From positions 601,652 through 665,651 of the forward strand of contig NZ_JAAOEN010000001.1 in NCBI RefSeq assembly GCF_011320225.1: a stretch of 64,000 nucleotides of DNA, given 5' to 3'. Source of the DNA: Phytoactinopolyspora limicola. GTDB taxonomy: Bacteria > Actinomycetota > Actinomycetes > Jiangellales > Jiangellaceae. The position numbers were made by a program, and so were the translations under genes. Positions 1 through 64,000 of the stretch are shown piece after piece. The notes beneath the pieces were generated by a model. That model saw only the letters and a program-made list of their open reading frames with translations. It ran no database searches and was not told the origin of the DNA. How positions within the stretch are numbered: the first letter of the stretch is position 1; each line of letters starts with the position of its first letter.

Positions 1-1085
1 ATCGCTGCGGAGACCATGGCGATCTGTAGCGGAGTGGCCGTGACGTCGAACTGGCCGATCGCCGACAGGACCGTTTGCGGTGCATCCGGATCATCGGGGA
101 ACCGACTGGTGGCAGCGTTCATGTCGTCTTTGGTCAGCGGGCGTGAGTTGAACCCGAACCGCTCGGCTTGGTCACGAAGTGCGTCGTCGCCCAACTCCGC
201 ACCTATGTCGGCGAACGCGGTGTTGCACGACATCCGCAGCGCGTTGGTGATGGTGGTCTCGTCATTGCTTCCGCAAGCCTGACCACTCTGATTCGGTAGC
301 GTCCGGTTGGTCAACGGCAACGGATACTCCGCCCCGCCGAACACCACCGAATCCGGCTCGTACTCTCCGGACTCCAAGGCCGCCGCCGCGGTGACCAGCT
401 TGAAGACCGAACCCGGGGGCAATGTTTCGGCGATGGCGCGGTTGTCAGCCGGCTTGTCGGGATCCGCTGGGATGTCGTTCTCCGGATCGCCATGGATCTC
501 GATCCACGCCTCGCGCTGCTCTCTGATGGAGTGACTGGCCAGCGGGTTGGGGTCGTACGAAGGTTTGGTGACCATCGCCAGGATCGCCCCGGTCCGTACG
601 TCAAGCGCAACCACCGCACCCTTGTTGTTGCCGAGCGTGTCCCACGCTGCCTGCTGTGCGGCCGGGTTGATGGTCAGTTTGACCGCACCACCCTTAGGCT
701 CCTCCCCTGTCACCAGGTCGATCAGCCGCCGCACGAACAGGCGATCATCCTCGCCGGACAAGATGTCGTTTTGTGCGCGTTCGATCGCCGATCGGTGATA
801 CAGGTAGGAGTAGTGCCCGGTCAGCGGCGCATACAGCGCCCCTTCCGGATACTCGCGCCGGAACTTGAAGTCGCCATCCACCTCGCGAGACACCGCTACC
901 GGGGTGTCGTCGGCCAGCAGGATAGGGCCACGCTCACGCGCGTACTCGGCGATGGTGACCCGGCGGTTGTCGCCGCGGGCGTTCAACTCGTCTGCCCAGA
1001 AGGCCTGTATATAGGTGATGTTCACCAGGAGTGCGAGCACCAGAAGCAGGCAACCCGCCGACACCCGCCGGATCGGGGAGTTCAT
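1..1085 (-). CDS. pbpA: Class B penicillin-binding protein PbpA (3' end cut by window start)
   Basis: Peptidoglycan transpeptidase that pairs with the RodA/FtsW glycosyltransferase encoded just upstream. The first codon is ATG at 1085-1083, overlapping the rodA stop by 4 bases (ATGA). About 361 codons are present; the rest lies beyond base 1. An N-terminal membrane anchor (CLLLVLALLVNITYIQA) is followed by a dimerisation region and the start of the transpeptidase domain. The acyl-enzyme SxxK motif is Ser-Val-Phe-Lys at about residue 226, in the context LPPGSVFKLVTA, and the SxN motif reads Ser-Cys-Asn about 60 residues later. The KTG motif would be outside the window. Gene order fhaA-fhaB-pstP-rodA-pbpA is the standard actinobacterial arrangement, normally followed by pknA and pknB. 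Confidence 0.95.
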   Translation of the reverse strand, partial: MNSPIRRVSAGCLLLVLALLVNITYIQAFWADELNARGDNRRVTIAEYARERGPILLADDTPVAVSREVDGDFKFRREYPEGALYAPLTGHYSYLYHRSAIERAQNDILSGEDDRLFVRRLIDLVTGEEPKGGAVKLTINPAAQQAAWDTLGNNKGAVVALDVRTGAILAMVTKPSYDPNPLASHSIREQREAWIEIHGDPENDIPADPDKPADNRAIAETLPPGSVFKLVTAAAALESGEYEPDSVVFGGAEYPLPLTNRTLPNQSGQACGSNDETTITNALRMSCNTAFADIGAELGDDALRDQAERFGFNSRPLTKDDMNAATSRFPDDPDAPQTVLSAIGQFDVTATPLQIAMVSAA

Positions 1086-2473
1086 CGGAGCCTCACCACC
1101 TGGGTGACGGCATCGTCCGAATATGACGGCGCCTCCGTCGGCGCTGGGCGCCGGGCCGCATCGGACAGCCGGATCAATAACGCAACCAAGACCCAGTTCA
1201 TTATCAACGAGGATCCACCAAGCGCGAGGAATGGGGTGGTGAGCCCAGACATCGGGATCAGCTTGGTGACTCCGCCGAGGACGACGAACACCTGCAACAT
1301 CAACGACGAGGCCAGACCGGCCGCCAGCAGCTTGCCGAAGGGGTCGCGCAAAACCAGAGCCGACCGCAAACCACGCGAGACGAGTAGCGCGTACAACAAG
1401 ATGATGGCCGTCAGGCCAGCCAGTCCGAGCTCCTCACCCAGCGCGGCGCCAATGAAGTCGCTTTCGGCGATGGGGATCATGTCTGGATAACCCTGCCCAA
1501 GACCGGTACCGATGGTCCCGCCGTAGGCCAACCCAAACAGCGCCTGGGCAATCTGATTGGTGGGGTCGTCGAAGGGGTTGAGCCAGAGATCGAACCGCGG
1601 CCGCACCTGCGACACCAGCTGGTACGCCGCCCACGCACCACCGAGCATCATCAGCAAGCCGAGAATGATCCACGAGATCCGCTCGGTCGCGATGTAGATC
1701 AACAGAACGAAACTGCCGAACAGCAGAACCGACGGTCCCATATCGTTCTGCACGGTCAAGATGCCGAGCGCGGTCAACCAAACAATCAAGATCGGCCCGA
1801 GATCACGTGCCCGCGGCAGGTCGACTCCGATGAACCGCCGTCCGGCCAGCGCTAACGCATCGCGGCTCTGTACCAGGAAACCGGCGAAAGCAATGATCAA
1901 CACGATCTTGGCGGCCTCGTTCGGCTGGAAGCTCATCCCGCCGATACGGATCCAAATCTGCGCACCCCGGATGTCGTGCCCGATCACCGGCATCAGCGGC
2001 AGGACCAACAGGACCAGCCCGGTCAGCCCGGCCAAATACGGGTAGCGGGCAAGGATACGGTGGTCACGAACGAAGAAGAGCACAACGATGAACAACGCCG
2101 CACCCAACAGCATCCAGGTCAGCTGAACATTGGCGCGCGCCGCCTCGTCGGCGATGTCCAACCGGTGGAGCATCGCCAAACCCAGCCCACACAACGTCAC
2201 CACGATCGGCAATATCACCGGGTCCGCGTAGGGCGCCCGGATCCGGATCACGATGTGCGCCAACCCCGCCACCGCCGCGAACGTACCCATGTACGCCAAG
2301 GCATCGGGGGGTACCTCACCGAGCGCGCCCAGGTCGACATTGATGTAAGCGAACGTGGAAATACCCACGGCGAAGACGAGCAGGATCAGCTCGGTTCCAC
2401 GGCCCCGGCGAGGCACCACAGGGTCGTCATTGGACGGCTGATCGAGGCGCAGCCGGTTCTGATCGAGACTCAC
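1082..2473 (-). CDS. rodA: FtsW/RodA/SpoVE-family peptidoglycan glycosyltransferase
   Basis: 463-residue polytopic membrane protein of the SEDS family, which polymerises lipid II glycan strands with its partner class B PBP. The sequence is a series of hydrophobic segments, with the family-typical conserved region around GTIGTGLGQGYPDMIPIAES and EELGLAG near the C-terminal half. The GTG start at 2473 is preceded by a good ribosome binding site (GGAGGG, about 5 bases away). The stop overlaps pbpA by 4 bases, so the two are translationally coupled. Unusually, the gap to pstP upstream is filled by a tandem repeat instead of the usual short spacer or overlap, which could alter read-through or mRNA stability. 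Confidence 0.95.
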   Translation of the reverse strand: MSLDQNRLRLDQPSNDDPVVPRRGRGTELILLVFAVGISTFAYINVDLGALGEVPPDALAYMGTFAAVAGLAHIVIRIRAPYADPVILPIVVTLCGLGLAMLHRLDIADEAARANVQLTWMLLGAALFIVVLFFVRDHRILARYPYLAGLTGLVLLVLPLMPVIGHDIRGAQIWIRIGGMSFQPNEAAKIVLIIAFAGFLVQSRDALALAGRRFIGVDLPRARDLGPILIVWLTALGILTVQNDMGPSVLLFGSFVLLIYIATERISWIILGLLMMLGGAWAAYQLVSQVRPRFDLWLNPFDDPTNQIAQALFGLAYGGTIGTGLGQGYPDMIPIAESDFIGAALGEELGLAGLTAIILLYALLVSRGLRSALVLRDPFGKLLAAGLASSLMLQVFVVLGGVTKLIPMSGLTTPFLALGGSSLIMNWVLVALLIRLSDAARRPAPTEAPSYSDDAVTQVVRLR

Positions 2474-2489
2474 CGGCCCTCCGATCGGG

Positions 2490-2826
2490 CTTCGTCGCGC
2501 CGACCACTACGCTCACTCGTCGCTGCGCCCTTCACCAGTTGTGTTGTTCGGGCTTCGGTCCTCGTTTGCTGCGTGGGCGGTGCTCCTTCGTCGCGCCGAC
2601 CACTACGCTCACTCGTCGCTGCGCCCTTCACCAGTTGTGTTGTTCGGGCTTCGGTCCTCGTTTGCTGCGTGGGCGGTGCTCCTTCGTCGCGCCGACCACT
2701 ACGCTCACTCGTCGCTGCGCCCTTCACCAGTTGTGTTGTTCGGGCTTCGGTCCTCGTTTGCTGCGTGGGCGGTGCTCCTTCGTCGCGCCGACCACTACGC
2801 TCACTCGTCGCTGCGCCCTTCACCAG
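2490..2826. repeat. Perfect 96-bp tandem repeat, 3.5 copies
   Basis: Units begin at about 2491, 2587, 2683 and 2779 (last one partial), giving an exact 96-base period. The full copies look identical base for base. The array fills almost all of the pstP-rodA gap, and its pstP-proximal end contains the pstP stop codon (2820-2822). Because 96 is a multiple of 3, one minus-strand frame stays open as a 32-residue peptide repeat, but no start or ribosome site supports translation. There are no unique spacers, so this is not a CRISPR. Function unknown; a species-specific minisatellite is the simplest reading. Confidence 0.95.
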
Positions 2827-4367
2827 ACCCCCGTGCAATCGAGATCCGTGTCCGCCGGGAGCCAGCCCCCAGGATCGGCCTGCCCAGCTTGGGGTTCGTC
2901 GTCGCTGGCGTCGTCGTCCGGTTCGTCGCCCTCGTCGCTTGGCCCGCCGTCGTCGCCTGCGCCACCGGGTGCAACCGTAACCTCCGGCGACGGGTCGGGC
3001 GAGGCGTCCGGAGTGGCGGTGGCGTCGGTGTCGTCAGGTGCATCGGTGCCGGTCTCGTCGTCTTCGCCGTCGTCCTCGTCCTCGTCGGTATCAGTGTCGG
3101 CGTCGGCGTCGGCGTCACGCGAGCGTCGGGTCTCGTAGGCGTTGCACGCATCCCGCCGCAGCGAGTTGACGATGTACGCGGCGTCGTCGACGTTGCTGGC
3201 GGGGATGGTGCTCTCCACCCGGTCCCGCTGGAGAACCGGAAGTGCGTCCACCGGCAGCCCGCCGGGCACCTCGTGCAACTCGGACAGGCGGATCGGGCCG
3301 ATCTCCTGACTGACGCCCTGGAAGATGGCCACCTCGCCGTCGCTCTGCCCGACGTAGTACTGCGAGCGCACCCATTGGTCGGCGATGTTCAACCCCACCC
3401 AGCCGAGGAGGACGACCGCCACCAGCAACACCACTGGGCGTACCCACCGATACCTTCGGGGCGAGCGCAACGCGTAGCGCATCGCCTCCAGGTCTTCCGG
3501 GTCGTGCGAATCGTCGTCACCACCGAGCAGCGCCCGTAGCGCCGCCGGGCGTCGTCGAGTGGGTCGCTCGGGGGCAGTCGGGGGGTCGCCGGCCGCCGCG
3601 CCGACCAGGAAAGCCTCGGCGGTGTCGTCAGGGCTTCGGACGTGATCGGTCTCCCGCACGTCGGCGACGATCAAGGTGACGTTGTCAGGTGCCCCACCCG
3701 CGAGTGCGAGGCGGACGAGCTCGTCGGCGACGTCGTCGAGGCCTTCGATGGACCCGAGTGTTTCGGCCAGAGTGGAATCCGAGACCACGCCGGACAGCCC
3801 GTCACTGCACACCAGCAGCCGGTCACCGGGCCTGACCTCGACGATGAGGAGATCTGGGTCGACCTGTGTCTGGCCCTGCAGAGCTTTGAGGATCAGCGAC
3901 CGTGCGGGATGGACGCTGGCTTCGTCGAGGGTGATGCGGCCTTCGTCCACCAACGACTGGACGAACGTGTGATCGTGTGACAGTTGATCGATGGCACCGT
4001 CGCGCAGCAGGTAGGCACGCGAGTCTCCGATATGTGCCATGCCCAGGGCGGTGCCGGTCCAGAACAGCGCGGTCACCGTGGTTCCCATACCTTCACGGGA
4101 TGGGTCGTCCGAGATGAGCTGGCGGATCCGGCTGTTCGCCGCCGTGATGGCAGCCGACATGGCATCGAGTGGTTCTTCTTGTGTCGGCCCGAGCTCGACC
4201 GCCACGAGTTCTTCGATAGCCGCCCGGCTGGCGACCTCACCGGCTGCGTGTCCTCCCATGCCGTCGGCGACGGCAAGCAGGTGCGGACCGGCATAACCGG
4301 AGTCTTCGTTGCCCTCACGGATCAAGCCCACGTGCGACCGGGCAACGTAGTGCAACGTCAACGGCAT
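2820..4367 (-). CDS. pstP: PP2C-family Ser/Thr protein phosphatase PstP
   Basis: 515 residues. The N-terminal 240 or so residues form a cytoplasmic metal-dependent PP2C domain: REGNEDS (metal-binding Asp about 22), ADGMGGHAAGE (Asp about 35), SDGLSG and GGAPDNVTLI. A juxtamembrane linker leads to one transmembrane helix (about residues 308-330, RPVVLLVAVVLLGWVGLNIA) and an extracytoplasmic tail. The tail carries an Asp/Glu/Thr-rich low-complexity stretch before the C-terminus, which is longer and more acidic than usual. In actinobacteria PstP dephosphorylates the PknA/PknB kinases and FHA-domain partners, consistent with the flanking fhaB and rodA. The ATG start is at 4367, 6 bases after the fhaB stop. 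Confidence 0.95.
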   Translation of the reverse strand: MPLTLHYVARSHVGLIREGNEDSGYAGPHLLAVADGMGGHAAGEVASRAAIEELVAVELGPTQEEPLDAMSAAITAANSRIRQLISDDPSREGMGTTVTALFWTGTALGMAHIGDSRAYLLRDGAIDQLSHDHTFVQSLVDEGRITLDEASVHPARSLILKALQGQTQVDPDLLIVEVRPGDRLLVCSDGLSGVVSDSTLAETLGSIEGLDDVADELVRLALAGGAPDNVTLIVADVRETDHVRSPDDTAEAFLVGAAAGDPPTAPERPTRRRPAALRALLGGDDDSHDPEDLEAMRYALRSPRRYRWVRPVVLLVAVVLLGWVGLNIADQWVRSQYYVGQSDGEVAIFQGVSQEIGPIRLSELHEVPGGLPVDALPVLQRDRVESTIPASNVDDAAYIVNSLRRDACNAYETRRSRDADADADTDTDEDEDDGEDDETGTDAPDDTDATATPDASPDPSPEVTVAPGGAGDDGGPSDEGDEPDDDASDDEPQAGQADPGGWLPADTDLDCTGVW

Positions 4368-4373
4368 CTGTGC

Positions 4374-4841
4374 CTACTTCCGCAGCTCGACGACGGTCTT
4401 ACCGAGCCGGAACCTGCTCTTGACGCTGACCGGCGTGCTGCGGGTGAGCCGGTCGTTGCCGACGTAGGTGCCGTTGGTGGACCCAAGGTCCTCCACGTAC
4501 CACTGCCCCTCGTGAAAGCGCAGGCGCGCATGCTGGGTCGAGATGTACTCGTCCGCCAGCGGCATCGTGCAGTCATCACCTCTGCCGAACGTGACCGGGG
4601 CACCCTCCAAGGGGACGGTGCGGCCGGTGTCGGGTCCTTCGATGATCACGGCTCGAGCTGGGAACCCCTTGCCATTACGTGGCTGCTTGGCCTGACGTGC
4701 GGCTTCCCGGGACGGCTTCGGAGGCTTCGGTGGGCGGACCCCGAAGAGGTCAGCGCGCATGGCCGAGGTGACCGACAGCACAAGAAGCCAGAGCACGGCG
4801 AGGAAGCCGAGCTTGATCACCGTCAGGGTCAGCTCAGACAC
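4374..4841 (-). CDS. fhaB: FHA-domain protein FhaB (FipA-like)
   Basis: 155 residues with a GTG start. An N-terminal membrane segment (LTVIKLGFLAVLWLLVLSV) is followed by a short basic and proline-rich linker (RPPKPPKPS) and a C-terminal forkhead-associated domain. That domain has the phosphothreonine-binding signature: FGRG, STQHARL and the DLGSTNGTYV loop. FHA domains read pThr marks made by PknA/PknB. FhaB links kinase signalling to the division machinery in mycobacteria. It lies 3 bases from fhaA and 6 from pstP, so it is clearly co-transcribed. Confidence 0.93.
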   Translation of the reverse strand: MSELTLTVIKLGFLAVLWLLVLSVTSAMRADLFGVRPPKPPKPSREAARQAKQPRNGKGFPARAVIIEGPDTGRTVPLEGAPVTFGRGDDCTMPLADEYISTQHARLRFHEGQWYVEDLGSTNGTYVGNDRLTRSTPVSVKSRFRLGKTVVELRK

Positions 4842-4844
4842 CCC

Positions 4845-5555
4845 TCACCTCCGCCGGTAGACATGGACGACCGTGGAACCCAGCGTGATCTGCGAGCCGT
4901 CGGTGACCGGGGCTTGCGGAACGCGTGCGCCATCGATCACCGTACCGTTCGTGGAGCCGAGATCCACGGCCACCAACTGCGTTTCCGCCCCGGATTGGCG
5001 CACACGTATCTCGACATGCCGCCGTGATATGCCGGGATCGTCGATGCGGATGTCGGACTCGCTGCCCCGGCCGAGCACTACACCGGGCGCGACGATCGGG
5101 TGCTGAGTGCCGTTGATCACCAGGTATCCGGCCGATTGGGTCTCGGTGGTGGGTGAAGGAGAGTATGCCGGCGCGCGGTCGACACCGGCCCGTACCTGAC
5201 TGCGGACCCGGAAGTCTCCGGTTCGGAGATCCTCGTGTCGCTCGAACGCGACGCTGACTGGCCCGGTGAAGGCGTAGTGCTGCAGTTCGGCGTGTTCGCT
5301 CGCGAGTTGGACGAGTACGGTACTGAGTGTGGCGGTGTAAGGGCCTAGGCGATCATGGTCGCTTGGGCCCAACTCGACCACGAAGGAGTTCGGCACGAGC
5401 GAACGCTGCCGGGAGACGATCTGCGCGTTGTTGTCGATCTCGCGCTGAATAGCAGCGGCGATCTCGACAGGCTGGACCTCCGACCTGAATGCCCTGGTGA
5501 ACGCACCCTGGACGAGACTCTCGAGCCGTCGCTCGAATCGCTGCAGGACGCCCAT
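4845..5555 (-). CDS. fhaA: FHA-domain protein FhaA with N-terminal DUF3662
   Basis: 236 residues from the ATG at 5555. This start is chosen over longer in-frame options because of the textbook Shine-Dalgarno AAGGAGG 6 bases upstream and because the family normally begins MGVLQRFERRLE. An N-terminal DUF3662 domain (about residues 1-120) precedes a variable linker and a C-terminal FHA domain (about 150-236) with LGRGSES, ISRRHVEIR and DLGSTNGTVIDG. In mycobacteria FhaA binds phosphorylated MviN and regulates peptidoglycan precursor flipping. It is the first gene of the minus-strand operon running to pbpA. Confidence 0.94.
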   Translation of the reverse strand: MGVLQRFERRLESLVQGAFTRAFRSEVQPVEIAAAIQREIDNNAQIVSRQRSLVPNSFVVELGPSDHDRLGPYTATLSTVLVQLASEHAELQHYAFTGPVSVAFERHEDLRTGDFRVRSQVRAGVDRAPAYSPSPTTETQSAGYLVINGTQHPIVAPGVVLGRGSESDIRIDDPGISRRHVEIRVRQSGAETQLVAVDLGSTNGTVIDGARVPQAPVTDGSQITLGSTVVHVYRRR

Positions 5556-5903
5556 GGCCACCTCCTTCCCCTCATGAATTCCGAGCCACCGGTGCCCGGC
5601 CGATCCCAGGGTGCCGGTTGACTCAGTCTCCGATCGTAGCTGTGTTCGGCACGTCGATGCGGCCATGGCATCGTGTTGCGGTGGGCGGGCGTGGAGAACC
5701 GGCGTCGGCACCGCGGATGGCCCGGCTGTTTATTGTGCTCCTCGCAGTATGGGGCCAGCGCACCGGGGGAGTCGATGACGACGGCACTCGGCCCAGGGAA
5801 GCCGAGTTGAGCGGCCGTCCGTCCGGACGTTCATGCAGGCCCCGCATGCGTGTTAGACTTCTTTGCCGCAGGCCATCCAGCTAGTTGAGGTGGCATTTGC
5901 AGC
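5556..5903. other. Intergenic region between fhaA and tRNA-Leu
   Basis: 348 bases between divergent genes. No protein-coding signal was found. It must hold the minus-strand promoter of the fhaA operon and the plus-strand promoter of the tRNA. A plausible tRNA -10 box is TAGACT near 5853, about 45 bases upstream of the mature tRNA; its -35 box is not convincing. A short GTCCGGAC palindrome lies at 5821-5828. Confidence 0.4.
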
Positions 5904-5990
5904 GCGCGGGTGGCGGAATAGGCAGACGCGCACGGTTCAGGTCCGTGTGTCCGAAAGGACGTGGGGGTTCAACTCCCCCCTCGCGCACCA
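5904..5990 (+). tRNA. tRNA-Leu, anticodon CAG
   Basis: 87 bases including an encoded 3' CCA. The acceptor stem GCGCGGG pairs with CTCGCGC, and the discriminator is A. The anticodon stem CACGG/CCGTG (5931-5935/5943-5947) encloses a TTCAGGT loop with anticodon CAG at 5938-5940. A long variable arm (GTCC GAAA GGAC) marks a class II tRNA, and the T loop is GTTCAAC. It reads CUG, the dominant leucine codon in this high-GC genome. Confidence 0.97.
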
Positions 5991-6004
5991 CGAGGTGAAC
6001 GAAG

Positions 6005-6043
6005 AACTCCCGGTCAGACAGGTCTGACCGGGAGTTTCGTTTT
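6005..6043 (+). terminator. Intrinsic terminator after tRNA-Leu
   Basis: A 15-bp perfect inverted repeat (6005-6019 with 6022-6036) is followed by TTTCGTTTT. It begins 15 bases after the tRNA CCA end, so it should terminate the tRNA transcript before the adjoining palindromic element. Confidence 0.9.
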
Positions 6044-6056
6044 GCGCCGCCCCCGG

Positions 6057-6665
6057 TTGTGCACCTGATCTCCGTTTTGTCACCTGATCTTCTTTGTGGC
6101 GACGATCAGATGCACGGAGGCGACGACGCTGCTGGTCAGCGCGGTGGGTGCTGCATCTGATCTCGTCTCATGACGTGGACGGTGGGCGATCAGATGCACG
6201 ACAACCGCTTTCAGGAGCGCATCATGCATCTGATCGTCCAGCACGCCGGGCGATTCTTGCCCCGCGCGGTCCGACGTGCGCTTGGGGCCACACGCAGTGC
6301 ATCCGGACAGGACATACATCCAGGTAGGACGAACACCCAGGCCGGGCGTACGCCGCGGTGGCTCCGCACCCCGTCGGGGCCTACAACCACACCGGGCCGC
6401 ACCCCGGATGGGTCTACCGCGGCACGTGGCCGCACCTCGGTTGGGGTGTGTCCCGCAACGACGCGGTCGACGCCAAACGGGGCCGACGATCAGATGCACT
6501 ACCCACCGATACACCCCGGTTCGTGCATCTGATCGCCCACCGTCCACGTCATGAGACGAGATCAGATGCAGCACCCACCGCGCTGACCAGCAGCGTCGTC
6601 GCCTCCGTGCATCTGATCGTCGCCACAAAGAAGATCAGGTGACAAAACGGAGATCAGGTGCACAA
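6057..6665. repeat. Large palindromic element, copy A
   Basis: The outer arms 6057-6201 and 6521-6665 are 145-base inverted repeats with no mismatch that I can find. Twelve copies of a motif of the form GATCAGATGC or GATCAGGTG occur in alternating orientation (starts about 6062, 6081, 6104, 6153, 6188, 6226, 6488, 6523, 6560, 6607, 6633, 6652). The fourth and its mirror (6226 and 6488) form a nested inner pair. The central 6240-6480 is GC-rich with loosely repeated CACCC/GGGTG phrases. Open frames run through it on both strands but mirror each other and look non-coding. The ends match copy B at 52280-52885. It lies between tRNA-Leu and a minus-strand methyltransferase. No transposase and no target-site duplication were seen. 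Confidence 0.9.
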
Positions 6666-6743
6666 TCGGGGTGGTTTCCGCGGCCTCTTAGGCTGCCCGC
6701 CGCTCGTTCAGGACCTGTCCTTTGGCTTGGCTGCCCGCGCGAC

Positions 6744-7808
6744 TTATGGTTTGGCCTCCAAAATCAGGTTGAGAGGCGTCTCGGCAACCCTGCGGAAGCG
6801 TGAGTAACCGGCCTCGTCGAACACCGCGCGAAGCCGCGCCTCCCCCGCCTGAGGGCCGAGCCCGAGGCCGACCTCTTGCGACAGCGAGTTAGGTGTACAC
6901 ACCGTTGCCCCCGCGGTGTAGCCGAGTGCCGCCAACGGGTTCTCCGTCATGTTCGCCGCGCGGTCGTCGAGGGCGAAGGGTTCAACCAGCAGAACACTGC
7001 CCTCAGGGCTCAGCCTCTGTCGTGCGTATCTGGCGATGCCAACGGGATCACCCATGTCGTGGAGGCAGTCGAAGAAGCAGATCAGATCGAACGTCCCGCC
7101 ATAGCTCTTGGCGTCCGCGACGGCGAAACTCGTCCGATCTGCCACGCCCGCCTCGGCGCAACGCTGGGCGGCGATCTCGATCGACGCGGCGTGAAAGTCG
7201 AAGCCATAGACGTGTGCACCTGGATAGGCCTCTGCCATCACCACACACGACGCACCATGCCCACAGCCGACGTCGGCGATCCGGCCGCCGTTGGACAGCG
7301 TGGTATGGGTCCCGTCCAGCATGGCCAACCAGGCTGGCAACTCGGCCCGGTAGCCGCCTCGGAAGAACCATTCGGTGCCTTCGAATAGGGCCGCATCGTG
7401 GTCGCTCCACGACAATCCGCCGTCGCCGCGATATGCGTCGGCCAGTTTGTCGAGGTCGCGGTAGAGAGATCCGAACGCCTGGATCGCCCGGGCCATGAAG
7501 GCGGGTGACGTGTCGTCGGCCAGCGTCAGCGCCGCTTCTGGACTCAGCTCGTAGGTGTCGGTGGTTCCGTCGTAGGTGACCAGGCCGCCGGCGGCCTGGC
7601 CGTCGATCCATTGCCGGACCAGCGTCGGGTGGCAGCCAGACCGTTTGGCTACCCCGTCGGCGGTCATCGGGCCTTGGCCCGCCATCGCCCGATACAGACC
7701 CAACTCGTCACCCAGCCAGATGGCGAAGCTGAGTACGGCGCCGGTGAGATACCCGGCCACGTGACCGCCGAACTCCTGCAACCGTTCCTCGTTCACGTCC
7801 ACAGACAT
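6744..7808 (-). CDS. Class I SAM-dependent methyltransferase with winged-helix N-domain
   Basis: 354 residues from the ATG at 7808, which has an AGGAG ribosome site; a longer upstream reading lacks one. The N-terminal region (about 1-110) resembles the winged-helix domain seen in Rv2258c-type methyltransferases. The Rossmann methyltransferase domain has an intact motif I (IADVGCGHGASC, about residue 180), an acidic residue after strand 2 (YGFDFH), and LICFFDCLHDMGDPVG. The substrate cannot be predicted. It is transcribed alone toward palindromic element A, ending 79 bases before it. Confidence 0.85.
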   Translation of the reverse strand: MSVDVNEERLQEFGGHVAGYLTGAVLSFAIWLGDELGLYRAMAGQGPMTADGVAKRSGCHPTLVRQWIDGQAAGGLVTYDGTTDTYELSPEAALTLADDTSPAFMARAIQAFGSLYRDLDKLADAYRGDGGLSWSDHDAALFEGTEWFFRGGYRAELPAWLAMLDGTHTTLSNGGRIADVGCGHGASCVVMAEAYPGAHVYGFDFHAASIEIAAQRCAEAGVADRTSFAVADAKSYGGTFDLICFFDCLHDMGDPVGIARYARQRLSPEGSVLLVEPFALDDRAANMTENPLAALGYTAGATVCTPNSLSQEVGLGLGPQAGEARLRAVFDEAGYSRFRRVAETPLNLILEAKP

Positions 7809-8039
7809 GATGCTCCTCTCGATGTGGACGGCAATTGCCACGGGAGATGCACCACGACGGTGGGCCTCGCTGATCCGCATGCCGGCTCAGCCGACCCCTC
7901 TTCGGCTATGACCGCACCCGGCGACATCCCCTTGCGGCAATGTCTCGATCACCAGTCAAGGGCAAGTCATGGTCTGGTAAAGGCGGCGTCCGACACACAT
8001 CCGCCTATCGGCTGGGGCAGCTCCGGCGGGCCAACGGCC

Positions 8040-8078
8040 GGTAGCCCCGCGACTCGGTGTGGTGGCCGCGGGGCTATC
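8040..8078 (-). terminator. Hairpin terminator downstream of the DrrAB-like operon
   Basis: TAGCCCCGCG (8042-8051) pairs perfectly with CGCGGGGCTA (8067-8076) around a 15-base loop, beginning 8 bases beyond the permease stop codon. There is no U-tract, as is common in actinobacterial terminators. The remainder of 7809-8085 should hold the methyltransferase promoter; nothing else was identified there. Confidence 0.6.
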
Positions 8079-8085
8079 TGGGGCT

Positions 8086-8937
8086 CTACTGCTTCTTGCG
8101 GAACAGCCGCATGGTGAGCGGGCCGAACACCGCGATGAGCACGGCGCAGGCGATCAACACCCACAGAACCTGCGATCCATCCACCGATCCGTGCATCAGG
8201 CCACGTGACGCGGTCGAGAGATGGGTGATCGGGTTGATGTCGACGAACGACTCGAGCCAGCCGGGCATAGTGGCCGGGTCGACGAAGACGTTGCTGATGA
8301 ACGTCAGCGGGAACAGGATCATCATGCTCACCGCCATCAGGGACTCTTCGGTGCGCATCAGCATTCCGAGGGCGGTCCAGATCCACGACAGGCTGAAGGC
8401 GAACACCAGCAACAGCGCCACCGCCGCGATGACACCGATGGCGCCGCCGTTGGGCCGGAACCCGAGCAGCAGGCCCAGCCCGATGACGATCGCCGAGGCG
8501 AGGGTGTACCGGAGAATGTCACCGAACAGGGCCCCGACCAGTACGGCGGGCCGCCAGATAGGCAACGAGCGGAACCGGTCGAAGACACCTTTTCTGATGT
8601 CTTTGTTGATGCCTAGGCCGGTGTACATGGTGATCATCGCTACGGTCAGCACCAGGATGCCCGGCAGCAACTCCTGGATGTACTCCCGCGGGGAGCCGGC
8701 CAGTGCGCCACCGAACAGGAACGTGAACATCAGGGTGAACATGATGGGGAACATGGTCACGTCGAACAGCTGCTCTGGTACGTGCTTGATCTTGAGCAGC
8801 GCGCGCCAGCCGAACGTCAAGGACGCCCGCACCGGGCTCGGCCGCGGCGGGCGCGGCCGGGTGGCCAGCGCCGCGAGCAGCGCTTCATCTACGGCTGGTT
8901 GACTGCGACTGCCCCGCTGGGAGGTATTGGTGCTCAT
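8086..8937 (-). CDS. ABC-2 type transporter permease (DrrB-like)
   Basis: 283 residues with about six membrane segments arranged as in ABC-2 exporters of the DrrB/daunorubicin-resistance family (for example [20 protein letters not shown] and a C-terminal [12 protein letters not shown]-like segment), including the conserved YIQELLPGI region after the first membrane helix. The ATG start overlaps the stop of the ATP-binding gene by 4 bases, so the pair is translationally coupled. It likely exports a hydrophobic compound or drug; the substrate is unknown. Confidence 0.88.
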
Positions 8938-9917
8938 GCTGCGTCCTCGGTAGTCTCGTCGTCCGCTTCGGCGGGATGACCCGTCAAGGCCAGGAAAACC
9001 TCGTCCAGGCTGGGCTGACCGAGGGAGAACTCCGTCACCGCGATGCCCGAGGTGGTCAGTTCAGTGATGGTGCGTGAGACAAGGGCGGCGTCGCCGGACT
9101 GGGCGGTGAGCGCCACGGGGTCGTGTTCGAGGTAGATCTGGACTCCCAGGCGCTGGCTGAGCAGCTGTTCGGCGTCTGGGCGCTGCCCGGCGTCGGCCAG
9201 GCGAATGTGGACGGTGCCCGACCCGACCGATGCTTTCAGCTCGCCACTGGTGCCTTCGGCGATGACTTTTCCATGGTCGATCACCGCGATCCGGTCGGCC
9301 AGCTCGTCCGCCTCGTCCAGATACTGGGTGGTCAACAGGACCGTCGTGCCGCCGGCGACGAGAACCCGGACGATGTCCCACACCTGGTTGCGGCTGCGGG
9401 GATCGAGGCCCGTGGTTGGTTCGTCGAGGAACAGCACGTCAGGTGTGGCGACGATACTCGCGGCGATGTCCATGCGGCGGCGCATACCGCCGGAGTACTT
9501 CTTGACCTGCCGCCCGGCGGCATCGGTCAACCCGAACGCCTCCAGCAGCTCCGTCGCCCTAGCGCGGGAGCTCTCTCGTGAGTACCCGAGCAACCGGGTG
9601 AGCAGGATCAAGTTCTCCAAGCCGGTGAGATCCTCGTCGACCGAGGCGAACTGGCCGGTGAGGCTGACGCGACTGCGGACCGCGTCGGCTTCACGCACGA
9701 CGTCGTGCCCGAGCACCCGGGCCTCTCCGGCATCTGGTTGGAGCAGCGTGGCCAACATGCGCACCGTGGTCGTCTTGCCGGCTCCGTTGGGTCCGAGAAC
9801 ACCGAAGACCGTCCCGGTGCGAACGGCGAGGTCAACCCCGTCGACCGCGCGCGTCTCCCCGAAGTGTTTGACCAACCCAGACGTCTCGACGGCGAGGTTG
9901 GGGCCGGGATCGTTCAC
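8934..9917 (-). CDS. ABC transporter ATP-binding protein (DrrA-like)
   Basis: 327 residues from a GTG at 9917 preceded by AAGGAGG, which is much stronger than any upstream start. It shows Walker [10 protein letters not shown], signature [10 protein letters not shown], Walker [13 protein letters not shown], a switch histidine region, and the extra C-terminal domain typical of DrrA-type exporters, ending in [17 protein letters not shown]. It energises the adjacent ABC-2 permease. The FAD oxidase gene lies 184 bases upstream on the same strand and might share regulation. Confidence 0.92.
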
Positions 9918-10101
9918 GACTTCCTCCTTGTACGGGCCCGCTCGATGGGTGGGCCAGAGTTCGTGTCTTTGATGAAGACCGCCGGTGAGGCTGGAACGCA
10001 TCGGCATCGGCTGATGTTCCAGGAAATCAATGTATCCCTGGGCGGTGACAAGGTCGGATGGCGACGGCCGCGGTTTCGGCGCCATCGCCCCTCTGCCCTG
10101 T

Positions 10102-11502
10102 TCATATGGAATCCGCGTCGGCAGCGGGAAGGATGTTGTGCCCGCCCCGGAAGAGGTTGTTGGGGTCCCAGACCCGTTTGACCTCGGCGAGCCGGCGATA
10201 GTTGTCCGGTGTATACGCGGCGGCGGTGCGGCCGGTGTCGGCGAGGAAGTTGAGGAACGAGCCGCCGGTCGCCCACGGCCGGACCTGTTCGATCAAACGG
10301 TCGAGTGCGGGTGTGGCGTGGGCCAGCTCGTCGCGGGTACCGGCCATAGCGGCGGCCAGCACTGACAGCGGCACGTCTCGGTGCCCGGCGGCACCGGCGT
10401 TCGGGCCGGGTCGGGCTATCGCGCCGCCCCAATGCCGCACCTCGACGACGATCGGTCCGGCCGCGGCGGCCGCGAGCGGCTCGATGACGTCGTCGGGCAG
10501 GGTGTGGAGCAGCTCGAACCGTTGAGCGACGGCTGTCGGTGGCTGTGGGTGGCCACTGAGTTGGGCGCTCGCCGCCGCGTAGGTCTGCTCGGCGAAGCCA
10601 CCGGCGAGGGCCGGACCCGCGGCGTCGAGGAGTGGGGCTAGATGCTGCTCCGCATTGGCGGCTGTGGTGGCACACACGGCTCGGATGCCCAGCACTGCCC
10701 GGCCCCGGATCGGCTCCGGAACCTGTGCTGCCTCAGGCATCGTGGCCAGGATGACCGCGGTGTTGACCTCATCGGGGATGGCGGTGGTGACCCAGTCCCG
10801 GTAGCGACGGAGGACATCCTGCGTCCGGCTGGCGTCGTGGAAAGAGATCCCCGCGTACACCTTCTCCACCGGAAAGAGGACGAACTCGATGGAGGTGGCG
10901 ACGGCGAAGTTGCCGCCTCCGCCGCGTAGCGCCCAGAACAGGTCCGGATGTTCGTCGCCGCTGACGGTGAGCCGCTGGCCGCTGCTGGTGACCACGTCGG
11001 CCCGGACGAGGCTGTCGGCGGCCAACCCGAAGGTGCGGGAGAGATATCCTGCCCCTCCGCCGAGCAGATAACCGGTCGCCCCGATGGAGCTGGTGCCGGA
11101 CAGCGGCGCCAGCCCATAGGGGGCTGCCGCGTCGACGACGGCGGACCACCGGGTGCCCGGCCCTACCCGTGCGGTGCGACTGGCCGGGTCCACCATCACC
11201 GAGTCCAGCCGCGACGTCTTGAGCAGTATCCCGTTGTCGTCGCCCGGATAGGTGCCATGCCCGGTGGCCTGCACCGTCAGCGGCATCCCGTGGGTGGCCG
11301 CCGCTCGCACCGCCGCCTGGACGTCGCGTTCGTTGGTGGCCACGGCGATGATGGCGGGCCAGGGGTCGGCTGTGCGGTGCCACGAAGCCCGCTCGGCGTC
11401 GTAGCCGGGCTGACCGGGCAGGTGGACGTCACCGGCGAAGGAGCCGTGCAGCTGGCGTACGACGTCGCCGATGGCGGGCGGGGTCACGGAACGTATGGTC
11501 AT
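10102..11502 (-). CDS. FAD-linked oxidase, berberine-bridge-enzyme type
   Basis: 466 residues from the ATG at 11502 (GGAGG 6 bases upstream). The N-terminal PCMH-type FAD domain includes ATGHGTYP, whose His is the expected 8-alpha-FAD attachment site, and [11 protein letters not shown] substrate domain and a C-terminal BBE motif ([18 protein letters not shown], then NLF) follow. The second Cys attachment point of bicovalent members is not evident. Such enzymes oxidise alcohols, sugars or alkaloids, often in secondary metabolism. It is divergent from the two-component genes and upstream of the drrAB-like exporter, so a shared resistance or modification role is possible. Confidence 0.9.
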
Positions 11503-11655
11503 GGTCGCCTCCGATGGGGTGGTGGTGCCCCGGGTGTGTTCTGGCCGCATGGGTGAGCCTGCTGAGACGATGCTGGCTGGTCCGACCCGGTGGTGTCGTC
11601 GCACGTGGGGAGGCAGTTGTGAGTACCGCGGAGGCATCGTGCAGGGGGCTGACTA

Positions 11656-11686
11656 CTCCCGCGGGAGCAGTGGCGGAGCACTCCGC
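11656..11686. promoter_or_regulatory. Two adjacent palindromes in the divergent oxidase / two-component region
   Basis: CTCCCGCGGGAG (11656-11667) and GCGGAGCACTCCGC (11673-11686) are perfect palindromes spaced one and a half turns apart. They lie 44-74 bases before the sensor-kinase start, within the 227-base divergent region. They are candidate operators, perhaps for the adjacent LuxR-type response regulator; there is no direct evidence. Confidence 0.4.
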
Positions 11687-11729
11687 GCGGAGGACGCCGT
11701 GGTGAGCGGCGGGCGTCTACGATGCCAGC

Positions 11730-12494
11730 ATGGCTGCCGATCGCCGACTGAAGACGTTCCTCATCGCTGGCTGGGTGGCAACGGCGGTGGGGATGACAGC
11801 GAGCTACCTGCAGTGGCGAGCCTACGTACGAGAGGTCGAGGAACGTGCCGCCGAAGCGGAGCGAACCCGCGAGGAGGCCGCCCGCCGGCGGGCCATCGAG
11901 GAGCGGCTGCGTATCGCCCGCGACCTGCACGACTCCCTGACCCACAACATCTCGATCATCAAGGTGCAGGCCGGCGTAGCTGTGCACCTGGCGCGCAAGA
12001 ACGGTGAGCAGGCGCCGGAGGCACTGGTGGCGATCCAGGACGCGAGCGGAGAGGCTATCCGGGAGCTGCGATCGACCCTCGACACGCTGCGCAGTGACGA
12101 CTCCAACGGCAGTGGCCTGGATCGGCTGGACGAGCTGGCCGAGCGGGCTAGTTCGGCCGGTGTACCAGTCGACGTCAGCGTCACCGGGCAGCGTCACCGG
12201 CTGCCGGCCGGGATCGACGAGGCGGCCTACCGGATCGTCCAGGAGGCGGTGACGAACGTCGCTCGGCATGCCGGTCCGGCGACCGCCGTGGTGCGGCTCG
12301 ATTACGGCCCGGACCGGTTCGTCGTCCACATCGATGATGACGGCGCGGCCCGGCCGGACGTGGAGCAGCCGGCCGGTACCGGGTTGACGGGTATGCGGGA
12401 GCGGGTTGCGGCGCTGGGCGGGCGGTTGCACGCCGCGCCGCGCCCTGAGGGCGGATTCAGCGTCCGGGCTGAGTTCCCGACGGTGCGCACGTGA
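11730..12494 (+). CDS. Two-component sensor histidine kinase (NarL-type, short sensor)
   Basis: 254 residues. A single N-terminal membrane helix (about 8-28) and a coiled-coil-like stretch rich in Glu, Arg and Ala (32-60) lead to a HisKA_3 domain with the phosphoacceptor His at about 67 (ARDLHDSLTHN). A HATPase_c domain follows (IVQEAVTNVARHA N-box, VHIDDDGA, GTGLTGMRERV). There is no extracytoplasmic sensor domain, so it may sense membrane state or a partner protein. Its end overlaps the response regulator start (GTGA). Confidence 0.93.
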   Translation: MAADRRLKTFLIAGWVATAVGMTASYLQWRAYVREVEERAAEAERTREEAARRRAIEERLRIARDLHDSLTHNISIIKVQAGVAVHLARKNGEQAPEALVAIQDASGEAIRELRSTLDTLRSDDSNGSGLDRLDELAERASSAGVPVDVSVTGQRHRLPAGIDEAAYRIVQEAVTNVARHAGPATAVVRLDYGPDRFVVHIDDDGAARPDVEQPAGTGLTGMRERVAALGGRLHAAPRPEGGFSVRAEFPTVRT

Positions 12495-13177
12495 GCGACC
12501 GGATCGCGGTGTTGCTGGTGGACGACCAACCACTGATCCGCGGTGGTTTCCGGGCGCTGCTGGACGCCGAAGACGACATCCATGTCGTGGGTGAGGCCGC
12601 CGACGGCGCGGAAGGGGTCGCGCTGGCCCGAACGCACCGTCCCGACGTGGCGCTTGTCGATATCCAGATGCCTGGGCTGGACGGTGTGGAGACCACCCGC
12701 CAGATCGCGGCCGACCCTAACCTCGCCGGTGTACACGTGGTCATCCTGACCAACTACGGTATCGACGAGTACGTGTTCGACGCCCTACGCGCTGGAGCTG
12801 CGGGCTTCCTGGTCAAAGACATCGAGCCGGCCGATCTACTCAGCTCGGTACGGGTGGCCGCACGGGGAGATGCGTTGCTGGCTCCGGTGATCACCCGTCG
12901 GCTGATCCAGGAGTTCGTGTCGCGCCCGCGCACCGTCCACGTGCCGGCTGAGCTGACGGAGCTGACCAACCGGGAGCGAGAGGTCGTGGCGCTCGTGGCA
13001 CGCGGCCTGAGCAACGACGAGATCGCCGAAACGATGGTGATCAGCCCGTTGACGGCGAAGACACACGTAAGCCGGGCGATGACCAAACTGCGGGTGCGCG
13101 ACCGCGCCCAGCTGGTGGTGTTCGCCTACGAATGTGGGCTGGTCAGTCCTCGACGAGACGGCCGCACCGGCGGGTGA
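12491..13177 (+). CDS. NarL/FixJ-family response regulator
   Basis: 228 residues with a GTG start overlapping the kinase stop by 4 bases. The receiver domain has the acidic pair LVDDQ, the phosphoacceptor Asp at about 57 (ALVDIQMPG), the switch Thr (ILTNYG) and Lys in FLVKD. The C-terminal LuxR-type HTH spans about 150-215 (LTNREREVVALVARGLSNDEIA, then TAKTHVSRAMTKLRVRDRAQLV). It is the output of the adjacent kinase. Probable targets are its own operon or the divergent FAD oxidase and exporter genes. Confidence 0.95.
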   Translation: MSDRIAVLLVDDQPLIRGGFRALLDAEDDIHVVGEAADGAEGVALARTHRPDVALVDIQMPGLDGVETTRQIAADPNLAGVHVVILTNYGIDEYVFDALRAGAAGFLVKDIEPADLLSSVRVAARGDALLAPVITRRLIQEFVSRPRTVHVPAELTELTNREREVVALVARGLSNDEIAETMVISPLTAKTHVSRAMTKLRVRDRAQLVVFAYECGLVSPRRDGRTGG

Positions 13178-13306
13178 GCCACGCTCAGAGCCGCTCGACG
13201 CCGCGCCGCCACGCGGAAGCTTGTTGTCGCTATAGGCGCAGTACGGAAGCTTGTGGCGGTTGTGGCCGGGGCCGCGGATCGGCGGGCCGGGGATGGGCGG
13301 TTGGTG

Positions 13307-14296
13307 TTAGACCCACTCGATCCGTTCGAGGAGAAATCGCGGGTCTCGGGTGGCGGCGGCGCGGATGCCGGCCGACATCTCGGCCTGGTCACCCAGTGTG
13401 GGTGGCGCCGCGGCGATCTCGATACGCGCGGCCAGCCGTTGTCCGGGTTCTAGTACGTCGGCGGCGTGGTCGAGTACGGCCAGGGTGTGCTCGATGATCT
13501 CGTCGGCGCGTCGGTGGCCGGTGGTATCTACCCGCACCCTTTCCCAGCGCACCGCCGCCAGTTCGTGGTGGGTGGTCCGGGTGACCCTGGTTCCGTCGAC
13601 GTCGATCACGGTGGCGCCCTTGGGCCCCGGCTCACCGATCCCGCGGCCCTGGATATTGCCGGGGTAGACGATCAGTGGATCTCGTGAGACCACCTCCCTT
13701 GTGTGGACGTGCCCGAGCGCCCAGTACTGGTAGCCGGCGTCGTTCAGGGCGGACACGGTGGTGGGTGCACACGGTTTGCCAGGGCGGGTGCCGTCGAGGC
13801 TGGTATGCAGGATGCCGACGTTGAGCAGGTCAGGAACCGGGGACGGGAAGCCGGGCACCAGGTCGGCGGCGATGGCACCGGCGGGCAGGCTGCGGCCGTG
13901 GGCGGCGACGCCGATGTCGTCGAGAACGTGGGTGTGGGCGTGGTCGGTGTCGAACCAGATCGTGGCAGGTGGGAGTGGCCCGGCGACGTCGATCATGCGT
14001 TCTCGTGCCCGGCAGGTGGCGTCGTGGTTGCCGCTGGTGATGAGCACGGGGATCGCCGCCTCGTGTAGGGCGGCGAGCGAGTCGTGCAGGCGGCGCGCGA
14101 CGGCGCCGTCGTACCAGTCCCGATCGGTGAGATCCCCCGCCAGGATCAACACGTCCGCCTGCTCCCGCATGACGAGGTCGATCAGGGCATCGAAGGCGGT
14201 CCAGGTGGGGGCGGGTAGGAGATCGGCGGCCAGTCCGGGCAGACCTCGGAGTGGGCTGTTCAGATGCAGGTCGGCGGCGTGGACGATGGTCGGCAC
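13307..14296 (-). CDS. SbcD/Mre11-like calcineurin-type metallophosphoesterase
   Basis: 329 residues from the GTG at 14296 (VPTIVHAADLHL), which starts right at the first catalytic motif as in the family. An alternative GTG at 14353 would add 19 residues and has no ribosome site. Phosphoesterase motifs are D-x-H (AADLHLNS), GDLTD, GNHD, GILH and GHVH. The family covers DNA repair exonucleases, but the SbcC partner that normally follows is absent, so a nuclease role is uncertain. It is divergent from the GntR gene. Confidence 0.85.
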   Translation of the reverse strand: MPTIVHAADLHLNSPLRGLPGLAADLLPAPTWTAFDALIDLVMREQADVLILAGDLTDRDWYDGAVARRLHDSLAALHEAAIPVLITSGNHDATCRARERMIDVAGPLPPATIWFDTDHAHTHVLDDIGVAAHGRSLPAGAIAADLVPGFPSPVPDLLNVGILHTSLDGTRPGKPCAPTTVSALNDAGYQYWALGHVHTREVVSRDPLIVYPGNIQGRGIGEPGPKGATVIDVDGTRVTRTTHHELAAVRWERVRVDTTGHRRADEIIEHTLAVLDHAADVLEPGQRLAARIEIAAAPPTLGDQAEMSAGIRAAATRDPRFLLERIEWV

Positions 14297-14391
14297 CTGC
14301 GTGACCCTACGTGCCGCGGGTGAACACCCGGTGGGCGTGTGATGCGACGGCACCTATGCCGGCGGGTTTCGGTTTGGTCACGACGCTCGAC

Positions 14392-14432
14392 CTGGAAGAC
14401 ATAAAGTGATTAGATCACTTTATGTCTTCCAG
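14392..14432. promoter_or_regulatory. 41-bp perfect palindrome overlapping the gntR start codon (operator)
   Basis: The 19-base arm CTGGAAGACATAAAGTGAT (14392-14410) and its exact complement (14414-14432) surround the centre TAG. The AT-rich core AAGTGATTAGATCACTT resembles operators of FadR-type GntR regulators. The regulator ATG (14422-14424) lies inside the right arm, so binding would block transcription or translation of gntR itself. Confidence 0.85.
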
Positions 14433-15147
14433 TGGACCGCCTGCCGACGTCGGCACTCCGGAGCGTCGCAGCCTGTCCAGCGATCTCGCCATGGCCGTCG
14501 CATCGATGATCCACAACGAGTCGTTGCAACCGGGCGATCAGCTGGAATCGGTCAAGACACTCGCGACGCGATTCCAAGTAGCGGTGCCCACGATGCGGGA
14601 GGCTCTACGCAGACTCGAGGCTATGGGCGGGGTGAGCTTGCGGCACGGGTCCGGGGTGTACGTCGGGGAGAACGTCCGCCGGATGGTGCTGCCCAATCCG
14701 CTCTCCCCTAGTCCCACCGGCGAACAGCTCATCGAACTGCTGGGGGCGCGCCTACAGATCGAACCACCGATCGCCGCGCTCGCCGCCACGGTGCGAGAGC
14801 GCCAAGGCATCGATCTGATGGTGGAGACACTCGACGAGGCTCGCCAGTGCATCTCGGCCGGTGACGACCGGCTGTGGCTGGTCAACCTCAACTTCCACCG
14901 CACCATCGCCGCTGCTGGCGGGAACACGATCCTGGCCGAGGTCATCGACTCGATCGTGTTCATCCACGCCGAAGAGCAGCGCGAAATCCTGCGATTACAC
15001 GGTGACGAGGACCGGGACTTCGAGGAGCACCGGCGGATCACCGAGCTCATCGTGGACGGCAACGTGGACGCGGCCCGCCAGGCCATGCATGAGCATCTCG
15101 ACAACGTCATCCGCATCGTGCGGGAGCGGTTGTCACAAGGCTCGTAG
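14422..15147 (+). CDS. GntR-family (FadR subfamily) transcriptional regulator
   Basis: 241 residues. An N-terminal winged HTH (about 20-85: SVKTLATRFQVAVPTMREALRRLEAMGGVSL) is followed by an FCD ligand-binding domain (about 105-230) with FHRTIAAAGGN and EEHRRITELI metal/ligand-type histidines. No ribosome site precedes the ATG at 14422, so the transcript may be leaderless or the real start may be the ATG at 14491. It heads the sugar-acid operon and probably represses it until a sugar-acid metabolite binds. Confidence 0.9.
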   Translation: MSSSGPPADVGTPERRSLSSDLAMAVASMIHNESLQPGDQLESVKTLATRFQVAVPTMREALRRLEAMGGVSLRHGSGVYVGENVRRMVLPNPLSPSPTGEQLIELLGARLQIEPPIAALAATVRERQGIDLMVETLDEARQCISAGDDRLWLVNLNFHRTIAAAGGNTILAEVIDSIVFIHAEEQREILRLHGDEDRDFEEHRRITELIVDGNVDAARQAMHEHLDNVIRIVRERLSQGS

Positions 15148-15214
15148 CTCATCCGTAGTCCGAGCGCCGGTCCGGCGCGCGCACCTTTCTGACCAAACAC
15201 AACGAGGTGGTGTC

Positions 15215-16507
15215 ATGAAGCACACGAGAATGCTCGCGATAGCCGGTCTGGCCGGAGCGCTCGCCCTCAGCGCCTGCGGCGGTGGCGACGACGGCAACGG
15301 CAGCAGCGATGACGGCGGTCCCGGCACCAACGGCACGGTGGCGGACAGCGGTACGCTCAAGTTCTACACCGACAAAGCCGCTTGGGAGCCACAGTTCGAC
15401 CAGGTCAGCGCTGCTTCTGAGGATCAGATCGGATTCGATCTCGACTTCACCGGGTACTCCGACGCGGACACCTACTCCGCGTTCATCAAGCAGTCTTTCC
15501 GCACCGCGGAGAAGCCGACTCTGTTCACCTGGCACACCGGCGACGCACTGGCTGAACTCGTCGACGAGGGAATGGTCGCGTCGACGGGAGATCTCTGGGC
15601 CGAGGCCATCGCCAACGGCGACGTGCCCGAAGACCTGCAGCAGTACTACACCTACAACGGTGATCAGTACTGTGTCCCGCTCAATGTCGCGTACTGGGTG
15701 CTCTACTACAACAAACACGTCTTCGCCGACCATGGCTTGGAGCCGCCGCAGACGTGGGACGACCTCATGCACATCGCCGAGACGCTGGCGGACGAGGGAA
15801 TTCCCGCGTTCTACCAGACCAACATCCTGTTCTCCTTCGTTTGGTTCCAGACCTTGTTGGCCGGCAGTGATCCCGACCTGTACGAGGCACTGGGGACCGG
15901 CGAGGCCAGCTACACCGACCCCGGTGTGGTGGCGGTCATGGAGCAGTGGGGCGACATGATCGAGGCGGGCTATTTCAGCGACCCGGGCCTGGCCGACGAC
16001 CCGCAGGTGCTGTTGAACAACGGCGACCTCGCCATGCTCAACTTCGGCACGTTCTTCACCGGATCACTCAACGCGCTGGATATGACCTCGGGCGAGGACT
16101 ACGACTTCTTCGTCATCCCCAACGTGAACCCGGACCTCCCCCAGACCTCCCTGATCGTGGAGACCGGTCCCCTGTGTGCGGCCGAGGAGGCCGACGACCG
16201 GGCCGAGGCTGTCGCCTACATGGACTGGTGGCTGGGCGCCGACGCACAGACCGAGTGGGCCAACGCCCGGGGCGACGTCTCCTTCAACCCCAACGCCGAG
16301 ATCCGCGACGAGCGGCTGGCCGATCTGGGTGAAGAGGCCAACGCCGGCGACATCCGCCTCATCGAGCGCTACTTCGAGGCGACCCCGCAGCCGGTACTCA
16401 CCGCTGCACTCGACGGATTCGGGGCTTTCGTGACCAACCCCGGTGACCCGATGCCGATCCTGGAGAACATCCAGGCCGAAGCGGACGCGTACTGGGCCAA
16501 CCAGTGA
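15215..16507 (+). CDS. Extracellular sugar-binding lipoprotein of an ABC importer
   Basis: 430 residues from the ATG at 15215 (GAGGTGG upstream). A lipoprotein signal peptide ends in the lipobox LSAC (Cys about 21), followed by a Gly/Asp-rich linker. The rest is a family 1 solute-binding fold (TLKFYTDKAAWEPQFDQ; YWVLYYNKHVFADHGLEPPQ; WDDLMHIAETLADEGIPAF). It captures a carbohydrate outside the membrane for the two MalF/MalG-type permeases that follow. No ATPase is encoded here, so a shared MsiK-type ATPase is expected, as is common in actinobacteria. Confidence 0.93.
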   Translation: MKHTRMLAIAGLAGALALSACGGGDDGNGSSDDGGPGTNGTVADSGTLKFYTDKAAWEPQFDQVSAASEDQIGFDLDFTGYSDADTYSAFIKQSFRTAEKPTLFTWHTGDALAELVDEGMVASTGDLWAEAIANGDVPEDLQQYYTYNGDQYCVPLNVAYWVLYYNKHVFADHGLEPPQTWDDLMHIAETLADEGIPAFYQTNILFSFVWFQTLLAGSDPDLYEALGTGEASYTDPGVVAVMEQWGDMIEAGYFSDPGLADDPQVLLNNGDLAMLNFGTFFTGSLNALDMTSGEDYDFFVIPNVNPDLPQTSLIVETGPLCAAEEADDRAEAVAYMDWWLGADAQTEWANARGDVSFNPNAEIRDERLADLGEEANAGDIRLIERYFEATPQPVLTAALDGFGAFVTNPGDPMPILENIQAEADAYWANQ

Positions 16508-17436
16508 GTTCCACGTCCGTCCAGGTCGACCCGGACAGTGGGGTGGTGCGCCGGACCCGTTCCGGCGGCCGCCCCTCCTACCGGTGGTCGGCCAAGGGGT
16601 TCGTCGCGCCCGGCGTGTTCATCGTCGCCGGTCTGCTCTATCTGCCGTTCCTCTGGACCACGTTCCTGAGCTTCACCCGGTACCGGGGTCTGGGGTCGCC
16701 GGAGTGGATCGGCCTCGACAACTACGTGGCGATGTTCTCCGACCCGGCGTTGCTGACGTCGCTTCGGAACACCGCCTTCTGGGTGGTCGGGACCATCGCG
16801 GTGCCGGTCGGTATCGGTCTGTTGATCGCCGTGCTCACGTACAACATGCGCTTCGGTGCCTGGTTCCGGCTGCCGTTCCTCATCCCGTACGCGATCTCCG
16901 GGGTGGCCGTCGGGGTGATCTGGAGTTTCATCCTGCAAAGCGGCGGCGCACTGAGCCAGGCGATGGACACGTTTGGCCTCCCGGGCGCGGACTCTCGCTG
17001 GTTGCTCGACGCGCCACTCAACACCTTCGTCATGATCGGTGCGGCGGCGTGGCAAGCGTCGGGGGTCAACGCCCTGCTGTTCGTCATCGGCCTGCAATCC
17101 ATCCCCAAGGAGCCGGTCGAGGCGGCCCGGGTGGACGGTGCGTCGGGCTGGACGATGTTCCGGCACATCCTCTGGCCGATGCTGCGTCCGCTCACGACCG
17201 TCGTCGTCGGCCTGTCCATCGTCGCCAGCTTGAAGACGTTCGACGTGGTGTGGGTGATGACCCAGGGCGGACCGGGCCGCTCGTCCGAGACCCTCGCCAT
17301 CACGATGTACCGGGAGACCTTCGTGCAGAGCGAGTACGGCTTGGGCGGCGCGGTCTCGGTTTTCCTCACCGTCGTCACGTTGACCGCCTCCATCGCCTAC
17401 CTGCGCCGGCAGTTGTCCGAGCGCAAGGCTCTGTAG
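16504..17436 (+). CDS. ABC sugar permease, MalF/UgpA type
   Basis: 310 residues with a GTG start overlapping the binding-protein stop (GTGA). It has six membrane helices and the inner-membrane EAA loop EAARVDGASGWTMFRHILWPML, the docking site for the ATPase. It forms the transport channel with the next gene product. Confidence 0.94.
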   Translation: MSSTSVQVDPDSGVVRRTRSGGRPSYRWSAKGFVAPGVFIVAGLLYLPFLWTTFLSFTRYRGLGSPEWIGLDNYVAMFSDPALLTSLRNTAFWVVGTIAVPVGIGLLIAVLTYNMRFGAWFRLPFLIPYAISGVAVGVIWSFILQSGGALSQAMDTFGLPGADSRWLLDAPLNTFVMIGAAAWQASGVNALLFVIGLQSIPKEPVEAARVDGASGWTMFRHILWPMLRPLTTVVVGLSIVASLKTFDVVWVMTQGGPGRSSETLAITMYRETFVQSEYGLGGAVSVFLTVVTLTASIAYLRRQLSERKAL

Positions 17437-17446
17437 GGGGGCGGCC

Positions 17447-18265
17447 ATGGTCAATAAAGTGATCCGTCCGGTCTTCCTCAGCGTTCTCGGGCTGCTGTGG
17501 CTGGTGCCGGTCTACCTACTCATCGCCAACGCGTCGAAGCTGCCTGGCGACTACTCGTCGGCGGAGGTCTGGAAGCCGGCGTTCGGCGGGGCATTGCTGG
17601 ACAACATGCGTGACGTGTGGGAACGCGCCGACCTCGGCTCCACCGTCATGAGCACCCTTATTTACAGCGTCACCGGTCCGCTCGTGGGGGTGCTGATCGG
17701 GGCCAGCGTGGGTTTCGCGATCGTCGCGTTGCGGCTGCGGCACGGCTTCTGGTGGTTCGTCTTCATCTTCGGTGGCACCGTGTTCCCGCTGCAGATGCTC
17801 CTGATGCCGCTGTTCGTTGGCTACGCCGAGACCGGTCTGTACGACACCAGGATCGGACTGATCCTCGTCTACACGGTGATCAGCGTGCCGTTCTCCGCGT
17901 TCGTCATGCGCAACTTCTTCACCGGCATCGCCCACCACGTGTTCGAGGCGGCAGTGGTGGACGGCGCCTCCACGTGGCGGATCTTCTGGCGGATCTACCT
18001 GCCGATGTCCAAGAGCGCGATGGTGGCGGTGTTCATCCTGCAGGCCACGTTCATCTGGAACGACCTGTTGCTGGGGCTCACCCTGAGCCAGTCCAACGAC
18101 GTGCGGCCGGTGATGACGGCGCTGACCGCGTTGCAGAGCACCTACGGAGGTTCGGCCATGCCGGTAGTGCTGGCGGGCGGCCTCCTGGTGTCCATCCCCA
18201 CCGTCGTCCTCTTCCTCGCCACCCAGCGGATCTTCTCGCGCGGCCTCGCGCTGGGACAGTTCTGA
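17447..18265 (+). CDS. ABC sugar permease, MalG/UgpE type
   Basis: 272 residues with a GGGGGG ribosome site before the ATG. Six membrane helices and the EAA motif EAAVVDGASTWRIFWRIYLPM are present. It pairs with the preceding MalF-type permease and sits 10 bases downstream in the same operon. Confidence 0.94.
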   Translation: MVNKVIRPVFLSVLGLLWLVPVYLLIANASKLPGDYSSAEVWKPAFGGALLDNMRDVWERADLGSTVMSTLIYSVTGPLVGVLIGASVGFAIVALRLRHGFWWFVFIFGGTVFPLQMLLMPLFVGYAETGLYDTRIGLILVYTVISVPFSAFVMRNFFTGIAHHVFEAAVVDGASTWRIFWRIYLPMSKSAMVAVFILQATFIWNDLLLGLTLSQSNDVRPVMTALTALQSTYGGSAMPVVLAGGLLVSIPTVVLFLATQRIFSRGLALGQF

Positions 18266-18324
18266 GCCCTGCTCCACCTTGACGACGAGACCAACCTGAA
18301 CGACGAGCCGACGAAGGAGACACG

Positions 18325-19125
18325 ATGGCGACGACGAAGACCCGGCCCAGGGTGGTAGCCGTCACCGGCGGGGCAGCCGGCATCGGCGAGGCGGCCACGT
18401 TGCACCTGGCCCGCGGCGGTGACACCGTCATCGCGCTGGATCGCGACCCGGCCGCGCTGGCCCGGCTCGGTGCCGCCGCCGCGACGGAAGCGCTCGCGGT
18501 GGAGACCGAACAGGTGGATGTCAGCGACGACGAACAACTCGCCGTGGCGGCCCGGACGGCCGGCGATCGGTACGGCGGAGTCGATGTGCTGGTGTGCGCC
18601 GCCGGGGTGCAACGATACGGAACCGTCGATGAGATGAGTGTCGCCGAATATGACGAGCTCATGGCGGTGAACCTGCGCGGCGTATTCGCTTCGTGTCACC
18701 ACTTCATCCCGCAGATCCGGTCCCGCGGTGGCGGGAGTGTCGTCGTCGTGGCGTCGGTCCAGGCCTACGCCGCCCAGGCTGGCGTGGTTGCCTACGCGGC
18801 CAGCAAGGGCGCCCTGGTCGCCATGGTCAAAGCGATGGCCGTCGACCACGCCGCCGAAGGCATCCGGGTCAACGCGGTCTGCCCGGGATCGGTCGACACG
18901 CCCATGCTCCGCTGGGCAGCCGGCCGGTTCGCCTGCGACCGCGACCCGGACGACCTGGTCGCCGACTGGGGACGGGCCCACCCCATCGGCAGGGTGGCCA
19001 CTCCGGCAGAGGTGGCTCAGGCCATCGCCTACCTTGCCGGCCCCGAGGCGAGTTTCATCACCGGCGCCGACCTGCGCGTCGACGGTGGATTAACCGCGGC
19101 GCTCAACGTAGCGCTGCCTGAATAG
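18325..19125 (+). CDS. Short-chain dehydrogenase/reductase
   Basis: 266 residues of the classical SDR fold: cofactor loop [12 protein letters not shown]-equivalent CAAG (VLVCAAGVQ), Ser in VASVQAY, and the active-site YAASK. An acidic residue at the end of strand 2 (ALDRD) suggests NAD preference. Its position between the sugar importer and an enolase-superfamily dehydratase suggests it oxidises an imported sugar or sugar acid. It has a good AAGGAG ribosome site. Confidence 0.92.
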
Positions 19126-19145
19126 GACGAGGAGTACTGAGCACC

Positions 19146-20426
19146 ATGCGGATCACCGATGTCCGTGCCACCACCGTGACAGTGCCGCTGGAAGCACCGC
19201 TGCGGCACAGCAACGGGGCACACTGGGGCCGGTTCGTCCGGACGCTCGTAGAAGTCGAGGCCGACAACGGACTCATCGGCCTGGGCGAGATGGGCGGCGG
19301 CGGGCAGAGCGCCGAGGCGGCCGTCCAGGGGCTGCGCGACTACCTCGTCGGTCACGACCCGGCGCGGACCGAGGCACTACGTTTTATGCTGGCCAACCCC
19401 ACCGCGAGCCTGTACAACAACCGCACCCAGCTGCTCGCGGCCATTGAATTCGCCTGCCTGGACCTCCAGGGCCAGCATCTCGGTGTCCCGGTGCACGAGC
19501 TGCTGGGCGGGCGGGTCCGCGATCGGATCGAGTTCGCCAGCTATCTGTTCTTCCGTTATCCGAACTCGACCGGTGCCGGTGAGGTCCGTACTGTCGAGCA
19601 GCTGGTGGACCACGCCCGGGAGTTACGGGAGGAGTACGGATTCCGGACTCACAAACTCAAGGGTGGCGTGTTTCCCCCGGAGTACGAATTGCGGTGCTAC
19701 CGGGCGCTAGCCGAGGAGTTCCCCGGTGACCGGTTCCGGTACGACCCCAACGGGGCGTTGAGCGTCGAAGAAGGCATCCGGTTCGCCCGGGCCATCGAAG
19801 ACCTGCCCAACGACTTCATCGAAGACCCCACGTTCGGCATGAACGGGTTGCGCCGGATCCGGGAGAAGACGTCCCTGCCGATCGCCACCAACACCGTCGT
19901 TGTGAACTTCGAGCAGCTCGCGGCGAACGTCCGCGACCCCGCCGTCGACGTCATCCTGCTGGACACCACGTTCTGGGGTGGCATCCGGCCATGTATCCGG
20001 GCCGCCGGAGTCTGCGAGACGTTCCAGCTGGGCGTGGCGGTGCACTCGTCCGGCGAGCTGGGTATTCAGCTAGCGTCGATGCTGCACATGGGCGCGGTGG
20101 TGCCGAACCTGACGTTCGCGGCCGACGCTCACTACCACCATCTCACGGGCGACGTCATCGCCGGCGGCAAGTTCGAGTACCGGGACGGTGCGATCGACGT
20201 GCCGTCGGCTCCGGGACTCGGTGTCACGCTGGACCGGGACAAGGTGGCCGAATACGCCGAGCTCTACCGCGAGCTGGGCAGCTACCCCTACGACCGTGAC
20301 CCTGGCCGGCCCGAATGGTATCCGCTGCTGCCCAACTTCGACTACGCCGACCCGGCTGTCGCCGGTACCCCCCTGCCCGGCACCGCCGTCGCCGGCCGCA
20401 CAAGGAACGAGGCATCCCCCGCATGA
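19146..20426 (+). CDS. Enolase-superfamily sugar-acid dehydratase (glucarate dehydratase subgroup)
   Basis: 426 residues. The capping domain is N-terminal and the barrel C-terminal. Residues matching the glucarate dehydratase subgroup are Lys170 and Lys172 (THKLKGG), Asp200 (YDPNG), Glu226 (FIEDP), Asn249 (IATNT, the subgroup-typical third metal ligand) and the Asp273/His300 dyad ([18 protein letters not shown]). Spacings are close to those in E. coli GlucD. It would dehydrate an acid sugar to a 2-keto-3-deoxy acid using magnesium. Exact substrate (glucarate, galactarate or another aldarate or aldonate) is uncertain. Its stop overlaps the next gene by 4 bases. Confidence 0.85.
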
Positions 20427-22513
20427 CGACCCCCGGCACACCCGATATCCCCACCGTCGCCGACCTGACGAGCGACGTCCTCACTCACCGGTTCGACGAC
20501 ATGTTCAACCCGCCCGGGTTGACCAACTTTCTCGGCGCCGTCCAGGTCGACCACGACGTAGTGGCGGTGCGCAGCGTGAACTTCCCGCCGTTCTCCCATG
20601 GTGACGCCGTGACCGGAACGCTGTATCTCGATGGGCGGCTGCTGCGCTCCTACGGCCCGACGGTAGAAGTGATCTGGCGTCCGGACCAGGTTGTCCGCCG
20701 CTGCACCGTGGACGGCCTGGCCATCGAGACGGTCACGGCGTGCCCGCCCGGGGCCACCGGCGTCGTCGTCGATATCACCGTCACCAATCAGGGTGCCGAA
20801 ACCAGGATCGTCCCCTTGGCCTTCTCGCTGGACTCCACCGTGACCGCGGCCGGAAAGCCGTGGCTGGAGCCGTCGCCGCCGAGTGAAGCGAACACCTTCG
20901 AGGCGATCACCGGCCGTCCCGCGGTGGTGGCCCGCGCGGAGTCGGGTAGCGCGGTCAGCATGCAGGGCCTGGACGGCGCGGGCGGAGTCCGGGATGCGCG
21001 GACGGTCTTCACCGAGTTGCGGCTGGAACCGGGCGGCAGCGGACGGGTCGGCTACGTCCACGTCGTCGCTGGCGATGAGGACGCCGCCGCCGTCGCCTAC
21101 CGGGAGCTGGTCGACGACGTTCCCGGTGCGGTGCGGCGGGCCGAGGAGGAGTGGAACCGACAACTGGCCGCGGCGTTCACGCCGGGCTCCGGCGAGTTCT
21201 CCGGCAGCATGCCGATCTTGCGGACCAGTTCGGATGCGTTGCGGCGCCTGTACTGGTGGGGAGTGCTCGGTGTCATCTGGTTCCGCCGGGACAGCGCGGC
21301 CAGCGTGCTCGGCCGGGCCTACGACACCCTCATGCCGCGTTATTGGCAGACCACGACGTTCATCTGGGACTACAGCCTCAGCTCGTTCGTGCACGGCTTG
21401 CTGGACCCGGAGCCGATGCGTCGCTACATCGAACACTGGGTCAGCACCGACATCCACACCCACTTCGGTATCGAGTGGCAGACCGGCGGATCCGTCGGAC
21501 CGTGGTACTCGGTGAACGACTACGCCATGACCCGCCTGGTCCGCGACTACGTCCGGCTCAGCGGCGACCGCTCGTTCCTGGACCAGCGGGTATCCGCCGC
21601 CGACGGCCCGGCCCGTCGGGTGGCCGAACATGTCGTCGAATGGTCGCAGGCATGGAAGGGCCTGCGGGCCGGCAGTGCGCTGGCCGACTACGGCGGGATC
21701 GACAACCTCCTGGAGTGCGTCAGCACCTACGTACACGAGGTGGCCAGCCTGAACGCGGCCAACGTCTGGTGCCTTCGGGCCGCCGCCGAGGTGGCCGAGC
21801 TGACCGGCGACGCCGCGACGGCAGGACGGCTGCGCGCCGACGCGGACGACCTGGCCGGCGAGGTGAAGAAGCTGTACGTCGACGGTGGAGGGTTCTTCCA
21901 CGCGCGTCACCCCGATGGCCGGCTGGTGCCGGTGCGGCACTGCTACGACTTCTCGACGGTGGGCACGACCATCGCAGCCGACCTGGCCGACCATCAGCGG
22001 GCTGAGATGGTGGACTTCTTCCGTCGGGAGTTGCAGACACCGTCGTGGATGCGGGCGTTGTCTCCGTACGACGACGACGCCGTCTTCAGCGTCCGGCCGG
22101 ATCACCAGTGGAACGGTGCCTACCCGGCGTGGCCCGCTGATGCCGCGCGGGCGCTGGTAGAGCTGGGTGCGCCCGACGTGGCTTTGGACTGGATCCCCGG
22201 TTTGGCCCGGACTGCCAACCAGGGCCCGCCCGGTCAGGCGCACTTCGTCGAGGAGGCGGAGGCCGCGGTCAACGGCGGTGCGGTGAAGTCGCCGCCGCAG
22301 TTCCCGTATCTGATCGACTGGGCGTGTTCGTCGGCGGGTTCATGGGCGTCGCTGGTGATCGAGTCGGTGTTCGGGGTGCGGGTTGGCCTGGATGGCGCGG
22401 TGACCGCTGATCCGATCGTGTCTCGACTGGATCCGGATGCCGTGCTGACCGGACTGGTGGTGGGTGGTGTCAGCTACGACGTCGCCGCCGATGGCACCGT
22501 CACCCCGGCGTGA
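20423..22513 (+). CDS. Six-hairpin (alpha/alpha barrel) glycosidase-like protein
   Basis: 696 residues from the ATG at 20423 in an ATGA overlap with the dehydratase gene. An N-terminal beta-rich domain (about 1-260) is followed by an (alpha/alpha)6-type barrel with Trp- and acid-rich motifs ([53 protein letters not shown]). No signal peptide is visible, so it should act in the cytoplasm on imported oligosaccharide. The glycoside hydrolase family cannot be fixed by eye; trehalase-, glucoamylase- or GH63-like enzymes share this fold. It completes the operon: import, hydrolysis, oxidation, dehydration. Confidence 0.75.
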
Positions 22514-22528
22514 CAACAGGAAATGGGG

Positions 22529-23005
22529 TCAGGCGGAGGCGGCCTCGAGAAGGCGGCGGGGACCATCGCCGTGGCTGGCCAACTCGTCGTGGGTGTTCGC
22601 GAGCGAGCAGCGATTCAATGACAGGCAGCCACAGCCGATGCAGTCGGTGAAGTCGTCCCTGATCTGTTGCAGTTGGCGGATGCGCTCGTCCAGCTCGGTC
22701 CGCCACGTGCGGGACAGCTTCTCCCAGTCCCTTTTCGTGGGGGTGCGGCCGTCAGGCAGGCGGTCAAGAGCATTCTTGATCTCGGCCAACGGGACCCCCA
22801 CCCGCTGAGCGATACGGATGAGTGCGACACGACGCAGCGTTGCTCGCGGATAACGTCGCTGGTTACCGGTGGTCCGACGGGAGTTGATCAAGCCCTTGCG
22901 CTCGTAGAAATGCAGAGCGGACACGGCGGCGCCGCTGCGTGCGGACAACTCCCCGACGGTCAGTTCCTTCTTGTCCCACGCTGGTGTGTCTCTACCGTCG
23001 TCCAC
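22529..23005 (-). CDS. soxR: Redox-sensing MerR-family regulator SoxR
   Basis: 158 residues with a GTG start. The MerR winged HTH is WDKKELTVGELSARSGAAVS. A dimerisation helix follows, then the diagnostic [2Fe-2S] ligand set CIGCGCLSLNRC (C-x2-C-x-C-x5-C) near residue 121-132. In actinobacteria SoxR responds to redox-active compounds, not superoxide alone. A SoxR box with a 19-bp promoter spacer lies 23 bases upstream of its start. It is convergent with the glycosidase gene, 15 bases away. Confidence 0.95.
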   Translation of the reverse strand: MDDGRDTPAWDKKELTVGELSARSGAAVSALHFYERKGLINSRRTTGNQRRYPRATLRRVALIRIAQRVGVPLAEIKNALDRLPDGRTPTKRDWEKLSRTWRTELDERIRQLQQIRDDFTDCIGCGCLSLNRCSLANTHDELASHGDGPRRLLEAASA

Positions 23006-23023
23006 TCGCCGATGCTCCCCGAC

Positions 23024-23054
23024 TTGACCTCAACTGCGGTTGAGGTCCTATTCT
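23024..23054 (+). promoter_or_regulatory. SoxR-controlled promoter with SoxR box
   Basis: An 18-base dyad CCTCAACTGCGGTTGAGG (23028-23045) closely matches the SoxR box. It lies between -35 TTGACC (23024-23029) and -10 TATTCT (23049-23054) with a 19-base spacer, the over-long spacing that MerR-family activators correct. It points toward the redoxin lipoprotein at 23276. The 200-base leader to that gene shows no other convincing feature. Confidence 0.85.
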
Positions 23055-23275
23055 ATCCCGCTCCCGGCTGTCCGCGCACAACGCCCGGGCGGCCGGGCAG
23101 AGGTGCGTCGTCCGGACCGAGGGCCTGGGGTACGCCGGCAGATCGGCAGCGTGAGAGTGACGGTGAGCGATGTTAAGGATCTCGTAAGGGCCAGCCCTCC
23201 GGCTCGGGTGGCATGCTGGGCGCAGCCGGGTATGCCGGGACTAGTCGATCAGACGTGTGACCATGAGGAGTAGCA

Positions 23276-23932
23276 GTGCGCAACCGCCGTATCGTGTCGG
23301 CCTTGGTGATGGTCTCGGTGATGGGTGTCGCGGCGTGTGGGTCGGGTGACGACTCCGAGTCGACCGGGATGTCCGAGCCGACCACCGAATCCGTCGGCGA
23401 GCCGGAGGACCCATCCGACCCCGATGCCGATGCGGACGAGCCCACGGACGACGACACGACGGATGATCCGGCCATCGACGACGACACACCCGACGACGAC
23501 ACCGGAGACGACACGTCGACGGGCCAGCCGGAGGTGTCCGGGCCGGACTTCACCGGGACCACCGTCGACGGTGAGCCGTTCGACGGTGCCAGCTTGGCCG
23601 GCCAGCCAGTGGTGCTCTGGTTCTGGGCCCCGTGGTGCCCGAAGTGTGTGGCGCAGGCGCCGACGGTGCTGTCGGTGGCGGCGGAGCATGCCGACGAGGT
23701 GGTTGTGGTCGGCGTCGCCGGTCTGGCCGCGGCCGACGACATGCCAGCGTTTATCGACGACACCGGAACCGGCGAGTTGACCCACCTGTCCGACCCCGAC
23801 GGGCACATCTGGCGGGAGTACGGTGTGGCCGAACAGAGCACCTACGTCTTGCTCGACTCCAGCGGCGAGCCGGTAGCCAGTGGGAACTTCAGCGCGGATG
23901 ATCTTGCTCAGCGGGTCGCCGATCTGGACTGA
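23276..23932 (+). CDS. TlpA/thioredoxin-fold lipoprotein
   Basis: 218 residues with a GTG start (GAGGAG upstream). A lipoprotein signal peptide (lipobox VAAC, Cys about 21) is followed by a very acidic Asp/Glu/Thr linker (about 25-80). The thioredoxin-like domain has active site Cys-Pro-Lys-Cys in WAPWCPKC (about residue 119). A membrane-tethered extracytoplasmic thiol-disulfide oxidoreductase is expected. Its position downstream of the SoxR-type promoter suggests induction by redox-active compounds; that link is inference. Confidence 0.88.
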   Translation: MRNRRIVSALVMVSVMGVAACGSGDDSESTGMSEPTTESVGEPEDPSDPDADADEPTDDDTTDDPAIDDDTPDDDTGDDTSTGQPEVSGPDFTGTTVDGEPFDGASLAGQPVVLWFWAPWCPKCVAQAPTVLSVAAEHADEVVVVGVAGLAAADDMPAFIDDTGTGELTHLSDPDGHIWREYGVAEQSTYVLLDSSGEPVASGNFSADDLAQRVADLD

Positions 23933-23948
23933 ACGGCGGCGCGGCGGT

Positions 23949-25202
23949 TCACGATGCCGCACCTGGCAGAGCCCGCCGAGATGGGTTCAGCACGGCCTGG
24001 TCGGCGGCGGCGCGACCGGCACCGTAGCCGGCGGCGTTGCCGACCGAGAACGAACGTTTCGCTACCCGGCCGCCGAACAGGGCGGCGAACAGATCGTCGA
24101 CCGCCAGTTCCCGGCGGGCGAGTGCCGGGAGCAACGCCGCGCCAGCTGCGGCCACGGTGTCGGTGGTGACCTCGTGCAAACGCTCGCCGATGCGGGTGGC
24201 ATAGGCGATGAGGAAAGACCGCCGGTACGAGCGAGTGCGCGACTGGCCGCCCCGCGTGACCTGCCGGCCAGCGTCGAGCATCGCCCGAGTGGCCTGCACC
24301 ATGAGAGACGTGGCGAGCAGTTCGACGGCTTCGAGATCGGTGATGTCGCCCAGTACGGTGACGAAGCCGAGCCTCTCGTAGCTGACCGTGCGACACCGGT
24401 TCGCGGCGGCGACCTCCGCGACGAGTAGTGACTTGGCACCGATGTAGGGGGCGTCGAGCCAGATCCGGCACGCCGTGACGGAGGTGCTGGCAGCACCGGT
24501 CGACTCGGCGGCGGCACGCTCGACGGAGTGGCGAGCCATGAGGTCTTGCGCCTTGGCCGATAGCGCCTCCGCTTCCTCCGGGAACGTGGTCGATTCCGCC
24601 TTGGCCAGCAGGGCGCGGACCTTACTCAGGATCTTCTCGTCGACCGGGGTGGTGTCGGTTGGTGCGCCCGCCGCGCCGTCCTGCCCCGGGGGCGGGACGA
24701 TGACCGGCAGAGTGCCCAGGCTCATCAGGAGGCCGAGCAGTTCGACAACCACCAAGACCATGGCCTCGCGGTGGAGATGATGCCGCACCGCCCACTGGAC
24801 GGCCAGCGGCTGGTCGGCCCGCCACCACGCCTGGGCGCCAAGATGGTCTAGCTGGGCGCGCCATCGTGGGTGGAGCCCAGCCGCTGAGTGCTGTGCGGCG
24901 TGTTCGGCGATCACATCGATGGCAAACCCCGCCGCCAGCGCGGAGCAGTGTCGCCGAGCCATCTGGTGGACGTCGGTCGGCATCCAGCCGCGGCTCCACA
25001 CCTGGGTGAGCCAGGTGCGCAGCACGCCGGAGATCGCGGCGTCGACGTGGCGCTCGGCGTCGACGTCGGCGGGATCGAAATGATGGGCCAACGGGCCGGC
25101 GAGTTCGACGGCAGCGTCGAGGTTGTTGCGGGAGTGCAGGGCGGCGGCTCGTTCCAGAGTCTCGACGATGTCGTGGACCCGGGCGTGGTGGTGTTCGCTC
25201 AT
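23949..25202 (-). CDS. DUF2786 domain protein
   Basis: 417 residues from the ATG at 25202 (MSEHHHARVHDIVETL). The central segment about 195-235 (DEKILSKVRALLAKAESTTFPEEAEALSAKAQDLM) is the DUF2786 signature. The regions before and after are alpha-helical and rich in Ala, Arg and His. Function unknown in the family. It converges with the redoxin lipoprotein gene with 16 bases between. A longer reading starting further upstream is open but has no start support. Confidence 0.8.
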   Translation of the reverse strand: MSEHHHARVHDIVETLERAAALHSRNNLDAAVELAGPLAHHFDPADVDAERHVDAAISGVLRTWLTQVWSRGWMPTDVHQMARRHCSALAAGFAIDVIAEHAAQHSAAGLHPRWRAQLDHLGAQAWWRADQPLAVQWAVRHHLHREAMVLVVVELLGLLMSLGTLPVIVPPPGQDGAAGAPTDTTPVDEKILSKVRALLAKAESTTFPEEAEALSAKAQDLMARHSVERAAAESTGAASTSVTACRIWLDAPYIGAKSLLVAEVAAANRCRTVSYERLGFVTVLGDITDLEAVELLATSLMVQATRAMLDAGRQVTRGGQSRTRSYRRSFLIAYATRIGERLHEVTTDTVAAAGAALLPALARRELAVDDLFAALFGGRVAKRSFSVGNAAGYGAGRAAADQAVLNPSRRALPGAAS

Positions 25203-25417
25203 CGATGGCTTTCTGACGTTGCGGGTGGGTCGTGACCCATCATGTCCGGAGGTGAGCGCCGGCAAAAGACCATCTCGTCGAGCTGTGGATAACTCAGCGA
25301 TGGGTAGGCGTTCGTGATCCTGATCGGCTCGAGATCCCCGCTTATCACCGGGTTGGGCGGCACGCTTTGGTGGGCCTGTGGACGACGGAGTTCGAGGCGA
25401 CGTGGCCGCTGGGTTGG

Positions 25418-26011
25418 TCAATCCAGGCGAATGCCAGCGGCCAGGCGGGCGAACGTGCGGTCGATCACCTCGTCGAGCGGTTCTCGGTACTGAGTCTCGT
25501 GCCAGTACGTCAGGGTGGCCATGAGTGCTGCCGTCTGCACCGCGGCGACGATCCGGAGCTCTAGATCGTCGGCGCTCCACCGGGAGTAACGGGCGAAGAG
25601 TTCGCGGAGCGCGATTTCGGTCTCCTCGACCTGTTGCAGCATCCCCGCGTGAACCGTGGGTTCGCCTATCGCGTAGCGCATGCGCCTGCGGATGAAGCCC
25701 TCCTCGGCCCGCAACAGCTCCCGGAAGCTGGAGGACAGGGCGTTCTGCATGGCCGTCAGGATGTCGTGGTCGACTAGCTCGCGTTCCAGGGCGTCGAACA
25801 ATATGGGGTCGTATTCGTCGAATAAGACGAGCTGTTCCTTAGTGCCAAAGTACCGATAGATGGAGCTCGGTGAGACCTCGGCGACCGCTGCGATGCGCTC
25901 GATCGTGACGTTGATGTAGCCGTTTTCGTCGAAGAGGTCGAGTGCCGTCCGCTGGATGTGACGCATCGCATCCAGCTTCTTGCGTTCACGTCGGCTCGGC
26001 TCGGCTCTCAT
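25418..26011 (-). CDS. TetR-family transcriptional regulator
   Basis: 197 residues from the ATG at 26011. The N-terminal HTH (about 12-60) reads RERKKLDAMRHIQRTALDLF then VTIERIAAVAEVSPSSIYRYF. The C-terminal ligand domain resembles the MftR-like C-terminal type (ELRIVAAVQTAALMATLTYWHE). The ligand and targets are unknown; neighbours (DUF2786 and CAP-domain genes) give no clear clue. Confidence 0.9.
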   Translation of the reverse strand: MRAEPSRRERKKLDAMRHIQRTALDLFDENGYINVTIERIAAVAEVSPSSIYRYFGTKEQLVLFDEYDPILFDALERELVDHDILTAMQNALSSSFRELLRAEEGFIRRRMRYAIGEPTVHAGMLQQVEETEIALRELFARYSRWSADDLELRIVAAVQTAALMATLTYWHETQYREPLDEVIDRTFARLAAGIRLD

Positions 26012-26104
26012 CGCGAGTGATGGTACCGCCGAGCACGACGTGTTGTGGCACGCCACCGCCGCAGCTGGCTGGGCCGCGCGGTGGATACCACTGCGTGGAC
26101 CGAT

Positions 26105-27121
26105 TCACTTGGTGCCGAGCACCTGTGTCCACCAGGTGTTGAGCAGGCCACGTTCGGCTCCGACCCCAATCGCGGTGAACTCGCAGTTCGTGAGCCTCGC
26201 CCGCGATTCGGGGTCTTTCATCCAGCCGTTCACGGCGGCCCGTGCGCTGAGCAATCCACGTGCGATGTTCTCTTCGACCGATGCCTGATATCCGGCCGCC
26301 TGGGCCCGGTCGTCAGGCCCGTGGCCGGCTGGATTGACGTGTGAGTAGAACCTGCGCTCACGCATGTCGGTGCTGTGCATGCGGGCGGCGTCGGTCAGGT
26401 ACGGGTCAGCGCGCAGGTCGGTGCAACCGACGTCTCGGCGGACCTGGTTCGTCGTGTCGAGCAGGAGCTGTTCGGCACTGGTGAGAATAGGCGGGTCCGG
26501 TGGTGGTGATGGCGTTGTGGTGGGTGTGGGGGTCGGCGTGTGCGTCGGGGTTGGGGTCGGTGTGTAGGCGTCAGTAGTGGTGGGTGTCGGCGACGGCGTG
26601 TCGGTCGGTGACGGTGTAGGACTAGGCGACGAGGTCGCGGTGGCCGTGGGGGTCGGGCTGGCCGACGGCACTGGATCCGTCGGCTCCGAACTGGGTGGCT
26701 GCGGCCCGTGACCGCCTGGACCGCCGGACCCGCCGGACCCGCCAGATCCGCCGGATGTGTCCTGGCCGGCACCGCCGGTGTGCGAACCTGGCCCACTCCC
26801 GTTGTCACCGGGTTGGGTGAAGTCACCTAGCCCTAAGCCGAGCAGCGAGCCGAGCGAGCCATCGCGTTCGGCTGAGCGGGACGGCTGGTTCCCCGGTGTG
26901 CGGTAGTCATCGACCAGCCCGCCGTCGAGCCGCGGGGTGGTCGGCTCATCTGGTCCCAGCGCTCCGACGGCCGCCTCGGCACCGCCATGCCCTCGTCCGG
27001 CCGTCGCGTCACCCGCCCCGGGCTCGTACTCACGTAGCGCGACGTATGCACCCACCACGATGGTGAGCGGGAGTACTACGGAGGCTGTGAAGCGCAGCCG
27101 GGCTAGAAAGCCCGAACCCAT
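26105..27121 (-). CDS. Membrane-anchored CAP (SCP/PR1) domain protein
   Basis: 338 residues from the ATG at 27121. A GTG at 27196 with a GGGGA site is an alternative that adds 25 residues. An N-terminal membrane anchor ([21 protein letters not shown]) leads into a long Gly/Ser-rich then Thr/Pro-rich low-complexity stalk (about 70-220). The C-terminal CAP domain (about 225-338) shows [33 protein letters not shown] and EENIARG. Such proteins sit outside the membrane in the wall space; the biochemical role in bacteria is unclear. The TP-rich stalk comes from simple-sequence DNA at about 26500-26640. Confidence 0.88.
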
Positions 27122-27327
27122 GGTGGGCTTCGTCTGCACAGGCTCGTATGGCACACCCTCGGAGCTTTTACGATGGCGTGGATGCCGATGTTGCACGTGT
27201 CCCCTACCCTTCCGCGGTTACCCGTGGACCCAAGAATGGGAAGATACCGGAGAATCAAGGCCGGCGCATATGGGCCGACTGTCCCATTCTCGTCAGCTAG
27301 ACGCCCTATGGCAGGACCTTATTCGAC

Positions 27328-27789
27328 ATGTCCGATCAAGACCTGACTTGTGTGGTTGCCGCCGCGATCGTGGACGATCTGACGGTGCCGCGCCGGTTGC
27401 TGGCTGCCCGCCGGACCGCGCCGCCGCGGCTGGCCGGTCAATGGGAGTTCCCGGGCGGCAAAGTGGAGCGAGGCGAGCGTCCTCGGGCGGCATTACGCCG
27501 GGAGCTGCGGGAAGAGCTGGGTATCGAGGTCCGCCTGGGCACTGAAGTGCCAGGGCCGAAGGCGGGGTACTGGGCGCTCGCCCCCGGACTCGTGATGCGA
27601 TTGTGGTGGGCTGTCGTCTCCGGCGGGCAGCCCACTCCACGGCAGGATCATGACGAACTGCGCTGGCTCGATACCGGCCAATGGCTCGACGTGCCGTGGC
27701 TGGCGGCCGACGTTGGTATCGTGCGGCATCTAGTGTCGTGCACCAGCACCAGCACCAGCACCAGCATCGGTCACGTCCACGGCAGGTGA
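27328..27789 (+). CDS. Nudix hydrolase (MutT-like)
   Basis: 153 residues. The Nudix box GGKVERGERPRAALRRELREELG spans about 46-68, with the catalytic REXXEE core. Dimensions and WEFPGGK context fit MutT/8-oxo-dGTPase-type (d)CTP pyrophosphohydrolases. The last residues (Thr-Ser repeats) are encoded by a short CACCAG triplet-pair repeat at 27739-27765, unlike the rest of the gene. Confidence 0.9.
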   Translation: MSDQDLTCVVAAAIVDDLTVPRRLLAARRTAPPRLAGQWEFPGGKVERGERPRAALRRELREELGIEVRLGTEVPGPKAGYWALAPGLVMRLWWAVVSGGQPTPRQDHDELRWLDTGQWLDVPWLAADVGIVRHLVSCTSTSTSTSIGHVHGR

Positions 27790-27882
27790 ACGGTGGCCGG
27801 CGATATTCGTCGAGGATCACCGATCGATATGTCCATCTACCGGTGGATGCGCGTGTTCGGCATGCGGAACTAAGCTAGCGCT

Positions 27883-28524
27883 GTGGCTACAGCACAACAC
27901 CCGCAGATCGGAGACGACGGTGGCATCCGTGCCTCGGACGCCGAGCGGGACAACGTCGTCGAGTTGCTTTCCGAGCACACCACGAGCGGCCGGCTGACCC
28001 TGGCCGAGCTGGAGGAGCGGGTCGCGCGGGCCTTTGAGGCCAAGACCCGCAGCGAGCTGGCCGCGTTGACCACCGACCTCCCAGCCCCCGTCGCCACCCC
28101 GGCCGATCGGTCACCGAGCAACCGCAAGGTCACCAGGTGGATCGTGGCGATGATGGGTGGGGCCAGCAAACGCGGCCGGTGGCGGGTGGCCGAACGGCTC
28201 CGAGTGGTGGCGATCATGGGTGGGCACGACGTCGACCTGCGCGACGCCGAGTTGGAAAGCGACGACACCACCATCGTGGCGGTGAGCATCATGGGTGGGT
28301 CGGACATCTACGTGCCGGACACCGTAGAGGTCGACGTCAGCGGCTTCAGCCTCATGGGTGGCACCGACGAGCGGGGTAGTTCCCGGGCGCCCCGGCCGGG
28401 GGCGCCGCGTATCCGAATCCAGGTGTTCGATCTTATGGGTGGCAGCACTGTATGGCGGCTGCCGGAGGAAGCCAGGGGTAAGTCGCTGAAAGAAGCCCGC
28501 AAGCTCGCCAAGCAAGTCGGCTGA
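27883..28524 (+). CDS. DUF1707 protein with LiaF-like cell-wall-active domain
   Basis: 213 residues with a GTG start. The N-terminal DUF1707 (about 14-68: IRASDAERDNVVELL then GRLTLAELEERVARAFEAKT) joins a C-terminal region in which IMGG/LMGG recurs four times (residues about 88, 131, 149, 182). That is the pattern of the LiaF/DUF2154 beta-helical domain. Related proteins respond to cell-envelope stress; here there is no membrane segment. No good ribosome site, so possibly leaderless. Confidence 0.85.
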   Translation: MATAQHPQIGDDGGIRASDAERDNVVELLSEHTTSGRLTLAELEERVARAFEAKTRSELAALTTDLPAPVATPADRSPSNRKVTRWIVAMMGGASKRGRWRVAERLRVVAIMGGHDVDLRDAELESDDTTIVAVSIMGGSDIYVPDTVEVDVSGFSLMGGTDERGSSRAPRPGAPRIRIQVFDLMGGSTVWRLPEEARGKSLKEARKLAKQVG

Positions 28525-28552
28525 ACCGATCACCCGCAGGTGGCGACGGGGG

Positions 28553-29017
28553 TCAGGTATCCGTGCCGCGGTCGTCGTCTGAAGGCACCAGACAGGCGTG
28601 CTCCAGCGCCATCGCGGTCACCGTGGCGGCCAGCGCGGCACCGACCATCAGGGCCGCCCGCACCAAGGCGTCGCGGCCCATCGGGCTGCCAAGGTGATCC
28701 ACCGACAAAACCGCCAGCCCCACGTAGCCGCCGGCCAGCGCCGCGCCGAAGAACTCCGACGCCTTCGCCAGCGCCAGAATCCGGGCGACCCGCAACGGGT
28801 GGAAGTACCGATCGTACCGGCGCTCCTCTATCCAGCCACGTACCAGCCGCGCGCCGATGAACATCATCACGGCGAGAATCGCGATGAAGATCAGCAGCAC
28901 CGCGGGCACCAACGGCAGCGCACCGGTGCTGTTGTGCACCAAGCGGCTGATGGACCAGCCAATGGGAACCGCGATCAACGCTGTCCATGCCAGGGCCGAG
29001 AGCTTGGTCTTCTGCAT
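28553..29017 (-). CDS. DUF3180 membrane protein
   Basis: 154 residues with about four hydrophobic helices (ALIAVPIGWSISRLV; LPLVPAVLLIFIAILAVMMF; FFGAALAGGYVGLAVL; ALMVGAALAATVTAMAL). DUF3180 proteins are almost always encoded next to folK in actinobacteria, as here (59 bases downstream). Function unknown. Confidence 0.88.
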   Translation of the reverse strand: MQKTKLSALAWTALIAVPIGWSISRLVHNSTGALPLVPAVLLIFIAILAVMMFIGARLVRGWIEERRYDRYFHPLRVARILALAKASEFFGAALAGGYVGLAVLSVDHLGSPMGRDALVRAALMVGAALAATVTAMALEHACLVPSDDDRGTDT

Positions 29018-29075
29018 AGAGCTCAGCGATGCCTGGAGCGGGCGGGCAGGCGCGGGCCGGGAGCGCCGATCATGA

Positions 29076-29642
29076 TCAGGCGGGTAGCTCGAGGATGTCG
29101 TCGGTCCTGCGCACCCCGGTGGCATCCACGGCGGAGTTGAGGTCGACGACCCGGCCGAGACCGGGAACGTTGAAGTCCGGATCCACGTCCGACCACGGCA
29201 TTAGCACGAAAGCGCGGCCAGCGAGGCGCGGATGTGGCACCTGGAGATCTTCGTCGTTGGCGGTGACATCGCCGACGGCCAGGACGTCGACGTCCAGGGT
29301 GCGTGAGCCGTCGGGTTCGTCCCGGGTGCGGCCGTACGCCGCCTCGGTGGCCATGGCCCGCTCCAGCATGGACCGTGGCGAGAGGGTGGTGTCGACGACG
29401 AGGACGGCATTGAGGAACGTGGGCTGCCCGGGAGGGCCACCGACCGGGTCGGTCTCGTAGACCGGGGACACCGCCACCGGGACGATCTCGGGTGAGTCGG
29501 TGAGGGCGTCGACCGCACCCTGGAGGAAGTCCAGCCGTTCGCCGAGGTTGCTGCCGAGGGCGAAGGCGGCCCGCCGTAAGGGACGGAGGTCGCCAGTCAG
29601 CGTGTCGGCATCGACGACGTTGGGATTGGGAACGTTGGTCAC
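29076..29642 (-). CDS. folK: 2-amino-4-hydroxy-6-hydroxymethyldihydropteridine pyrophosphokinase (HPPK)
   Basis: 188 residues with a GTG start. HPPK motifs are ALGSNLGERL, YETDPVGGPPGQPTFLNAV and the DVDVLAVGDV / VPHPRLAGRAFVLMP signature. It transfers pyrophosphate from ATP to the pterin alcohol, the step before dihydropteroate synthase. It overlaps folB by 4 bases. Confidence 0.96.
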   Translation of the reverse strand: MTNVPNPNVVDADTLTGDLRPLRRAAFALGSNLGERLDFLQGAVDALTDSPEIVPVAVSPVYETDPVGGPPGQPTFLNAVLVVDTTLSPRSMLERAMATEAAYGRTRDEPDGSRTLDVDVLAVGDVTANDEDLQVPHPRLAGRAFVLMPWSDVDPDFNVPGLGRVVDLNSAVDATGVRRTDDILELPA

Positions 29643-30001
29643 GTGCGGGCCCTTCGTATAGTCACGGTCACGTCACCGACCGGCACCGTGGTAGGCGCCT
29701 CCGGTTTGTGCACGGTCACTTCGACATCCTCCACCCGGATGTCGTTCAAGCAGATGTCGGCGATCCGCTGGGCAAGGGTCTCGACCAGCTTGACCGGCTC
29801 GCCTTCGATGACGCCGACGACGCGCTCGGCAAGGATGCCGTAGTCGACGGTATCGGACAATTCATCACTAGCTGCCGCCGGGCGTGTGTCGACACCGAGG
29901 GTGACGTCGACAACGAACGGCTGGCCCTGCTCGCGTTCGTGCGGGAACCAGCCATGGCGTCCATACGCGGCGATGGCACGCAGTTCAATCCGGTCAGGCA
30001 C
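29639..30001 (-). CDS. folB: Dihydroneopterin aldolase
   Basis: 120 residues with a GTG start. FolB features are the N-terminal ELRAIAAYGRHGWFPHEREQG, the YGILAERVVGVIEGEPVKLVETLAQRIAD core and VTVHKPEAP near the end. It cleaves dihydroneopterin to the hydroxymethylpterin used by FolK. It overlaps folK by 4 bases; folP lies 118 bases upstream. Confidence 0.96.
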   Translation of the reverse strand: MPDRIELRAIAAYGRHGWFPHEREQGQPFVVDVTLGVDTRPAAASDELSDTVDYGILAERVVGVIEGEPVKLVETLAQRIADICLNDIRVEDVEVTVHKPEAPTTVPVGDVTVTIRRART

Positions 30002-30119
30002 GAGACGACCCTAGCTGGAGTGCGGGTGTCCGCGCTGCCCCCGGGGTCAGTGGATTAGGACACGCCCGCCATTGGCGCCTTGTCGTGATCCCACAGCGGC
30101 GCGGCGTGCCAGTGGTGAT

Positions 30120-31028
30120 TCACTGCTCGTTCGGGGGCCGTTCATGTCCATGAGCTAGCTCGGTGCCGAGGCGAGCGGCGACGACCACCGCGTCGGCGTT
30201 GGCCGGTACTTCGTGCACCCTGACGCACCAGACCCGATCGAGCGCGATCGTCGTGGTGAGAGCGGTGCTGGCGGCGTCGCGCTGGGCTGGTGGCCGGCGT
30301 GCGCCGGTGTGCGGGTCGGCGAGGAGCTCACCGAGGAACGTCTTGCGGGACGCGGCCACCAGCACCGGGTAGCCGGCGGCCACGATTTCCGGCATCCGGC
30401 TAAGAATGGTCCAGTTGTGCTCCCAGGTCTTGGCGAAGCCCAAGCCAGGGTCGATGATGATCTGATCGGTGTCTACCCCGGCGCGCTGAGCGGCGTCGAT
30501 GCGGGGCCGCAGCTCGGCCATCAACTCGGTGACGACGTCGGTGTAGCTGGTGTGTTCCTGCATATGGTCGGCGTGTCCACGCCAGTGCATGAGCACCACG
30601 GGCACGTGGGCGTCGGCGACGACGCGCAGAAGTTCGGGATCGGCCAGTCCGCCGGAGACGTCGTTGACGAGGCTTGCACCTACCTCGAGCGCTCGCCGGG
30701 CCACCTCGGCTCGCATGGTGTCGACCGACACGGTGACACCTGCCGCGGCGAGTTCGCGGATGACTGGGACAACGCGGCGCAGTTCCTCGTCGACGGGTGG
30801 CCGCTGCGCACCGGGCCGGGTCGATTCGCCGCCCACGTCGACGATGTCCGCGCCCTGGGCGGCCAGCCGTAGGCCGTGGTCGACCGCTGCCTGCGCGTCG
30901 AACCACAGCCCACCGTCGGAGAACGAGTCGGGCGTGACATTAACCACGCCCATGACCAGGCACCGCGGGGGTTGCGGCAATCCCACCGCGTAGGCTGCCG
31001 GCCGGCCGCGCATCTGCCCTGTATTCAC
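30120..31028 (-). CDS. folP: Dihydropteroate synthase
   Basis: 302 residues. DHPS signatures are VMGVVNVTPDSFSDGG, DVGGESTRPGA, LVNDVSGG, VLMHWRG, IIDPGLGFAKT and VAASRKTFLG. It joins p-aminobenzoate to the pterin pyrophosphate and is the sulfonamide target. folE, often upstream in this cluster, is missing; purD sits there instead, 50 bases away. Confidence 0.96.
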   Translation of the reverse strand: MNTGQMRGRPAAYAVGLPQPPRCLVMGVVNVTPDSFSDGGLWFDAQAAVDHGLRLAAQGADIVDVGGESTRPGAQRPPVDEELRRVVPVIRELAAAGVTVSVDTMRAEVARRALEVGASLVNDVSGGLADPELLRVVADAHVPVVLMHWRGHADHMQEHTSYTDVVTELMAELRPRIDAAQRAGVDTDQIIIDPGLGFAKTWEHNWTILSRMPEIVAAGYPVLVAASRKTFLGELLADPHTGARRPPAQRDAASTALTTTIALDRVWCVRVHEVPANADAVVVAARLGTELAHGHERPPNEQ

Positions 31029-31078
31029 CGTTCTAGTGTGCCGCAGTAGCCGGGCTCACCGAGCCCATGGGGCCTTCG

Positions 31079-32359
31079 TCAGCTGGGATCAGGCGGCGCG
31101 GGGACGGTGACCTCACCCCGGGCGGCGGCCAATGCGATGTCAGTGCGGTGGTGGCCGCCATCGAGGGAGATCCTGGTGAGCCCGGCGTAAGCGGCGTCAC
31201 GGGCGGCGTCGAGGTCGGCTCCGAGCGCCGTGACGGACAACACGCGTCCTCCGCTGGAGACGATGCTGCCGCCGGAGTCGAGCCGGGTTCCCGCGTGCAG
31301 GACATCCACGCCGGGGAGTTCGGCGGCGGCGTCCAGCCCGGTGAGGGGGTCGCCGGTACGCGGTGCCTCCGGGTATCCGGGCGCGGCGAGCACGACGCTC
31401 ACGGCGGCCGCGGGATCCCAGTGCGGGCCCGGGTGCTCGGCGAGCCGGCCGGTGGCGGCAGCCAACAGCAGCCCACCCAGGCCGGAACGGAGGCGGGCGA
31501 AGACCGGCTGGATGTCCGGGTCGCCGAACCGGGCGTTGAACTCGACGACGCGGACTCCACGAGCGGTGACGGCCAGTCCGGTGTAGAGGGCACCGACGAA
31601 GGGTGTGCCGCGGCTGCGCATCTCGTCGATGGTGGGGACGACCACCCGGGCGAGGACATCGTCGACGAAGTCGTCCGGAAGCCACGGCAGCGGCGAATAC
31701 GCCCCCATACCGCCGGTGTTGGGGCCGGCGTCGCCGTCGTGGGCGCGTTTGAAGTCTTGGGCGGGCGGGAACGGCACGACGGACTCTCCGTCGGTGACGC
31801 AGAACAGCGACACCTCCGGGCCGTCGAGGTATTCCTCGATGACGACCGTTCCACACGATTTCGCGTGGGCGAGCGCGATGGTCCGATCACGGGTGACGAC
31901 GACGCCCTTGCCTGCCGCCAGTCCGTCGTCCTTCACCACGTACGGTGCTCCGAAGCGGTCGAGGGCGGCCTCGACCTGGTCGACGGTGTCGCACACGACG
32001 GCCATGGCGGTGGGGACGCCGGCGGCGGCCATGACTTCTTTGGCGAACGCCTTGGACCCTTCTAGCCGGGCGGCCTGGGCCGACGGCCCGAAGCAGGGGA
32101 TCTCACGAGCCCGCACGGCATCGGCGACGCCGTGTACCAGGGGTGCCTCAGGGCCGATGACAACGAGGTCGGCGGCGATCCTGGCAGCGAGGTCGGCGAC
32201 CGCGCTGCCGCGGTTGATGTCGACCTGGTGGATGGTGGCGTCGGCGGCCATGCCGGCGTTGCCGGGTGCGGCATGAACCTCGGTGACGTCGGGATCGTGG
32301 AGTAGGCGGCGGACGATGGCGTGCTCGCGCCCGCCGGAGCCGATGACAAGGGTCCTCAC
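31079..32359 (-). CDS. purD: Phosphoribosylamine-glycine ligase (GARS)
   Basis: 426 residues. An ATP-grasp enzyme of purine synthesis: N-terminal MRTLVIGSGGREHAI, GPEAPL, the KDDGLAAGKGVVV ATP-grasp loop, GPNTGGMGAYSP and EFNARFGDPD. The residues after GDP read IQPVFARL in place of the common TQAVLPRL, a conservative change. It is the first gene of the minus-strand purD-folP-folB-folK-DUF3180 run and is divergent from the phosphatase gene. Confidence 0.96.
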   Translation of the reverse strand: MRTLVIGSGGREHAIVRRLLHDPDVTEVHAAPGNAGMAADATIHQVDINRGSAVADLAARIAADLVVIGPEAPLVHGVADAVRAREIPCFGPSAQAARLEGSKAFAKEVMAAAGVPTAMAVVCDTVDQVEAALDRFGAPYVVKDDGLAAGKGVVVTRDRTIALAHAKSCGTVVIEEYLDGPEVSLFCVTDGESVVPFPPAQDFKRAHDGDAGPNTGGMGAYSPLPWLPDDFVDDVLARVVVPTIDEMRSRGTPFVGALYTGLAVTARGVRVVEFNARFGDPDIQPVFARLRSGLGGLLLAAATGRLAEHPGPHWDPAAAVSVVLAAPGYPEAPRTGDPLTGLDAAAELPGVDVLHAGTRLDSGGSIVSSGGRVLSVTALGADLDAARDAAYAGLTRISLDGGHHRTDIALAAARGEVTVPAPPDPS

Positions 32360-32383
32360 GCGCGCCGAGCCTACTGTATCCGC

Positions 32384-32433
32384 TGATCATGAACACTTTC
32401 CCGGGCTATATGCCGGGAAAGTGTTCATGATCA
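32384..32433. promoter_or_regulatory. Perfect 21-bp hairpin in the purD / phosphatase divergent region
   Basis: Arms 32384-32404 and 32413-32433 (starting TGATCATGAACAC) are fully complementary around an 8-base loop GCTATATG. It lies 24 bases upstream of the purD start and 40 upstream of the phosphatase start. Its position makes it an operator candidate, but its length and lack of a known operator consensus leave a dispersed repeat possible. Confidence 0.6.
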
Positions 32434-32473
32434 TTGGAGGCGGTACGCTCGATGTGGTGACGGGTATAGACCA

Positions 32474-33304
32474 ATGGAGTGTGACGCAGTGATCAGCAGC
32501 GAAGGATCGGTGAGTGTGACGGGCAACGGACGATGGATCGACCTGGCCGGAGCGGTGAATGTCCGCGACCTCGGCGGGCTGCCCACGCACGATGGCAACG
32601 TTACTCAGTTCGGGCGGGTGCTACGTGCGGACAATCTTCAGGATCTGACCCAGGCGGACATCTCACACCTCGTCGGCACACTCGGATTGTCCGACGTCAT
32701 CGACCTCCGTAGCGGCGCCGAACTCCAGATCGAAGGTCCTGGCCCCTTGGTCCGGATGCCAGATGTCACCATCCACCACTACTCCATGCTGGCCGAGGCG
32801 GATCGCGACACCGGCGTGGACGGCGAGGCCGTCCTGCCCTGGGCCCGCACGGAGGAGGAGGTCGAAGAACGGCCATGGTTGCCGCCGGGCGAGTTCTACC
32901 TGCTCACGCTCAAGCAGCGGCCCGACGCCGTGCTCTCGGCCCTACGGGTGATCTCCGCCAGCTCCGGTGCCGCGCTGGCGCACTGTGCGGCCGGCAAGGA
33001 TCGCACGGGCATCCTGGTGGCACTGGCTCTCACGGCCGTGGGTGTACCGGAGGACGCGATCGTCGAGGACTACGCGCTCTCGAACACCCGCATCGAGCGG
33101 ATCATCGAGCGGCTCAAGACCCGGCCCGCGTATGCCGAAGACCTCGACAGCCGGCCGATGAGCAGTCATTTCGCCCTGCCGGAAACCATGCGGGAGTTCC
33201 TGGCATTGGCCGACGACGAGTTCGGTGGGCTGATGGCGTGGCTGACCGGTCACGGCTGGACGGACGTGGACACCGACGCGATGCGGGCCCGCCTGCTCGC
33301 CTGA
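32474..33304 (+). CDS. Tyrosine/dual-specificity protein phosphatase (MptpB-like)
   Basis: 276 residues. The P-loop HCAAGKDRTG (C-x5-R, Cys about 171) and the N-terminal NVRDLGGLPT and RADNLQDLT place it in the MptpB/Y_phosphatase3 family, which acts on phosphotyrosine, phosphoserine and phosphoinositides. A GTG at 32489 with GGAG nine bases upstream is a likely alternative start. Confidence 0.9.
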   Translation: MECDAVISSEGSVSVTGNGRWIDLAGAVNVRDLGGLPTHDGNVTQFGRVLRADNLQDLTQADISHLVGTLGLSDVIDLRSGAELQIEGPGPLVRMPDVTIHHYSMLAEADRDTGVDGEAVLPWARTEEEVEERPWLPPGEFYLLTLKQRPDAVLSALRVISASSGAALAHCAAGKDRTGILVALALTAVGVPEDAIVEDYALSNTRIERIIERLKTRPAYAEDLDSRPMSSHFALPETMREFLALADDEFGGLMAWLTGHGWTDVDTDAMRARLLA

Positions 33305-33345
33305 CCAGCTGAAATGAACGGTTCGACGGTACCGGGCGCGGGCCA

Positions 33346-33972
33346 CTACCCGGCAGTGGTGGTGCCGCTGGCGCTGTTCCACTGGCCGTGGTGCACGACG
33401 TCGGCCAGGCCGCGGCGGCCGCGCTTCAACGACGGCGAGCGACGGTCCGCCGCGCGGTGACCGATGCTGATGGCGCCGATCGGTTTAAACGTGTCGGGAA
33501 TACCAAACTCGGTCCGGAAGGTATCGATCCGTTCGGGTGGGATCCCGAAGAAACACGCCCCTAGGCCTTCGTCGACGACCGCCAGCAGCATCAGCATGCT
33601 GGCCATGCCCGTGTCGATGTCCCAGTAAGGTGCCGGCCACCGGGCCTCGTCCCGATCGGTCCACCCCTTGTCTGGTGCGGCGTACCGCTCGATGTATGCC
33701 TCTTTGCTCGACAACGGCACGATGATCACCGGGGCGCGACGTAAACCCGCCGACCACGCGTCGGAGCCGGCGCCGGCCGGGGTGGTGGCCGCCCAGAAGC
33801 GCTGGACGTCGTTGGCGGAGTCGAGCCGCAGAAACGCCCAGCCCTGGCTGAAGCCGGCACTGGGAGCATGGAGGGCCTGCGAAAGGATGCGCTCGACGAC
33901 GGCCGGGTCGACGGGCTCGTCGGTGTAGTTGCGCACCATCCGGCGCCGGCGTATCGCGTCGGTCAACTCCAT
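33346..33972 (-). CDS. Nitroreductase-family FMN protein
   Basis: 208 residues. Nitroreductase fold features are AIRRRRMVRNYTDEPVD at the N-terminus (FMN-phosphate contacts), APSAGFSQGWAFL, and GACFFGIPPERID. It would be a flavin-dependent NAD(P)H oxidoreductase; the substrate is unknown. The start has AGGG 7 bases upstream. It is followed on the minus strand by no co-directional partner. Confidence 0.9.
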   Translation of the reverse strand: MELTDAIRRRRMVRNYTDEPVDPAVVERILSQALHAPSAGFSQGWAFLRLDSANDVQRFWAATTPAGAGSDAWSAGLRRAPVIIVPLSSKEAYIERYAAPDKGWTDRDEARWPAPYWDIDTGMASMLMLLAVVDEGLGACFFGIPPERIDTFRTEFGIPDTFKPIGAISIGHRAADRRSPSLKRGRRGLADVVHHGQWNSASGTTTAG

Positions 33973-34043
33973 GAGTACACCCTGCTCCGATGGTGCACGG
34001 CGGCGCGAGCTACCGGTTCACCCATGGTTGGTGCCCCGCGATG

Positions 34044-34313
34044 TCACTCGGCGTCGAGGTCGCGTTCGAGCAGCGCTACCAGCGTGTCCAACGCTTGGTC
34101 GGCGTGGTCGCCTTCGGCGGAGAGGATGACTTGGTCGCCCTGTTCCACGCCGAGCGTCATGATGGACAGGATGCTGGAGGCGTCGACCGGATCACCGTCC
34201 GGCTTGCGGATGGTGACCTTGGTGGGCTGCTCCGCGGCAGCCTTCACGAACACGGCGGCCGGGCGGGCGTGCAGGCCGGATTGGCTGGCGACAACGGTAG
34301 TGCGCTCGGGCAC
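34044..34313 (-). CDS. ptsH: Phosphocarrier protein HPr
   Basis: 89 residues from a GTG at 34313 with GGGAG 4 bases upstream; a longer reading is rejected because HPr proteins are about 85-90 residues. The active-site His lies in SQSGLHARPAAVF (about residue 15) and the regulatory Ser region is DASSILSIMTLGVEQGD. It carries phosphate from PEP in the PTS. Located divergent from fbaA. Confidence 0.95.
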   Translation of the reverse strand: MPERTTVVASQSGLHARPAAVFVKAAAEQPTKVTIRKPDGDPVDASSILSIMTLGVEQGDQVILSAEGDHADQALDTLVALLERDLDAE

Positions 34314-34516
34314 GATACTCCCTCGACGTCGTGACGCTGACAGGTCGAGGGTATCTCGTCTCGGACAGATGGCAGCCGACACCGGGGCGTCGAGCGCCCG
34401 CTTCGCCTTCACCGGTCCGACGGTGGATACTGGCACTCAGACTTCTCACTTCTCGATGCTGCGGGGTGAGAGCGGGCCGCCGTCCGTCGCAGTCGTTCGT
34501 AGTGAATGGAGCACGT

Positions 34517-35539
34517 ATGCCGATCGCCACCCCTGACATCTATGCGGAGATGATCACTCGAGCCAAGGACGGCTCGTTCGCCTACCCCGCCATCAACGTC
34601 TCGTCGTCGCAGACGCTCAACGCCGCGCTGCGCGGGTTCGCCGAGGCCGAGAGCGACGGAATCATCCAGGTTTCCACCGGCGGTGCCGAGTACCTGTCCG
34701 GCCCCACCATCAAAGACCGGGTGCGGGGCGCCATCGCCTTCGCCGCCTTCGCCCGGGAGGTCGCCAAGAGCTACGACGTGCAGATCGCCCTGCACACCGA
34801 CCACGCTCCCGTCGACGCGGTGGAGAACTGGGTGAAGCCGCTGTTGGCCGCCTCGTCCGAGCGGGTGAAGAACGGTGGTGAGCCACTGTTCGGCTCGCAC
34901 ATGTGGGACGGCTCGGCCGTGCCGCTGGAGGAGAACCTCAAGCTGGCTGAGGAGTTGCTGGCGCTCTCGGCTGAAGCCAAGACGTTGTTGGAGATCGAGG
35001 TCGGCGTCGTCGGTGGCGAGGAAGACGGTGTCGCCCACGAGATCAACGACAAGCTCTACACCACGGTCGAGGACGGCCTGGCGACGGCCGCGGCCTTGGG
35101 CACCGGCGAGAAGGGCACCTACCTGACCGCGCTGACGTTCGGCAACGTCCACGGCGTATACAAGCCGGGTAACGTCAAGCTGCGGCCGGACATCCTGCGC
35201 GACATCCAGCAGACCGTCGGCCAGAAGTATGGCAAGGAGAAGCCGTTCAACCTGGTTTTCCACGGCGGCTCTGGATCCACCGCCGAGGAGATCTCGGCCG
35301 CGGTGGACTACGGCGTGATCAAGATGAACATCGACACCGACACTCAATACGCGTTCACCCGGCCGGTCGTCGACCACATGTTCACCAACTACGACGGCGT
35401 TCTGAAGATCGACGGCGAGGTTGGCAACAAGAAGACCTACGACCCCCGGGCGTGGGGTAAGTCGGCCGAAGCCGGCATGTCCGCGCGTATCGTCGAGGCG
35501 TGCCAGCAGCTCCGTTCAGCGGGCCAGAGGATGCGCTGA
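34517..35539 (+). CDS. fbaA: Class II fructose-bisphosphate aldolase
   Basis: 340 residues from the ATG at 34517 (GGAGC upstream). Zinc and substrate motifs of class II type A aldolases are ALHTDHAP, EIEVGVVGGEEDG, GNVHGVYKPGNVKL, FHGGSGST and IKMNIDTDTQYAF. Glycolysis/gluconeogenesis. The stop overlaps the DUF3151 start by 1 base (TGATG). Confidence 0.97.
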   Translation: MPIATPDIYAEMITRAKDGSFAYPAINVSSSQTLNAALRGFAEAESDGIIQVSTGGAEYLSGPTIKDRVRGAIAFAAFAREVAKSYDVQIALHTDHAPVDAVENWVKPLLAASSERVKNGGEPLFGSHMWDGSAVPLEENLKLAEELLALSAEAKTLLEIEVGVVGGEEDGVAHEINDKLYTTVEDGLATAAALGTGEKGTYLTALTFGNVHGVYKPGNVKLRPDILRDIQQTVGQKYGKEKPFNLVFHGGSGSTAEEISAAVDYGVIKMNIDTDTQYAFTRPVVDHMFTNYDGVLKIDGEVGNKKTYDPRAWGKSAEAGMSARIVEACQQLRSAGQRMR

Positions 35540-35949
35540 TGACCGGGGAGAACCTGTTCGGCGGTCCGGCCGAGACCAAACTCCCGGACGAACCCGCCGC
35601 GCGCGAAGCGCTGGCCGCCGGAGTCGACCCGGCCACCGTCGCGGCGTCGAACCCGTCATCGTCACTGGCGTGGGCGGTGCTCGCCGACCGTGCGTTCGAG
35701 GCCGGCGACGTAGTGTCGTCCTACGCCTTCGCCCGGACCGGATACCACCGCGGCCTGGACCAACTCCGTCGGGCAGGGTGGAAGGGCCATGGACCGGTTC
35801 CGTGGGAGCACGAGCCGAACCGGGGATTCCTGCGTGCGCTGCATGCCCTGGGCCGGGCCGCGGAATCGATCGGTGAATCCGACGAGGCCGAGCGGTGCGC
35901 CCAGTTCCTCCGCGACTCCAGTCCTTCGGCCGCGGCCGAGTTGTCGTGA
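35539..35949 (+). CDS. DUF3151 protein
   Basis: 136 residues. It contains typical DUF3151 phrases: ETKLPDEPAAREALAAG, SLAWAVLADRAFE, AYAFARTGYHRGLDQLRRAGWKGHGPVPW, and NRGFLRALHALGRAAE. An actinobacterial, probably cytoplasmic helical protein of unknown function that regularly follows fbaA, as here. Confidence 0.92.
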   Translation: MTGENLFGGPAETKLPDEPAAREALAAGVDPATVAASNPSSSLAWAVLADRAFEAGDVVSSYAFARTGYHRGLDQLRRAGWKGHGPVPWEHEPNRGFLRALHALGRAAESIGESDEAERCAQFLRDSSPSAAAELS

Positions 35950-37568
<1,619 letters not shown>

Positions 37569-37576
37569 CCTCCCCC

Positions 37577-37663
37577 GTGATCGTTGCCGGGATCGGGTCG
37601 CTGTTACCCGGTGATAGTTGCCGAATGACGTCCCTCTGGCGACACGATCCCGGCAACGATCAC
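37577..37663. repeat. Inverted-repeat cluster downstream of purA
   Basis: GTGATCGTTGCCGGGATCG (37577-37595) is exactly complementary to 37645-37663, and the match extends to 25 bases with one mismatch (37577-37601 / 37639-37663). A third, degenerate copy in the forward orientation (GGTGATAGTTGCCG, about 37610-37623) sits in the loop. It begins 9 bases after the purA stop and may terminate that gene or be a dispersed repeat. Confidence 0.7.
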
Positions 37664-37795
37664 CGGGTGGCAGGTGGCGTGATTGCTCGGTGGCGGACCG
37701 GATCAGTGATGGTGTGGTCCGGCGCTGGCTGGTACTATCCGTCATCACGAATCGTATACGAAGTGTGATTCAGCGACCGGACGACGGAGTTCATC

Positions 37796-38761
37796 GTGAG
37801 CATGAACAGCGCAAACCTGCGAACCGGCCCCATTACCACCACGGTGGTGCGTGATTTTCGAGATTTCCGGAATCTCGTCTCGGCGTCGTTCGTGCCGTTG
37901 AACGTGACGAGCCGGGCGCCGGACACCTTCTGGGGGCGGGTCCGCTCCGGCGGTATCGGTGCGATGCAGGTGTTCGAGATCAACGCCGCCGAGCACGTCG
38001 TCGAGCGCACCCCAGAACTCATCGAGCGGGCCGACCGCCGACAGTACAAGGTCAGCCTCATCTTGTCCGGGTCGGGCCTGCTGGTGCAGGACAACCGGCA
38101 GGCCGTGCTGCGACCAGGGCAGTTGGCGATCTACGACACCAGCCGTCCGTACACGCTGGTGTTCGAGGAAGACTTCCGGTCGATGGTGCTCATGTTCCCG
38201 CAGAACCAGATCGCGCTGCCGGTCGAGATGGTCGGGCAGTTGACCGCGACCCCCATCCCCGGTGACCGGGGCGTCGCGAAAGTTGTCGTCCCATTCCTGA
38301 CCCAGCTCAACGCCGGACTCGACCAGCTTCACGGCGCCATGGGAACCCGGCTCGCCCACAGTGCGCTCGATCTGGTCACCACCATGTTTGCCAGCGAGTT
38401 GGACTTGGAGCGCACCGCCACCGATCCGCACCACGCGCTCATGCAGCAGATACGTAGCTACATCGACGACAACCTCGCCGCCACCGACCTAGGCCCCAGC
38501 CGGATCGCCGCGGAGCATTTCATCTCCACCCGACACCTGCATGGGCTGTTCCGCGAGCAGGGCACCACCGTCTCCAGTTGGATCCGGGAGCGGAGGCTGG
38601 AGCGCTGCCGGCGCGACCTTCTCGACCCCGTTCACGCACAACGGCCGGTCGCCGCCGTGGCAGCCAAGTGGGGGTTCGTCGACGCCGCGCATTTCAGCCG
38701 GGTCTTCAAGGCGACATTCGGCCAGTCGCCGAGCGAGTTGCGCAACAGCGCCGGCCACTAA
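37796..38761 (+). CDS. AraC-family transcriptional regulator
   Basis: 321 residues with a GTG start (GGAG upstream). The N-terminal AraC-binding-like domain (about 1-190) has GSGLLVQDNRQAVLRPGQLAIYDTSRPYTLVF. The C-terminal double HTH (about 215-318) includes STRHLHGLFREQGTTVSSWIRERRLERCRRDL and VAAKWGFVDAAHFSRVFKATFGQSPSELR. The N-domain type is seen in regulators of aromatic and nitrile degradation such as NphR. It is the likely activator of the catabolic island that follows. Confidence 0.92.
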   Translation: MSMNSANLRTGPITTTVVRDFRDFRNLVSASFVPLNVTSRAPDTFWGRVRSGGIGAMQVFEINAAEHVVERTPELIERADRRQYKVSLILSGSGLLVQDNRQAVLRPGQLAIYDTSRPYTLVFEEDFRSMVLMFPQNQIALPVEMVGQLTATPIPGDRGVAKVVVPFLTQLNAGLDQLHGAMGTRLAHSALDLVTTMFASELDLERTATDPHHALMQQIRSYIDDNLAATDLGPSRIAAEHFISTRHLHGLFREQGTTVSSWIRERRLERCRRDLLDPVHAQRPVAAVAAKWGFVDAAHFSRVFKATFGQSPSELRNSAGH

Positions 38762-38808
38762 GACGCGGCCACTAACGCGATAACACCGCACCCCCGCGCT
38801 TTCCCGGT

Positions 38809-38934
38809 TGTCAGGCCGGACGACTCGCTGCGCCGCACGGGTGCGGCGGCGTGCCCTGACCGGCGGTGTGCCGTTCTGACCTGTCAGGGCGCACGCCGGT
38901 GTCGTCCCAGGCCCAGCGGTTGTCCGGCCTGACA
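38809..38934. promoter_or_regulatory. Nested inverted repeats upstream of the catabolic island
   Basis: The outer stem TGTCAGGCCGGAC (38809-38821) pairs exactly with 38922-38934. Inside, CGGCGTGCCCTGAC (38847-38860) pairs with 38883-38898 apart from two extra bases, and GCCGCAC/GTGCGGC forms a third small hairpin near 38832-38847. The whole is 126 bases with no coding signal, between the AraC gene and the alcohol dehydrogenase gene (gap 38762-39074). It could be a terminator, an operator cluster or a structured leader. Confidence 0.5.
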
Positions 38935-39074
38935 CGTCGACAAAGCCGGGCGACAACCCAGTTGACCGGGAGAGACCACGTGTTGACGGCGAGCGCGCGG
39001 ACCCACGCGATCTCTTGAGGCGGATCCGGCGACGCGCGAACGTAGGCCGAAACATCTGCTCGTGGAGAGGGATG

Positions 39075-40205
39075 ATGACGACCTCGCGTACCACCAGCCG
39101 CCACGTGCTTTTCGCCGCGCCGGACCGCATCGAGATCGACGAGACACCTGTACCCGACCCGGCCGATGGCGACATGCTCGTCCGGGTGCGCCGGGTCGGG
39201 ATCTGCGCCACCGACCTCCACCTGCTCGCCGGCCACATCGGCGAGCCGTTCCCGCTCGTGCCAGGGCACGAGTTCGTGGGAGAAGTGGCCGCCATGGGTG
39301 TGGCCGCCGGCGCCGACAGGGGGGTGGGCGTCGGCGACCACGTCGCCGTGGAGATGTCATTGCCATGCCGTTCCTGCCCGCGGTGTCGTGAGGGCCGGTA
39401 CAACCTCTGCGACCGCGACGATCCGGCCGCCGGCCTCGACCGGGGCCGCCAGTACGGGGTCAACATCCCGCGCACCGTCGCCCCCGGCCTCTGGGGTGGT
39501 TATGCGCAATACCTGACAGTGCCGGCCGAGGCGATCGTGCACCACATCCCGCACCACGTTCCCTGGGACGTCGCCGCCCTGGCCGAGCCGCTCGCGGTGG
39601 CCTACCGCGCGATCGCCCGCGCCGGCGTACGCCCCGGTGAGTCGGTCGCCGTCATCGGTCCCGGACCGGTCGGGTTGCTGACCGCGGCAGCCGCTCGTAG
39701 CGCCGGTGCTGGACGGGTCGTCGCGGTCGGAACCAGGCAGAACCGGTTGGATCTGGCCCGCCGGTTCGGTGCCGACCACACGATCAACGGCCGCGAACGC
39801 GACGTCCGGGAGGCCCTCGTCGACGATGCCGGCGGGCTGTGCGACGTGGTGATCGAAGCCGCCGGAAGGGTAGAGGCACAACAACAGGCCGTGGGCCTCG
39901 TCCGGCGAGGGGGGCGGGTGGTGCTGGCAGGTGCATGTGGTGCCGGGGCGTCCGTCACGTTCCGGGCCGATGAAGACCTGCTGACCAGGGAAATCGACGT
40001 GTTGCCGTCGTTCCTGTCCGCAGGCGGATTCGAGCCGGCGATCACGCTGCTCGCCCGTGCCGAACTGCCGTTCGCCGCTCTGGTCACTCACCGATTCGGC
40101 CTCGACGATGTGGCCGCTGCCTACGACGTGATCGAACGCCGGGATCAGGACGTCATCAAGGTCGTGCTGGATCCCTGGTCAACCGACGGATTTACCCGCT
40201 CCTGA
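39075..40205 (+). CDS. Zinc-dependent medium-chain alcohol dehydrogenase
   Basis: 376 residues from the ATG at 39075; the adjacent ATG at 39072 is nearly equivalent, and GGAG lies 7 bases upstream of 39075. Catalytic zinc motifs are ICATDLH and GHEFVGEV. The structural zinc set CRSCPRCREGRYNLC has four Cys, and the Rossmann motif is GPGPVGLLTAAAA. Family members oxidise sugar alcohols, threonine or other secondary alcohols with NAD. First gene of the island's plus-strand run. Confidence 0.92.
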   Translation: MTTSRTTSRHVLFAAPDRIEIDETPVPDPADGDMLVRVRRVGICATDLHLLAGHIGEPFPLVPGHEFVGEVAAMGVAAGADRGVGVGDHVAVEMSLPCRSCPRCREGRYNLCDRDDPAAGLDRGRQYGVNIPRTVAPGLWGGYAQYLTVPAEAIVHHIPHHVPWDVAALAEPLAVAYRAIARAGVRPGESVAVIGPGPVGLLTAAAARSAGAGRVVAVGTRQNRLDLARRFGADHTINGRERDVREALVDDAGGLCDVVIEAAGRVEAQQQAVGLVRRGGRVVLAGACGAGASVTFRADEDLLTREIDVLPSFLSAGGFEPAITLLARAELPFAALVTHRFGLDDVAAAYDVIERRDQDVIKVVLDPWSTDGFTRS

Positions 40206-40239
40206 ACCGCCCGTCATATGGAGGAAGGACCACACGCCC

Positions 40240-41058
40240 ATGCCTGAAGTCAGCTCCCAAGCCCTCAACGAGGCACCTGAGGACGAATGGCGCGCCTATG
40301 ACGACTTCGCCGCCGGCATCGACACCTATCGGCTGCCCAACGCCGACCTGTCCGGCACGTCGGTGCGTCTCACGTTCACCGGAAACCTCAGCGTGGCGTT
40401 GGACTTCCAGAACGCCACTGAGGTCAGCTGGCAGGCCAGTGGCCAGATCGAGGTGCCGTCCGGCACGGTGGATCCATACGACGCGGTGGCCGTCCGTGAT
40501 GACGTCTTCTTCGTGCATCTGCCGCGGCGTAGCTCCGATCGGGACGCGCTCACCGTCGTCTATTCCACGACCACCCACCGCGCCCTGGCGGTACACACCG
40601 TTATCCAGCCGGAGCCCATCGACGGTATGCCGCAGGTGACACAGGACTTCTGGGCTGGTGTCACCGACGGGGGCGAACCAACCGGCGAGGAGCCGGGACC
40701 ATCGCGTTACCTGATCGGCAAACGCAACGTCTACCGGTACTCACCGGAGCACCTGTACGAGCACGTGTACGTCTCGTCGCAACGGTACGCCTGGCAGTGC
40801 CTCCAAGGTGCACAACGCGGCCACGGCGATATGGACCTGTCGACGGTGTGGAAGTTCCAGGACGAGCTGTACCTGTTCTGCTTCCGCGAGTTCCGGATTC
40901 CGGTGGCCAGCATCTGGCTGCACGACCTCGGCTACGCGCTGCGTACCACCGGTAGCTTCCTCGGGCTCAACGGCGCTGGCCAACCCGAGCACTCCCGCGG
41001 TGGCGGGTACATCTATCCGCTGGGCTCGGTTGAGTATCCCGACGTCCAGCCGGTTTGA
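40240..41058 (+). CDS. MoaF-like protein (copy 1)
   Basis: 272 residues. The C-terminal half has the MoaF-type signature LIGKRNVYRYSPEHLYEHVY then RYAWQCLQG, and the N-terminal half is a second beta-rich repeat of the same kind, suggesting two calycin-like barrels. A second homologue lies at 62799. In Klebsiella, moaF lies in an operon linked to tyramine oxidase and arylsulfatase control. Despite the name no molybdopterin gene is nearby. A binding protein or a small-molecule enzyme are both possible. It shows no signal peptide. Confidence 0.75.
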   Translation: MPEVSSQALNEAPEDEWRAYDDFAAGIDTYRLPNADLSGTSVRLTFTGNLSVALDFQNATEVSWQASGQIEVPSGTVDPYDAVAVRDDVFFVHLPRRSSDRDALTVVYSTTTHRALAVHTVIQPEPIDGMPQVTQDFWAGVTDGGEPTGEEPGPSRYLIGKRNVYRYSPEHLYEHVYVSSQRYAWQCLQGAQRGHGDMDLSTVWKFQDELYLFCFREFRIPVASIWLHDLGYALRTTGSFLGLNGAGQPEHSRGGGYIYPLGSVEYPDVQPV

Positions 41059-41071
41059 AGGGGAGAGGAAC

Positions 41072-41476
41072 ATGGCGAACATCGACGTCATCGCGGCGCA
41101 TTACGCGGCCAGCGACCGCGGCGACCTGGAGGGGATGCTGGCGCCGCTGACACCGCGAACCCGGTGGACCGAGGCCGCGGGATTCCCGTACGCGGGTACC
41201 TACGTAGGGCCGGAGGCGGTCCGCAAGAACGTATTCGAGGCAATCGGTGCCGACTGGGACGGTTATACGTTCACCCTTGAGACGTTGCACGATGCCGGCG
41301 ACGCGGTGATCGGCGTTGGCACCTACAGCGGCACCCACCGGGCCACCGGGCGCTCGTTCAGCGCCCGGGTGGCACACGTGTGGAGCTTCGCCGACGGCAC
41401 ACTCGACAGCTTCGAGCAGTTCGTCGACTCCGCGACCGTCGTGGCAGCGATGGACCAATCAACGGAGCGGTCATGA
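41072..41476 (+). CDS. NTF2/SnoaL-like protein
   Basis: 134 residues from the ATG at 41072 (GGGAGAGGAA upstream). Pattern typical of the SnoaL-like fold: VIAAHYAASDRGDLEGMLAPL, RWTEAAGFPYAGTYVGPEAV, VIGVGTYSGTHRATGRSF and AHVWSFADGTLDSFEQFVD. Members are small cyclases, isomerases, hydratases or dehydratases. Its stop overlaps the following binding-protein gene by 4 bases, so it is in the same operon and may act on the transported compound. Confidence 0.85.
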   Translation: MANIDVIAAHYAASDRGDLEGMLAPLTPRTRWTEAAGFPYAGTYVGPEAVRKNVFEAIGADWDGYTFTLETLHDAGDAVIGVGTYSGTHRATGRSFSARVAHVWSFADGTLDSFEQFVDSATVVAAMDQSTERS

Positions 41477-42660
41477 AGACCGCGGTCCGCGCGACGGTGG
41501 TCGCGGCGGCCGGCGTGCTCACGCTGGCGGCGTGTGGTGGCGACGACGGTGGCGGCGGTGGTGGCGGCGGGGAGATCGTCGTCGGCTCGGTCAACACCCT
41601 CAGTGGTCCGGCCACCTTTCCGGAGGCGTCGGAGGCGGCCAAGGCGGTGTTCGACGACATCAACGAGAACGGTGGCATCAACGGGCACCGGATCAACTAC
41701 CGGGTCGTCGACGACAAAGGTGACCCAGCCGCCGCGGCGGCGGCCGCCCGCGAGGTGGTGGCCAGTGATGGCGCCGTCGCGCTGGTTGGCTCGGCCAGCC
41801 TGATCGAGTGCCAGATCAACGCCGATTACTACGTGCAGGAGGAGATCCTCTCCATGCCGGGTATCGGCGTGGACCCGGACTGCTTCCAGACACCCAACAT
41901 CGCGCCGGCCAACACGGGGCCGTTCCACGACATGACGATGACCCTTCTCTATGGGTCGGAGGAGTTGGGGCTGGACGACATTTGCGTGCTGCTGGAGATC
42001 GCCGGCAATACGTTGCCGGCCTACCAGGACGCGATTCAGCGGTGGACCGACATTACCGGCAAGGAGCCGCTGTACGTCGACGACAGCGTGCCGTACGGAG
42101 CGTCGGACTACACGTCGTACATCGTGCGGGCCAGGGAAGCAGGCTGCGCGGCGTTGGCCATCAACCCGATCGAACCGGACTCGATCGGTCAGCTCAAAGC
42201 GGCCGAGGCCCAAGGGTGGACGGACGTGACGTGGCTGCTACTGACCAGCGTGTACAGCGAGAACTACGCGAACGCTGTGTCGGAGACCGGCGAAGGTGTC
42301 TACGTTCCGGCTGAGTTCTACCCGTTCACCGACGCCGACAGCCCCGAGGTCCAGGAGTGGCGAGACCTGATGCTCGCCAACGACATCGAGCTGACGTCGT
42401 TCAGCCAGGGCGGTTTTCTCGCCGCGAAGTACTTCATCGAGGTCGTCGAAGGTATCGACGGTGAGATCACTCGCGAGTCGGTCCGGGAAGCGCTGCACAC
42501 CATGGATCCGATCGAGGATCCGATGGTAGGCACGCCGTACTACTTCGGGCCGGGCGACACCCACCACGACAACACCGCGGGATTCCCGGTCAAGCTGCTG
42601 AGCGGCACGAACGAGTGGGAGCTGGCGGCCGACGACTGGCTGCACATTCCTGAGGACTAG
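41473..42660 (+). CDS. Branched-chain-amino-acid-type substrate-binding lipoprotein
   Basis: 395 residues. The lipoprotein signal ends at LAAC (Cys about 21) with a poly-Gly linker. The periplasmic-binding fold type I shows IVVGSVNTLSGPATFPEASEAAKAVFDDIN, GGINGHRINYRVVDDKGDPAAA and VALVGSASLIECQ. Homologues bind branched-chain amino acids, amides, urea or aromatic acids; the substrate here is unknown. Followed by LivH, LivM-LivG and LivF homologues. Confidence 0.92.
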   Translation: MKTAVRATVVAAAGVLTLAACGGDDGGGGGGGGEIVVGSVNTLSGPATFPEASEAAKAVFDDINENGGINGHRINYRVVDDKGDPAAAAAAAREVVASDGAVALVGSASLIECQINADYYVQEEILSMPGIGVDPDCFQTPNIAPANTGPFHDMTMTLLYGSEELGLDDICVLLEIAGNTLPAYQDAIQRWTDITGKEPLYVDDSVPYGASDYTSYIVRAREAGCAALAINPIEPDSIGQLKAAEAQGWTDVTWLLLTSVYSENYANAVSETGEGVYVPAEFYPFTDADSPEVQEWRDLMLANDIELTSFSQGGFLAAKYFIEVVEGIDGEITRESVREALHTMDPIEDPMVGTPYYFGPGDTHHDNTAGFPVKLLSGTNEWELAADDWLHIPED

Positions 42661-42676
42661 TGCAGCGGTGTATGCC

Positions 42677-42720
42677 CTAGTGCTCTGCGTGTGACAAGGA
42701 CGTCACACGCAGAGCACTAG
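42677..42720 (+). terminator. 19-bp perfect hairpin between binding protein and permease genes
   Basis: CTAGTGCTCTGCGTGTGAC (42677-42695) pairs exactly with 42702-42720 around the loop AAGGAC, 17 bases after the binding-protein stop. No U-tract follows. In ABC operons such a hairpin often protects or terminates part of the transcript, so that the binding protein is made in excess over the membrane subunits. Confidence 0.7.
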
Positions 42721-42781
42721 CTCCCGCGGGCCCCGGTTGGTGCGTCGCGGGACGTCGAGAATCAGGTGGGAGGGAGGGGCG

Positions 42782-43642
42782 ATGCTTCAGGGGGCCTTAG
42801 CCGGCCTGGCCGCGGGTGGCCTGTACGCCGTGTTGGGCGTCTGTTTGACGCTGATGTCGCGGTTGGTCCGAGTAGTCAATTTCGCGCAGGCCGCTACCGG
42901 GATGTTCGGCACGTACGTCGCGGTCTGGCTGGTCAGCGACGCCGGCCTGCCGATCTGGCCGGCGGTGGCGGTGGGAGTAGTGATCGGCGGCTCGATCAGC
43001 GCGCTCATCGGCATCATCATCGGAACGTGGCTCCCCGAGGCGGATACCGGGAGCCGGTCGGCGGTCACCGTCGCGGTGCTGCTGTTCCTGATCTCGTTGT
43101 CCTTCATCCTGTTCGGTAACCGGCCGCAGCCGTTCCGCCCCGTGTTGTCGGGCCCAGCGTTCCAGGTCAGCGGGGTAGTAATCAGCCAGGTGGCGATCTT
43201 CACGGTGGTGGTCGCGGTGCTCGTCGCGTTGTCCGCGCACGTCGTGTTGACCAAGACGTCGGTGGGGATCCGGCTGCGGGCGTTGTCCGAGCGGCCCACC
43301 ACAGCAGAACTGGTCGGGATCCCGGCGCGCACCTTGAGTGTCGCGGTGTGGGCGACAACCGGGGCCGTGGGCACACTCGTCGTGGCGATCGTCGCGCCGA
43401 CCCAGTCCAACGATGCGACGGCCCTGTCGATGCTCGTGGTCCCGGCCGCCGCCGCCGCGCTGCTCGGGGGCTTCCGCCGGCTTGACCTCGCGGTGGTCGG
43501 AGGTCTGGTGCTGGGTGTCTTGCAGGGCGCGGCCGCACAACTGAGCCAGTTGTCCGTTGCCCGCCACTTCCTGCCGTTCCTGTTCATCGTCGGCCTGCTG
43601 GTGTGGTCCCAGCGCAAGGAGGTGTGGGATGCGGCTCGTTGA
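42782..43642 (+). CDS. LivH-type ABC permease
   Basis: 286 residues from the ATG at 42782 (GGGAGGGAGG upstream). About eight membrane helices with the LivH pattern: GLAAGGLYAVLGVCLTLMSRLVRVVNFAQAA at the N-terminus and the cytoplasmic loop TSVGIRLRALSERPTTAELVGI. It overlaps the LivM-LivG fusion gene by 14 bases. Confidence 0.92.
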   Translation: MLQGALAGLAAGGLYAVLGVCLTLMSRLVRVVNFAQAATGMFGTYVAVWLVSDAGLPIWPAVAVGVVIGGSISALIGIIIGTWLPEADTGSRSAVTVAVLLFLISLSFILFGNRPQPFRPVLSGPAFQVSGVVISQVAIFTVVVAVLVALSAHVVLTKTSVGIRLRALSERPTTAELVGIPARTLSVAVWATTGAVGTLVVAIVAPTQSNDATALSMLVVPAAAAALLGGFRRLDLAVVGGLVLGVLQGAAAQLSQLSVARHFLPFLFIVGLLVWSQRKEVWDAAR

Positions 43643-45434
43643 CCGGCCATGGACAGCACACCAGGTACGGCTCACCCGGCTCGCCCGGCCGTTCATGGTG
43701 GCCGCGGTGGCGATCGCGGCGGGCCTCGGCCTGAGCGCGGCACTCCCGGGGTATTACGTCTACCTCGCGATCAGTGTCATCGTGGCAGCCGTAGCGCTGC
43801 TCGGTCTGGGGATCGTCAGCGGCAGTGCCGGGATGATCGCCTTGTGCCAGCTGACCTTCGCCGCGGTAGGCGCTTGGGTGGTCACCGGGCTGAACGTCGC
43901 CGGTGCTCCAGGTGGTTTCGTCCTATGGTTAGCGGCCGGGGGCCTGGTAGCCGGGGTGGTAGGGCTGCTCGTCGGACTACCCGCATTACGCCTGCGCGGA
44001 GTGAACCTGGCAGTGGTGACGTTGGGTCTGGCGGCGGCGGTGGACGTCGCACTCGTCCAGGTGCAGTTCCCAGGCACGACCGAGGGCCGATTCGTCGACC
44101 GCCCCGGACCGTTCGGCGACGACCGCTCTTACTTCATTCTGTGTGTGTTGGTGTTGGCGGCGTGCTGCCTGGCGGTGCACTTCGTGCAGCAAGGCCGGTG
44201 GGGCAGCGGATGGAAGTCGGTCGCCTTCTCCGAACGAGGCACGGCCGCCGCGGGAGGAAGCGTCAGCAGCTCGAAACTGACCGCCTTCGCCACGAGCGCC
44301 ACTCTCGGCGGGATCAGCGGCGGCCTCGTCGTGGGCCAGGTCGGGCTGGCTTTGCCAGCCAGCTTCACCCCGATCCAATCGCTGGCGCTCTACGTCCTGG
44401 CGATCATGGCCGGTGCCTACCTGATCGACATGGCGATCTTCGGAGCGGTGTTGTGGGTGGCCGTGCCGGAGCTGCTCAAACGCTGGGGGGTGCCGCAAGA
44501 CTGGGGATTCGTCGTCTTCGGTGTCCTCGGTGTTCAGGCGCTGACCAGCGGAACCAACCTCGGCATGATCATCCGGACGGCCTTGTGGCGGCGATCCGCC
44601 TCGAAGCCCGTCGCGCCGACGGTGTCGGACGCAGCGCCGTCGGTGTCGGACGCAGCGCCGTCGGTGTCGGACGCGGCGCCGACGTCGGACCCGGCCCCAC
44701 ATCCGTCTCCGGCGCCAGCTCGCGGGTCGATGGTGCTGGAGGTCGACGACCTGTCGATGAGTTTCGGCCATGTGCAGGCACTACGTGGGGTCCAGCTGGC
44801 CGTCCCCGAGGGTGCCGTCGTCGGCCTCATCGGTCCCAACGGGGCCGGCAAGTCGACGCTGGTGGACGTGATCAGTGGATTCCTGCCCCGAGCCACCGGC
44901 ACGGTCCGGCTGGACGGTGTGTCGATGGCGGGCCGGTCCCCCACTCGGCGGGCGCGGCTTGGCCTGCGCCGGACCTTCCAACAGGACCGGGTGCCGCCCG
45001 GCCTGACGGTAGGTGCGTACGTACGTTACGTCGCCCGGCGTCGGTTGGCCGCGGAGGACATCGCCGAGGTGCTCGACTTCTTCGGATGTCCGCCGGAGCG
45101 GACCCGGCTGGCGGACGTGGACGCCGGCCGGCGGCGGCTCGTCGAGGTGGCCGGGCATGTGCTCGCCCAGCCGCGGATCTTGCTGCTGGACGAACCGGCC
45201 GCCGGTCTCTCCCATGACGAGCACCTCGCGCTCGCCCAGCGGCTGCGCCAGGCTCCGGCCCGTTTCGGACTGTCGATGCTGCTCATCGAGCACGACCTCG
45301 ACCTCGTTCGGTCCGTGTGCGACACCATCACCGTGCTCGATTTCGGTGAGGTGCTGGCCAGCGGCCCGCAGGCGGACGTGCTGGCCGACCCGGCCGTCCT
45401 CAAGGCCTACATGGGCGAGACGGAGATGCTGTGA
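43629..45434 (+). CDS. Fused LivM permease - LivG ATPase
   Basis: 601 residues from the ATG at 43629. The N-terminal half (about 1-310) is a LivM-type permease: YYVYLAISVIVAAVALLGLGI, SGSAGMIALCQLTFAAVGAW, and the loop VAFSERGTAAAGGSVSSSKLTAF. A linker made of repeated Val-Ser-Asp-Ala-Ala-Pro-Ser units (about 332-352) connects to a LivG-type ATPase (about 365-601): Walker A GPNGAGKST, Walker B ILLLDEPAAGLS, H-loop LIEHDLDLV. The signature motif is degenerate (VDAGRRRLVEVA). Fusion of these subunits enforces 1:1 stoichiometry. Confidence 0.92.
   Translation: MRLVDRPWTAHQVRLTRLARPFMVAAVAIAAGLGLSAALPGYYVYLAISVIVAAVALLGLGIVSGSAGMIALCQLTFAAVGAWVVTGLNVAGAPGGFVLWLAAGGLVAGVVGLLVGLPALRLRGVNLAVVTLGLAAAVDVALVQVQFPGTTEGRFVDRPGPFGDDRSYFILCVLVLAACCLAVHFVQQGRWGSGWKSVAFSERGTAAAGGSVSSSKLTAFATSATLGGISGGLVVGQVGLALPASFTPIQSLALYVLAIMAGAYLIDMAIFGAVLWVAVPELLKRWGVPQDWGFVVFGVLGVQALTSGTNLGMIIRTALWRRSASKPVAPTVSDAAPSVSDAAPSVSDAAPTSDPAPHPSPAPARGSMVLEVDDLSMSFGHVQALRGVQLAVPEGAVVGLIGPNGAGKSTLVDVISGFLPRATGTVRLDGVSMAGRSPTRRARLGLRRTFQQDRVPPGLTVGAYVRYVARRRLAAEDIAEVLDFFGCPPERTRLADVDAGRRRLVEVAGHVLAQPRILLLDEPAAGLSHDEHLALAQRLRQAPARFGLSMLLIEHDLDLVRSVCDTITVLDFGEVLASGPQADVLADPAVLKAYMGETEML
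44622..44684 (+). repeat. 21-bp in-frame tandem repeat coding the LivM-LivG linker
   Basis: Three 21-base units starting at 44622, 44643 and 44664; the first two are identical (GTGTCGGACGCAGCGCCGTC plus G) and the third differs at three bases. They encode three 7-residue units, VSDAAPS twice and then VSDAAPT. Confidence 0.9.
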
Positions 45435-46153
45435 ACGGTGCGGTGAACACCCTGGAGTTGACCGGCGTGACGGTGGCACGTGGCGCTGGACCCGTCATCC
45501 GCGACGTCAGCCTGACGGTCCCGGCGGGTACCGTCACCGCCCTCGTGGGACCGAACGGCGCCGGCAAGACCAGTCTTCTGGAGGCGCTATCCGGGGTGAT
45601 CCCCGTGACCAGCGGCTCGGTGACGGTCGGCGGCACACCCATCACGAAGCTGTCCCGGGTGGCCAGGGCGCGGCTCGGGTTGGTCCACATCGAGCAGGGC
45701 CGAGCGATCTTTCCCGGGCTGACCGTCGTCGAGAACCTGCGCCTGACCGCCCGCGAACCGGCGGACATCGAGGGTGCGTTGGAGATGTTCCCGGAGCTGG
45801 ACAAGCGCCGGGACTCCCCGGCGGAACTCCTCAGCGGCGGTGAGCAACAGATGGTCGTCTTGGCGCGGGCGTTTGTGTCCCGGCCGGCATTTCTGCTCAT
45901 CGACGAGATGTCATTGGGTCTCGCACCAGTGGTGTTCATGCGGCTGCTGCCGATGGTTCGCCGCTTCGCCGAACAGGGGGTCGGCATCCTGCTGGTGGAG
46001 CAATTCACCCACCTCGCGCTCGGCTTGGCCCGCGAGGCGCTCGTCGTCTCCTCCGGCCGGGTGACGTACCAAGGCCAGGCGAAGGAACTGCTGAACGCGC
46101 CCGAGCTGTTGCACGCCGCGTATCTCGGAGGCGCCGACGCACCCCGGCAGTAA
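45431..46153 (+). CDS. LivF-type ABC ATPase
   Basis: 240 residues with a GTG start overlapping the fusion gene by 4 bases. Walker [10 protein letters not shown], signature LLSGGEQQMVVLARA, Walker B FLLIDEMSLGLAP (Asp-Glu), H-loop LVEQFTH. It completes the LivHMGF-type importer. Confidence 0.94.
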   Translation: MNGAVNTLELTGVTVARGAGPVIRDVSLTVPAGTVTALVGPNGAGKTSLLEALSGVIPVTSGSVTVGGTPITKLSRVARARLGLVHIEQGRAIFPGLTVVENLRLTAREPADIEGALEMFPELDKRRDSPAELLSGGEQQMVVLARAFVSRPAFLLIDEMSLGLAPVVFMRLLPMVRRFAEQGVGILLVEQFTHLALGLAREALVVSSGRVTYQGQAKELLNAPELLHAAYLGGADAPRQ

Positions 46154-46293
46154 GTGGTCGCGGCACCACCGCCAGGTGGAGGTCAGGCGGCGCCGATCTG
46201 CGGGCTGGTGGCGGTACCGACGACGGTGGACCGGCGGCCAGCATGTGGGTGCGGGCCAGCCGCGGTGACACGGCAGAGAAGAGGGCGCAGTCG

Positions 46294-47262
46294 ATGACAT
46301 CGGTCACCCCCGTTCCATACGATCCCGAGCTGCTGCCCGCCATCGACGCTGTGATCGAACGCGTCCGGCAGGACGGGCGGATGACCCCGGCGAACCTGCA
46401 CCGGGCCAGAGGCGACGGCTACCAGAAAACATTGGCAGAGTGGGTCGGCGCCCGGCCGGTGGAATTCGAGGACCGGAGCATCCCGGGCCCGGCCGGTGCC
46501 CCCGACCTGACGGTGTCCATCCTTCGGCCAGCTGACCGACCGATCAGTGGCGGGCTGTATCACGTCCATGGCGGTGGAATGGTGGTCGGCACCCGATTCG
46601 AGGCCATCGATCGGGTGCTGAGCTGGGTCGTCGACTTCGGCCTGGTGGCGGCACTGCCGGACTACCGGCTGGCACCGGAGCACCCCCACCCGGCCCCGGT
46701 GGAAGACTGCTATGCCGGACTGTGCTGGATGTCGGAGCATGCCCGTGAATGGGGATTCGACCCCGCGCGGCTGGTGATCATGGGAGGCAGCGCGGGTGGT
46801 GGGCTGAGCGCCGCGGTCAGCCTGCTCGCCCGTGATCGCGGTGGCCCGGGCCTGGCCGGGCAGATCCTGCTGTGCCCGATGATCGACGACCGCGACGAGA
46901 CGGTGTCGAGCCGGCAGTACGACGACGACGGCCCGTGGAATCGAACCAGCAACCACACCGGTTGGGACAGTCTGCTCGGAACCGCCCGTGGCGGGCCGGA
47001 CGTGTCGCCCTACGCCGCGCCGGCGCGAGCGACAGATCTCTCCGGCCTGCCGCCGGCCTACATCGAGGTGGGTGCCGCCGAGCTGTTCAGAGACGAGGAC
47101 GTCGCCTATGCCTCGAAGATCTGGGCCGCTGGCGGGCAGGCCGAATTGCACGTCTGGGCCGGAGGCTGCCATGGCTTCGAGATGGTGGTGCCCGACGCCG
47201 CGGTGTCCCGAGCCGCACTCGCCGCCCGCACGTCGTGGTTGCGGCGCGTCCTAGATCTCTAG
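46294..47262 (+). CDS. HSL-family alpha/beta hydrolase (esterase paralogue 1)
   Basis: 322 residues from the ATG at 46294. Oxyanion motif HGGGM (about 92-96), nucleophile elbow GGSAGGG with Ser166, general acid probably Asp267 (LFRDEDV) and His293 (GGCHGFE). The usual GDSAG elbow has Gly for Asp. The DYRLAPEHPHPAPVEDCYAGL block is shared with the three other copies at 50182, 52849 and 55835. It likely hydrolyses an ester or amide of the imported compound. Cytoplasmic, no signal peptide. Confidence 0.92.
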   Translation: MTSVTPVPYDPELLPAIDAVIERVRQDGRMTPANLHRARGDGYQKTLAEWVGARPVEFEDRSIPGPAGAPDLTVSILRPADRPISGGLYHVHGGGMVVGTRFEAIDRVLSWVVDFGLVAALPDYRLAPEHPHPAPVEDCYAGLCWMSEHAREWGFDPARLVIMGGSAGGGLSAAVSLLARDRGGPGLAGQILLCPMIDDRDETVSSRQYDDDGPWNRTSNHTGWDSLLGTARGGPDVSPYAAPARATDLSGLPPAYIEVGAAELFRDEDVAYASKIWAAGGQAELHVWAGGCHGFEMVVPDAAVSRAALAARTSWLRRVLDL

Positions 47263-47281
47263 TTCCCACGCAGGGAACTAG
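47259..47281 (+). terminator. Short hairpin spanning the stop codon of esterase 1
   Basis: CTAGTTCCC (47259-47267) pairs exactly with GGGAACTAG (47273-47281), loop ACGCA. It includes the TAG stop and precedes the ABC ATPase gene by 23 bases. No U-tract; more likely an intercistronic processing or partial-termination hairpin. Confidence 0.5.
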
Positions 47282-47303
47282 GAACGACGGAAGGAGCCGG
47301 CCG

Positions 47304-49175
47304 GTGACACTGCTCGAGATCGACGGGTTGTCCATCGAGGTTTCGACGGCGGGCGGGGGCATCGAACTGGTCCACGAGCTGTCACTGACCCTGCAGTCGG
47401 GCCAGACGTTGTGTATCGTCGGCGAGTCCGGCAGCGGCAAAACCGTCACCGCCTTGTCGATCATTCGGCTGTTGGAGTTCGTCGCCCCCGTGCACACCAC
47501 CGGACAGATCCGGCTCGAGGGCATCGACCTCACCGAACTCACCCCGGAGCAGATGCGTTCGTTCCGCGGCGGTCGAATCGGGATGGTCTTCCAGGAGGCG
47601 CTCGACTCGTTGAACCCGTCGCAGCGCATCGGCAGCCAACTGGTCGAAGCGCGCCGGTCGGACCGTGGGGCCGAGCGGCGCGCCCGGGAGTTGCTGGCCG
47701 AGGTCGGCCTGCCGGACGTCGACCGCGTCATGAGTTCCTACCCACATCAGCTCTCCGGGGGAATGCAACAGCGGGTCATGATCGCGATGGCTCTGATGTC
47801 CGACCCCGACGTGCTCCTGGCCGACGAGCCGACCACCGCGCTCGACGTCACCACCCAAGCGGAGATCCTGACGTTGTTCCGCAAAGTACAGCGACAGCAT
47901 CAGATGGGTTGTGTCTTCATCACCCACGACATGGCGGTTGCGGCGGAGATCGCCGACCGGATCGCCGTCCTCTACGCCGGCCGGCTGGTGGAGGTGGGCG
48001 CCGCCCAACACATACTGTCCGCCCCGCGACATCGTTATACCCGGGCGTTGCTGGAGTGTGTGCCGCATGCCGGTGTCCGCCGCACGGCGGGGCTGCCGTC
48101 GATCACTGGCGCCGTCCCGAGTCCAGGAGCGGACCTGCCCGGATGTAGGTTCGCGCCGCGGTGTGAGCACGTCGTGACCGCGTGTACCTCCACCGAACCG
48201 GACCTGACCCCCGGACCTGACCCGCTCGACCAGGCAGCGTGCTGGAACCCAGGTGACGGCCCTGTCCTCTCGCCCGCCGCGGCCGCCCCGGTTGCCGAAC
48301 CTAACCGCGACGAGGATCCGCCCCTCCTCGTCGTCGATCGGCTGAAGAAAACGTTCCTGGTGCGGGGGCGTCGGGGCGGGATGTTGGGGCTGCGCCGAAG
48401 TGAACGGCTGGACGCTGTCGACGACGTCTCCCTCACCATCCGGCCTGGCGAGTTCTTCGGCTTGGTCGGTGAGTCCGGTAGTGGAAAGACGACACTCGGG
48501 CAGGTCGTCGCCGCGCTGGAGGATCCGACGTCGGGTTCGTCGCGGCTAATGCCGAGTGCGGGCGACGAAGACCTCCCACGCGGGGCACCGGCGTCGTCGT
48601 TCGAACATACGGCGAAGGGACTCAGCGGCGACGTCCGGGCCTTCCGCCGCCAGGTACAACTGATCTTCCAGGATCCGCAGAGCTCACTCGACCCGCGGCA
48701 CACCGTCGAACGGATCGTCGCCGAGCCGCTCGTGGAACTGACGTCGTTACGACGCACAGAGCGCACCGAGCGGGTACGGATGCTCCTGGACGAGGTTGGT
48801 TTACCCGAGCACGTGCTGAACCTGGTGCCCTCGCAACTGTCCGGTGGGCAGCGGCAGCGGGTGGCCATCGCTCGGGCGATCGCCCCGCAACCTCAGCTCA
48901 TCGTGGCCGACGAGCCGACGTCAGCGCTCGACGTATCCGTCCAAGGACAGGTCATGAATCTGCTGCTGGAACTACGCCGGGAACGCGGCCTCAGTTACCT
49001 GTTCATCACCCACAATCTCAGCCTGATCTTGTCCATCGCCGACCGGATCGGCGTGATGAAGGACGGCCGGTTGGTCGAGGTCGCCGATCCCGAGACGTTG
49101 ATCGCGGCGCCGCGACACGAGTACACGCGCACGCTCATCGCCGCCAACCCGGCTCTCTCGCTGGTTCCGCGGTGA
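47304..49175 (+). CDS. Fused dipeptide/oligopeptide ABC ATPases (DppD-DppF)
   Basis: 623 residues from the GTG at 47304 (AAGGAG upstream). Two complete ATPase halves are present. Domain 1 (about 1-250): [29 protein letters not shown], then the oligopeptide C-terminal Cys motif [15 protein letters not shown]. Domain 2 (about 340-620): [30 protein letters not shown] divergent insert (about residues 412-445) lies between Walker A and the Q-loop of domain 2. The matching binding protein and permeases are 5-10 kb downstream (54129, 56853, 57794). Confidence 0.94.
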
Positions 49176-49207
49176 CCCTGCCGGGCCGGACGAAAGGAAC
49201 CGTCACC

Positions 49208-50188
49208 ATGGAGTACACCAGTCTCGGCCGGTCGGCCGTGCGGGTCAGCCGATTGTGTCTCGGCACGATGAACTTCGGCCCGGTGGTGTCCGAGAAGGAG
49301 TCCTACGCCATTCTCGATCAGGCCGTCGAGGCTGGTGTCAACTTCATCGACACCGCCGACGTCTATGGCAGCGGCCCATTCGGCGACCACTATGGGCAGT
49401 CGGAAGAAATCCTCGGACGATGGCTGGCCGCCCGCGGACCAGCACACCGCGAACAGGTGGTGCTGGCTACCAAGGTGCACGGCCCGATGGGAACCGGACC
49501 AAACGACGCCGGGTTGTCGGCGGTCCACATCCGGCACGCCATCGAGGGTTCGCTACGCCGGTTGAACACCGACTACATCGACCTCTACCAGATGCACCAC
49601 ATCGTGCGCGACGCTCCAGTGGAGGAGATCTACGAAGCGTTCGGTGTGCTCCGCCAGCAAGGCAAGATCGTCTACGTTGGCTCGTCGAACTTCGCAGGTT
49701 GGCATCTCGCGCAGGACCAGGAGTTGGCGCGGACGGCGGGGCACGTCGGGCTCGTGTCGGAACAGTCGTTGTACAACCTCGCCGCGCGGACCGTCGAACT
49801 AGAGGTCCTGCCGGCCGCACAACACTATGGGATCGGCATCCTGCCATGGTCTCCACTCGCCGGCGGGCTCCTCGGCGGCATTCTGGGCAAACCGGACCGG
49901 TCGCGGTCAGCGCGGGCCGCGGAGGCAATGACACCCGACCGGCGGCGTCAGGTCGAGCGATACGAAGAACTAGCCGCGCGGCTCGGCGTCGGCGCCGCTG
50001 AGCTGGCCGTCGCCTGGTTGCTCCATCAACCGGCCGTGACTGCGCCGATCATCGGGCCACGCACGGGTGAGCAGCTCGACGGGGCGTTGCGGGCGCTCGA
50101 CATCTCACTCGACGCCGAGACCCTGACCGAGCTGGACGAGATCTGGCCCGGGCCCGGTGGGGAAGCCCCGGAGGCTTACGCGTGGTAA
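49208..50188 (+). CDS. Aldo/keto reductase
   Basis: 326 residues from the ATG at 49208. The catalytic tetrad is Asp in FIDTADVYG, Tyr in DVYG, Lys in LATKVHG and His in YQMHH. NADP-binding features SNFAGWH and IIGPRTGEQLDGALRAL are also present. Shows the YajO/Tas-like subfamily pattern. It would reduce a carbonyl group of the substrate. Its stop overlaps the start of esterase 2. Confidence 0.92.
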   Translation: MEYTSLGRSAVRVSRLCLGTMNFGPVVSEKESYAILDQAVEAGVNFIDTADVYGSGPFGDHYGQSEEILGRWLAARGPAHREQVVLATKVHGPMGTGPNDAGLSAVHIRHAIEGSLRRLNTDYIDLYQMHHIVRDAPVEEIYEAFGVLRQQGKIVYVGSSNFAGWHLAQDQELARTAGHVGLVSEQSLYNLAARTVELEVLPAAQHYGIGILPWSPLAGGLLGGILGKPDRSRSARAAEAMTPDRRRQVERYEELAARLGVGAAELAVAWLLHQPAVTAPIIGPRTGEQLDGALRALDISLDAETLTELDEIWPGPGGEAPEAYAW

Positions 50189-51255
50189 CCAGCAACCCGT
50201 CCGGGGCCGCGCCCCGCTCGACGTGGACAGGGAAGAACGACCGGGCTCCGGCGCGGGCGAGCGACGGTGCCGGATCTTCGGATCGGGCGCCGCGACCGGT
50301 GCCGTTCGATCCAGAGCTACGCGCGGCCCTCGCCCTGTTCAAGGCCGAGATCGAGTTCGAGCCGTTGGGGCCCCGCACGATCCCGTCGTACCGGGAGCGA
50401 CTAGCCGAGTCGGCCGAATCGCTCGACGAAGTCATCGCCGGGCGGCCGGTCGAATATGAGGACCGGGTCATCCCCGGCCCGCCCGGCGCTCCTGACCTGA
50501 CCGTTCTCGTGCTCCGGCCGCGGGGAGGTACCCGCAGGGCGCCCGGAATGTATGCGATCCACGGCGGCGGAATGGTGCTGGGGACCCGCTTCGGCGACTC
50601 ACACAATCTGGTCAACGCCGTCGTCGATTTCGGCGCCGTCGTCGTGTCCGTGGAGTACCGGCTGGCACCGGAGCATCCCCATCCCGCTCCTGTCGACGAC
50701 TGCTACGCCGGCTTGTTATGGACCGTCGACCACGCTGCCGAACTCGGCATCGATCCGGCGCGTCTGGTGATCCGAGGCGGCAGCGCCGGAGGAGGCCTCG
50801 GCGCGGCGATAGCCCTCATGGCGCGCGACCGAGGCGGGCCCGCGGTGGCCGGTCAGATGCTGATCTGCCCCATGATCGACGATCGCAACAACACCATCTC
50901 CACCCGTCAGTTCTACGCGCTGGGCCTCTGGGACGGCGGCTTCAACGAAACCGGGTGGACCGCACTGCTCGGCGACGCCCGGGGTGGGCCAGACGTGCCA
51001 GCCTACGCCGCGCCCGCTCGGGCCACCGATCTTGAGGGCCTGCCACCGGCCTTCATCGAGGTTGGCGCGGCTGAGGTGTTCCGCGACGAAAGCGTCGATT
51101 TCGCCAGCCGGATCTGGGCCGCCGGTGGGCAGGCAGAGCTGCACGTATGGGCTGGGGCGTTCCACGGATTCAGCAGCGTGATGCCGTACGCCCATGTGTC
51201 CAAGGCCGCCCTGGCCGTGCGTCGATCCTGGCTGGCTCGGATGTTCGCGACGTGA
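50182..51255 (+). CDS. HSL-family alpha/beta hydrolase (esterase paralogue 2)
   Basis: 357 residues from a GTG at 50182 (GGAGG 7 bases upstream, inside the aldo/keto reductase gene). It has an extra basic N-terminal segment of about 30 residues compared with its paralogues. HGGGM, YRLAPEHPHPAPVDDCYAGL, elbow GGSAGGG, FRDESVDF and AFHGFSS provide the oxyanion hole and triad. Translational coupling to the reductase gene implies consecutive steps. Confidence 0.92.
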   Translation: MVTSNPSGAAPRSTWTGKNDRAPARASDGAGSSDRAPRPVPFDPELRAALALFKAEIEFEPLGPRTIPSYRERLAESAESLDEVIAGRPVEYEDRVIPGPPGAPDLTVLVLRPRGGTRRAPGMYAIHGGGMVLGTRFGDSHNLVNAVVDFGAVVVSVEYRLAPEHPHPAPVDDCYAGLLWTVDHAAELGIDPARLVIRGGSAGGGLGAAIALMARDRGGPAVAGQMLICPMIDDRNNTISTRQFYALGLWDGGFNETGWTALLGDARGGPDVPAYAAPARATDLEGLPPAFIEVGAAEVFRDESVDFASRIWAAGGQAELHVWAGAFHGFSSVMPYAHVSKAALAVRRSWLARMFAT

Positions 51256-51296
51256 CAGCACCCGTCGCGTCGCCAACCAACGCGAAGGAGATCCGC

Positions 51297-52316
51297 ATGA
51301 CCAGCCCAGAAGCCGACGTCGAGCAACTCGTCACCATCGCCACCGGCTACATGGCCGCCAAGCAGCTTGTCGCTGCCCAGAAAAGCGGGTTGTTCCAGGC
51401 ACTGGCAGCAGGACCACGAACCGCGGCGCAGTTAGCCGAGGAACTTGGTCTCCAAGAACGAGTGGTGCGCATCCTCGCCGATTCGATGAACGCGGTGGGA
51501 CTGCTAGAACGAAACGACGGCAGCTACAGCAACGGGCGGGCCGCGAACACGCACCTCAGTGGGGGCGCCGCGCTTGACCTCGGGGAGTTCCTCACCTTCC
51601 TCGACGCGGTCAGCTACCCGCAGTGGCTCCAGTTCGAGACCACCGTCGCATCCGGCCGGCCAGGCGTACTCGACCTGGACGGGATCGAGCCGGAGCTGAT
51701 CGGAGCCGGCATCGGCGCCTTCCAGAAGCTCCACGCGGCGATGCTCGCCCGCGAGTTCGACTTCACCCCGTTCCGGACGATGTTGGACCTCGGCGGGCAG
51801 AGCCCGTGGTTCGCCATCGAAGCCATGTCGGCCAACCCGGACCTGCGAACGACGTTCGTCTACACCGAGGACGAGACACCGTCCATCCGCGCCGCCGTCG
51901 ACGCCGCCGGGCTCGGCCGCCGATCCCGGTTCGAGCCCGCGGATACCGTGACCGCCACCCCGGCGGGGTGGTACGACGTTGTACTCCTCAACCACTGCGT
52001 GCACCGTTTCACCGCTGACCAGAACACCGCGATCCTGGCCCGTGCACGTGCCGCGGCGGCGCCCGAAGCGACGCTGGTGATCGTCGACTTCTTTCTCGAC
52101 GCGGACCCCAGGCAGCGCATCCTGGATGCCATGCACGCTGCCGAATATCTCGTGATCGACGGGACGATTGCCTACCCACTGGGCGACGTCGAGGCGTGGC
52201 TGTCCGGAACCGGCTGGCGGCCGACGCACACCGCGGTACTGCCCGGCGGCCCACGCGCCATCGTCGCCAGCGCCACCTCCCCCCGTTGTGCACCTGATCT
52301 CCGTTTTGTCACCTGA
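51297..52316 (+). CDS. O-methyltransferase-like protein with altered SAM motif
   Basis: 339 residues from the ATG at 51297 (AAGGAG upstream). The N-terminal winged-helix dimerisation domain (ATGYMAAKQLVAAQKSGLF; PRTAAQLAEELGLQERVVRILAD) is as in plant-type O-methyltransferases. Motif I reads MLDLGGQSPWFAIEA, where the usual GGxG glycine is replaced, so SAM binding is doubtful. The last 11 codons (CAPDLRFVT region) and the stop lie inside palindromic element B, so the native C-terminus has been replaced. Confidence 0.82.
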   Translation: MTSPEADVEQLVTIATGYMAAKQLVAAQKSGLFQALAAGPRTAAQLAEELGLQERVVRILADSMNAVGLLERNDGSYSNGRAANTHLSGGAALDLGEFLTFLDAVSYPQWLQFETTVASGRPGVLDLDGIEPELIGAGIGAFQKLHAAMLAREFDFTPFRTMLDLGGQSPWFAIEAMSANPDLRTTFVYTEDETPSIRAAVDAAGLGRRSRFEPADTVTATPAGWYDVVLLNHCVHRFTADQNTAILARARAAAAPEATLVIVDFFLDADPRQRILDAMHAAEYLVIDGTIAYPLGDVEAWLSGTGWRPTHTAVLPGGPRAIVASATSPRCAPDLRFVT

Positions 52317-52885
52317 TCTTTTTCGTGGGAGCGATCAGGTGTGCTGAACGGCGGGGATCGGCGCGGTCTGGGCATCTGATCGCGTCTCAGGGTGCGGACG
52401 CGCGGCGATCAGATGCGTTGCCTGACACATGAACGCGGGTTAGCGCATCTGATCGTTGTCGCCTCCGGGGTGTCGAGTGGCAGACCAGGCGGGCATCGTC
52501 GTCGCACACCGAAGCGACCCATAGGCAGGCGGTCGGCGCTACGGCCCGACCGAGCATCCGGCATGGCACGCTGAGGTGTTCCACAAACTCGGACATACCG
52601 CCCACGTGAGCAACGTTTCACCGTGCCACGCACAACACCTCAACGAGCCACGCGCCGCCGTGCCACGGCACCGTCGGCACACCCCGCCTGTGGCCCACCC
52701 TCCCGGCGACGATCAGATGCACCAACCCAGCCAAAAACCATGATCGATGCATCTGATCGCCGCGCGTCCGCACTCTGAGACGCGATCAGATGCCCAGACC
52801 GCGCCGATCCCCGCCGTTCAGCACACCTGATCGCTCCCACGAGAAAGATCAGGTGACAAAACGGAGATCAGGTGCACAACGGGGG
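52280..52885. repeat. Large palindromic element, copy B
   Basis: The outer arms 52280-52416 and 52749-52885 are 137-base inverted repeats with only two differences, both T/G or G/T pairings on the plus strand. Twelve GATCAGRTGY-type motifs occur (starts about 52291, 52310, 52333, 52372, 52407, 52445, 52711, 52749, 52784, 52823, 52847, 52866) in the same alternating order as copy A. The ends (TTGTGCACCTGATCTCCG and following) match copy A, while inner arm sequence differs. The central 52460-52700 has no coding signal. The element lies between convergent genes and overlaps the 3' ends of both. Confidence 0.92.
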
Positions 52886-53844
52886 TGGAGGATGCGCTCC
52901 AGCCAGGAGCGGCGCGCGGCCAACGCGGCCTGTGCCACCCTGGCCTCGGGCACGGACGTGAAGCCGTGGAATCCACCAGCCCAGACATGCAGTTCAGCCT
53001 GGCCGCCGGTGGCCCAGATCCGGGTCGCATACGCCACGTTCTCGTCCCGGAACACCTCCGCCGAACCTACCTCGATGTACGCCGGCGGCAGGCCGGATAG
53101 GTCGGTCGCGCGGGCCGGGGCGGCGTACGGCGAAACATCTGGTCCACCGCGCGCGGAGCCCAGCAGCGCTGTCCATCCGGCATGGTTGTAGCTCCGATCC
53201 CAGAGCCCGACGTCGGCGTATTGGTGGCTTGAGACGGTGTTGTTTCGGTCGTCGATCATCGGGCAGATGAGGCCTTGTCCGGCCAACGCCGGGCCACCGC
53301 GGTCCCGGGCCAGCAGGCTCACTCCGGCAGCTAGGCCGCCTCCGGCGCTCGCACCGATCACCACCTGGCGGGCGGGATCGAAACCGAGCTCTGCCGCGTG
53401 GCCGGCCATCCACACGAGTCCTGCGTAGCAGTCCTCTACTGGTGCTGGATGTGGCGCTTCCGGTGCGAGGCGGTACTCGACCGACCCGACGACGACGCCG
53501 TGGTCGACCACCATGTCGAGCAGGTTGACCAGCCCGCCCGTCCGGCTGCCGAGGATCATGCCGCCACCGTGGATGTTGTAGATCCCTGCTCCCCCGGTCG
53601 GCCCCTGCGGGCGCAGCACGGTGACCACGACGTCTGGTGCGCCGGGTGGTCCGGGAACGGTGTGATCGGTCCATTGGATCGGGCGGTCACCGATCAGCTC
53701 AGGCAGCGGGATCTCGAAGCCGCGGAACCGGCGGCGGGTGTCCAGGATGGTGTGGGGGGTCAGTGGCCCCGGCTCCATGCGCTGCTTGCTGGCGTGAAGG
53801 GCAGGGATCAGCTCGGGGTCGTACGGTACGCGCTGCGCCGGCAT
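52849..53844 (-). CDS. HSL-family alpha/beta hydrolase (esterase paralogue 3)
   Basis: 331 residues from the ATG at 53844 (GAGG 5 bases upstream), the only esterase copy on the minus strand. HGGGM, YRLAPEAPHPAPVEDCYAGL, elbow GASAGGG, FRDENVAY, GFHGFTS. Its paralogues end around RVLDL or RMFAT; this one runs into element B and ends HPRCAPDLRFVT, the same tail as the convergent methyltransferase. The tail is element-encoded and unlikely to be functional. Confidence 0.92.
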   Translation of the reverse strand: MPAQRVPYDPELIPALHASKQRMEPGPLTPHTILDTRRRFRGFEIPLPELIGDRPIQWTDHTVPGPPGAPDVVVTVLRPQGPTGGAGIYNIHGGGMILGSRTGGLVNLLDMVVDHGVVVGSVEYRLAPEAPHPAPVEDCYAGLVWMAGHAAELGFDPARQVVIGASAGGGLAAGVSLLARDRGGPALAGQGLICPMIDDRNNTVSSHQYADVGLWDRSYNHAGWTALLGSARGGPDVSPYAAPARATDLSGLPPAYIEVGSAEVFRDENVAYATRIWATGGQAELHVWAGGFHGFTSVPEARVAQAALAARRSWLERILHPRCAPDLRFVT

Positions 53845-54006
53845 CGATACCTCGGCTCTCGTGAGCGGTTGCGATGTCATTCATGGTGGCCAGGACGCTG
53901 ACCGGGGGTAACCGCCAGTTGGCTCTCAATCGGGCGGAGGCTGCGAAGCGGTGGCGGTACAGGGTGCGGCGGTGGCTGGCTAGCCTGACGACTTCTTTCG
54001 AGACAT

Positions 54007-54050
54007 GCCGACGACGTCTGTGAGACGTGCCGACGACGTCTGTGAGACGT
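54007..54050. repeat. 22-bp direct repeat upstream of the Dpp-type binding protein gene
   Basis: GCCGACGACGTCTGTGAGAC plus GT occurs twice in tandem (54007-54028, 54029-54050), with partial copies on both sides. Each contains a GACGTC palindrome. It lies about 80 bases before the gene start in the 53845-54128 gap, in a place suited to a regulator binding site. Confidence 0.6.
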
Positions 54051-54128
54051 GCCGATCTCTTTCGAGGACGTACAAGAGGTTCTCATCACGTACACCGCTA
54101 CACAGGTTCGAGAGCGGAGGAGACCCAC

Positions 54129-55772
54129 ATGAGTCGATGGTCGAGGCGTAGCCGGGCGTCCGGGTGGCTGGCGGTGACCGCCGTAGCGGTGGTGCTGGTC
54201 GCTGCGTGTGGCGGGAACGGCTCCGATGGTTCCGACGGCGGCGGAGATGGTTCCGGCGGCAGCTCCGACGACGGTGCGGCGGGGCCACCCGCACCCGACG
54301 GTGAGCCGGTTCGAGGAGGCAATCTCACCGTTCAGATCCCCCAGGATCCGGGCTCGTTGGATTCGGTGGTCAGCGGCAATGTGAGCACGACGGTGGTCAC
54401 GTATCACGTGTTCGAGAGTCTGTTTCAGACGGATGTGAACAACAAGCCGACTCCGGTGCTGGCCGAATCGTATGACCTCAGCGACGACGGCCTCACCTGG
54501 ACGTTCACCGTGCGCGACGGGATCTCCTTCTCGGATGGCACACCCATGACCGCCGACGACGTCGCGGCGAGTCTCGAGTACTGGTTGGAGTACAGCTCCT
54601 ACGCCGACTCGCTCGGCACGATCGTCACCGAGCTCAGCGCCCCCGACGAGCGCACCGTCGTCATGGAACTGGAGTCGCCGTTCCACGTCGTCAACCTCAT
54701 CGCGAGCAGCCCCGGATCGCGTGTTGTCAAGGCGGACACCGCCCGGTCTTCCGACGCGTCGGGGTTCGGCAAGGACGACGTGATTGGCACCGGGCCGTAC
54801 AAGCTGGAGTCGTGGACGCCGGATGAGATCGTGCTGGTGCGTAACGACGAGTATCAGCCGCCGACGGGTGAGGTCAGCGGATATGCGGGGGCGCACGAGG
54901 TGTATCTGGATTCGCTCACGTTCAAGGTGGTGCCGGATGCCGACGCCGTCGTCAACGGGTTGAAGACGGGCCTGTGGGATGTGGCGCAGCCAACCGAAGA
55001 CAACTACGACATGCTCAAGGCCGAGTCCGGCATCGAGGTGTTGACGAGGGCTAACGCCAACATCAACGCGATGTACCTGAACCACAACCCGGAGTCGGTC
55101 ATGTCGGATCCGCGGGCGCGGGACGCGCTGAACCTGCTGCTCGACAAACAGGCGATCATGGAGGCGATCGGAGGCAGCCCGGACCTCACGATCGCATCGG
55201 GTGCCCTGGCGATGGAAGGCAGCGACCTCTACTCGGACGCGGGCGAGGCCGAGTACCGTGCGCACGACCCGGAACGGGCCAAGGAGCTGTTCGCCGAGGC
55301 CGGTGTCCAGGAGGGCGACACCATCAAGTTCGTCACCACCGGGGAGTTCCCGCAGTTCCGTGAGTGGGCGGTGTTGGCGCAGGATCAGTTACGCCAGATC
55401 GGCATCGAGTCGACTATCGAGGCCTACGACTTCGGCACGATGCTCGACAAGCTACAGGACCCGACCAGCTGGGACGTATGTCCGTTGTTCGACCTCGGGC
55501 TGCCGCCGGTGCCACAGTTCAGCGATCAGGTGGACGGGCTGAACGCGGCAAACTACCAGTCGGATGAGATGGACGCGCTGCTGCTGGAGTACAACGCTGC
55601 CGCTACCGACGAGGACGTCCGTTCGGCGTTGGACAAGATCCAGGCGCTGGCGTGGCAGGACAAGGCGAGCATCGTGCTGTACCAGTCGAAGCCGTTCGTG
55701 GCCTTCTCCGACAAGGTCCGGGGCTACGACGGCTACGCGTTGTACTTCGCCGACGTCTGGCTGAGTGAGTAG
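54129..55772 (+). CDS. Family 5 (Dpp/Opp-type) substrate-binding lipoprotein
   Basis: 547 residues from the ATG at 54129 (GGAGGAG upstream). Lipobox LVAAC (Cys about 27) and a Gly/Ser/Asp linker are followed by the SBP_bac_5 fold: RGGNLTVQIPQDPGSLDS, TPVLAESYDLSDDGLTWTFTVRDGISFSDGTPMTADDV and GTGPYKLESWTPDEIVLVRN. The ligand may be a peptide, but the family also takes many amines and glycosides. Works with the permeases at 56853 and 57794. Confidence 0.94.
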   Translation: MSRWSRRSRASGWLAVTAVAVVLVAACGGNGSDGSDGGGDGSGGSSDDGAAGPPAPDGEPVRGGNLTVQIPQDPGSLDSVVSGNVSTTVVTYHVFESLFQTDVNNKPTPVLAESYDLSDDGLTWTFTVRDGISFSDGTPMTADDVAASLEYWLEYSSYADSLGTIVTELSAPDERTVVMELESPFHVVNLIASSPGSRVVKADTARSSDASGFGKDDVIGTGPYKLESWTPDEIVLVRNDEYQPPTGEVSGYAGAHEVYLDSLTFKVVPDADAVVNGLKTGLWDVAQPTEDNYDMLKAESGIEVLTRANANINAMYLNHNPESVMSDPRARDALNLLLDKQAIMEAIGGSPDLTIASGALAMEGSDLYSDAGEAEYRAHDPERAKELFAEAGVQEGDTIKFVTTGEFPQFREWAVLAQDQLRQIGIESTIEAYDFGTMLDKLQDPTSWDVCPLFDLGLPPVPQFSDQVDGLNAANYQSDEMDALLLEYNAAATDEDVRSALDKIQALAWQDKASIVLYQSKPFVAFSDKVRGYDGYALYFADVWLSE

Positions 55773-55834
55773 CTCGATCCTGGCGTCGAACCGTAAGTGG
55801 CTCACTATGCCGTCTCGGCCCTGAGGAGGATCCG

Positions 55835-56818
55835 TTGTCCACCACCTACCCACCGTTCGATCCTGAGCAGCTCGACCGAGACCTGCGGCCGCTCTACCTG
55901 GAGCGACGGGCTGGCGGCTCCGAGCCGTTGGGGCCGGACACGTACCTAGCCAAGCGTGCCTGGGACCTCGACGTGACACCACCGTTGGACCAGGTGATCG
56001 CCGGGCGGGCGGTGGTGTGGGAGGACCGGGTGGTGCCCGGACCTCCGGGGGAGCCCGGTGTGCCGATCGCCGTGATCCGGCCGGCCGCCGGGCTCACCAC
56101 ACCCGCCGCGGTGTATTACATCCACGGTGGCGGCATGTACATGGGCACCAGGTTCCTCTTCTTGGACGCGCTCGTCGATCTCGTGGATGCCCACGGGATC
56201 ACGGTGGTGTCCGTGGAGTACCGTCTGGCACCGGAGCATCCGCATCCGGCGCCGGTCGAGGACAGCTACGCGGGGCTGGTCTGGACCGCGCAGAACGCTG
56301 CTGACCTCGGTATCGACCCTCGACGGGTGCTTGTGCTCGGGGCCAGCGCGGGCGGTGGGATCGCGGCTGGGGTGGCGTTGCTGGCGCGGGATCGCGGTGG
56401 GCCGGCCATCGCTGGCCAGGCGCTGTATTGCCCGATGCTGGACGACCGCAACAACACCGTGTCGGCCCGGCAGCACTATCACATGGCGGGGTGGGACGGA
56501 GCGGCCAACCACTGGGGTTGGCGCTTCTTGCTCGGCGACGATGCTGGTGGATCCGACGTGTCTCCGTATGCCGCGCCAGCCCGTGCCCGCGACCTGTCGG
56601 CACTGCCACCAGCGTTTATCGACGTCGGTGAGTGTGAGGTGTTCCGCGACGAGGCGGTGGACTATGCGTCGCGGATCTGGGCCGAGGGAGGCCAGGCGGA
56701 GTTGCACGTCTGGGCGGGGGCGTACCACGGCTTCACGACGGATCTCCCGGAGTCCACGATCTGCCGGGCCGCGCAGGCGGCGCGTACCTCGTGGATCATG
56801 CGGGTGCTCGACCTGTAG
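55835..56818 (+). CDS. HSL-family alpha/beta hydrolase (esterase paralogue 4)
   Basis: 327 residues from a TTG at 55835 with a near-perfect GAGGAGG 6 bases upstream. HGGGM, YRLAPEHPHPAPVEDSYAGL, elbow GASAGGG, FRDEAVDY, AYHGFTT. It sits inside the Dpp-type operon between binding protein and permease genes, which ties esterase action to the imported compound. Confidence 0.92.
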   Translation: MSTTYPPFDPEQLDRDLRPLYLERRAGGSEPLGPDTYLAKRAWDLDVTPPLDQVIAGRAVVWEDRVVPGPPGEPGVPIAVIRPAAGLTTPAAVYYIHGGGMYMGTRFLFLDALVDLVDAHGITVVSVEYRLAPEHPHPAPVEDSYAGLVWTAQNAADLGIDPRRVLVLGASAGGGIAAGVALLARDRGGPAIAGQALYCPMLDDRNNTVSARQHYHMAGWDGAANHWGWRFLLGDDAGGSDVSPYAAPARARDLSALPPAFIDVGECEVFRDEAVDYASRIWAEGGQAELHVWAGAYHGFTTDLPESTICRAAQAARTSWIMRVLDL

Positions 56819-56852
56819 ACGGTGATCCGGACCCGGTTCGGGAGGTGGAGCC

Positions 56853-57797
56853 ATGGCGATGGTGGTCCTGCGCCGCTTGCGTGACCTGCTCGTCATCATG
56901 GTTGTTGTCGGGACGTTCCTGTTCTTCCTGCTCCGGTCCATTCCGGGCGATCCCGCGGAGGTGTTGCTGGGGACGCGGGCGACGCCGGAGCAGTTGGAGC
57001 GGTTGCGTGAGGACCTCGGGCTCGGTGGGCCGGTGTTGTCGCAGTACGGTCATTGGATCACCAGCGCATTGGTCGGTGATCTGGGTACCTCGATCAGGTT
57101 TCAGGCGCCGGTCATGGACCTGATCCTGAGTCACGTGGTTCCGACGTTGACCCTGGCGGTGGCCAGCACCGTGGTCAGCATGCTCCTCACGGTATCGATC
57201 ATCACGTGGGTCACGGTCCGGCCGCGCAGCTTCCTGGCCCGGACGGTCAACCGGGGGGTGCAGTTCGGTTTGGCGCTGCCGGACTTCTGGATGGCGCTGA
57301 TCGCGATCTTCCTGTTCGCCTTGACCTTGGGGTGGTTTCCGACCAGCGGCTACACCCCGGTGCTGGACGACCCGGGGATGGCCCTGACCGAACTCGTCCT
57401 GCCGGTGGCGGTGCTGGTCATCGGGCAGACGGCGTTCTTCACCATCACCATGGAGGAGAGTGTGCTGGGTGAGCTGACCCAGCTGTACCTGAGGACCGCG
57501 CGGGCTAAGGGGATCAAGGAGACGAGGATTGCGATCCGGCACGTGCTGCCGAACTCGTTACTGCCGGTCCTCACCACGGTGGGGCTCAGTTTCGCCTCGC
57601 TCATCGGCGGGGTGGTCGTCATCGAGAGCATCTTCGTCATTCCTGGACTCGGCACGTTGTTGCTGGGTGCGGTGTACGCCCGCGACTTCCCGCTGATCCA
57701 AGGCGGGGTGTTGTTCATCGCGTTCCTCTTCGTCGCGGTCAACTTGCTGGTGGACCTCACGTACTCGCTGGCCGATCCGAAGGTGAGGGTGGCATGA
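56853..57797 (+). CDS. DppB-type ABC permease
   Basis: 314 residues. Six membrane helices; N-terminal LLVIMVVVGTFLFFLLRSIPGDPAEVLLG and EAA loop TARAKGIKETRIAIRHVLPNSLLPV are as in DppB/OppB. It overlaps dppC by 4 bases. Confidence 0.95.
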   Translation: MAMVVLRRLRDLLVIMVVVGTFLFFLLRSIPGDPAEVLLGTRATPEQLERLREDLGLGGPVLSQYGHWITSALVGDLGTSIRFQAPVMDLILSHVVPTLTLAVASTVVSMLLTVSIITWVTVRPRSFLARTVNRGVQFGLALPDFWMALIAIFLFALTLGWFPTSGYTPVLDDPGMALTELVLPVAVLVIGQTAFFTITMEESVLGELTQLYLRTARAKGIKETRIAIRHVLPNSLLPVLTTVGLSFASLIGGVVVIESIFVIPGLGTLLLGAVYARDFPLIQGGVLFIAFLFVAVNLLVDLTYSLADPKVRVA

Positions 57798-58660
57798 GAG
57801 TGGTGGGGTTCGCGCGCCGGAACCGGACGCTCACCGTCGCCGGGGGCGCGATCGCGGCGATCGTGCTGATGGTCGTTGTCCTGCCGTTTTTCCTGCCCGA
57901 CCCGAACACCACCGATCCGGGCAGCGGCCTACTGGGGATGTCCGCGGAGCACCCGATGGGCACGGACAAGTACGGTCGCGACGTGTTGAGCCGGATGATG
58001 TCGGCCGGCCGGGTGTCGATCGGAATGACCTTCTTGATCACCGTGTGCGCCGCCACCCTTGGAACGTTCATCGGTCTCGTGGCCGGCTACTTCGTCCGAA
58101 CGGGCACCGTCGTCATGCGGATCGTGGACGCCTGGATGGCGTTCCCGTCGATCATCCTCGCCATCGTGTTCGCCGTGGTGATCGGGCCGGGGCCGCTCAG
58201 CGCACTGCTGGCGGTGACCATCATCTTTACCCCGTACACGGCGCGGATCATCCGGAGCCGGGTCCTGGGACTAGCGAACCGGACGTACGTACGGGCGGCC
58301 CGAGTGTCGGGGATGGGCGCCTGGAAGACCTTGCGGGTACATATCCTGCCGCATACGTTGCCGCTGGCCGTGGTGCAGTGTGTGCTCTTGTCGGCGGGGG
58401 CGATGCTCATCGACGGATCGTTGAGTTTCCTCGGACTGGGCATCTCACCTCCGACGGCCACCTGGGGCAACATGGTGGCCGAGGGGCGCGCGTACCTGCT
58501 GCAGCGGCCCACCCTGGTGGTTCTTCCAGGGTTGGCCATCGCGCTGTTCGTTTTTCTGCTCAACCTGGCTGGCAGCAGCCTGCGGGCGTTCGTCGATCCC
58601 CGGGCGCGGTTCCTGTTGGAGCAGCGGAGGCTACGGAGTCTCGGTCGGATCCGGGCCTGA
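57794..58660 (+). CDS. DppC-type ABC permease
   Basis: 288 residues. MGTDKYGRDVLSRM and the EAA loop YVRAARVSGMGAWKTLRVHILPHTLP identify DppC/OppC, and the C-terminal DPRARF is also typical. With DppB and the fused ATPase at 47304 it forms a full importer. Confidence 0.95.
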   Translation: MRVVGFARRNRTLTVAGGAIAAIVLMVVVLPFFLPDPNTTDPGSGLLGMSAEHPMGTDKYGRDVLSRMMSAGRVSIGMTFLITVCAATLGTFIGLVAGYFVRTGTVVMRIVDAWMAFPSIILAIVFAVVIGPGPLSALLAVTIIFTPYTARIIRSRVLGLANRTYVRAARVSGMGAWKTLRVHILPHTLPLAVVQCVLLSAGAMLIDGSLSFLGLGISPPTATWGNMVAEGRAYLLQRPTLVVLPGLAIALFVFLLNLAGSSLRAFVDPRARFLLEQRRLRSLGRIRA

Positions 58661-58719
58661 TGCCCGGCCCGGGCCGGGCCGGGCGACTGCGGCCACGGAC
58701 GTCCGGTCCGTCGTTCCAA

Positions 58720-58737
58720 GGTCTGGTATCTCAGACC
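58720..58737. promoter_or_regulatory. Inverted repeat upstream of the PucR/CdaR-like gene
   Basis: GGTCTG (58720-58725) and CAGACC (58732-58737) are separated by GTATCT, 13 bases before the proposed ATG. It is a candidate autoregulatory site; the short arms make this tentative. Confidence 0.35.
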
Positions 58738-58749
58738 GAACCTGTCGTT

Positions 58750-59871
58750 ATGGTCTCGACGGCCGGGACACCCCAGCGTACGGTGATGCCACACCTCCCC
58801 ATCGCGAGATACCTGGAGATCTTCATGGAGGAGCTTGTCGGCCGGCTGACCACGCTCGACCCAGATGCGAGCGCGAGCCTGAAGGTCATCGTCTACTTCG
58901 ACTCGTTGGTCGACGGCCATGCCGGCATCGAAGCGTTTCTCCGTGGAGCCGCCATCTTGACCGGCAGCGCGGCCGGGGTGGTCTATCCGGGGCGACGGAT
59001 CAAGATGCGGGTCGACGAGACCGGCAACCGCACGGCGACGTCCGGGTTGGCTGCGGATCACCCCTGGCCGGCCCAGTCCTTGGGGTACGCCGACGACGCC
59101 TGGGTCTGGATCGAACGTATGGGAACACCACACGCCAACGACGCGATGGTCCTCGAACGTCTCGCCTGGGGCCTGAGAATGACCATCGAACGGTCCGAGA
59201 GCGCCATTCCGGTCGACCGCGGTGCCGGAGTCGAGATCCTGTTGGACGCGTCGGCGCTGCCGGGTGAGCGGCACCGCGCCGGTGTGCGGCTGCACCTGGC
59301 CGACACCGACACCGCTCGAGTGGTGGCGGTGCCGCCGGACGACGCACCGTCGTCGGCACGATCGTTGTCGACGGTGATGCCCACCCCGGTGGGGCCGGTG
59401 AAGGCCATCGTCGAGGTGGCCTCGGCCCGCCGCCCCGCGGTTCCACCCCCGCCGCGGGCCGGTGTCGGGCCGTGGGTCCAGGTGCGTGAACTGCCGGAGT
59501 CGTGGCGGGCGGCTGTCGTCGCGTTGCGGCTCACCGGCGCCAGCACCCCGGTTCTCATGGCCGATGAGTTGGGGCCGCTGCTGGTGTTGGCCGCAGGAGT
59601 GGATGCGCAGCCGGGGCCGATACCGGAGGTGGAGTTGCTCGACTCCGTGACGTCCACCTGGCCGTGGGCGGCGTCGACGTTGGAGGCGCTCAGCGCCCAC
59701 GACAGCGTCCGGGCCGCCGCACAGGAGCTGAACGTCCATCATTCGACCGTGCAAGCGCGCTGCGAACAGTTGGAGGATGTCGTGGGTTTCAGCCTGCGCA
59801 ACCAGGCCGGCCGTACTCGGATAGCGCTCGGCCTGCGCCTACAACGCCTGGTTCACAACCGGTTCGGATGA
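58750..59871 (+). CDS. PucR/CdaR-like HTH regulator
   Basis: 373 residues from the ATG at 58750. A later ATG at 58788 (MPHLPIARYLEIFMEELV) is equally plausible, and neither has a clear ribosome site. The large N-terminal region is unassigned. The C-terminal 60 residues form a PucR-type HTH: TLEALSAHDSVRAAAQELNVHHSTVQARCEQLEDVVGFSL. Such regulators usually activate neighbouring catabolic genes in response to the substrate. Possible targets are the amine oxidase and Dpp operons. Confidence 0.75.
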   Translation: MVSTAGTPQRTVMPHLPIARYLEIFMEELVGRLTTLDPDASASLKVIVYFDSLVDGHAGIEAFLRGAAILTGSAAGVVYPGRRIKMRVDETGNRTATSGLAADHPWPAQSLGYADDAWVWIERMGTPHANDAMVLERLAWGLRMTIERSESAIPVDRGAGVEILLDASALPGERHRAGVRLHLADTDTARVVAVPPDDAPSSARSLSTVMPTPVGPVKAIVEVASARRPAVPPPPRAGVGPWVQVRELPESWRAAVVALRLTGASTPVLMADELGPLLVLAAGVDAQPGPIPEVELLDSVTSTWPWAASTLEALSAHDSVRAAAQELNVHHSTVQARCEQLEDVVGFSLRNQAGRTRIALGLRLQRLVHNRFG

Positions 59872-59885
59872 CGAGCAGCCGCCGC

Positions 59886-60683
59886 TCACCCCACGCCTGG
59901 TTCCCCCCGCAGGAAGGCGAGGGTCGGAACGTCGACGATGTGTGCCCCGCCGTCGGCGACCAGCACGGCTCCCGTCATGTAGGACGAGTCGGATGAACCG
60001 AGGAAGCGGATGATGGACGCGATCTCCTCCGGCTCGGCCGCGCGGGCCAGGGGCAGCTCGGCGGTGGCGGCGCGGTAGCCGTCGTCGGGTTCGGCGTATC
60101 CCGCGCGGGTCATCTCGCCGTCGGCCATCGCTGTACGGACCCACCCGGGACAGACCGCGTTGGCCCGCACGCCGCGTGGCCCGTAGTCGCGGGCGATCGT
60201 GCGGGTCAGCCCGATCAGGGCGTGTTTGCCGACCGTGTAGCCGGCGACGCCGGGCCCGGCGAACAACCCGGCCAGCGACGAGACGACCACTACCTGCCCA
60301 CCGGTCTCCACCAGCGCCGGCAGGGCCGCTCGGCAGAAGATGAATGCGCTGGTCAGATTCGACTTGAGCGATAGGGTCCACTCGTCGTCGTCGGTCTCGG
60401 TGACCGACGAAAGCCCGTGCCCGCCAGCGTTGGCCACGGCGACATCGAGCCGGCCGAACCGTTCCAGGGTGGCCGCCACGGCGGCGCGAGCCTGGTCGGG
60501 TTCGCTGGCGTCGGCGACCACCGCCACCGCTCCCGTGGCCGCTGCCACTTCGTCGAGGGGCTCCTTGCGGCGGCCGACGACAACGACGTGGGCGCCGGCC
60601 TCGGCGTAGAGGCGGGCTGTGGCCGCACCGATACCCGTACCGCCGCCAGTGATCATGATGACCTTGTCCTGCACCGTATTCAC
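59886..60683 (-). CDS. Short-chain dehydrogenase/reductase
   Basis: 265 residues from a GTG at 60683 (the ribosome site is weak, and a GTG at 60674 is possible). Classical SDR motifs are TGGGTGIG, ANAGG, VVSSLAG and the YTVGK catalytic pair, with PG motif CPGWVRT. Arg-Arg-Lys after strand 2 suggests NADP use. It is divergent from the amine oxidase gene, and both could be controlled from the 60684-60806 gap. Confidence 0.92.
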   Translation of the reverse strand: MNTVQDKVIMITGGGTGIGAATARLYAEAGAHVVVVGRRKEPLDEVAAATGAVAVVADASEPDQARAAVAATLERFGRLDVAVANAGGHGLSSVTETDDDEWTLSLKSNLTSAFIFCRAALPALVETGGQVVVVSSLAGLFAGPGVAGYTVGKHALIGLTRTIARDYGPRGVRANAVCPGWVRTAMADGEMTRAGYAEPDDGYRAATAELPLARAAEPEEIASIIRFLGSSDSSYMTGAVLVADGGAHIVDVPTLAFLRGEPGVG

Positions 60684-60806
60684 CGACCCGATGATGCCGG
60701 TCGGGGCGCTGCTCGGGCAGCGGGTAGATGGTGGCCTGCGGCATTCGACAACAGATGTTCGCTGCGAGTCAACGACCTGCGCGGAAGTCCCGGAGACACT
60801 AATGCG

Positions 60807-62786
60807 ATGCCGCATACTTCAGGTCCCGGCCGCGTGAGCGAACCTCGCGAGGTCCGGCATCCGCTCGATCCGCTCACCGCGGAGGAGATCCGCGTCGGCT
60901 ACGCGGTCTTGGCCGCCGCCGGCAAGCTGACCGAGTCGGTCCGGTTCCCGCAGGTGCTCCCGGTCGAGCCGGACAAGGCTACCGTGGCCGCGTTCGGTGA
61001 CGGTGACCCGATCGAGCGGCGGATCATGTTCACCTTGCTGGATACCGCGACCGGCAAGTCCACCGAGGCGGTGGTGTCGGTCACCCGGAACGAGATCGTG
61101 TCGTGGACGCCGTTGCGGACCGACGAATATCCCTACGGCCAGCCGCAGTACCTGTTCGAGGAGTACGAGCGGGCTGAGGCGATCGCCAAGGCGTCGCCGG
61201 AATGGCGTGCCGCTATGACCCGCCGTGGCCTGTCCGACCGGATAGAGCACGCCTTCTGCAGTCCGCTGGCCCCCGGGTTCCATGGCCGCGACGACGAAGC
61301 CGGCCGGCGGATCATCCGGTCGTTGACGTTCCTGCGTGACGACGAGAACGACAGTCCCTGGGCGCACCCCGTCGAAGGTCTGATCGTCCATATCGACCTG
61401 ACCGAGCGGCGCGTCATCCGGATCGAGGACGAGGGCGACGTACCGGTGCCTAAGGCGCCTGGCCGGTACGACGCCGCGTCGGTCGGTCCGGCGCGGACCA
61501 GCCTCAAGCAGGTGGAGATCACCCAGCCCGACGGGCCGAGCTTCCACGTCGACGGGGCCGCCGTGACCTGGGAGAACTGGAAGTTCAGGGTCGGTTTCAA
61601 CGCTCGTGAGGGCCTCGTCTTGCATCAGCTGAGCTTCCGCGACGGCGACGAGGACCGGCCAGTTCTATACCGGGCGTCGGTGCCGGAGATGGTGGTGCCC
61701 TACGGCGACACGTCGCCCACCCGGTTCTGGATCAGCTACTTCGACGCGGGTGAATACCTCCTGGGCAAGAACGCCAACCCGCTGGAGCTCGGCTGCGACT
61801 GTCTCGGCGTCATCCACTATTTCGACGCGTTCGTCGCCGACGACCGCGGCAACCCGGTCAAGATCCCTCAAGTGGTGTGTATGCACGAGGAGGACTACGG
61901 GATCCTCTGGAAACACACCGACCTGGATGGCAACGCCGAGGTGCGCCGCTCGCGCAGGCTCGTCATCTCCTACTTCTCCACCGTCGGCAACTACGACTAC
62001 GGCTTCTTCTGGTACCTCTACCTGGACGGATCGATCGAGCTGGAGGCGAAGGCCACCGGGATCGTGTTCGCCGGCGCCGGTCACCCAGGGTCGGCCAACC
62101 CGCACGCTCCGGAGATCGCACCCGGTGTGTTCGCGCCGGTCCATCAACACCTGTTCTGCGCCCGGCTGGACGCGGACGTCGACGGTACCCGGAACGACCT
62201 GTACGAGGTGGACGTCGTCGGGATTCCCACCGGCCCGGACAACCCACACGGCAACGCGTTCACCTGGCGCCCGCGGCAGTTGCACCGTGAACAGGAGGCG
62301 CAACGCCTCGCCGATCCGAGTACGGCCCGGGTGTGGGAGGTACGCAGCGCCGAGCGGACCAACCGGGTCGGCCAGCCGACGGCGTACCAGCTGGTGCCCA
62401 GGGCGTCGGCGACGTTACTGGCGCAGCCGGACTCGACGGTCCACGCACGGGCGACGTTTGCGTCGAAACACCTATGGGCGACCCGGTATCACCCAGGTGA
62501 GCGGTACCCGGCCGGGGATTATCCGAACGCCCACGCCGGAGGTGCGGGGCTGCCGGCGTGGACCGCAGCCGACCGCGACCTGGACGGGGCCGACGTCGTG
62601 TTGTGGCATGTCTTCGGGCCCACTCACGTGCCGAGGCCGGAGGACTGGCCCATCATGCCGGTCGACTACTCGGGTTTCCTGTTCCGCCCGTACGGCTTCC
62701 TCGACCAGAACCCGGCGCTCGATCTGCCGGCGGGCAACGGTGCTACGGCGGGCAACGACGACCACTGCCACCACCATGACCACTGA
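60807..62786 (+). CDS. Copper-containing (topaquinone) primary amine oxidase
   Basis: 659 residues from the ATG at 60807. The topaquinone precursor is Tyr396 in TVGNYDYGF. The catalytic base is probably Asp313 (SYFDAGEYLLG). Copper ligands are His446 and His448 (HQHLF) plus a C-terminal His in GPTHVPRPEDWPIMP. The GCDCLG/VVCMHEE cysteines match the conserved disulfide. The last residues are His-rich (DDHCHHHDH). It converts a primary amine to an aldehyde with ammonia and peroxide. Aldehyde-processing partners may include the SDR and aldo/keto reductase. No signal peptide is seen. Confidence 0.95.
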   Translation: MPHTSGPGRVSEPREVRHPLDPLTAEEIRVGYAVLAAAGKLTESVRFPQVLPVEPDKATVAAFGDGDPIERRIMFTLLDTATGKSTEAVVSVTRNEIVSWTPLRTDEYPYGQPQYLFEEYERAEAIAKASPEWRAAMTRRGLSDRIEHAFCSPLAPGFHGRDDEAGRRIIRSLTFLRDDENDSPWAHPVEGLIVHIDLTERRVIRIEDEGDVPVPKAPGRYDAASVGPARTSLKQVEITQPDGPSFHVDGAAVTWENWKFRVGFNAREGLVLHQLSFRDGDEDRPVLYRASVPEMVVPYGDTSPTRFWISYFDAGEYLLGKNANPLELGCDCLGVIHYFDAFVADDRGNPVKIPQVVCMHEEDYGILWKHTDLDGNAEVRRSRRLVISYFSTVGNYDYGFFWYLYLDGSIELEAKATGIVFAGAGHPGSANPHAPEIAPGVFAPVHQHLFCARLDADVDGTRNDLYEVDVVGIPTGPDNPHGNAFTWRPRQLHREQEAQRLADPSTARVWEVRSAERTNRVGQPTAYQLVPRASATLLAQPDSTVHARATFASKHLWATRYHPGERYPAGDYPNAHAGGAGLPAWTAADRDLDGADVVLWHVFGPTHVPRPEDWPIMPVDYSGFLFRPYGFLDQNPALDLPAGNGATAGNDDHCHHHDH

Positions 62787-62798
62787 GAGAGCGGGCCG

Positions 62799-63668
62799 AT
62801 GAGCGAGACGATCAACACTGCGACGACGGCCTCGAGTCTGTCGGACACGTCGACATGGCTGCCCCTGGACGGATTGGCCCCCGGCTTCGACGCGAACAAG
62901 GGTCCCTCGGTCGCGGACCTCGCCGGGCGGACCGTCGTCGTCGAGAATCCGGGCGGCACCGTGATCACCCACCGGTTCGGTCCGGACCGTGTGGACTGGG
63001 ACTATGCCGCCGCGCCCGACGACCCGCACGGCGACGAGCAGGGGGCGGACGACTACGAGGCGTTCGCCGTCGACGACGAGCTCTACTACGTGCAGTTCCA
63101 CAGCCAGGTACGGCCCGGTGACGCGGTGTCGCTGCTCCTCGACATGCGCTCCGGGCACGCACTCAGCGTGGTGACCACCATCGGCTCCGACCCGACGGCG
63201 GTGCCGCGGGTCACGCAGTCTTTTGTGGCCGGCCGGATCCGGGGTGTCGACGAGAACGGCCCGGCGCCGGCACCCACGACGTCGCTGGTGGGGCGGCGGG
63301 CGGTCTGGGTGTACAGCTCGGAACATGCCTACGAACACGTCTACCTGAGTCCGCACTGGTACACGTGGCAGTGCCTGTCCGGTCCCGAGCTGGGGCTGGC
63401 CGACACCGACGAGAACTCCACGTACCAGCTGCGGCCCGGCATCTACGTGTTCGCCTGGCGGGAGAAGGTGATCCCGTGTGCCTCGGTGACCGTCGCGGAC
63501 CACCGTGATGCCCACCGGCTGCGCTCGCATGGAGTGCTGTTCGGCCTCGACAGCACGGGCCAGGCGCCGACGCACTTCACCTTCGGCGCATGGGGCCGGT
63601 TGTTGAGCACCACCGTGCATCCGCCCGGCCTCGACCCGGCCGGCCCGGCTGCGGCCCAGGAGTCCTGA
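62799..63668 (+). CDS. MoaF-like protein (copy 2)
   Basis: 289 residues, 12 bases after the amine oxidase gene. It shares with copy 1 the motif LVGRRAVWVYSSEHAYEHVYLSP then WYTWQCLSGPELG, plus the ITHRFGPDRVDWDY and ADDYEAFAVDDELYYVQF blocks of the N-terminal half. Direct linkage to an amine oxidase mirrors the tyramine oxidase association known for MoaF. Function not established. Confidence 0.75.
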   Translation: MSETINTATTASSLSDTSTWLPLDGLAPGFDANKGPSVADLAGRTVVVENPGGTVITHRFGPDRVDWDYAAAPDDPHGDEQGADDYEAFAVDDELYYVQFHSQVRPGDAVSLLLDMRSGHALSVVTTIGSDPTAVPRVTQSFVAGRIRGVDENGPAPAPTTSLVGRRAVWVYSSEHAYEHVYLSPHWYTWQCLSGPELGLADTDENSTYQLRPGIYVFAWREKVIPCASVTVADHRDAHRLRSHGVLFGLDSTGQAPTHFTFGAWGRLLSTTVHPPGLDPAGPAAAQES

Positions 63669-63738
63669 TCACCGGTCACCGACTCGTCGTTCCACATTCG
63701 AGATCCGAGATCGTCGACCATACGACCCGGAGGTTCAC

Positions 63739-64000
63739 ATGGTGCGTTCGGCAGACCTGATCCTCACCGGCGCGACCATCCATACGGTGGACACCGTTCG
63801 GCCACGAGGGTCGACGCTGGCGGTCGCCGACGGCAAGGTGCTCGCCGTCGGAGGTCCCGAGCTGGCCGACGAACTGCGGGGGCCCGATACCGAGGTGCGT
63901 GACGTCGGCGGCCGGTTCGTGATGCCGGGATTCGTCGACGTCCACAACCATCACGCGGTGGCCGGGCGAGCTGACCTGTTCGAGCTCACGTTCTCGGCGG
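63739..64000 (+). CDS. Amidohydrolase family protein (YtcJ-like), 5' part only
   Basis: The ATG at 63739 follows GGAGG; 87 codons are present before the window ends. The start ADLILTGATIHTVDTVRPRG, then LAVADGKVLAVGG, is the N-terminal sandwich of the amidohydrolase-3/YtcJ group. FVDVHNHH carries the first metal-binding His pair. It probably hydrolyses an amide or formamide, consistent with processing an N-acyl amine in this island. Confidence 0.85.
   Translation, partial: MVRSADLILTGATIHTVDTVRPRGSTLAVADGKVLAVGGPELADELRGPDTEVRDVGGRFVMPGFVDVHNHHAVAGRADLFELTFSA

Follow-up and report, generated by a model that had tools for sequence, protein, structure and literature searches.

Dispersed palindromes of helically phased GATCAG arrays in Phytoactinopolyspora limicola and their apparent pairing with an AbiEi-DUF559 endonuclease gene

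The window analyzed here, 64,000 nucleotides of Phytoactinopolyspora limicola contig NZ_JAAOEN010000001.1 (G000:C1:601652-665651, from the 6.59-Mb, 40-contig genome G000), contains two near-perfect palindromes. Copy A, 607 bp long with its TG...CA ends (6058-6664), lies between a tRNA-Leu(CAG) gene that reads toward it (5904-5990, plus strand) and a convergent methyltransferase-domain gene (6744-7880, minus strand). Its inverted arms of 151 nt each (left, 6051-6201, plus; right, 6521-6671, minus) are 99% complementary and take in part of a C-rich flank on the left and of a G-rich flank on the right. The stretch between the arms (6202-6520) has sites at 6230 and 6488, and no gene was identified in it. 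Copy B is 592 bp long with its TG...CA ends (52287-52878), and its arms of 137 nt each (left, 52280-52416, plus; right, 52749-52885, minus) are also 99% complementary. Genes read into copy B from both sides, an O-methyltransferase gene (51147-52316, plus strand) and an alpha/beta-hydrolase gene (52849-53880, minus strand). Both of these frames terminate inside the element, the former at a TGA in the second end site and the latter at the mirror-image TGA.

The motif GATCAGRTGY occurs 20 times in the window, always within copies A and B, compared with a mean of 0.54 and a maximum of 4 in 100 shuffled sequences. When just the six-base core is considered, there are exactly 12 sites per copy, ordered <<><><><><>> (where < is CTGATC and > is GATCAG). 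The successive site spacings are 19, 20, 53, 31, 42, 258 (the centre), 41, 31, 53, 20, and 19 in copy A and 19, 20, 43, 31, 42, 262 (the centre), 42, 31, 43, 20, and 19 in copy B. They are near-identical, the chief difference being the gap of 53 in copy A versus 43 in copy B. These comparisons confirm the preliminary description of two palindromic copies with twelve motifs each in the same alternating order. The description had also given the copies identical ends of about 40 bases; the ends are indeed shared but are 36 and 35 bases long. The whole window had no Rfam match at the gathering score.

Copies A and B belong to a large dispersed family. The three-site end CTGATC-N13-CTGATC-N14-GATCAG was found in the genome 83 times in the forward and 77 times in the reverse orientation with zero mismatches (87 and 80 times with up to two mismatches), and a reversed-pattern control of this end had 0 occurrences. 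All 98 stretches around such ends matched an array profile at E < 1e-4, and in 93 the match was strong and long. Because L093 and L118 are one 2.2-kb sequence, the 98 stretches represent 97 distinct loci. Some of these loci are halves at contig ends, which puts the copy number at about ninety among the matches listed. The element ends counted were 64 left and 58 right. L093 and L118 (G000:C18:36800-39000 and C36:327700-329900) are identical over the 2.2 kb and carry a single array each, either a recent duplication or an assembly duplicate. A supposed composite element at C7:51786-57594, a 5.8-kb pair, proved to consist of distinct elements separated by several ordinary-looking reading frames.

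Inverted pairs of arrays were present at 62 of the 84 interior loci of the genome and absent from 22, according to a rule-based call. In 46 elements from this genome, the outer 135 nt of the two arms agreed with a median of 87%, compared with 68% between elements (1,035 pairs). Arm identity was at least 95% in 12 of these elements, 85 to 95% in 16, and less than 85% in 18, a spread indicating that near-perfect palindromy is common but not required. The unit of the family is an array of six sites, <<><><, that spans about 180 bp and has a fixed outer end. Haloactinopolyspora alba had single arrays, with pairs at none of its 17 loci (16 with a profile match), and in Phytoactinopolyspora alkaliphila arrays were paired at 3 of 14 loci and single at the rest. 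Site order and spacing in these single arrays were mostly the same as in P. limicola. The palindromic form is therefore an array dimer.

The sites of the array keep helical phase. Among 111 own-genome arrays, the gap between sites 3 and 4 was 42 to 43 bp in 47 and 52 to 55 bp in 61, with none of 44 to 51 bp; the other gaps were 23, 63, and 171. In 29 arrays that have lost site 4, the distance from site 3 to site 5 was 73 to 74 in 4 and 83 to 85 in 23, the others being 292 and 330. Both sets of counts take in the duplicate locus L093/L118. The same gap classes dominate at the loci of other genomes (42 to 44 in 33 and 53 to 54 in 12), where scattered values come from loci that were read as chance matches. 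Cooperative proteins on double-stranded DNA need steps of one helical turn. The spacer between sites 4 and 5 (for example, 6163-6187 of the window) contains a conserved TC.CA..aTgtGGACg, which is not a GATCAG site and is perhaps a second binding site.

The initial view that the palindromes contain no transposase or other recognizable gene is upheld for copies A and B within the scope of the Rfam comparison, which gave no match, but not for the family. In element L076 (G000:C7:70125-71598), standard 12-site arms enclose an intact gene, P0001, that codes for 310 amino acids and, at 0.93 kb, occupies most of the 1.14-kb centre. P0001 matched the AbiEi models of PADLOC (best E value, 9e-19) and had no match of its own in Pfam or NCBIfam. 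Of 19 homologues compared with Pfam, AbiEi_4 was matched by 11 and DUF559 also by 11. The homologues' six Pfam families (AbiEi, DUF559/MTES_1575 types, and one stray) did not include a Y1 HUH model. Residues invariant in the 19 sequences included S205, E208, D239, E250, G253, D265, and R268, and we take the conserved acids to be the catalytic acids of the PD-(D/E)XK fold. A profile of the homologues matched PDB entry 3hrl, an endonuclease-like protein (E value, 1e-4). P0001 thus consists of a predicted N-terminal AbiEi-like DNA-binding part and a predicted C-terminal DUF559/Vsr-like PD-(D/E)XK endonuclease. There were 10 matches to P0001 in the P. limicola genome, and matches were present in 20 of the 23 genomes searched. 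No viral relatives of P0001 were found by tblastn among 12 pattern matches.

Orthologues of P0001 with 55 to 64% identity, one per genome, were found in P. alkaliphila (G004; 64%), H. alba (G011; 58%), Jiangella gansuensis (G014; 55%, a broken gene), G010, G013, G015, and G018. Equally spaced sites lie on both sides of the gene in the three named species and on the 3' side alone in the other four genomes, and the orthologues adjoin GATCAG-type sites in three Jiangellaceae genera. The 3' neighbor of the gene is common to four Jiangella loci (L223, L318, L319, and L231) and H. alba. The 5' neighbor in H. alba is similar to a neighbor in P. limicola (74% over 338 amino acids), where the gene is turned round relative to it, and the P. 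alkaliphila locus (L222) has no neighbor in common with the compared orthologue loci. In part of the family, then, the gene has been maintained by descent.

The general array pattern was found in 7 of 148 genomes, all of them Jiangellaceae, with 160 matches in P. limicola, 36 in P. alkaliphila, 35 in H. alba, 27 in J. gansuensis, and one each in G015, G020, and G021. Eight of the 22 family genomes have this type of gene (at least 55% identity; search threshold of E 1e-3 for G001 to G014 and 1e-50 for G015 to G021), and 4 of these 8 have many arrays; G010, G013, G015, and G018 have kept the gene without many arrays. None of the 14 family genomes without the gene type has more than one pattern match. 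The Fisher probability of this association, calculated by hand with phylogeny ignored, is about 0.01. Pattern matches outside the Jiangellaceae (metagenome-assembled genomes, Leucobacter, Mycobacterium, and others) were attributed to chance, with no six-site order among the matches listed; a Reichenbachiella locus (L302) among them had four sites with fitting gaps. A narrow spacer pattern taken from the P. limicola arrays matched the window's own genome only, among 80 genomes, and was not found in GTDB contigs, viral contigs, plasmids, or phages, collections from which the P. limicola genome is perhaps absent. The family is real, large, and limited to the Jiangellaceae among the 148 genomes searched.

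We consider it reasonably probable that the palindromes are dispersed non-autonomous repeats served in trans by P0001, a vertically inherited AbiEi-DUF559 endonuclease. As a pairing of gene and repeat, this would appear to be a new type of mobile DNA in bacteria. The arrays' architecture, copy number, phasing, and polarity, the gene within them, its shared neighbors in part of the family, and the match of motif to protein in three motif classes are features of the genomes themselves, and from sequence we infer that the P0001 enzyme binds the sites, cuts, and copies. In the mechanism that we propose, the AbiEi-like part of P0001 would bind GATCAG sites, and several molecules would assemble on the helically phased sites to form one nucleoprotein complex. 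The nuclease would then cut or nick at the outer end of the array, and repair or replication would copy the array elsewhere, chiefly just past the stop codon of a gene. Two arrays in inverted orientation would make a palindrome, and recombination between the paired arms may keep them alike. Copy B and element L067 on contig C2 are 97.5% identical over 611 bp, and the likeness stops within about 14 bp of the element edges. Several points count against the proposal: the absence of target duplications from 45 complete elements, which makes us slightly less confident; the lack of an empty site in G001 to G004, where an orthologous locus usable for copy B and a tRNA-linked one for copy A were both missing; the four genomes that keep the gene without many arrays; the ACCGACAT palindromes of P. 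alkaliphila, with no homologue of the corresponding identity class found there, and its P0001 orthologue with no shared neighbor; the 15 homologue loci without excess flank sharing; and the want of a Pfam or NCBIfam match for P0001 itself. The interpretation offered in the preliminary description is partly supported. Its suggestion of a non-autonomous mobile palindrome fits the many copies and this nearly identical pair at two loci, and its suggestion of a multi-site protein-binding platform fits the helically quantized spacing. Further copies, which it had proposed to look for, proved to be many and dispersed, and no catalogued Rfam family matched. It overlooked the gene-bearing copy, the single-array state of the relatives, the location next to the 3' ends of genes, and the link to an endonuclease.

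The placement of the elements is biased toward the 3' ends of genes, to which most outer ends are turned. Of 144 element edges in this genome, 118 had a best reading frame pointing toward the element and 24 one pointing away, and no frame was called at 2. Both neighbors point inward at 33 of 49 complete elements, and of the 118 frames that point toward the element, 61 stop no more than 12 nt from the edge. The same caller gave 252 toward, 169 away, and 59 none at 480 random positions, which is a rough control because such positions are mostly inside genes. In relatives, 13 of 17 arrays of H. alba and 11 of 14 of P. alkaliphila have their outer side toward a gene end, compared with 8 of 17 and 10 of 14, respectively, for the inner side; on these inner-side counts, polarity among the relatives is clear only in H. 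alba. Element ends (for example, 52287-52318 of the window) have CCTGATC repeats 19 nt apart that supply TGA stops in two frames, or in three frames where the end carries three such repeats. Insertion into the end of a gene can thus give a clean stop.

One possibility for this bias is that the arrays are a host platform at the 3' ends of genes that acts in termination, insulation, or chromosome organization and to which the AbiEi-nuclease binds as a regulator or repair factor, with spread being incidental. The positions of edges and outer sides would be expected under this explanation, as would phased spacing of the type seen for proteins on double-stranded DNA, gene neighbors common across genera, and the absence of target duplication. 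However, pattern counts within one genus swing from 160 to 36 to 0, near-identical copies lie at separate loci, both frames that flank copy B end within the element, and the nuclease residues are invariant in 19 sequences. We therefore regard the host platform as an unlikely, though credible, explanation.

A second alternative is that the elements are ordinary MITEs that an unrelated DDE transposase mobilizes in trans and that the AbiEi-nuclease gene is a passenger. IS21, Mu, and Tn7 are DDE transposons with multi-site ends, and the palindromes resemble them and MITEs in their TG...CA ends, in having several sites per end, and in the existence of gene-less copies. An inverted array pair in P. 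alkaliphila (L254, 2380-3470) encloses a putative glyoxalase-like reading frame instead of the endonuclease gene, which makes passengers in arrays possible. However, none of 45 complete elements had an exact flank duplication of 3, 4, 5, 6, or 8 nt beside the TG/CA ends, the same type of gene lies between arrays in P. limicola, P. alkaliphila, H. alba, and J. gansuensis, and homologues of the gene match other motifs. Further differences from IS21, Mu, and Tn7 are the six phased alternating sites, the lone arrays that persist in relatives, and the fact that no DDE transposase was seen with the arrays, IstB being the one searched for in the genome. IS21 had been considered on the strength of the TG...CA multi-site ends, and the search for IstB (PF01695) gave three weak matches (40.5 bits; 24.2 bits, with neighbors, against a cut-off of 24.1; and one below the cut-off) with no link to arrays seen. 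This model is unspecific, as control matches were obtained in 13 of 14 genomes. We regard movement by an unrelated transposase as quite improbable.

The arrays are themselves entered by an insertion sequence, which we take to be IS481-like. Thirteen fetched contig ends stop in its end sequence (L066, L090, L094, L096, L115, L127, L128, L130, L181, L186, L188, L189, and L208), 10 with at least three GATCAG/CTGATC array sites nearby and 3 with one site; another fetched contig end (L129) lies within an array without the insertion sequence. The ends of this resident insertion sequence carry two TCGGGACATCGCTGAC repeats and are unlike array ends, a further point against ordinary transposase-driven MITEs. 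A similar end on a Gordonia plasmid (80% over 50 bases) adjoins an rve-type transposase. Some insertion sequences likewise target REP sequences.

Two other explanations are much weaker. A defense or conflict system, with a nuclease directed against foreign DNA and arrays acting as sinks or self-marks to hold it, would account for the PADLOC matches and for the 10 matches to P0001 in one genome, but there is no room for an AbiEii-type (DUF1814) partner between the L076 arms, and dispersed palindromes at gene ends would not be expected of a defense locus, so that we consider it very improbable. Least credible of all is the large structured RNA that was also suggested initially: long palindromes self-fold and convergent genes could transcribe them, but there is no Rfam match, the unpaired single arrays of H. 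alba hold the same spacing, and the spacing is quantized by the DNA helical turn.

Dispersed palindromes are numerous in bacterial genomes, but to our knowledge a responsible enzyme has been argued for in few cases, the main one being REP sequences with RAYT. The preferred reading, dispersed repeats served in trans by P0001, has much in common with that system. In the REP/RAYT/REPIN literature (PMC3116915 and PMC3733652; see also PMC8049555), a repeat population occurs within one genome as singlets and inverted doublets, a nuclease gene is flanked by the dispersed repeats and kept by descent, and repeats are located past genes and between convergent genes. In contrast, the enzyme here is AbiEi-like with a DUF559 PD-(D/E)XK domain rather than a Y1 HUH transposase, the repeat unit measures 180 bp and has six sites, as opposed to a 20- to 40-nt hairpin with a GTAG or CGTC tag, and the host is an actinomycete, whereas the main text of PMC3733652 does not contain the word actinobacteria. 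Because both enzyme and repeats differ, the family is not a member of RAYT/REPIN, even though it would work alike.

The AbiEi-like region suggests a second comparison. AbiEi antitoxins of the AbiE type IV toxin-antitoxin system are described as binding inverted repeats, two sets in one case (PMC7319586). P0001 shares the DNA-binding region, but its C terminus is a predicted endonuclease instead of the antitoxicity domain of AbiEi, no partner gene lies inside the L076 arms, and the sites are genome-wide. By the Pfam matches of its homologues, the C terminus is in the nuclease fold class of the Vsr-type restriction endonuclease domain MTES_1575/DUF559. The passages of PMC3710099 that treat MTES_1575 describe it as a domain of a HEPN-family conflict protein and mention no repeat population. 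Among the papers listed for open-licence PubMed Central, no title or abstract opening connected AbiEi, DUF559, or MTES_1575 proteins with a repeat population. If the proposed pairing is correct, it would be a second, unrelated one and would show that repeat populations within genomes come about repeatedly around nucleases. It would also point to a role for the AbiEi-DUF559 proteins, which bear Pfam names that are either antitoxin-like or denote no function. The pairing can be tested at the bench because the sites, the spacing rule, and the candidate enzyme are all named.

Other homologues of P0001 are flanked by other motifs. A homologue in G009 (52%) is flanked by GATCATGAG arrays or pairs, and the GATCATGAG pair motif (up to one mismatch) has 40 copies in G009 and one each in G001 and H. 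alba, with none in the 57 other genomes. G009 and H. alba are two species of one genus in which the motif differs as the protein differs. In G001, G003, and G005, the homologue genes have CCGACAT-type pairs on their flanks, spaced 32 to 33 bp apart. In a tree of 20 homologues, which has several weak branches, the CCGACAT genes stand apart from the GATCAG genes. No motif was found at the two homologues of G002. The spacing of flank motifs was compared at 14 loci, with loci and motifs picked after looking.

The match between left and right flanks exceeded in length the 95th percentile of 702 cross-locus pairs at 12 of 27 homologue loci, compared with about 1.4 expected. This test left out L229, L231, L233, L240, and L247, which are broken, partial, or unaligned. 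The 15 loci at which the percentile was not exceeded include L227 and L241, where no motif was seen, and 5 of the 7 P0001-type loci, at which the sites vary in sequence around the core. Judging from the flanks, the motif follows the protein rather than the host where tested (three motif classes). It is possible, although we put this tentatively and a little short of an even chance, that the AbiEi-DUF559/Vsr endonucleases of actinobacteria are a new "repeat master" class. Each paralogue would be flanked by its own palindromic sites and would maintain a genome-wide population of them, with a PD-(D/E)XK endonuclease rather than a transposase driving the spread; simple inverted pairs would be ancestral, and phased arrays would have been elaborated in one clade.

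The palindrome ACCGACAT-N22-ATGTCGGT occurs 24 times in G005, 7 times in G003, 3 times in G001, 11 times in P. alkaliphila, and once in P. limicola and is absent from 55 other genomes. No homologue of the 44 to 50% identity class that marks the clade with this motif was found in P. alkaliphila despite its 11 palindromes. The dispersed ACCGACAT...ATGTCGGT palindromes (loci L320, L321, and L323 to L326) are 38 nt long and are apparently cognate to another AbiEi-DUF559 paralogue.
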